From a virus, in the IMG/VR virus record IMGVR_UViG_3300046318_000097, positions 1 through 21,364 of that record: 21,364 bases of DNA, one strand, 5' to 3'. Both the position numbers and the translations under genes were made by a program. Position 1 is the stretch's first letter; every line of letters starts with the position of its first letter. Below are positions 1-21,364 of the stretch, piece by piece. Under the pieces are notes generated by a model. That model searched no databases, was not told the DNA's origin, and saw only the letters and a list, made by a program, of their open reading frames with translations.

Positions 1-285
1 CCTGATGTTATCTTCCAAGTCCAGTCTGCTGGTCAAGTGACACAGGCCGCCGTCGGCTCAAACTTGTTCTTCTCAACTGGTGCTGTGGCCACTGGTAGCA
101 CGTATACTGGTAACTCCACCGCTTCTGTGGTTGCTGGCTCTTCTGCCGTGACAACTACTGCTGCTTTCCGCGTTGTGGGCTTCCCCAACATGGTTGGCTT
201 CTCAGTTGTTGGCGACGCATACACTGACGTGTTTGTGAAGATCAACCCCGGCTACCACAGCTACACCAACGCCGTTGGTCTGTAA
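1..285 (+). CDS. Virion structural protein, probable head decoration protein (5' partial)
   Basis: The reading frame is already open at base 1 (it begins PDVIFQVQSAG) and ends at TAA 283-285, so only the last 94 residues are present. A GTG at 37 could be taken as a start, but the frame is open and protein-like before it, so I treat it as internal. The visible part is rich in Thr, Val, Ser and Ala, lacks long charged helices, and ends with GDAYTDVFVKINPGYHSYTN, a beta-type ending I associate with small virion proteins encoded just before phage capsid genes. It lies 11 bases before the capsid gene with a GGAG site between. A role in decorating or stabilising the head is inferred from position and composition; no catalytic motif is visible. 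Confidence 0.6.
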   Translation, partial: PDVIFQVQSAGQVTQAAVGSNLFFSTGAVATGSTYTGNSTASVVAGSSAVTTTAAFRVVGFPNMVGFSVVGDAYTDVFVKINPGYHSYTNAVGL

Positions 286-296
286 GGAGTAAATAA

Positions 297-1226
297 ATGG
301 CTATTTCACGCGCACAACTGCTCAAAGAATTGCTGCCCGGCCTGAACGCTTTGTTCGGCATGGAGTACGCACGCTACGGCGAAGAGCACAAAGAAATCTA
401 CGAAACAGAGAAATCTGAGCGTAGCTTCGAAGAAGAAACCAAGCTGGCTGGCTTTGGTGCTGCACCTGTTAAGAACGAAGGCTCTGCCATCGCTTTTGAC
501 AATGCACAAGAAGCGTTCACAGCTCGCTACAACCACGAGACCATCGCTCTCGGCTTCTCCATCACGGAAGAAGCAGTTGAAGACAACTTGTACGACAGCC
601 TGTCTGCTCGTTACACCAAGTCTTTGGCTCGCGCCATGGCCTACACCAAGCAAGTGAAAGCTGCATCCGTTATCAACAACGGTTTCAGCGGCAGCTACTT
701 GGGTGGTGACGGTGTGTCATTGTTCGGCGTTAGCTCTGGTGGCTCACGTGTTGGTCACCCATTGGTGAACGGCTCTGTGAACTACAACAGCCCAACTACC
801 GCTGTTGACTTGAACGAAACTTCGTTGGAAAACGCTGTGATTCAAATCGCTGCGTGGACCGATGAACGCGGTCTGTTGATCGCTGCTAAGCCAGTCAAGA
901 TGGTCATCCCACCAGCTTTGATGTTCGTTGCTAAGCGTTTGTTGGATACCGAACTCCGCGTCGGTACTGCTGACAACGACATCAACGCGTTGAAGCAAAT
1001 GGGTGCTATCCCTGGTGGCTACACCGTCAACCACTTCTTGACCGACAGCAATGCCTGGTTCTTGACGACTGACGTGCCAAACGGCTTGAAGCACTTCGAG
1101 CGTTCAGCCCTGACAAATTCTATGGACGGAGACTTCGATACGGGCAACGTGCGCTACAAAGCACGCGAGCGTTATTCGTTTGGTTGGTCCGACCCATTGG
1201 GTATGTGGGGCTCTGCCGGCGCCTAA
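297..1226 (+). CDS. Major capsid protein (Mu gpT-like, HK97-fold type)
   Basis: The 309-residue product fits a HK97-fold coat protein of the kind related to the Mu major head subunit gpT. The N-terminal ~50 residues are charged and helical (EEHKEIYETEKSERSFEEET), followed by the typical stretch LAGFGAAPVKNEGSAIAFD. Next comes a conserved acidic block with ITEEAVEDNLYDSL near residues 91-104, a spine-helix-like region (ARYTKSLARAMAYTKQVKAA), and a C-terminal beta region ending near FGWSDPLGMWG. ATG 297 follows a GGAGTAAATAA ribosome site. A strong terminator starts 12 bases after the stop, consistent with separate high-level expression. No separate scaffold or protease is visible in the window; they could lie upstream. 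Alternative: another HK97-fold capsid subfamily. Confidence 0.85.
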   Translation: MAISRAQLLKELLPGLNALFGMEYARYGEEHKEIYETEKSERSFEEETKLAGFGAAPVKNEGSAIAFDNAQEAFTARYNHETIALGFSITEEAVEDNLYDSLSARYTKSLARAMAYTKQVKAASVINNGFSGSYLGGDGVSLFGVSSGGSRVGHPLVNGSVNYNSPTTAVDLNETSLENAVIQIAAWTDERGLLIAAKPVKMVIPPALMFVAKRLLDTELRVGTADNDINALKQMGAIPGGYTVNHFLTDSNAWFLTTDVPNGLKHFERSALTNSMDGDFDTGNVRYKARERYSFGWSDPLGMWGSAGA

Positions 1227-1237
1227 TCGGCGACACG

Positions 1238-1268
1238 AGAAAAGGGACTTCGGTCCCTTTTCTTTTTT
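1238..1268 (+). terminator. Strong intrinsic terminator after the capsid gene
   Basis: An 11-bp perfect stem (AGAAAAGGGAC at 1238-1248 pairing with GTCCCTTTTCT at 1253-1263) encloses a TTCG tetraloop at 1249-1252 and is followed by five T (1264-1268). This is a textbook rho-independent terminator on the + strand, 12 bases after the capsid stop codon. It probably terminates or trims most capsid messages. Confidence 0.9.
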
Positions 1269-1276
1269 GTGAAACA

Positions 1277-1363
1277 GGTGTATATTCACCACATCCCGGG
1301 AACTCCGGTGTATCTGACGGTCCCGGCCGACGACATGCAGACAGATACGCCTCACTTGCATGT
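1277..1363 (+). promoter_or_regulatory. Structured leader with three inverted repeats upstream of 1375
   Basis: The 106-base gap after the terminator holds three nested or tandem inverted repeats: GGTG/CACC around TATATT (1277-1290), CCGGGA/TCCCGG (1296-1301 with 1321-1326) and ACATGCA/TGCATGT (1333-1339 with 1357-1363). The last stem ends directly before the ribosome site AAGGAA (1364-1369) of the next gene. The TATATT at 1281 could be a -10 element, but no good -35 box lies upstream. A role in starting, stabilising or gating expression of the following gene is inferred. Confidence 0.45.
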
Positions 1364-1374
1364 AAGGAAACATC

Positions 1375-1893
1375 ATGGCAAATACCACTTTCAACGGCCC
1401 AGTACGGTCCGAAAACGGCTTTCAAGACATCTCCATCAACGCCACCACAGGTGTCGTTACCGTTGACGCTTCTTTCGGCGCTACGACCAGCGTGACAAAC
1501 TTGACAGCCACCAATTTGGTTTTCACTGACCAGAACCACCCCACAACCGCAGCGATCAACGCTACGGCTACAGCCACCGCAGCTCAAGTTGCAACAGGCT
1601 ACATCACTTCCACTTCAGCCGCCGCTACCACCATCACTCTGCCTACGGGCACTTTGTTGGGCGCAGCTCTCGGCGCGACCGCAGGTACCGTGATGGACCT
1701 GTACGTTGACAACACCGCTGGCGCAAACACAGTGACCATCGCTGTAGCCACAAACGGTATCTTGTCTACAGCCGCTGCGGACACTGCTGGTAGCTTCGGT
1801 GACTTGACCATCGCTTCTGGTGCAACAGGCATCGGCCGCTTTACGATCATGTTCTCCAGCCCAACAGCATACGTGTTCACTCGTACTGCCTAA
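1375..1893 (+). CDS. Small beta-rich virion protein, candidate capsid decoration protein or head fibre
   Basis: The 172-residue product is extremely rich in Ala, Thr and Gly with almost no Lys or Arg, as in secreted or virion beta-sheet proteins. It starts MANTTFNGPVRSENGF, a phrase like those at the N terminus of phage head-decoration or fibre-like proteins, and continues with alternating TTITLPTG and NTVTIAVATNG strands. ATG 1375 follows AAGGAA with a short spacer. The gene is isolated between a strong terminator and leader upstream and a GC-rich hairpin downstream, which points to abundant, independently tuned expression. Decoration function is inferred from position next to the capsid gene; I recognise no named family with certainty. 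Confidence 0.6.
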   Translation: MANTTFNGPVRSENGFQDISINATTGVVTVDASFGATTSVTNLTATNLVFTDQNHPTTAAINATATATAAQVATGYITSTSAAATTITLPTGTLLGAALGATAGTVMDLYVDNTAGANTVTIAVATNGILSTAAADTAGSFGDLTIASGATGIGRFTIMFSSPTAYVFTRTA

Positions 1894-1902
1894 TCAATCT
1901 CA

Positions 1903-1922
1903 GGGGCTTCGGCCCCAGTTTT
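1903..1922 (+). terminator. Weak intrinsic terminator or mRNA-processing hairpin
   Basis: The stem GGGGC (1903-1907) / GCCCC (1912-1916) with a TTCG loop is followed by AGTTTT. The stem is only 5 bp and the T tract short, so it likely gives partial termination or protects the 3' end of the upstream message. The ribosome site of the next gene begins immediately after. Confidence 0.5.
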
Positions 1923-1936
1923 AAAGGAGAATTGAT

Positions 1937-2227
1937 ATGACAATGCAAGGTGACGTAAAAAGCGTCCACACGAGCACAAGTGCTTCGCTGGTGGGTTATC
2001 GCACACGTGTCAAAGGCTTTTCCATTTGCGCTACGGCCAGCCAAGCTGGTACGCTGTTGCTTAAAGACGGTGGTTCAGGCGGTACAACACGGATTGAGAT
2101 TGATCTCCCATCAAACTCGAACCCAAACTCGTTCTATGTGGCTATCCCACAAGAAGGTGTACTGTTCACAACCGACGTTTACGCCACACTGACGAACATC
2201 GCCAGTGTGACCGTTTTCTACGGCTAA
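1937..2227 (+). CDS. Small conserved phage protein, probable virion component
   Basis: The 96-residue product starts MTMQGDVKSVHTS and reads as a small beta-sandwich: alternating hydrophobic strands (YRTRVKGFSICATA, GTLLLKDGG, RIEIDLPS, SFYVAIPQEG, ASVTVFYG) separated by Gly/Ser/Asn turns. It has no signal peptide, membrane helix or catalytic motif. The start at 1937 has a strong AAAGGAGA site at 1923-1930. It sits between the probable decoration gene and the holin-like gene, so a virion role is likely but unproven. I do not recognise a named family. Confidence 0.6.
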   Translation: MTMQGDVKSVHTSTSASLVGYRTRVKGFSICATASQAGTLLLKDGGSGGTTRIEIDLPSNSNPNSFYVAIPQEGVLFTTDVYATLTNIASVTVFYG

Positions 2228-2235
2228 GGCACCCC

Positions 2236-2445
2236 ATGAAAGACCCGTTCGCAAATATGGATGAGTCGATGAAGAGCCTCGTTGACGGGGTCTCTGTCAT
2301 TGCTACTGTTGGAACTTTGATCGAAATGCTCCCATCAATCGCAGCGCTTTTCACGATTGTCTGGACGGGCATCCGTATCTACGAGACCGACACGATTCAA
2401 CGTTTGTTGGGCCGCAAAGGGGGCAGTGATGCCGTCGACCAGTAA
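2236..2445 (+). CDS. Small membrane protein, putative holin (class II-like)
   Basis: This 69-residue protein has a short polar N terminus, a hydrophobic stretch at about 18-29, a second at about 31-48 (LPSIAALFTIVWTGIRIYE) and a basic C-terminal tail (RLLGRKGG). Size and layout resemble T7-type class II holins, and the phrase WTGIRIYETDT resembles short phage peptides annotated as holins. Holins form inner-membrane lesions that let endolysin reach the cell wall. It is 12 kb from the endolysin, and a second holin-like gene sits at 13975, so this could instead be an antiholin or a virion-associated membrane peptide. Its 3' end overlaps the next gene by 17 bases. Confidence 0.5.
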   Translation: MKDPFANMDESMKSLVDGVSVIATVGTLIEMLPSIAALFTIVWTGIRIYETDTIQRLLGRKGGSDAVDQ

Positions 2446-2827
2446 AAAGCAACGCAACTTCATGGCGGCGGTGGCACATAGCCCCTCGTTTGCCAAGAAG
2501 GTTGGGGTCCCGCAGTCGGTAGGCGCTGAATTCAACGCCGCTGACAAAGGAAAGAAGTTCGGCAAGGGTGGTTCTACTCGTGCTGATTTGCAACGCGTCA
2601 ATGAACGCAAAACTCAGCATGGCGACATGCAACTTTTCAAAGAAGGAGGCCGAATCATGGCTACCAAAAACAACGGCATCACTACTGCCAAAATGGGTAA
2701 AGTCCGCACTGCTGCTCCAAGCAAAGATGGTGTTGCCTCTAAGGGTAAAACCAAGGGCAAGATGATTGCAATGAAGTCGAGCAAGCCTCTGGGCATGTGC
2801 GGCGGCGGCATGGCCAAGAAGAAGTAA
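2429..2827 (+). CDS. Small basic phage protein of unknown function with an internal in-frame start
   Basis: The 132-residue product starts MPSTSKKQRNFMAAVAHSPS, a phrase seen in a widespread but functionally unassigned phage family. I chose ATG 2429 because AAAGGGGG precedes it and because upstream in-frame codons overlap the holin-like gene. The N-terminal half (1-75) has the conserved block FAKKVGVPQSVGAEFNAADKGKKF; the C-terminal half is Lys-rich (SKGKTKGKMIAMKSSKP) and ends MCGGGMAKKK. The two halves may be separable: a perfect Shine-Dalgarno and ATG occur between them at 2643-2659. High charge could suit DNA or RNA contact in the head, but this is only inference. Confidence 0.7.
   Translation: MPSTSKKQRNFMAAVAHSPSFAKKVGVPQSVGAEFNAADKGKKFGKGGSTRADLQRVNERKTQHGDMQLFKEGGRIMATKNNGITTAKMGKVRTAAPSKDGVASKGKTKGKMIAMKSSKPLGMCGGGMAKKK
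2643..2649 (+). promoter_or_regulatory. Perfect Shine-Dalgarno inside the 2429-2827 gene
   Basis: AAGGAGG lies 7 bases before an in-frame ATG at 2657. The context (AAGGAGGC then ATC ATGGC) closely matches the start of the next gene (AAGGAGG at 2831-2837 before ATG 2843), which argues that it is a working ribosome site and not just codons for Lys-Glu-Gly-Gly. Confidence 0.55.
2657..2827 (+). CDS. Nested in-frame product of the 2429 gene (56 residues, candidate)
   Basis: Translation from ATG 2657 would give a 56-residue, strongly basic protein starting MATKNNGITTAK and ending MCGGGMAKKK. It includes DGVASKGKTKGKMI, a phrase I associate with small phage virion-region proteins that often carry it near their own C terminus. 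The perfect Shine-Dalgarno supports a separate product made alongside the longer protein. It may mark two ancestral genes that fused when a stop codon was lost. Function unknown. Confidence 0.4.
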   Translation: MATKNNGITTAKMGKVRTAAPSKDGVASKGKTKGKMIAMKSSKPLGMCGGGMAKKK

Positions 2828-2842
2828 TTCAAGGAGGCCATC

Positions 2843-3235
2843 ATGGCAACATCCGCATTTGGTAAAGCGTTCGCTGAAGCCCGCAAGGCTGGCGACAAAG
2901 AGTTCAGTTTCAACGGCAAGCTGTACACCACCGCAATGAAGGGCGAGAAATCTGCCCCCGGCGGTCGTGAGCCTGTTCACGTTGACGCTGAGGCAGGTAT
3001 GTCTCGTGGCCGCCGTGACTATGTCACCAGCGGCAAGCAGTCGTTTGACACAGAGACTGAACCTTCTACACCAGACATGAGCGCGTACAAACCACGTCGT
3101 GCACCAAAGCCTTTGACGGAAGTCACAAAGCCTGGCACACGCACCAACTACGAAAACGAAGACGGCATGAAAAAAGGCGGCTCCGTTAAGGGTTGGGGTA
3201 AAGCACGCGGCGCGCGCAAAGCGAAGATGTACTGA
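2843..3235 (+). CDS. Small basic phage protein of unknown function
   Basis: The 130-residue product starts MATSAFGKAFAEARKAGDKE followed by FSFNGKLYTTAM, an N-terminal block I recognise as recurring in phage proteins without an assigned role. The middle (residues ~45-100) is polar and probably disordered (PSTPDMSAYKPRRAPKP). The C terminus MKKGGSVKGWGKARGARKAK is a Lys/Arg-rich tail, also a recurring phage ending. The start has AAGGAGG at 2831-2837 with a 5-base spacer. The Gly-Gly-x-Val element near residue 113 belongs to the motif shared by several proteins in this window. Confidence 0.7.
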   Translation: MATSAFGKAFAEARKAGDKEFSFNGKLYTTAMKGEKSAPGGREPVHVDAEAGMSRGRRDYVTSGKQSFDTETEPSTPDMSAYKPRRAPKPLTEVTKPGTRTNYENEDGMKKGGSVKGWGKARGARKAKMY

Positions 3236-3236
3236 C

Positions 3237-3515
3237 ATGATGGCCAGCCGTGGGATGGGGGCTGTGGCCCCCAGCAAGATGCCGAAGGCCACCACCATTG
3301 AGCGCAAGGACGACCCGAATAAGGTCAAAGTCTTTGCGGAAGGTGGCAAGGTCAATGCTGCGGGTAACTACACCAAGCCATCGCTTCGCAAGAAGATCGT
3401 GTCTCAGGTGAAGGCCGCAGCAACCCATGGCACTGGCGCAGGCCAGTGGTCTGCCCGTAAAGCGCAGTTGGTGGCCAAGAAGTACAAGGCTGCCGGCGGC
3501 GGGTACAAGGACTAA
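3237..3515 (+). CDS. Small conserved basic phage protein (unknown function)
   Basis: This 92-residue protein begins MMASRGMGAVAPSKMPK and contains FAEGGKVNAAGNYTKPSLRK followed by a Lys/Gly-rich end (GQWSARKAQLVAKKYKAAGG). The pattern is common in phage structural regions and I know of no function. The start could be ATG 3237 or ATG 3240; both lie just after the previous stop (3233-3235) and neither has a strong ribosome site, so translation is probably coupled to the upstream gene. The high Lys/Gly content and lack of hydrophobic segments suggest a flexible nucleic-acid-binding or packing protein, as inference only. Confidence 0.7.
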   Translation: MMASRGMGAVAPSKMPKATTIERKDDPNKVKVFAEGGKVNAAGNYTKPSLRKKIVSQVKAAATHGTGAGQWSARKAQLVAKKYKAAGGGYKD

Positions 3516-3516
3516 A

Positions 3517-3750
3517 ATGAAAGCACCGCAGAAATCCCTGAAGGATTGGGGCGACCAGAAGTGGCGTACCAAGTCCGGCAAACCGTCTTCCAAGACGGGG
3601 GAGCGGTACCTGCCTGAGAAGGCGATTAAGTCCTTGAGTGCTGCGGAGTACGCAGCCACCACCAAAGCAAAACGTGCAGGCAAAGCGGCCGGGAAACAGT
3701 TTGTTGCCCAGCCAAAAACGGTTGCGAAGAAAACAGCGAGGTTTCGGTAA
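3517..3750 (+). CDS. Small basic phage protein, DUF5872-like
   Basis: The 77-residue product starts MKAPQKSLKDWGDQKWRTKS and continues with GKPSSKTGERYLPEKAIKSL and EYAATTKAKRAGKAAGKQFV. This Trp/Lys pattern resembles a family of unknown function shared by tailed phages and large eukaryotic viruses (DUF5872 as I recall; the assignment is from memory). I chose ATG 3517, one base after the previous stop, because longer in-frame versions would overlap the upstream gene by about 90 bases. About a third of the residues are Lys or Arg. It joins the next gene by TAATG, implying translational coupling. Confidence 0.7.
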   Translation: MKAPQKSLKDWGDQKWRTKSGKPSSKTGERYLPEKAIKSLSAAEYAATTKAKRAGKAAGKQFVAQPKTVAKKTARFR

Positions 3751-4004
3751 TGGCTAAATCACCTGCATGGCAGCGCAAAGAAGGCAAGTCCGAGAAGGGC
3801 GGCTTGAACGCTAAAGGACGTGCCTCCTACAACAAGGCAAACCCCGGCAAGCCTGGTCTGAAGGCCCCTCAGCCTGAAGGCGGCGCGCGCAAGAAGTCAT
3901 TCTGTGCACGCATGTCTGGTATGAAGGCCAAGCTGACTTCCGAGAAGACAGCCAAGGACCCGAACAGCCGTATCAATAAAAGCCTGCGGGCATGGAAATG
4001 CTAA
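3750..4004 (+). CDS. Small basic phage protein, DUF6321-like
   Basis: This 84-residue protein starts MAKSPAWQRKEGKSEKGGLN and carries AKGRASYNKANPG, then KKSFCARMSGMKAKLTSEKT and a C-terminal DPNSRINKSLRAWKC. I recognise this layout from a conserved family of unknown function (DUF6321-like, from memory) in phages and giant viruses. Two Cys (in FCARM and the last residue) could form a disulfide or bind metal, but that is speculation. Its start overlaps the previous stop by one base (TAATG), and its own stop at 4002-4004 abuts the connector gene start, so the whole run appears co-translated. Confidence 0.7.
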   Translation: MAKSPAWQRKEGKSEKGGLNAKGRASYNKANPGKPGLKAPQPEGGARKKSFCARMSGMKAKLTSEKTAKDPNSRINKSLRAWKC

Positions 4005-4937
4005 ATGGCAAACACCTCTGGAACCACTGGATTCAACCTTGACTTGACCGAACTGGTCGAGGAGGCGTTCGAGCGCGTGGGCTCGGAGATGCGCACTGGT
4101 TATGACCTCAAGACTGCTCGCCGCAGTCTGAACCTTTTGTTCGCCGACTGGGCGAACCGTGGCGTGAACATGTGGACGTTTGAGCAGGGCACGATCAACC
4201 TCGTGCCAGGCCAGAACACATACGCTCTGCCCAACGATACCGTGGACCTGCTCGAGCACGTGATTCGCACGCAGGCCAACCAGACAGCCAATCAGGCTGA
4301 TCTGACGATCACACGTATCAGCGTGTCGACGTACGCAACACTCCCCAACAAGCTGCAACAAGCCCGCCCGATTCAGGTGTGGGTGCAGCGCATGGACGGA
4401 CAGACTTCAGTAACCGGAGCACTCCTTGCCAGCGACATCACTGCGACAGATACCACCATCACTCTGGACACCGTTGTTGGACTTCCGGCAACCGGTTTCA
4501 TCAAGATTGACAACGAGTTCATCCAGTACGGTTACATCGACGGCAACTCGCTCTACAGCTGCTTCCGCGGGCAGAACAACTCCACGGCAGCTTCCCATAC
4601 TACTGGTGCCGCGGTCTACTGGGCCAAGCTCCCAGCAGTGACCGTTTGGCCAACCCCTGACAACTCTCAGGCGTATCAGTTCGTGTACTGGCGCATGCGC
4701 CGCGTGCAAGACGCCGGCGGCGGTGTGAACGTCATGGACGTGCCCTTCCGCTTTGTGCCTTGCATGACCGCTGGCCTGGCCTACTACTTGGCGCTCAAGG
4801 TGCCGAGTGGCTTCAACCGTTTGGACGTGCTCAAGATGCAATACGACGAGGCTTGGGCCAATGCTGCGCAGGAAGACCAAGAGAAGGCTGCCGTGCGCTT
4901 TGTGCCGCGTCAGCAGTTCATTGGGGGCGGGTTCTAA
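4005..4937 (+). CDS. Head-to-tail connector / tail tubular A-like protein with inserted fibre-type domain
   Basis: The 310-residue product begins with a helical region containing LVEEAFERVGSEMRTGYDL and ARRSLNLLFADWANRG, the pattern of P22 gp4 / T7 gp11-like adaptor proteins that dock under the portal and link head to tail. A beta region with NTYALPNDTVDLLEHVIRT follows. Residues ~133-207 look like an inserted beta domain (ITATDTTITLDTVVGLP, IDNEFIQYGYIDGN, LYSCFRGQNNS) of the kind usually found in fibre or appendage proteins. The C-terminal half returns to the adaptor pattern (YWRMRRVQDAG, VPFRFVPCMTAGLAYYLALK) and ends in an acidic-basic helix. ATG 4005 abuts the previous stop. Adaptor assignment is from pattern memory; a tail-tube role is the alternative. 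Confidence 0.65.
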   Translation: MANTSGTTGFNLDLTELVEEAFERVGSEMRTGYDLKTARRSLNLLFADWANRGVNMWTFEQGTINLVPGQNTYALPNDTVDLLEHVIRTQANQTANQADLTITRISVSTYATLPNKLQQARPIQVWVQRMDGQTSVTGALLASDITATDTTITLDTVVGLPATGFIKIDNEFIQYGYIDGNSLYSCFRGQNNSTAASHTTGAAVYWAKLPAVTVWPTPDNSQAYQFVYWRMRRVQDAGGGVNVMDVPFRFVPCMTAGLAYYLALKVPSGFNRLDVLKMQYDEAWANAAQEDQEKAAVRFVPRQQFIGGGF

Positions 4938-5327
4938 GTGGGCAATCGGTTCTCATCCGGCAAGAACAGCATCGCCGAGTGCGATCGCTGTGGCTTCCGG
5001 TTCAAGCTGCACCAGCTACGTCGTGAGGTCGTCAAGACCAAGAACTACGAGCTGCTGGTTTGCGGCCCATGTTGGGACCCCGATCAGCCTCAGCTCCAGT
5101 TGGGTATGTACCCCGTGGATGACCCACAAGGCGTGCGCAACCCACGACCAGACCGAAGCTACACCGCCTCGGGCATTTTGCCTAGCGGGTACCAAGGTGA
5201 AGGCAGCAGGAACTTACAATGGGGTTGGAACCCTGTTGGTGGCTCCAGCTTTTTTGATGACCCGCTCACACCAAACAACTTGGCATTGAGCGTGGAAATT
5301 GGTACAGTCACTGTAACAACGACGTAA
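4938..5327 (+). CDS. Zinc-ribbon protein of the phage neck region
   Basis: The 129-residue protein has a Cys4 zinc-ribbon signature, C15-x2-C18 (AECDRCGFRFKL) and C42-x2-C45 (LLVCGPCWDPDQ), followed by a conserved segment LQLGMYPVDDPQGVRNPRPD and a Ser/Asn/Gly-rich end. I recognise this as a recurring protein encoded between connector genes in podovirus-like genomes; its role is not assigned. The GTG start at 4938 directly abuts the previous stop (4935-4937), so it relies on coupling. Possible roles are a structural zinc fold in the virion neck or a DNA contact near the portal; neither is shown by sequence. Confidence 0.75.
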   Translation: MGNRFSSGKNSIAECDRCGFRFKLHQLRREVVKTKNYELLVCGPCWDPDQPQLQLGMYPVDDPQGVRNPRPDRSYTASGILPSGYQGEGSRNLQWGWNPVGGSSFFDDPLTPNNLALSVEIGTVTVTTT

Positions 5328-5337
5328 GGAGCCGAAC

Positions 5338-5529
5338 ATGGCGAAAATGGACAAGGCCGATTTGGCCCAAGACAAGAAGATGATTAAGTCGGCCGTGGGC
5401 AAGCATGAGAAAAACATGCACCCAGGCAAGACACCAACTAAGCTGCGTGCTGGTGGTAAGACCAACAGCGACATGCTCAAGATGGGTCGTGGTTTGGCCA
5501 AGATCGCCAACCAAAAAGCAAAGGGCTAA
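5338..5529 (+). CDS. Small Lys-rich phage protein of unknown function
   Basis: This 63-residue protein starts MAKMDKADLAQDKKMIKSAV and continues with a His/Lys patch (KHEKNMHPGKTPTKL) and a second helix (DMLKMGRGLAKIANQ). It is strongly basic, probably two helices joined by a flexible loop, and lacks membrane segments. The start has AAGGAG at 5326-5331 with a short spacer. It resembles other small basic proteins of this phage type; no function is known to me. It contains an AGGK element (LRAGGKTN) of the kind that recurs in other proteins here. Confidence 0.65.
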   Translation: MAKMDKADLAQDKKMIKSAVGKHEKNMHPGKTPTKLRAGGKTNSDMLKMGRGLAKIANQKAKG

Positions 5530-5531
5530 TC

Positions 5532-5735
5532 ATGGCTACCTACAAGCAACCACAGAAAAAACCTATTGCCGCCGCCGGCGTTGAGAAAAACAACACCAAG
5601 GCCAACAAAGACATGAACGTGTCTTCGGCCAACCGTCACAGCAATGACTACAAGGGCGTCAAGACTTCGGGTATCAAAATCCGCGGTACTGGTGCAGCAA
5701 CCAAGGGCCTGATGGCTCGCGGACCAATGGCCTAA
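5532..5735 (+). CDS. Small Lys/Gly-rich phage protein of unknown function
   Basis: The 67-residue product begins MATYKQPQKKPIAAAGVEKN and ends with KTSGIKIRGTGAATKGLMAR then GPMA. The C-terminal phrase IKIRGTGAATKG is one I know from many small phage proteins, usually as the last 20 residues. The protein is polar and probably disordered. It begins two bases after the previous stop and ends one base before the next start, with no strong ribosome site, so it is expected to be coupled to its neighbours. Function unknown. Confidence 0.65.
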   Translation: MATYKQPQKKPIAAAGVEKNNTKANKDMNVSSANRHSNDYKGVKTSGIKIRGTGAATKGLMARGPMA

Positions 5736-5736
5736 C

Positions 5737-6450
5737 ATGACCTACGACGAACTTTTCGCAAACGTACAGGCGTACACGGAGAACACGTTCCCCGACACGT
5801 ACCTTGCTGATGGCAGTGTTGTTTCTACGGAGACGCAGATCAACACTTTCATTAAGCAGGCGGAGCAGCGCATCTACAACTCGGTGCAGTTCCCTTCGTT
5901 GCGTAAGAACGTCACAGGCATAACGACGGCAAACAACAAATACTTGTCACTCCCCGGCGACTTCTTGTCGACATTTTCTTTGGCCGTCATTGATGCCACG
6001 GGTAGCTACGAGTACTTGTTGAACAAGGACGTGAACTTCATTCGTCAGGCGTACCCAAGACCAACAGACACGGCCATCCCGAAGTACTACGCTCTGTTTG
6101 GTCCAAGCACAACAACGGACGCAGTGCCACTCATCACAGACGAGTTGTCGGCAATTCTTGGTCCAACGCCAGATGCTGCGTACAACGTTGAGCTGCACTA
6201 CTATTACTACCCAGAGTCGATCGTTGACGCGGCCGATGGGCGTACATGGTTGGGTGACAACTTTGATAGCGTTCTGCTGTACGGCACGTTGGTTGAGGCA
6301 TACACCTTCATGAAGGGTGAGGCAGACATCATGGCGTTCTACGTCAAGAAATACGAAGAAGCGCTTGGCTTGGCTAAACGTCTGGGTGATGGTCTGGAGC
6401 GCGGCGACGCGTACCGTGACGGGCAAACTAAACTGCGAGTAACGTCATGA
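5737..6450 (+). CDS. Second head-tail adaptor protein (SU10 adaptor-like)
   Basis: The 237-residue product has an N-terminal helical region (TYDELFANVQAYTENTF; INTFIKQAEQRIYNSV), then FPSLRKNVTGITTANNKYLS, then a conserved core YLLNKDVNFIRQAYPRPTD with an aromatic beta strand (VELHYYYYPESIV). It ends with a helix typical of this family (LLYGTLVEAYTFMKGEADIM). I associate this pattern with adaptor proteins of the type named after phage SU10, which form a ring beneath the portal and prepare the head for tail attachment. It lies 0.8 kb after the first connector, so the neck would be built from two rings. It overlaps the next gene by ATGA (6447-6450). Confidence 0.65.
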   Translation: MTYDELFANVQAYTENTFPDTYLADGSVVSTETQINTFIKQAEQRIYNSVQFPSLRKNVTGITTANNKYLSLPGDFLSTFSLAVIDATGSYEYLLNKDVNFIRQAYPRPTDTAIPKYYALFGPSTTTDAVPLITDELSAILGPTPDAAYNVELHYYYYPESIVDAADGRTWLGDNFDSVLLYGTLVEAYTFMKGEADIMAFYVKKYEEALGLAKRLGDGLERGDAYRDGQTKLRVTS

Positions 6451-6875
6451 CCATTGCACAGGGCGCAACCAACACTTTCAAGCTCGGGTTGCCGAAAGGC
6501 AGCTTTGACTTCGACGTGGACACATTCAAGATCGCGCTGTACACAGGCGCGGCTTCGATCAACTTAGACACCACCGCGTATACGACGGATGGTGAGGTTG
6601 TAGCTTCAGGTTACACCGCTGGTGGCGAGACGTTGTCGGTATCGCAGGTACCCACAATCGGCAATCAAACAGGTGACGCTACGGTGTATCTGTCGTTCAG
6701 CAATGTGACTTGGACTTCTGCACTTACTGCGCGCGGCGCGTTAATCTACAAATCGGGCTCGGGTAATCCGACCGTTTGTGTTCTGGACTTCGGTGCGGAC
6801 AAAACTTCCACAACAACTTTCACGGTACAGTTTCCGGCTGCTACCAACACAGCGGCGATCATTCGCATTTCTTAA
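6447..6875 (+). CDS. Tail fibre-associated virion protein (small beta protein)
   Basis: This 142-residue protein starts MTIAQGATNTFKLGLPKGSF and carries FKIALYTGAASINLDTTAYT followed by GYTAGGETL and ARGALIYKSG, a signature I know from small virion proteins encoded beside tail-fibre genes in many phages. The composition (Thr/Ala/Gly/Ser-rich, few charges) fits an all-beta protein. The ATGA overlap with the adaptor gene implies coupling. Its exact place in the particle, fibre base or tail tip, cannot be decided from sequence. Confidence 0.6.
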   Translation: MTIAQGATNTFKLGLPKGSFDFDVDTFKIALYTGAASINLDTTAYTTDGEVVASGYTAGGETLSVSQVPTIGNQTGDATVYLSFSNVTWTSALTARGALIYKSGSGNPTVCVLDFGADKTSTTTFTVQFPAATNTAAIIRIS

Positions 6876-6888
6876 TAGGAGCATTGAC

Positions 6889-7398
6889 ATGCAAGAAACA
6901 ATTCACGGTGGCGGTGTTTTTACCGTTCAGTGCCACGACAAAGACGGCAACTTGAAGTGGGAAGTCGCACAACCAAACTTGGTGGTGAACGAAGGTCTGG
7001 CCTTTATGAACGACACGTTCTTTTCTGGTTCTGGCTACACAAAGTCTTGGTACTTGGGTTTGATTTCTGGTACTAACCCAACAATCGCTGGCGCAGATAC
7101 GCTGGCCTCCCATATCGGTTGGACAGAAGTCCCCGTGACTACTGGCTACAGCGGTAACCGCAAGGCCGTTACTTTTGGCTCGGCCACTTCTGCGGACCCC
7201 TCTGTTTGCGCGGGTGGTTCGGTATCTTTCGCCATGCTAGGTACCTACGTGGTGTCGGGCGCATTTTTGTGTACCGTTGCTTCCGGCACTTCCGGCACTT
7301 TGTTTTCCGCTTCTGAGTTCGAGGCCCCCGGCGACCGTTCAGTTGTTAGCGGTGACACGTTGAACGTGACCTACACATTTGAGCTGGCTGCAACCTAA
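6889..7398 (+). CDS. Tail-fibre-region virion protein
   Basis: The 169-residue product starts MQETIHGGGVFTVQCHDKDG and continues NLKWEVAQPNLVVNEGLAFM, an N-terminal signature of a recurring phage family whose members lie beside tail-fibre genes. The rest is Gly/Ser/Thr-rich beta sequence with GFS-like turns and ends in NVTYTFELAAT. I chose ATG 6889, which has TAGGAG at 6876-6881 and a 7-base spacer, over an upstream in-frame start that would overlap the previous gene by about 100 bases. It probably contributes to the fibre base or tail tip; no enzymatic motif is visible. Confidence 0.6.
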   Translation: MQETIHGGGVFTVQCHDKDGNLKWEVAQPNLVVNEGLAFMNDTFFSGSGYTKSWYLGLISGTNPTIAGADTLASHIGWTEVPVTTGYSGNRKAVTFGSATSADPSVCAGGSVSFAMLGTYVVSGAFLCTVASGTSGTLFSASEFEAPGDRSVVSGDTLNVTYTFELAAT

Positions 7399-7409
7399 TA
7401 GGTTAGCCG

Positions 7410-8264
7410 GTGCTTGGAAACTCCACCCTTGCTCAAACACCCTTCGCTGCACTCGGCGGAGGGAATAGCTACGGGCGGAGCATTGCTGAGTCTGCGTTAA
7501 GTACAGAGGTGGAGGTAGCGGTTGCTGTTTTCGTCTCCAACATACTGAGCACAACGCTCGCGCAAGAAGCCGTAACGGTCAACCCAAGCACGTTCAATGC
7601 TCCGATCAGTGAGGTTTCTTCTGGCACCGCATCCATAACGGTAGACCCAAGCGTATTCAACGCACCGATCAACGAAGGCGCTATGGAAACAGGTACTGTC
7701 GTAGCGTTTGTAGACTTCCTTGCAACGATCAATGAGTACACCACTAGCACCGAGACAGTGTTTGTGGGGCCAAGTACTTTCAACGCTCCCGTCAATGAGA
7801 ACGCTACAGGCACTGAACGGGTGGTCGGTGGTTTGCTGTACCTGTGTTCCGTGGTTGCTTCGGCTACGGGTGTAGCGCTTCCTTCAGCGCTACAGGATTT
7901 CGTATCGCTGGTGTCAGCCTCCGCATCTGCGGTAGATGCGGTATCGGCTTTGCAAGATCACGTGGTTCAGGTTATGGCTACGGCTACAGGCACTGATATG
8001 GCATCGGCGCTCGTCGATTTCAACGCGGACGTCATCGCTTCGGCGGCCGGGGAAGCGCGTGTACTGGCCTACGCTACATTCATCGCTGCTGCATCTGCTG
8101 GCGCGCTTGGCGTTGACGTCATCATGGCACGCTTGCTGTGGGAAGTAATCAATGACAACCAGAACGCTCAGTGGCAAAATATAGGCGATTCGCAGACGTC
8201 TGCGTGGGGGGTCATAGACAACTCAGGAAATCCGGGCTGGGGCACAGTGCCGACGCAATCGTAA
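7410..8264 (+). CDS. Repeat-built fibre protein (20-21 residue repeats plus C-terminal Trp repeats)
   Basis: The 284-residue product has a short N-terminal region and then about ten tandem units of 20 or 21 residues covering ~49-248. Early units carry PS(T/V)FNAP(I/V)xE, three copies at 55-69, 76-90 and 117-131; later units share ATGT...ALxDFxxxV(I/M)A. The last 36 residues hold three 11-residue units with one Trp each (AQWQNIG, SAWGVID, PGWGTVP). This architecture suggests an elongated trimeric or solenoid shaft. The start is GTG 7410 with only a weak ribosome site, so the N terminus could be a little different. It sits between two fibre-region genes, which supports a fibre role. I do not recognise a named family. 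Confidence 0.65.
   Translation: MLGNSTLAQTPFAALGGGNSYGRSIAESALSTEVEVAVAVFVSNILSTTLAQEAVTVNPSTFNAPISEVSSGTASITVDPSVFNAPINEGAMETGTVVAFVDFLATINEYTTSTETVFVGPSTFNAPVNENATGTERVVGGLLYLCSVVASATGVALPSALQDFVSLVSASASAVDAVSALQDHVVQVMATATGTDMASALVDFNADVIASAAGEARVLAYATFIAAASAGALGVDVIMARLLWEVINDNQNAQWQNIGDSQTSAWGVIDNSGNPGWGTVPTQS
7554..8153 (+). repeat. Tandem ~60-base coding repeat (about ten 20-21 residue units)
   Basis: Units start at residues 49, 69, 90, 110, 131, 151, 171, 191, 211 and 231 of the 7410 gene. The best-conserved 33-base blocks are at 7581-7613, 7644-7676 and 7767-7799, encoding xPSxFNAPxxE. Later units are diverged in DNA but keep the spacing, so the repeat is old and held at protein level. 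Confidence 0.7.
8154..8252 (+). repeat. Three 33-base Trp-containing coding repeats
   Basis: Residues 249-281 form three 11-residue units (DNQNAQWQNIG, DSQTSAWGVID, NSGNPGWGTVP), each with Asp or Asn first and Trp at position 7. This regular Trp spacing at a fibre C terminus may form a tip that binds sugar or packs between subunits; both are inferences. Confidence 0.65.
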
Positions 8265-8273
8265 GGAATAAAA

Positions 8274-10616
8274 ATGGCAATCGTACTCAAAGACCGAGTT
8301 AAAGAATCTACCGCTGTTATCGGCACGGGCACGGCTACATTGCTTGGCGCCGCTGCTGGCTATCAGGCGTTTTCTGTCATCGGTAACGGCAACACCACAT
8401 ACTATGCAATCGTCGACACAGAGAACGGCGCGTGGGAAGTCGGTACAGGCACTTACAGCACAACAGGCCCAACGTTGACACGTACGACTGTGTTTGAATC
8501 CAGCAACGCTGGCGCACTTGTTGATTTTGCCGCGGGTAGCAAAGACGTGTTCATCACGTACCCAGCCGAGCGTGCAATCTACGAAGAGCCGTCTGGCAAC
8601 ACTCTGATTGACGGTGGCCCGATTACAGTTATCGGCGCAGGTGTTACTGGATACACCAGCTTCTCCGCTGTGTTGGCTGAGATGTACGGTGACGTGGATT
8701 CTTTTGCTCAGATTTACGCGCAGAACTACAACGACGGCGCAAGCGCTTCCGGTGACTTTGTTGTTTACCGCAATGACGCTTTGGATGACTCGGGCAAGTT
8801 CGTTGACATGGGTATCAACAGCTCAAACTACTCATCCGTCGATTACCCTATCTTCACGCCCGGTTCGGCCTATTTGTTCAACGATGGTGGTGAGCTGTTT
8901 GTCGGTAGCGCCACAGATGATTTGGTGTTGTTCGCTGGTGGTGTTGATACGACCGATAAAGCAGCGCGCATTGACAAGACAACAAAGGCATTGAATACCA
9001 TAGCCGATGTGAATGTTGGTGGCGCTCTGGATGTGACCGCCGCAGCTACGTTTGGCTCAACTGTTACCCTTGATGCAGACCCGACTATGGCGCTCGAAGC
9101 AGCGACCAAGCAGTACGTCGACAATGCGGTGTCAAACGGATTCCACGTTCACACCCCCGTGCTTGTGGCCACTACAGGCAACCTGACCGCTACATACAAC
9201 AACGGCACTGCTGGTGTTGGCGCTACCCTGACAAACTCTGGCACGCAAGTGGCCCTTGAGATCGACGGCGTGTCGATGTCCACAAACGACCGCGTGCTGG
9301 TGTGGCAACAAAGCACGCAAGCACAAAACGGCATCTACGTTGTAACTACGGTCGGCAGCGGCGCAACGAACTGGGTGTTGACACGTTCCTCGGATGCTGA
9401 CACCTACGTGCCGCAATCAGATACTGGTCTTGGTGGTGGGGATTACTTCTTCGTTTCCAGCGGAGATACAGAAGGCTTTTCTTCATTTGTGTGCACAAAT
9501 GATGGTTCGATCACCTTCGGAACCACGGCGATTACGTTTGCTATCTTCAGCACAGTGCCTTCATATAACGTCGTGGCACCGTTGGACCTAACAGGTAACA
9601 CCCTGTCTTTGGCGGGTACGGTTGCCGCTACAAACGGTGGTACCGGTACAGCCACAGTGACAACCGGCGATCTGCTCTACGGCTCGGGCACAAACACGTG
9701 GGGCAAGCTGGCCGCAGGTGCAGCGTACAAGTCTTTGGTTATGAACGGCGCGGGCACTCAAGTCGAGTGGAACGCTGTTGCCTTAAATCAATCAGGTTCC
9801 GTGTCTGGCGCTCTACCAGCTACAAACGGCGGCACAGGTCAAAGCACATATAGCGTGGGCGATCTGCTGTATTCCGGCGTAACTGATACTCTCAGCAAGC
9901 TGGCCGGAAACACAACCACGACCAAGAAGTTCTTGGTTCAGACTGGTACAGGCTCAGCCTCTGCTGCCCCCGTGTGGGATACAGTATCTGGTTCTGACGT
10001 GTCAGGTAACATTTCAGGTAACGCCGCAGGTGCTACGAATGTCCTTGGTGGCGCAGCCAACCGCATCCCATACAACACTGGGGCGAACACAACTTCATTC
10101 ATTACAGCGCCTGTTTCGTCAAGTACTTATTTAGGTTGGAACGGCTCCGCTTTTGTGTGGTCTGCGACCACAGGCCCAACAGGCCCAACAGGCCCGACAG
10201 GCCCAACAGGCCCAACAGGTACCGCAGGTAGCCCAGGACCGACAGGTAGCCCCGGACCCACTGGCGGACCCGGCCCAACGGGACCAACAGGCCCAACAGG
10301 TAGCCCCGGCCCAACGGGACCAACGGGACCAACAGGCCCAGCGGGGCCTGTGTTCGGTACATTCACGGGTAACTTGAACGGTTCAAGTCGAGGGTCCGGT
10401 GGTACATATACAAACAGTACAGGACGTCCTCTGGGGGTGTATATTTCTGGCTCAAACGCGCCTTCGAACGGTAGAATCAACGTCAACATCGGTGGGCAAA
10501 CGTTCTATATGAACGGGTACGGCTCGAATCCGGGATGCTTCTGGATTGTGCCTACAGGTGCTACCTATAGCTTTACGAACGCAGGTGCCTCGGTCCAGTA
10601 CTGGAACGAGTATTAA
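8274..10616 (+). CDS. Long tail fibre with collagen-like stalk and C-terminal tip domain
   Basis: The 780-residue protein starts [20 protein letters not shown], a common fibre N terminus that anchors to the tail. Residues ~280-430 form a shaft module ([38 protein letters not shown]) familiar from phage fibres. Two repeats of about 63 residues begin with ATNGGTG (near 453 and 515) and carry GDLLY...KLA. Residues 634-692 are nineteen Gly-X-Y triplets plus Gly-Pro, mostly Gly-Pro-Thr, a collagen-like triple-helix stalk. The last ~85 residues ([31 protein letters not shown]) form a tip paralogous to that of the second fibre at 11472, likely the receptor-binding end. AAGGAATAAAA precedes the start. 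Confidence 0.85.
10173..10349 (+). repeat. Collagen-like Gly-X-Y repeat (19 triplets plus Gly-Pro)
   Basis: The DNA is a degenerate 9-base repeat around GGCCCAACA. Triplets are mainly Gly-Pro-Thr, with three Gly-Ser-Pro, one Gly-Gly-Pro, one Gly-Thr-Ala and one Gly-Pro-Ala. Thr fills most Y positions; Pro is at Y in four triplets. The third bases vary enough (CCA, CCG, ACA, ACG, ACT) that the repeat is not a recent exact expansion. Confidence 0.9.
10359..10613 (+). other. C-terminal tip domain of fibre 1 (paralogous to 12321-12584)
   Basis: Residues ~696-780 of the first fibre align without large gaps to residues ~284-371 of the second: TGNL, SSR, TYTNS(T/S)GRP, VSG-like strand, F/YxxxN, (I/V)VPxGxTY and QYW(N/Y)E(Y/F). 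Both end within two residues of that QYW. Identity is highest at the start and end and lowest in the centre, as expected for a receptor-binding tip under diversifying selection. Confidence 0.65.
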
Positions 10617-10633
10617 CAACAGGAATCAAACAA

Positions 10634-10915
10634 ATGAAACACTTCCTATCCCCCACAGGCCAGCTTTTTGCATACAACCCAGATGGCACTCAAGACCACT
10701 TGATTCCAGAGGATTACACCCCCGTTGCACCCGAGAATGTGGCGGCTGAACGCGCTCGAATCGAACGCGAGGCTTTGGATTTACTTAGCTTTTCTGAACG
10801 CCGAGCTATGGCATACCCGCTAATTTCGGACCAACTTGACACCATTTTCCACAGCGGTCTTGAGGTGTGGCGTGCGCAAATTCAAGCGGTTAAAGACCAG
10901 ATACCGAAAGAGTGA
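10634..10915 (+). CDS. Tail-fibre assembly-like small protein
   Basis: This 93-residue protein starts MKHFLSPTGQLFAYNPDGTQ and ends with a conserved phrase, YPLISDQLDTIFHSGLEVWR then IQAVKDQIPKE, that recurs in small proteins encoded directly after phage tail fibres. By position and pattern it may chaperone fibre folding or trimerisation, or be a minor fibre subunit. It contains a helical, Arg/Glu-rich middle (NVAAERARIEREALDLL). ATG 10634 has a weak AGGAATC site. The stop is followed two bases later by the next start, so it shares a message with the fibre and the hydroxylase-like enzyme. Confidence 0.6.
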   Translation: MKHFLSPTGQLFAYNPDGTQDHLIPEDYTPVAPENVAAERARIEREALDLLSFSERRAMAYPLISDQLDTIFHSGLEVWRAQIQAVKDQIPKE

Positions 10916-10916
10916 C

Positions 10917-11462
10917 ATGTCCCACCTACCTATCTGGTACTTAGGCGAAATCCCAACGTCGATGTGTGACACGATGTTGGGTGAGTTTGTGGGTGCTAAC
11001 CCGCAAGTCGCTACTATGGGTAAAACCGGCGAGACGCAAGATAAAGTAAACAGAGACACCGCTGTTGTTTTTGCGCCGTTTGACCATTGGCTCTCCACGC
11101 ATTTTTCGGAGCTTGCAAACATAGCGAACGAAACCTGTGAGTGGAAATACTTTGTAACACAGAGAGAAGCCATTCAGTTTGCCACGTACGGTGTCGGGCA
11201 ACACTACAACTGGCATACGGACACATTTACGCTTTCGGGAAAAGAGTACGACCGCAAAATAACTGTCGTGTGTCTGCTGAATGACCCAACCGAATTTGAA
11301 GGCGGGGAGTTTGAGCTTCGGTTGTATAACGAATACAAAGCGCCTTTGAAGAAGGGTTCGGTTATCGCGTTCCCTTCGATACTTGAACACCGCGTTACAC
11401 CTGTGACAAAAGGTGTGCGCTACTCCGCAACAATGTGGCTAAGCGGCCCTCGGTTTCGTTAA
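10917..11462 (+). CDS. 2-oxoglutarate/Fe(II) dioxygenase, prolyl 4-hydroxylase-like
   Basis: The 181-residue product carries the full signature of the 2OG-Fe(II) oxygenase superfamily. Iron ligands are H100 and D102 (YNWHTDTF) and H158 (SILEHRVTPVTKG), and R168 (GVRYSATMWL) should bind the 2-oxoglutarate carboxylate. EFEGGEFELR (126-135) and KKGSVIAFPS (145-154) are typical of prolyl 4-hydroxylase-like members such as the PiuC group. Known members use O2 and 2-oxoglutarate to hydroxylate side chains, releasing CO2 and succinate. I chose ATG 10917, two bases after the previous stop, because longer in-frame versions run back over the upstream gene. The gene lies 568 bases after a collagen-like repeat, so the fibre is a candidate substrate; host proteins are an alternative. 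Confidence 0.85.
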   Translation: MSHLPIWYLGEIPTSMCDTMLGEFVGANPQVATMGKTGETQDKVNRDTAVVFAPFDHWLSTHFSELANIANETCEWKYFVTQREAIQFATYGVGQHYNWHTDTFTLSGKEYDRKITVVCLLNDPTEFEGGEFELRLYNEYKAPLKKGSVIAFPSILEHRVTPVTKGVRYSATMWLSGPRFR

Positions 11463-11471
11463 GGAAATAAC

Positions 11472-12587
11472 ATGTCCAGCACCTACTCACCCGATCTACG
11501 CATCGAACTCATCGGCACCGGCGACCAAGCAGGTGTTTGGGGGAACACAACCAACACAAACCTCGGCACGTTGATGGAAAACGCCGTTGCGGGCTACACG
11601 TCTGTCAGCATTATTGCTTCCCCGCAGGCTTTGACAGCCAACGATGGTGCTTTGGATGAGGCTCGTTTTGCGGTTATTGCTTTGACAACAACTACCGCTG
11701 CCAACTTCACGGTCTGTATCCCGCCAAACTCAAAGCTGTACACGTTCTACAACGCCAGCTCGTACATCGCCACCATCACCAACTCCACGGTGAAAAACGG
11801 CATCATTGCAAGCGGTGGTACAACCGTAGCCATCCCTGCGGGCAAAACCATGTCCGTGTGGTCTGACGGTACGAACGTGGCGCAACAAACAAACCACTTC
11901 ATCTCACCGACGTTGGCTTCGCCGACAATGACTTCACCGACAATGACGACCCCCGTTTTGGGTACCCCTGCGTCGGGCACCATGACTAACGTGACAGGCT
12001 TACCGCTGACTACTGGTGTTACAGGTACATTGCCCGTCGCCAATGGTGGGACAGGGGTTACCACAAAGACAGGCACGGGTAACGTGGTGCTGTCAGACAG
12101 CCCAACACTGGTCACACCGGCTCTCGGCACCCCCTCTTCGGGTACCTTGACAAACTGCACGTTTCCAACGCTGAACCAAAACACGACAGGTACTGCCGCG
12201 TTTGCGACTAACCCTGCTGGTGGTGGTTCGTTTATTACGTCATCAAACATAGGCAGTCAATCGGTAACATACGCAACAACTGCTGGGTCGGCTAACGCAG
12301 CGCCCACTGCTGTTAGTAACTCTGGCTCGTTGACAGGTAACTTGGCTAACTCAAGTCGTTTCTTAGACACAACCTACACAAACAGTTCAGGCCGCCCACG
12401 CGTTATCACTGTTAGCGGAAACAACAACACAAACGCCGGTAACAGTGTTTATGTTAACGGTGCATACTTTTCTGCCATCAACCACTGGGGTGCCGCCGCT
12501 GGTTTTACGTTTGTTGTGCCAGACGGAGGTACATACTACGTGGATAGCTCAGGCTTCGGTCTTCAATACTGGTACGAATTTAGCTAA
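11472..12587 (+). CDS. Second tail fibre with tip paralogous to the first
   Basis: The 371-residue protein starts MSSTYSPDLRIELIGTGDQA followed by GVWGNTTNTNLGTLMENAVA, a well-known N-terminal anchor domain of phage tail fibres. Residues ~1-140 include a small beta domain (NFTVCIPPNSKLYTFYN). A low-complexity shaft follows (SPTLASPTMTSPTM, LGTPASGTMTN and LGTPSSGTLTN, PVANGGTGVTTKTG). The C-terminal ~88 residues form the tip shared with the first fibre (TYTNSSGRPRVITVSG, FVVPDGGTYYV, QYWYEFS). AAGGAAAT lies before ATG 11472. It probably gives a branched or alternative receptor-binding fibre. No collagen-like region is present. Confidence 0.8.
   Translation: MSSTYSPDLRIELIGTGDQAGVWGNTTNTNLGTLMENAVAGYTSVSIIASPQALTANDGALDEARFAVIALTTTTAANFTVCIPPNSKLYTFYNASSYIATITNSTVKNGIIASGGTTVAIPAGKTMSVWSDGTNVAQQTNHFISPTLASPTMTSPTMTTPVLGTPASGTMTNVTGLPLTTGVTGTLPVANGGTGVTTKTGTGNVVLSDSPTLVTPALGTPSSGTLTNCTFPTLNQNTTGTAAFATNPAGGGSFITSSNIGSQSVTYATTAGSANAAPTAVSNSGSLTGNLANSSRFLDTTYTNSSGRPRVITVSGNNNTNAGNSVYVNGAYFSAINHWGAAAGFTFVVPDGGTYYVDSSGFGLQYWYEFS
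12321..12584 (+). other. C-terminal tip domain of fibre 2 (paralogous to 10359-10613)
   Basis: The DNA at 12333-12358 (ACAGGTAACTTG...TCAAGTCG) resembles 10365-10390 in 19 of 26 positions, and the protein similarity extends to the C termini of both fibres. This supports duplication or recombination of one tip module followed by divergence. Confidence 0.6.
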
Positions 12588-12593
12588 CCCGAT

Positions 12594-13328
12594 GTGGACC
12601 CAATCAGCCTTCTCCTCATGGCGCAAAGTGCAGTCGGTGCTATCCGTGCCGGTTGTCAAATGCTGTCTGAGGGTAAGGCAGAAATTGGTAAGTTTAAAAA
12701 ACAAGTTGAAGGTGGAGTAGCAGATGCAAAAGCCATCTTCAAAGAAGTCACCGGCATCTGGGGGTGGATTCAGTCTTTGTTCTCCCCTGAGCAAGCCAAA
12801 CCAAGGGAGTTGGGCGTTCCCGCTACAACCGTTGCAGAAGCCAAGCCTGTGGCGAAAAAGACAAAGTCCGAGCCGGAGCCCGAACTAAGTTACGAGGAGT
12901 TTCAAGCGCGTGCAGTGCACGACATCTGCGAAAATTTGAAGGTCTATTTTGAAGCCATGAGACACCTCAAAGCACACTGCCGGGAACTTGAACAACAAGC
13001 TCTGACCACAGAGAAAGTTGCCGATAGTGCGATTGACCGCATCGAGATTCAGTGGCAAATGAATCAGCTGTCCGCGCAGCTGAAGCAGGCCATGATTTGG
13101 GGTACGCCGGAAGAGTTAGGTCTTGGTGATATGTACCGAGACTTCCTCGCCAAGTACGACGAGATTTTGGAAGAGCAAGAGGCTGCTCGTGAGGTGAAGC
13201 TCAAGAAAGAACGGAACAGCGCATGGCGACTAGAGCACCGCAAAGAAATTCTGGTAGCCAAGCTGGGGTACGTAGTGATCGTGTCAGTGGTAGCCCTGTG
13301 GATGACGGGGTTGTATTCCGTTCTATGA
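12594..13328 (+). CDS. Tail-anchored membrane protein at the start of the lysis cluster
   Basis: The 244-residue product starts at GTG (MDPISLLLMAQSAVGAIRAG), has a Lys/Glu-rich middle with probable coiled coil (LKAHCRELEQQALTTEKV, FLAKYDEILEEQEAAREVKL), and ends in a single hydrophobic helix (residues ~224-244, GYVVIVSVVALWMTGLYSVL). There is no signal peptide, so it should be anchored by its C terminus with the bulk in the cytoplasm. I recall similar proteins (DPISLL...GWIQSLF) in related phages but no function. ATG overlap with the next gene (ATGA at 13325) and the endolysin downstream suggest a lysis or envelope role. The GTG has no clear ribosome site; ATG 12618 is an alternative. Confidence 0.6.
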   Translation: MDPISLLLMAQSAVGAIRAGCQMLSEGKAEIGKFKKQVEGGVADAKAIFKEVTGIWGWIQSLFSPEQAKPRELGVPATTVAEAKPVAKKTKSEPEPELSYEEFQARAVHDICENLKVYFEAMRHLKAHCRELEQQALTTEKVADSAIDRIEIQWQMNQLSAQLKQAMIWGTPEELGLGDMYRDFLAKYDEILEEQEAAREVKLKKERNSAWRLEHRKEILVAKLGYVVIVSVVALWMTGLYSVL

Positions 13329-13504
13329 AGGAGTTCTGGTACTGGGTGCTCATCGTCACGTTTCTGATCGCTTTAAACTTCGCGACGTGGCTCGGACTGC
13401 TCCACATGGACAAGAAACTAAAACAAACAGAAGCGCTCGTGCTTCGCTTGGAAGATAAGGACAAGAAAAATGACCGCAGAAAAAAAGACCCTGACCCGGA
13501 GTGA
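13325..13504 (+). CDS. Small single-pass membrane protein of the lysis cluster
   Basis: This 59-residue peptide begins MKEFWYWVLIVTFLIALNFA and has one transmembrane segment at about 4-26. A strongly charged tail follows (DKKLKQTEALVLRLEDKDKK then DRRKKDPDPE), probably helical. I chose ATG 13325 because it forms an ATGA overlap with the previous stop; longer versions would run inside that gene. The layout of N-terminal anchor plus coiled tail resembles a minimal inner-membrane spanin subunit or a pinholin-like regulator, but there is no diagnostic motif. It overlaps the next gene by 35 bases, as nested lysis genes often do. Confidence 0.6.
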   Translation: MKEFWYWVLIVTFLIALNFATWLGLLHMDKKLKQTEALVLRLEDKDKKNDRRKKDPDPE

Positions 13505-13973
13505 GCTTGAAGTCATCATCAAGCGCCGCGCTGCGGTGCTCTTGATTGTCTTAGCCGCGCTGGTAGCCGTTAATAGCTTTTTCAAAGACAGCAACTCCGG
13601 CCGCATCATGAAGGACATCATCGCTGCCAACAACCAGTGGGCGTGGTATCAAGCCAAGAACGTTCGCGCGGCAATCTACAAAACCACCGCTGACTTAGTC
13701 GCCGACAAGAAACTGTCCCAGTTGTACCATGCAGAAGCGCAGCGCATGAATGACGACATGGACAGCATCCGCGCTAAGGCGCAGGCCCTGGAGTTGGAGC
13801 AGAAGTTGCTTAGCACCAAAGCTCCGTACTACACCTACTCGGCCATGCTCATGCAGCTTGGTCTGGTCTTGTCCACCGCAGCTATTCTTGCGGTGTCTAT
13901 GCCCTTGTTCTACTCTGCCGTGGCCGTTGGCTCGTTTGGTGTCGGACTGTTTATTGTTGCTTTAGGAGTTTGA
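13470..13973 (+). CDS. DUF4337-like membrane protein
   Basis: The 167-residue product has a basic N terminus, a transmembrane helix at ~21-37 (AAVLLIVLAALVAVNSFF), and a helical domain with NNQWAWYQAKNVRAAIYKTT (~54-73) and a coiled segment (EAQRMNDDMDSIRAKAQALE). Two more helices follow at ~124-141 and ~145-165. The NxQWAWYQAK signature plus this topology matches what I know of DUF4337 (bacterial membrane proteins of unknown function). It could have been recruited from a host. ATG 13470 has AAGGAC at 13457-13462, and its start lies within the previous gene. A lysis-timing role is possible from context only. Confidence 0.65.
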   Translation: MTAEKKTLTRSELEVIIKRRAAVLLIVLAALVAVNSFFKDSNSGRIMKDIIAANNQWAWYQAKNVRAAIYKTTADLVADKKLSQLYHAEAQRMNDDMDSIRAKAQALELEQKLLSTKAPYYTYSAMLMQLGLVLSTAAILAVSMPLFYSAVAVGSFGVGLFIVALGV

Positions 13974-13974
13974 T

Positions 13975-14451
13975 ATGTTGCCAGTCGTTATGTCTATTGT
14001 GTCTGGCTTGATCGCCAACAACATGCCCAAGGTGGCGGATGCCGTCATCGAGAAGGGCGTCGATTATGTGCAGGAGAAGATGGGCATCACCCTCAAGCCT
14101 GAGCACGAAGCCACCAAAGAGGATTACGAGAAGTGGAACGCAGAGGCAGCCAAGCACGATGAGTTCATGGCTGAGCTCGACGAGAAGTCTCGCCAGCGCG
14201 CCACGGACATGCAGTTGAAAGCCATGGAGTCGGATGACCCGTTCGTGCGTCGCTTCCTGTATTACTTCATCGGCCTGTGGTCTACCTTCTCGGTGATCTT
14301 CATCCCTTGCTTGATCTGGGTGCCCATCCCTGAAAACAACACACGCTTCGCTGACACCATCCTCGGCTACGTGTTGGGTACGGTCATCACCGGCATGTTC
14401 GCTTTCTTGCTTGGTTCTAGCCAAGGCTCACGCAACAAGGACAAGAAATGA
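13975..14451 (+). CDS. Putative holin (3TM/GTA-holin-like)
   Basis: The 158-residue product has an N-terminal hydrophobic segment (LPVVMSIVSGLIANN), an amphipathic charged domain (KHDEFMAELDEKSRQRATDM), and two transmembrane helices at ~94-115 (FLYYFIGLWSTFSVIFIPCL) and ~127-147 (ILGYVLGTVITGMFAFLLG), then a basic tail. The layout resembles the holin family of gene-transfer agents and phages with 3 membrane segments. TAGGAG at 13963-13968 supports ATG 13975. It is joined to the GH19 endolysin by an ATGA overlap (14448-14451), the strongest argument that it controls endolysin release. Confidence 0.65.
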   Translation: MLPVVMSIVSGLIANNMPKVADAVIEKGVDYVQEKMGITLKPEHEATKEDYEKWNAEAAKHDEFMAELDEKSRQRATDMQLKAMESDDPFVRRFLYYFIGLWSTFSVIFIPCLIWVPIPENNTRFADTILGYVLGTVITGMFAFLLGSSQGSRNKDKK

Positions 14452-15107
14452 TTCCAACCAGAGAAATGCTGGCGGCCGTCAAGGTCAAAGACCCTGATAA
14501 GTGGTTGCCGCACATCATCAAGACATGCGCTGAGTTCAACATTGATACCAGGGAACGCATCGCCGCGTTCCTGGCGCAGACTGCCCACGAGTCGGCCGGC
14601 TACACCATGCTGGAGGAGAACCTCAATTACTCCGACGTGACCATGGCTGCTGTGTGGCCTGCTCGCTTCGCGGTGAAGGGTCCCGACGGTAAGTACAAGT
14701 TGGACGAGAAGGGGAAGAAAGTCCCCAACGCCTTTGCCAAGGCACTGCACCGCAAGCCAGAAGCTATCGCCAACGCCGTGTACTCGAACCGTATGGGCAA
14801 CGGCACCATTGAGTCCGGCGAGGGGTGGGCACACCGTGGCATGGGTTTGAAGCAACTCACCGGCAAAGACAACCACAAACGCTGCGGCGACTACCTTGGT
14901 GTTGATCTGGTGGCTCACCCAGAGCTGCTGCTTGAGCCTGAGTATGCGGCTCGTTCCGCCGGTTGGTTTTGGAAGACAAACAAACTCAACAGTTTTGCTG
15001 ATGCCAGCGACATCAAAGGCATGACGCAGGTAATCAATGGTGGCTTGATCGGCTTGCCTCAGCGCCAAGCGCTATATGATGCCTGCACTGGACAGTGCCG
15101 AGCCTAA
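14448..15107 (+). CDS. Endolysin, glycoside hydrolase family 19 (chitinase-like lysozyme)
   Basis: The 219-residue protein matches GH19 lysozymes, which cut the peptidoglycan glycan chain at lysis. The catalytic Glu is likely E48 in AFLAQTAHESAGYTMLEENL; E57 or E58 are nearby acidic candidates. The substrate-cleft signature RGMGLKQLTGKDNHKRCGDY spans 130-149, and VINGGLIGL (195-203) is the conserved C-terminal Asn-Gly segment. There is no cleavable signal peptide, so it needs a holin. The length is normal for a single-domain GH19 endolysin with no separate cell-wall-binding domain. Start and stop are tightly joined to the holin-like gene. It probably acts in the periplasm of a Gram-negative host. 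Confidence 0.85.
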   Translation: MIPTREMLAAVKVKDPDKWLPHIIKTCAEFNIDTRERIAAFLAQTAHESAGYTMLEENLNYSDVTMAAVWPARFAVKGPDGKYKLDEKGKKVPNAFAKALHRKPEAIANAVYSNRMGNGTIESGEGWAHRGMGLKQLTGKDNHKRCGDYLGVDLVAHPELLLEPEYAARSAGWFWKTNKLNSFADASDIKGMTQVINGGLIGLPQRQALYDACTGQCRA

Positions 15108-15123
15108 GTGAGAAAATCAGACC

Positions 15124-17070
15124 ATGCCTTTACAGAAACTCCAATTCCGCCCCGGTGTCAACCGTGAAGGCACGACCCTAGCAAACGAGGGCGGCTGGTT
15201 CGAGTGCGACAAGATTCGCTTCCGTTCCGGTTACCCTGAGAAGTTGGGCGGCTGGATTAAAGACACTGGCATCGCTGAATCCACCCTGCAACCCCCCGCT
15301 GGCTCGTACTGGGGTGTGGCCCGTTCGATGTGGAATTGGGAGTCTCTGGCCGGTAACAACTATTTGGGTCTTGGCACCAACCTGAAATACTACATCCAGA
15401 ACGGCCCTGATGGTCTGTTCTATGACATCACACCCCTTCGCGATACTGCGACAGGTGTAACAAATGCGTTCACTGTAACCAACGGTTCTGCTGTAGTGAC
15501 TGTTACGGATACAGCACATGGTGCACAAACGGGTGACTTTGTGACCGTTACCTATGTCGGCGGTGCGATCGGCGGTATGCCCGCGGCTGCCATCAACGGG
15601 GAACACCAGATCACGTATATCAGTTCCAACCAATACAGCTTCGTGGCCTCATCTGTAGCCACAGGCAACGCTGGGCCAACGGGAACTGCGGATTTTGCCT
15701 ACCAAATTACAACTGGCTCAGCCACATACACCATTGCTAACGGCTGGGGTGCAGGCGGCTGGGGTGGCTCGAACACGGGTGGCGCATCCACGGGTTGGGG
15801 TGAGGCTGCATCTACTGGCGGTATTGGCCAGCAGCTTCGTTTGTGGAGCCAGTCTAACTACGGTGAAGACTTGATCTTCAACCCTCGTGGTGGCGGTATC
15901 TATTACTGGTCCGTTAACGCAAACCCAAACATCTTTGACCGTGGCGCTCAGATCACACCGTCAACCACAAGCGACCCAACGTGCCCGACGATTGCCAACT
16001 TGGTCATGGTGTCAGATTCTTCTCGCTTCGTGATTGCCATGGGCACAAACGACCCGTCTGGTACGTTGTTCCCTACTACACAAGACCCGTTGCTGATTCG
16101 TTGGTCTCAGCAAGAAGACTACCAGATGTGGACCCCTGCGGCCACAAACCAAGCAGGTGACTACCGCCTGAGCCGAGGCTCTGAGATCGTTGCTGCGCAG
16201 CAGACACGACAAGAAATTTTGATCTGGACAGATGCTGCTATCTACTCTATGCAGTACCTTGGCCCACCCTATGTGTGGGGCTTCCAGATCATGGGCGACA
16301 ACATCTCCATCGCCGGGCCAAACGTGGTCTCGGTGGCGAACAACGTCACCTATTGGATGGGTACCGACAAGTTCTACATGTACTCTGGTCGTGTTGAAAC
16401 GCTGCCATGCTCCTTGCGTCAGTACGTTTTCCAGAACATCAACATGGAGCAGTCGTACCAATTCTTCTCCGGCACGAACGAAGGCTACAACGAGATTTGG
16501 TGGTTCTACTGCTCGGCCAACAGCCTTGTGGTGGACCGCTACGTGGTGTTCAACCACCTCGAACGTACTTGGTACTACGGCACTATGGAGCGCACTGCTT
16601 GGTTGGACAGCCCGTTGCGTGATGTCCCTATGGGTGCTGGCTACAACGGTCAACTGCTGTACCACGAGACCGGAAATGATGATGGCACAACAACCCCCGC
16701 ATCGCCGATCGTGTCTTTCTGTCAGTCTTCGGACTTCGACATTGGTGATGGCCACAACTTCGGCTTGGTGTCTCGCATCATCCCTGACGTGACATTCGAC
16801 GGCTCCGATGTGATGGACCCAACGGTTGTGTTCACTGTGCGCCCACGCCAAAACCCAGGTGCAAATTACGGCCGTTCAGATAGTCCTGACGTTGTCAGCG
16901 CCAACAACTACATTGGTCAGCGCACGTACAACGTGCAGCAGTTCACCCAATACGTCTATGTCCGCGTGCGTGGTCGCCAGATGGCGTTTCGTGTGGGTTC
17001 TAACGAGTTGGGTGTGGCATGGCAGCTTGGCGCTCCTCGCCTTGATGTGCGTCCCGATGGTCGGAGATAA
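15124..17070 (+). CDS. Large tail structural protein, nozzle-like (P22 gp10 / T7 gp12-type)
   Basis: The 648-residue product starts MPLQKLQFRPGVNREGTTLA and NEGGWFECDKIRFRSGYPEK, an N-terminal signature of large tail-hub or nozzle proteins in podovirus-like genomes. Residues ~113-190 look like an inserted Ig-like beta domain (VVTVTDTAHGAQTGDFVTV). A Gly/Trp-rich loop follows (GWGAGGWGGSNTGG, ~205-230). The rest has repeated beta blades (LRLWSQSNYGEDLIFNPRGG, TNQAGDYRLSRGSEIVAAQQ, VYVRVRGRQMAFRVGSNELG), as in a beta-propeller. By family analogy it would form the tail nozzle that closes the DNA channel. Ribosome site before ATG 15124 is weak. Confidence 0.65.
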   Translation: MPLQKLQFRPGVNREGTTLANEGGWFECDKIRFRSGYPEKLGGWIKDTGIAESTLQPPAGSYWGVARSMWNWESLAGNNYLGLGTNLKYYIQNGPDGLFYDITPLRDTATGVTNAFTVTNGSAVVTVTDTAHGAQTGDFVTVTYVGGAIGGMPAAAINGEHQITYISSNQYSFVASSVATGNAGPTGTADFAYQITTGSATYTIANGWGAGGWGGSNTGGASTGWGEAASTGGIGQQLRLWSQSNYGEDLIFNPRGGGIYYWSVNANPNIFDRGAQITPSTTSDPTCPTIANLVMVSDSSRFVIAMGTNDPSGTLFPTTQDPLLIRWSQQEDYQMWTPAATNQAGDYRLSRGSEIVAAQQTRQEILIWTDAAIYSMQYLGPPYVWGFQIMGDNISIAGPNVVSVANNVTYWMGTDKFYMYSGRVETLPCSLRQYVFQNINMEQSYQFFSGTNEGYNEIWWFYCSANSLVVDRYVVFNHLERTWYYGTMERTAWLDSPLRDVPMGAGYNGQLLYHETGNDDGTTTPASPIVSFCQSSDFDIGDGHNFGLVSRIIPDVTFDGSDVMDPTVVFTVRPRQNPGANYGRSDSPDVVSANNYIGQRTYNVQQFTQYVYVRVRGRQMAFRVGSNELGVAWQLGAPRLDVRPDGRR

Positions 17071-17072
17071 AT

Positions 17073-17399
17073 ATGTCACTGAAGAACGTAGTAGCACCAC
17101 GATTACCTGCTGCGCCTGTCGAGTACAGCCAGCAGTTCATGGACCAGCTCACAAGTATTTTGCGTTTGTACTTCACTCAGCTGGATAACGCATCTCCAAT
17201 GACGGCTGCATCACAGGGCGTAGGTACTGACACCGTTATTTCTGGGCTGACGTTTGCTGCACCAGACCCTACCGACCGTCGTCTTTTCAAGATTAGCTTG
17301 CCGACAGATGCAGACTTTGCAAACCTGCGTTCGGGCGACGTGTACTACGACACTTCTGGTGGCGCAGCCACTAGCTATCCTCTCCGCATCAAGGCATAA
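17073..17399 (+). CDS. Small conserved virion protein
   Basis: The 108-residue product starts MSLKNVVAPRLPAAPVEYSQ followed by QFMDQLTSILRLYFTQLDNA, a signature I know from small proteins located next to the nozzle-like gene in related phages. The C-terminal part is beta-type (YYDTSGGAATSYPLRIKA). ATG 17073 lies two bases after the preceding stop, with GGAG inside the end of that gene (17064-17067), so translation is coupled. It is a likely tail or tail-tip component; function unknown. Confidence 0.65.
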   Translation: MSLKNVVAPRLPAAPVEYSQQFMDQLTSILRLYFTQLDNASPMTAASQGVGTDTVISGLTFAAPDPTDRRLFKISLPTDADFANLRSGDVYYDTSGGAATSYPLRIKA

Positions 17400-17400
17400 T

Positions 17401-17433
17401 ATGTCCAACCCCCAATTTACGAGGCACCTATGA
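17401..17433 (+). CDS. Ten-codon mini-ORF coupled to the next gene (candidate leader)
   Basis: ATG 17401 to TGA 17431-17433 encodes MSNPQFTRHL. AAGG at 17391-17394 gives a plausible ribosome site with 6-base spacing. The stop overlaps the start of the next gene as ATGA at 17430-17433, so ribosomes ending here could reinitiate. It may be chance, but the arrangement is that of a coupling leader. Confidence 0.3.
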   Translation: MSNPQFTRHL

Positions 17434-18827
17434 GCCTGCAACACGCTGCACAACACCTTGCATCAAAAGGCCGAGGCCCTGACCGCACCCTAGTTCACAT
17501 GGCGCCTCGTGAGGTGGCCGGTCTTCAAGCCTTGGCTAAAGCCCATGGTGGCTCATTGACGATCAACCCCGAGACAGGTCTGGCCGAAGCCGGCTTTCTC
17601 TCCAACATCTTGCCAACGCTGATTGGTGTGGGTTTGACTGCTGCCACCGGTGGCGCAGCCGCCCCTTGGATGATCGGTGCTGGCGTTGGCGGTCTTCAAG
17701 CAATGCGTACCGGCAGCCTCAAAGAAGGTCTCTTGGCCGGCATGGGTGCGTACGGTGGGGCTGGTTTGGCTAGTGGTTTCACATCCCTCGGCGCTCAGGC
17801 GGGAACCGATGCTGCGGCAACAGAAGCCGCGGCCGCCGGCGAAGCAGCTGCCACATCCGCAGGGGAGCAAGCGACCCAGCAAGCCGCGCAGCAACAGGCT
17901 CAACAGCAAGCCATGGCACAGGCCGGCACTCAATCAGCCGCAGAGTCAGCGCGTCTGGCCGCTACCGCACCCCCAACACTTAGTCCAGACATCATGGCGC
18001 AGTCGGCGCGTGAGTACGCTGCCGATACGGCAGGTACCGCAGCATCCCCGTTCAGTGCTGCTACACAGCAAACCATGGCTAACCCAATGCAAGCTGGTTT
18101 GCAGGCGGCTGCCAATAACCCAAGTGCCTACGTAAATCAAATGGGTGGTGGAGCAAGTTTGGCCAAGACGGGGTTGACAGCTCTTTCACCAGCAATCGCC
18201 GGCGCGATGACCCCTCAGATGGCAATGCCTGGCGAAGAAAAGTACACCGGCCCGTTGAGTCGTTACAGCATGTCTGAGGACTACAAACCTTACGACCAGC
18301 AGCAACCCAACCCGTACTACCAAGCGCAGTACCGGAACTACCAGTACGCCGGCGGCGGCCCCATCGAGCAGATGTCGAACGCAAATGCGGTCGGCGCAAA
18401 CACAGGTTTCCCCGGCGCTGATGTACGCCAGGGTGCGTATGCTACACCATACCAAACACCTATGAGCCAAAACGTGGTTCAGGGCACAGCCGACACCGGT
18501 GTGAATAGTATGACTGGCGAAATGAACTTTGCTGGCGGTGGTGGCGTCTCTGATCTAGGCGGCTACTCCGATGGTGGTCGTATGCTTAAGGGCCCTGGTG
18601 ATGGCATGTCAGATTCAATCCCCGCTCAAATTGGCGGCAAGCAGCCAGCTCGTTTGGCTGACGGTGAGTTTGTGATGCCCGCAGACGTGGTGTCTCATTT
18701 AGGTAACGGCTCAACAGAAGCAGGCGCACGCCAGCTGTACAAGATGATGGACCGTATTCGCTCGGCCCGTACTGGCAAGAAAAAGCAAGCGCCCGAAGTA
18801 AATCCTAGGAAGGTCATGGTCGCATGA
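17430..18827 (+). CDS. Probable internal virion / ejection protein (Ala/Gln-rich)
   Basis: The 465-residue product has an N-terminal signature LVHMAPREVAGLQALAKAHG and SLTINPETGLAEAGFLSN (22-59) known from large phage virion proteins. A Gly/Ala-rich hydrophobic region at ~56-117 (LPTLIGVGLTAATGGAAAPW) could insert into membranes. A Gln/Ala-rich helical stretch follows (ATQQAAQQQAQQQAMAQAG). The C-terminal third carries YAGGGPIEQM, FAGGGGVSDLGGYSDGGRML and the conserved block GKQPARLADGEFVMPADVVS, LGNGSTEAGARQLYKMMDRI. Size, composition and position after the nozzle gene fit a protein stored in the head and ejected with DNA. ATG 17430 has GAGG at 17421-17424. A tape-measure-like role is less likely. 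Confidence 0.6.
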   Translation: MSLQHAAQHLASKGRGPDRTLVHMAPREVAGLQALAKAHGGSLTINPETGLAEAGFLSNILPTLIGVGLTAATGGAAAPWMIGAGVGGLQAMRTGSLKEGLLAGMGAYGGAGLASGFTSLGAQAGTDAAATEAAAAGEAAATSAGEQATQQAAQQQAQQQAMAQAGTQSAAESARLAATAPPTLSPDIMAQSAREYAADTAGTAASPFSAATQQTMANPMQAGLQAAANNPSAYVNQMGGGASLAKTGLTALSPAIAGAMTPQMAMPGEEKYTGPLSRYSMSEDYKPYDQQQPNPYYQAQYRNYQYAGGGPIEQMSNANAVGANTGFPGADVRQGAYATPYQTPMSQNVVQGTADTGVNSMTGEMNFAGGGGVSDLGGYSDGGRMLKGPGDGMSDSIPAQIGGKQPARLADGEFVMPADVVSHLGNGSTEAGARQLYKMMDRIRSARTGKKKQAPEVNPRKVMVA

Positions 18828-19285
18828 ACTACACCATCACGCTAGAAAAGTTCACGGAAAACTACAGGGAGCTTGAGCCCCTGTATCGTCAGCACTACGC
18901 TGAGATGACTGAACGCCTAGCTGGTGAGGGTGTGTTCTACAGCCCGTACAACCCCCGTTTGGACAAGTACGGAGAAGCGTGCCAGGGTGGTTGGCTTTTG
19001 AATTTTGTCGTGCGCCATGAGGGCGTCGCGGTCGGTTACAGCAATGTGTACTTGACCAACGACATGCACAACAACGACTTGATTTGTCAAGAAGACACGG
19101 TGTTCGTCCTAAAAGAGCACCGCAACGGAATCGGCAAGAAGCTGGTTCAGTGTGTAGTTGAAGAGCTGCGCTCACGTGATGTGAAGCGGCTTATGGTGTC
19201 GGCAATGACCGACTTACGTGTGGCTAAACTCTGGAAGCGAATGGGCTTCAAAGAGATGGCGACGCAAATGATTTACGAATTTTGA
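18824..19285 (+). CDS. GNAT-family N-acetyltransferase
   Basis: The 153-residue protein has the GNAT fold pattern. Motif A includes a beta strand TVFVLKEHR (92-100) and the acetyl-CoA pyrophosphate loop RNGIGKKL (100-107), with a following helix VQCVVEELRSR and motif B near LMVSAMTDLRVAKLWKRMGF (123-142). Known members move an acetyl group from acetyl-CoA to an amine; the acceptor cannot be read from sequence. It overlaps the preceding gene by ATGA and lies between two virion-protein genes. It may acetylate a virion or small basic phage protein, or act on a host target after injection; both are inferences. Confidence 0.8.
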   Translation: MNYTITLEKFTENYRELEPLYRQHYAEMTERLAGEGVFYSPYNPRLDKYGEACQGGWLLNFVVRHEGVAVGYSNVYLTNDMHNNDLICQEDTVFVLKEHRNGIGKKLVQCVVEELRSRDVKRLMVSAMTDLRVAKLWKRMGFKEMATQMIYEF

Positions 19286-19293
19286 GGTGACCT

Positions 19294-20388
19294 ATGTGCG
19301 GTTCTAGCGCTCCATCCGGACCATCAACGTCGACAACACAAACGTCGAACATCCCCGAATACGCACGTCCGTACGTAGAGACGATGCTGGGTGCGACCCA
19401 GAAACAGTTGTTCGACACCAAACAAAACGTGGACCCAACAACCGGCCAGACCTCGACAGAGATCACCGGCATGAAAGGCTACACGCCCTACAGCACGGAT
19501 ATGAACCAGTACTTTGCTGGGGCCAGCCCTATGCAGGAGCAGTCATACCGCGGTGCGGCAAATCTGGGTCCAGCACAGCAGACCATGGATGCGTCCAACA
19601 TCGCCACGCAGGCAGGCATTGGCGCCTTGAACACAAGCTACAACCCGATGATGGCTGGCTCACAGGACTTCGGCAACCGTGCGGCCGCTCAATACATGAG
19701 CCCATACGCCATGCAGGCGCTGCAACCGCAGCTCCAAGAGCAAGCACGTGCATCGCAGATTCAAGGTCAGCAACAAGCGGCAGAAGCCGTGGGTCGTGGC
19801 GCGTTCGGCGGAAGCCGTGACGCTCTCATGCGCGCGGAGCGCGAGCGCAACCTGGGCATCCAGCAAGGCAACACAATCAGCACCGGATTGAACACGGCGT
19901 ACAACAACGCCATGCAGCAGTTCAACCAAGACCAAGCGCGTGCAATGCAGGCGCAGCAGGCCAACATCGGCCAGCAACAGTTCGGTGCCAACCTCGGCAT
20001 CCAAGGTCTTCAAGCCGCCAACCAAGCTGCGGGCACTTTGGGTACCTTGGGTCAGAATCAGTTCGGCCAAGAGCAAGCCGCCATCGGTTTGCAGAACCAG
20101 CTCGGCACACAGCAACAAACGCTGGAGCAGAACAAGATCAACCAAGCCATCCAGAACTATGCGACTGGCCAGCAGTGGGGCATGCAGCAGCTCTCCAACA
20201 TGAACGCCATGTTGCGCGGCTTGCCTTTGCAGACCACATCGACTCAGACATACCAAGCGGCGCCTTCAACTGCGTCTCAGCTGGCTGGTCTGGGTACTGC
20301 TGCCTACGGCGTAAGCAAGATGGCCGGTGGTGGTTCCGTTGGTGCTCCGTCTGGCCTGGCCGACTTGGCAATCTACAACATGGGTTAA
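19294..20388 (+). CDS. Probable internal virion / ejection protein (Gln-rich coiled coil)
   Basis: The 364-residue product starts MCGSSAPSGPSTSTTQTSNI and PEYARPYVE, a recurring phage N terminus (MCG plus Ser/Thr-rich tail). Its centre holds QGQQQAAEAVGRGAFGGSRD followed by ALMRAERERNLGIQQ, which I associate with internal virion proteins. Long Gln/Ala/Asn-rich helices follow (AMQQFNQDQARAMQAQQANI, QFGQEQAAIGLQNQLGTQQQ). The end carries MAGGGSVGAPSGLADLAIYN. There is no signal peptide. GAGGTGA at 19284-19290 precedes ATG 19294. Like its neighbours it probably enters the cell with DNA and lines a trans-envelope channel; this is inferred. Confidence 0.6.
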   Translation: MCGSSAPSGPSTSTTQTSNIPEYARPYVETMLGATQKQLFDTKQNVDPTTGQTSTEITGMKGYTPYSTDMNQYFAGASPMQEQSYRGAANLGPAQQTMDASNIATQAGIGALNTSYNPMMAGSQDFGNRAAAQYMSPYAMQALQPQLQEQARASQIQGQQQAAEAVGRGAFGGSRDALMRAERERNLGIQQGNTISTGLNTAYNNAMQQFNQDQARAMQAQQANIGQQQFGANLGIQGLQAANQAAGTLGTLGQNQFGQEQAAIGLQNQLGTQQQTLEQNKINQAIQNYATGQQWGMQQLSNMNAMLRGLPLQTTSTQTYQAAPSTASQLAGLGTAAYGVSKMAGGGSVGAPSGLADLAIYNMG

Positions 20389-20397
20389 GGAAGCGAC

Positions 20398-21364
20398 ATG
20401 CTCAACGTCAATCAGATCACCTCGCAGCTGGCCAAGATGCCAGACAACGCGTTGCAGCAATATGCAACGATGCACAAAGCCGACCCATACATGTTGGCCC
20501 TGACTATTGCTGAGTCCAACCGCCGCAAAGAGATGCGCAGTGCCGCGCAGGGTGCGCAAGGCGCGATGCCTCAACCCAAGGTGGCCGACCAAGCCATCGC
20601 TGGCATGTCTCCACAACAGCTCCCTGAGAACGTTGGTATTGGCGCACTGCCTGCTGACAACATGAAGGGCATGGCCGGCGGCGGCATCGTGGCGTTTGAA
20701 GAAGGTGGTCACGTGCCCGGCTACGCAGGCAACACAGACGGCAGTCTGGTGTACGACCCAGTGTCAGGCATGCCTTTGTTCAACTCTGGCGCTGAGCCTA
20801 CTGGCCCAGAAGTCGAGGGCGGCGCAACCTTTTGGGAGCGTATGGGTCTTGGCAACGCAGCCAACCGCAAGGTGTTGGAGCAGGTAGAGCGCGACGCAGC
20901 CGCTCGCAAAGCAGCCACTAAAGCAGTTGATACCACCAAAAAGCCTGAGACAAAAGTAGCCGACATTGACACCAAACCGTCGCCTACTCCTGAGATCAAA
21001 AAAGGTCTGGGCGCCACGGCTGCCGGCCAACAATCAGGTCTTTCAGGCGGCGCAGGTGGAGCTGGCACATACAAGCCAAGCACGCTGGCCGACATGATGA
21101 AGGAAGTCAACCCTGAAATCGAGAAGATGAACGCTGAAGATCGTGCTGCCATGGACCCGTTCCGCAAGCAGTTTGAGTCGGAGCGCAGCGACTTGGCCAA
21201 GCGTAAGGAGTCCAACAAGGCAGAAGCTATCTTGGCTGCCGGCCTCGGCATGCTGTCGGGTAACTCTCGCTACGCGTTGCAGAACATCGGCGCGGGTGCC
21301 CAGCAGGGCTTGACCTCGTTGAAGGAAGCCAACCGCTTAGACGACGCAGCCAAGCGCGCGCTCA
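20398..21364 (+). CDS. Probable internal virion / ejection protein (3' partial)
   Basis: ATG 20398 follows AAGGAAG; the frame stays open to the window end, giving at least 322 residues. It starts MLNVNQITSQLAKMPDNALQ, carries MAGGGIVAFEEGGHVPGYAG (near residues 92-111), a motif typical of large phage virion proteins, then charged helical sequence (RKVLEQVERDAAARKAATKA) and a Gly/Ala-rich segment. The visible C-terminal part (SKAEAILAAGLG-like: NKAEAILAAGLGMLSGNSRY) has a short amphipathic or weakly hydrophobic helix. Position after two similar proteins supports a third ejection protein. A lytic enzyme domain may lie beyond the window but cannot be seen. Confidence 0.6.
   Translation, partial: MLNVNQITSQLAKMPDNALQQYATMHKADPYMLALTIAESNRRKEMRSAAQGAQGAMPQPKVADQAIAGMSPQQLPENVGIGALPADNMKGMAGGGIVAFEEGGHVPGYAGNTDGSLVYDPVSGMPLFNSGAEPTGPEVEGGATFWERMGLGNAANRKVLEQVERDAAARKAATKAVDTTKKPETKVADIDTKPSPTPEIKKGLGATAAGQQSGLSGGAGGAGTYKPSTLADMMKEVNPEIEKMNAEDRAAMDPFRKQFESERSDLAKRKESNKAEAILAAGLGMLSGNSRYALQNIGAGAQQGLTSLKEANRLDDAAKRAL

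Follow-up and report, generated by a model that had tools for sequence, protein, structure and literature searches.

The collagen-like tail fibre encoded in this viral DNA is followed by a 2OG-Fe(II) oxygenase which, on comparative sequence evidence, is likely a phage prolyl hydroxylase for the collagen stalk of the neighbouring fibre, with the proline at position Y of the Gly-x-Pro-Gly-Pro-Thr motif as its most likely target. Both genes and the active-site residues of the enzyme are present in the sequence, and among related phages the two genes co-occur strictly, with the oxygenase tracking the collagen. Since the two come and go together across hundreds of other phage genomes, phages probably produce collagen of their own and mature it chemically. 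Specifically, a catalytically active oxygenase would act on the still-unfolded stalk, hydroxylating before folding the Y-position proline of Gly-x-Pro-Gly-Pro-Thr, in which x is Ser, Ala, Pro or Gly, and this modification would stabilise or tune the triple-helical stalk that would span the distance from the virion-anchoring N-terminus of the fibre to its receptor-binding tip, with a consequent effect on the virion.

The window, i.e., the whole stretch of DNA that was analysed, is a complete IMG/VR record of 21,364 bases that probably represents part of a podovirus genome; its genes, as assigned with Pfam and PHROG, are structural genes of a podovirus-like phage and include those for the major capsid protein, a P22-type stabilisation protein and a chitinase-like lysozyme. 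All the features described here lie on the plus strand. The predicted tail fibre 1 (8274..10616, 780 aa) matches PHROG tail fibre families and the Pfam Collagen model (PF01391; E=1.3e-7, 31.7 bits, above the curated cut-off of 27.2). Its stalk consists of 20 contiguous Gly-X-Y triplets (10173..10352), running from five GPT through a further 18 residues to three GPT, one GSP, three GPT, GPA and GPV, and the chance expectation for a run of 20 triplets, given 13.6% glycine in the remaining fibre, is about 3e-15. The initial annotation had recognised this stretch, although it counted 19 triplets and ended them at 10349, and its four triplets with Pro at Y, three GSP and one GGP, are in the sequence, each followed by GPT. 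It had also rightly placed the oxygenase after the collagen, at a distance of 568 bases that measures 564; this interval holds the fibre 1 C-terminal tip (10353..10613), which by eye resembles the C-terminus of fibre 2 and is unlike the tips of other oxygenase-associated collagens, and one small ORF for a 93-aa protein of phrog_9114 (10634..10915; function unknown), a homologue of which lies at the same place in locus L028. Downstream of the oxygenase, the predicted tail fibre 2 (11472..12587, 371 aa) is free of collagen in the window.

The oxygenase (10917..11462, 181 aa) starts at the ATG at 10917; the TTG at 10836 proposed in the mechanical ORF list would overlap the 93-aa ORF. It matches PF13640 (E=1.5e-20, 74.4 bits against a curated cut-off of 27) and phrog_61 (E=1.8e-39). 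The Fe(II) ligands of the HxD motif are encoded by the H100-T101-D102 codons (11214..11222), the third ligand by the codon of H158 (11388..11390), and R168 (11418..11420) occupies the position, ten residues past the distal His, expected to bind 2OG. These residues had been annotated as intact, and an alignment of 52 relatives bears this out, H100 and D102 being invariant and H158 and R168 conserved in at least 90%; together with a predicted double-stranded beta-helix, the HxD...H triad and the basic residue about ten positions past the distal His are those of the 2OG-Fe(II) superfamily. By sequence, the closest solved relatives are PKHD-type hydroxylases, which with phrog_61 make up the sequence family of the enzyme and include the structure 3dkq (E=3.3e-8) and the iron-uptake factor PiuC (E=5e-7 across residues 90-175), while the prolyl 4-hydroxylase (P4H) of Bacillus anthracis is a weak match (E=0.018). 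The PiuC-type architecture of about 225 aa is absent, as the oxygenase stops at the catalytic domain.

An AlphaFold model built on the 52-sequence alignment reached a pLDDT of 92.7 (30 from the single sequence), and its best structural match is the Pseudomonas putida P4H (4iw3, Z 19.3), followed by PHD2 (18.8), the chlorovirus enzyme vCPH (18.6), an algal P4H with bound (Ser-Pro)5 (18.2) and PiuC (17.6). Because many of these scores lie within one unit and PiuC reaches 17.6, the fold alone singles out no subfamily, and the predicted fold is best called prolyl-hydroxylase-like, with no finer assignment. The residue that binds 2OG is Lys in the collagen P4Hs of animals, algae and chloroviruses and Arg in PHD2-type enzymes; the oxygenase has Arg168, as in the PHD2 and PKHD types, and for this reason it is not filed as a collagen P4H, the proposal being that it would work like one. 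A scan of genome contigs returned one distant bacterial relative only and hence identified no prophage or host.

The coupling of oxygenase and collagen is well supported by four locus samples drawn in different ways, namely by relatives of the enzyme, by the stabilisation protein, by the fibre 1 N-terminus and by collagen DNA patterns. Among the enzyme-selected IMG/VR loci, nearly all with an identity of at least 53% have a collagen of the GPT type no more than a few kb away; full-length relatives below 50% identity never do. The backbone sample comprises 80 loci drawn by the stabilisation protein without regard to either trait, and its counts require at least 6 kb of upstream sequence, with locus L009 (5.9 kb) added by hand because it was positive. 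On this basis, 9 of the 47 same-backbone loci, including the window, have both traits, 38 have neither and none has only one (7, 38 and 0 without the window and L009); this is the enrichment beside collagen fibres whose absence, together with unhydroxylated fibre peptides, the initial annotation had named as refuting its proposed fibre and hydroxylase pair. Each trait changes five times over the backbone tree, and all four independent supported pairs are concordant, although with four pairs only, significance is out of reach (sign test p=0.125). The loci selected by the fibre 1 N-terminus comprise 4 with both traits (including the window), 44 with neither and 1 with a divergent oxygenase only (Fisher 2.4e-5). 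Lastly, around the collagens of 336 pattern-selected loci, oxygenases within 3 kb on the same strand number 63 downstream against 3 upstream, the sequence covered being 636 and 674 kb, respectively, with 10 more farther off in 1.24 Mb, in counts that include related contigs. The pair first proposed from the window alone thus gains genomic support from the same-backbone, N-terminus-selected and collagen-selected loci.

The collagen does not always reside in fibre 1. In L020, L027, L031, L035 and L328 it sits in the homologue of fibre 2, in place of fibre 1, and the oxygenase is kept; a scan of upstream sequence only overlooks the collagens of L027, L031, L035 and L328. L022, a near-twin of L027, has an oxygenase and a fibre 1 without collagen, and it was rejected as an exception because its contig ends inside fibre 2, where L027 has its collagen. 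L032, another apparent exception, lies at a contig edge.

The link is confined to particular clades. Many phage collagens have no detectable enzyme, and cultured cyanophages and pelagiphages have other members of this large 2OG oxygenase family near their structural genes in the absence of collagen; none was found within about 5-6 kb of the oxygenases of S-SCSM1, S-SM1, P-SSM7, Melnitz, HTVC023P, PhiXhv-12, ACG-2014a and HTVC008M, and a general rule that collagen accompanies any phage 2OG oxygenase was therefore rejected. The frequent presence of such enzymes in collagen-free structural regions, together with the top structural match to 4iw3, an enzyme that modifies EF-Tu, could be explained if the oxygenase were merely housed in the tail module and acted on a host protein such as EF-Tu or on nucleic acid. 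This is improbable, as it leaves unexplained why same-backbone phages have the enzyme only when they have the collagen and why it is retained when the collagen switches fibre.

The comparison with L202, the nearest backbone relative of the window (88% identical over 12591-20715), delimits the exchanged segment. L202 has neither collagen nor oxygenase, yet it keeps the N-terminal part of fibre 1 (8358..9988, 75% DNA identity): identity persists up to 9988, just before the collagen, is lost from the collagen through the tip and the small ORF to the oxygenase, and returns at the start of fibre 2. Taken singly, this exchange could be explained by linkage alone, and the swap of the block from collagen to oxygenase as a unit, as well as the small number of independent changes (about five), would suit a single exchangeable cassette in which fibre and oxygenase hitchhike without any functional tie. 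Such hitchhiking has little probability when the other loci are considered, in which the enzyme is kept although the collagen sits in a different fibre gene and is combined with unrelated tips and N-termini, and divergent oxygenases in unrelated phages show the same downstream order. Specifically, the sequences following the collagen in 33 close-clade loci fall into 15 unrelated tip groups, and the N-termini of the 25 usable close-clade collagens into 5 families, so that the element shared among these loci is the collagen, and not the tip, the N-terminus or one particular fibre gene.

As the substrate of the proposed prolyl hydroxylase, the Y-position proline is probable, and less well supported than the coupling itself. 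The Gly-x-Pro-Gly-Pro-Thr motif occurs in every one of the 23 collagens that neighbour a close relative of the enzyme and in 8 of the 63 GPT collagens without it (p=1.7e-14, relatedness ignored), a difference that physical linkage does not explain, and Y-Pro accounts for a median of 10% of triplets in the 23 homology-selected close-clade loci against 0% in the 63 GPT collagens that have no oxygenase nearby (Mann-Whitney 1.5e-7). The Y-Pro triplets of the close-clade collagens are GSP (50), GAP (23), GPP (20) and GGP (9), with GPT next in 89 of about 100. L018 and L047 had appeared to be Y-Pro-free exceptions and were rejected as such, their GPPGPT stretch having fallen under the run-length cut-off. 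In the reverse test, an oxygenase lies within 3 kb downstream of 26 of 62 motif-selected collagens and of 4 of 45 GPT-only collagens (p=1.6e-4); within the motif-selected set Y-Pro content shows no difference with and without oxygenase, as expected of a set selected on the motif. The classical site of animal collagen P4Hs is x-Pro-Gly, of which the window stalk has four. The initial annotation was right that Pro stands mostly at X, which it had held against the pair; this objection weakens, since Gly-x-Pro-Gly-Pro-Thr marks the enzyme-side collagens and x-Pro-Gly is the P4H consensus.

The stalk could instead be modified at another residue, either the X-position proline of Gly-Pro-Thr or the Thr itself, which is rather unlikely but has several observations on its side. 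GPT is the commonest triplet beside the enzyme (57% vs 30% without it) and X-Pro is higher as well (70% vs 44%), which makes X-Pro a possible target; in addition, enzyme relatives in L100, L198 and L138 adjoin collagens that nearly lack Y-Pro. Bann and Bachinger are said to have found in 2000 that 4-hydroxyproline at X stabilises Gly-Hyp-Thr peptides, a result given no weight here. Moreover, the B. anthracis P4H modifies proline at both X and Y, with Y favoured (PMC8968730). Conversely, the Y-Pro-poor pairs fall on other branches of the enzyme tree, and x-Pro-Gly-Pro-Thr is a far better discriminator than GPT content between collagens with and without the oxygenase.

In an independent parallel, a different phage collagen is accompanied by a different enzyme. 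The cultured Synechococcus phages S-PRM1, S-CAM9 and S-8S53 encode a large tail fibre with 55-59 Gly-X-Y triplets bearing Lys at Y; behind the fibre gene come one small ORF, genes for two 2OG oxygenases and one for a protein about 615 aa long. This last protein contains GT25 (PF01755, 1.4e-28) and PLOD glycosyltransferase (PF25342, 7.6e-47) domains and matches human procollagen galactosyltransferase 1 (COLGALT1, 4e-20) and LH3 (6e-33); its C-terminal end also matches the lysyl hydroxylase of mimivirus (1e-8). Such LH3/COLGALT-like proteins are present in 31 of 51 Lys-collagen loci and in none of 107 Pro/Thr-collagen loci (p=1e-19, uncorrected), and the GT_PLOD and GT25 domains, found in Lys-collagen phages only, are absent from the window and the close-clade loci. 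The type of enzyme thus follows the residue that it could modify, and this lends credibility to the collagen interpretation of the window. There is a reasonable probability that phages carry modular collagen-maturation kits matched to the stalk, with a stand-alone prolyl hydroxylase for the Pro type, as in the window, and a trifunctional galactosyltransferase/glucosyltransferase/lysyl hydroxylase for the Lys type.

Virus-borne modification of collagen is a known idea, and collagen hydroxylases are already known from viruses of eukaryotes; in phages, and with the Lys-type kit alongside, they would be surprising. The enzyme vCPH of Paramecium bursaria chlorella virus 1 (PDB 5c5t) is, like the oxygenase, virus-encoded and has the HxD...H motif and the same fold (Z 18.6 over 161 residues, for the predicted model), but it belongs to a virus of a eukaryotic alga, is about 20% identical and has Lys at the 2OG site in place of Arg168. 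Mimivirus L230 and R699, as well as human LH3/COLGALT1, hydroxylate or glycosylate collagen Lys and have homologous domains in the Lys-collagen phages; however, mimivirus infects amoebae, and the window has a stand-alone 2OG enzyme with no glycosyltransferase. The more distant members of phrog_61, as sampled by homology, differ from the oxygenase of the window in that they do not lie beside collagen. The substrates of vCPH are collagen-like or proline-rich peptides (Eriksson et al. 1999, cited in PMC9301287). The B. anthracis P4H (PDB 5hv0) is bacterial, from an organism with BclA-type Gly-Pro-Thr collagens, and hydroxylates (PPG)n with Y favoured (PMC8968730), but it is chromosomal and has no link to phage tail fibres. 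Fibre 1 shares its Gly-X-Y stalk with collagen-like phage tail proteins, e.g., those of E. coli O157 prophages (PMC3368898); the abstracts and text passages covered report no modifying enzyme with such proteins.

The general description of prokaryotic and phage collagens is that they are stable in the absence of hydroxyproline. No report of a phage collagen fibre paired with an oxygenase was found in the open-licence PMC literature, in which a review of prokaryotic collagens treats those of phages as short (PMC8968730) and a 2022 survey of Baltic viruses states that what viruses do with prolyl 4-hydroxylase "remains cryptic" (PMC9301287). If true, the recurrent, enzyme-specific pairing would overturn the hydroxyproline-free view in a large group of viruses, assign a function to one class of the 2OG oxygenases of aquatic phages and provide compact enzyme/substrate pairs with which bacteria could be made to produce hydroxylated collagen. 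With the cultured Synechococcus phages, the general claim becomes checkable by ordinary proteomics; if the kits are real, phage tail fibres would hold hydroxylated and sometimes glycosylated collagen, as in animals.

Oxygenases of the window enzyme's clade adjoin collagens at four loci from other phage genomes (L003, L005, L006, and L374), where Gly-Tyr-Ser, Gly-Phe-Ser, and Gly-Ile-Ser triplets predominate, numbering hundreds in L003, and GPTGSPGPT stretches are few. In locus L027, and likewise in its near-twin L022, a tryptophan-halogenase-like gene (PF04820, 1.8e-30; L027:4969-6171) and a 2OG oxygenase of another type (PF13759; L027:6192-6830) lie directly upstream of the close relative of the window's oxygenase.

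The cultured Synechococcus phages S-CAM9 (L628; KU686205, 27859-40413), S-PRM1 (L624; MH629685), and S-8S53 (L625; OQ504982) encode a collagen tail fibre rich in Lys, and behind its gene come those for two 2OG oxygenases and for a ~615-aa protein that combines GT25, PLOD glycosyltransferase, and lysyl-hydroxylase-like domains and is labelled in databases as "hypothetical" or "2OG oxygenase". In the Pelagibacter phage HTVC023P (L512) and in S-SM1 (L510), 2OG oxygenases also occur in arrays of two to four that adjoin structural or fibre genes but no collagen; one array member in S-SM1 bears the annotation leprecan (prolyl 3-hydroxylase). The window and HTVC023P have the P22-type stabilisation protein in common, and the oxygenases of HTVC023P are positioned much like that of the window.

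Within the window, the block of structural genes includes a GNAT acetyltransferase gene (18824-19285). The C-terminal tips of fibre 1 (10353-10613) and fibre 2 (12330-12584) are similar when compared by eye, and fibre 2 of L202, the nearest backbone relative, has a different C-terminus; the two tips in the window may therefore have been exchanged jointly.
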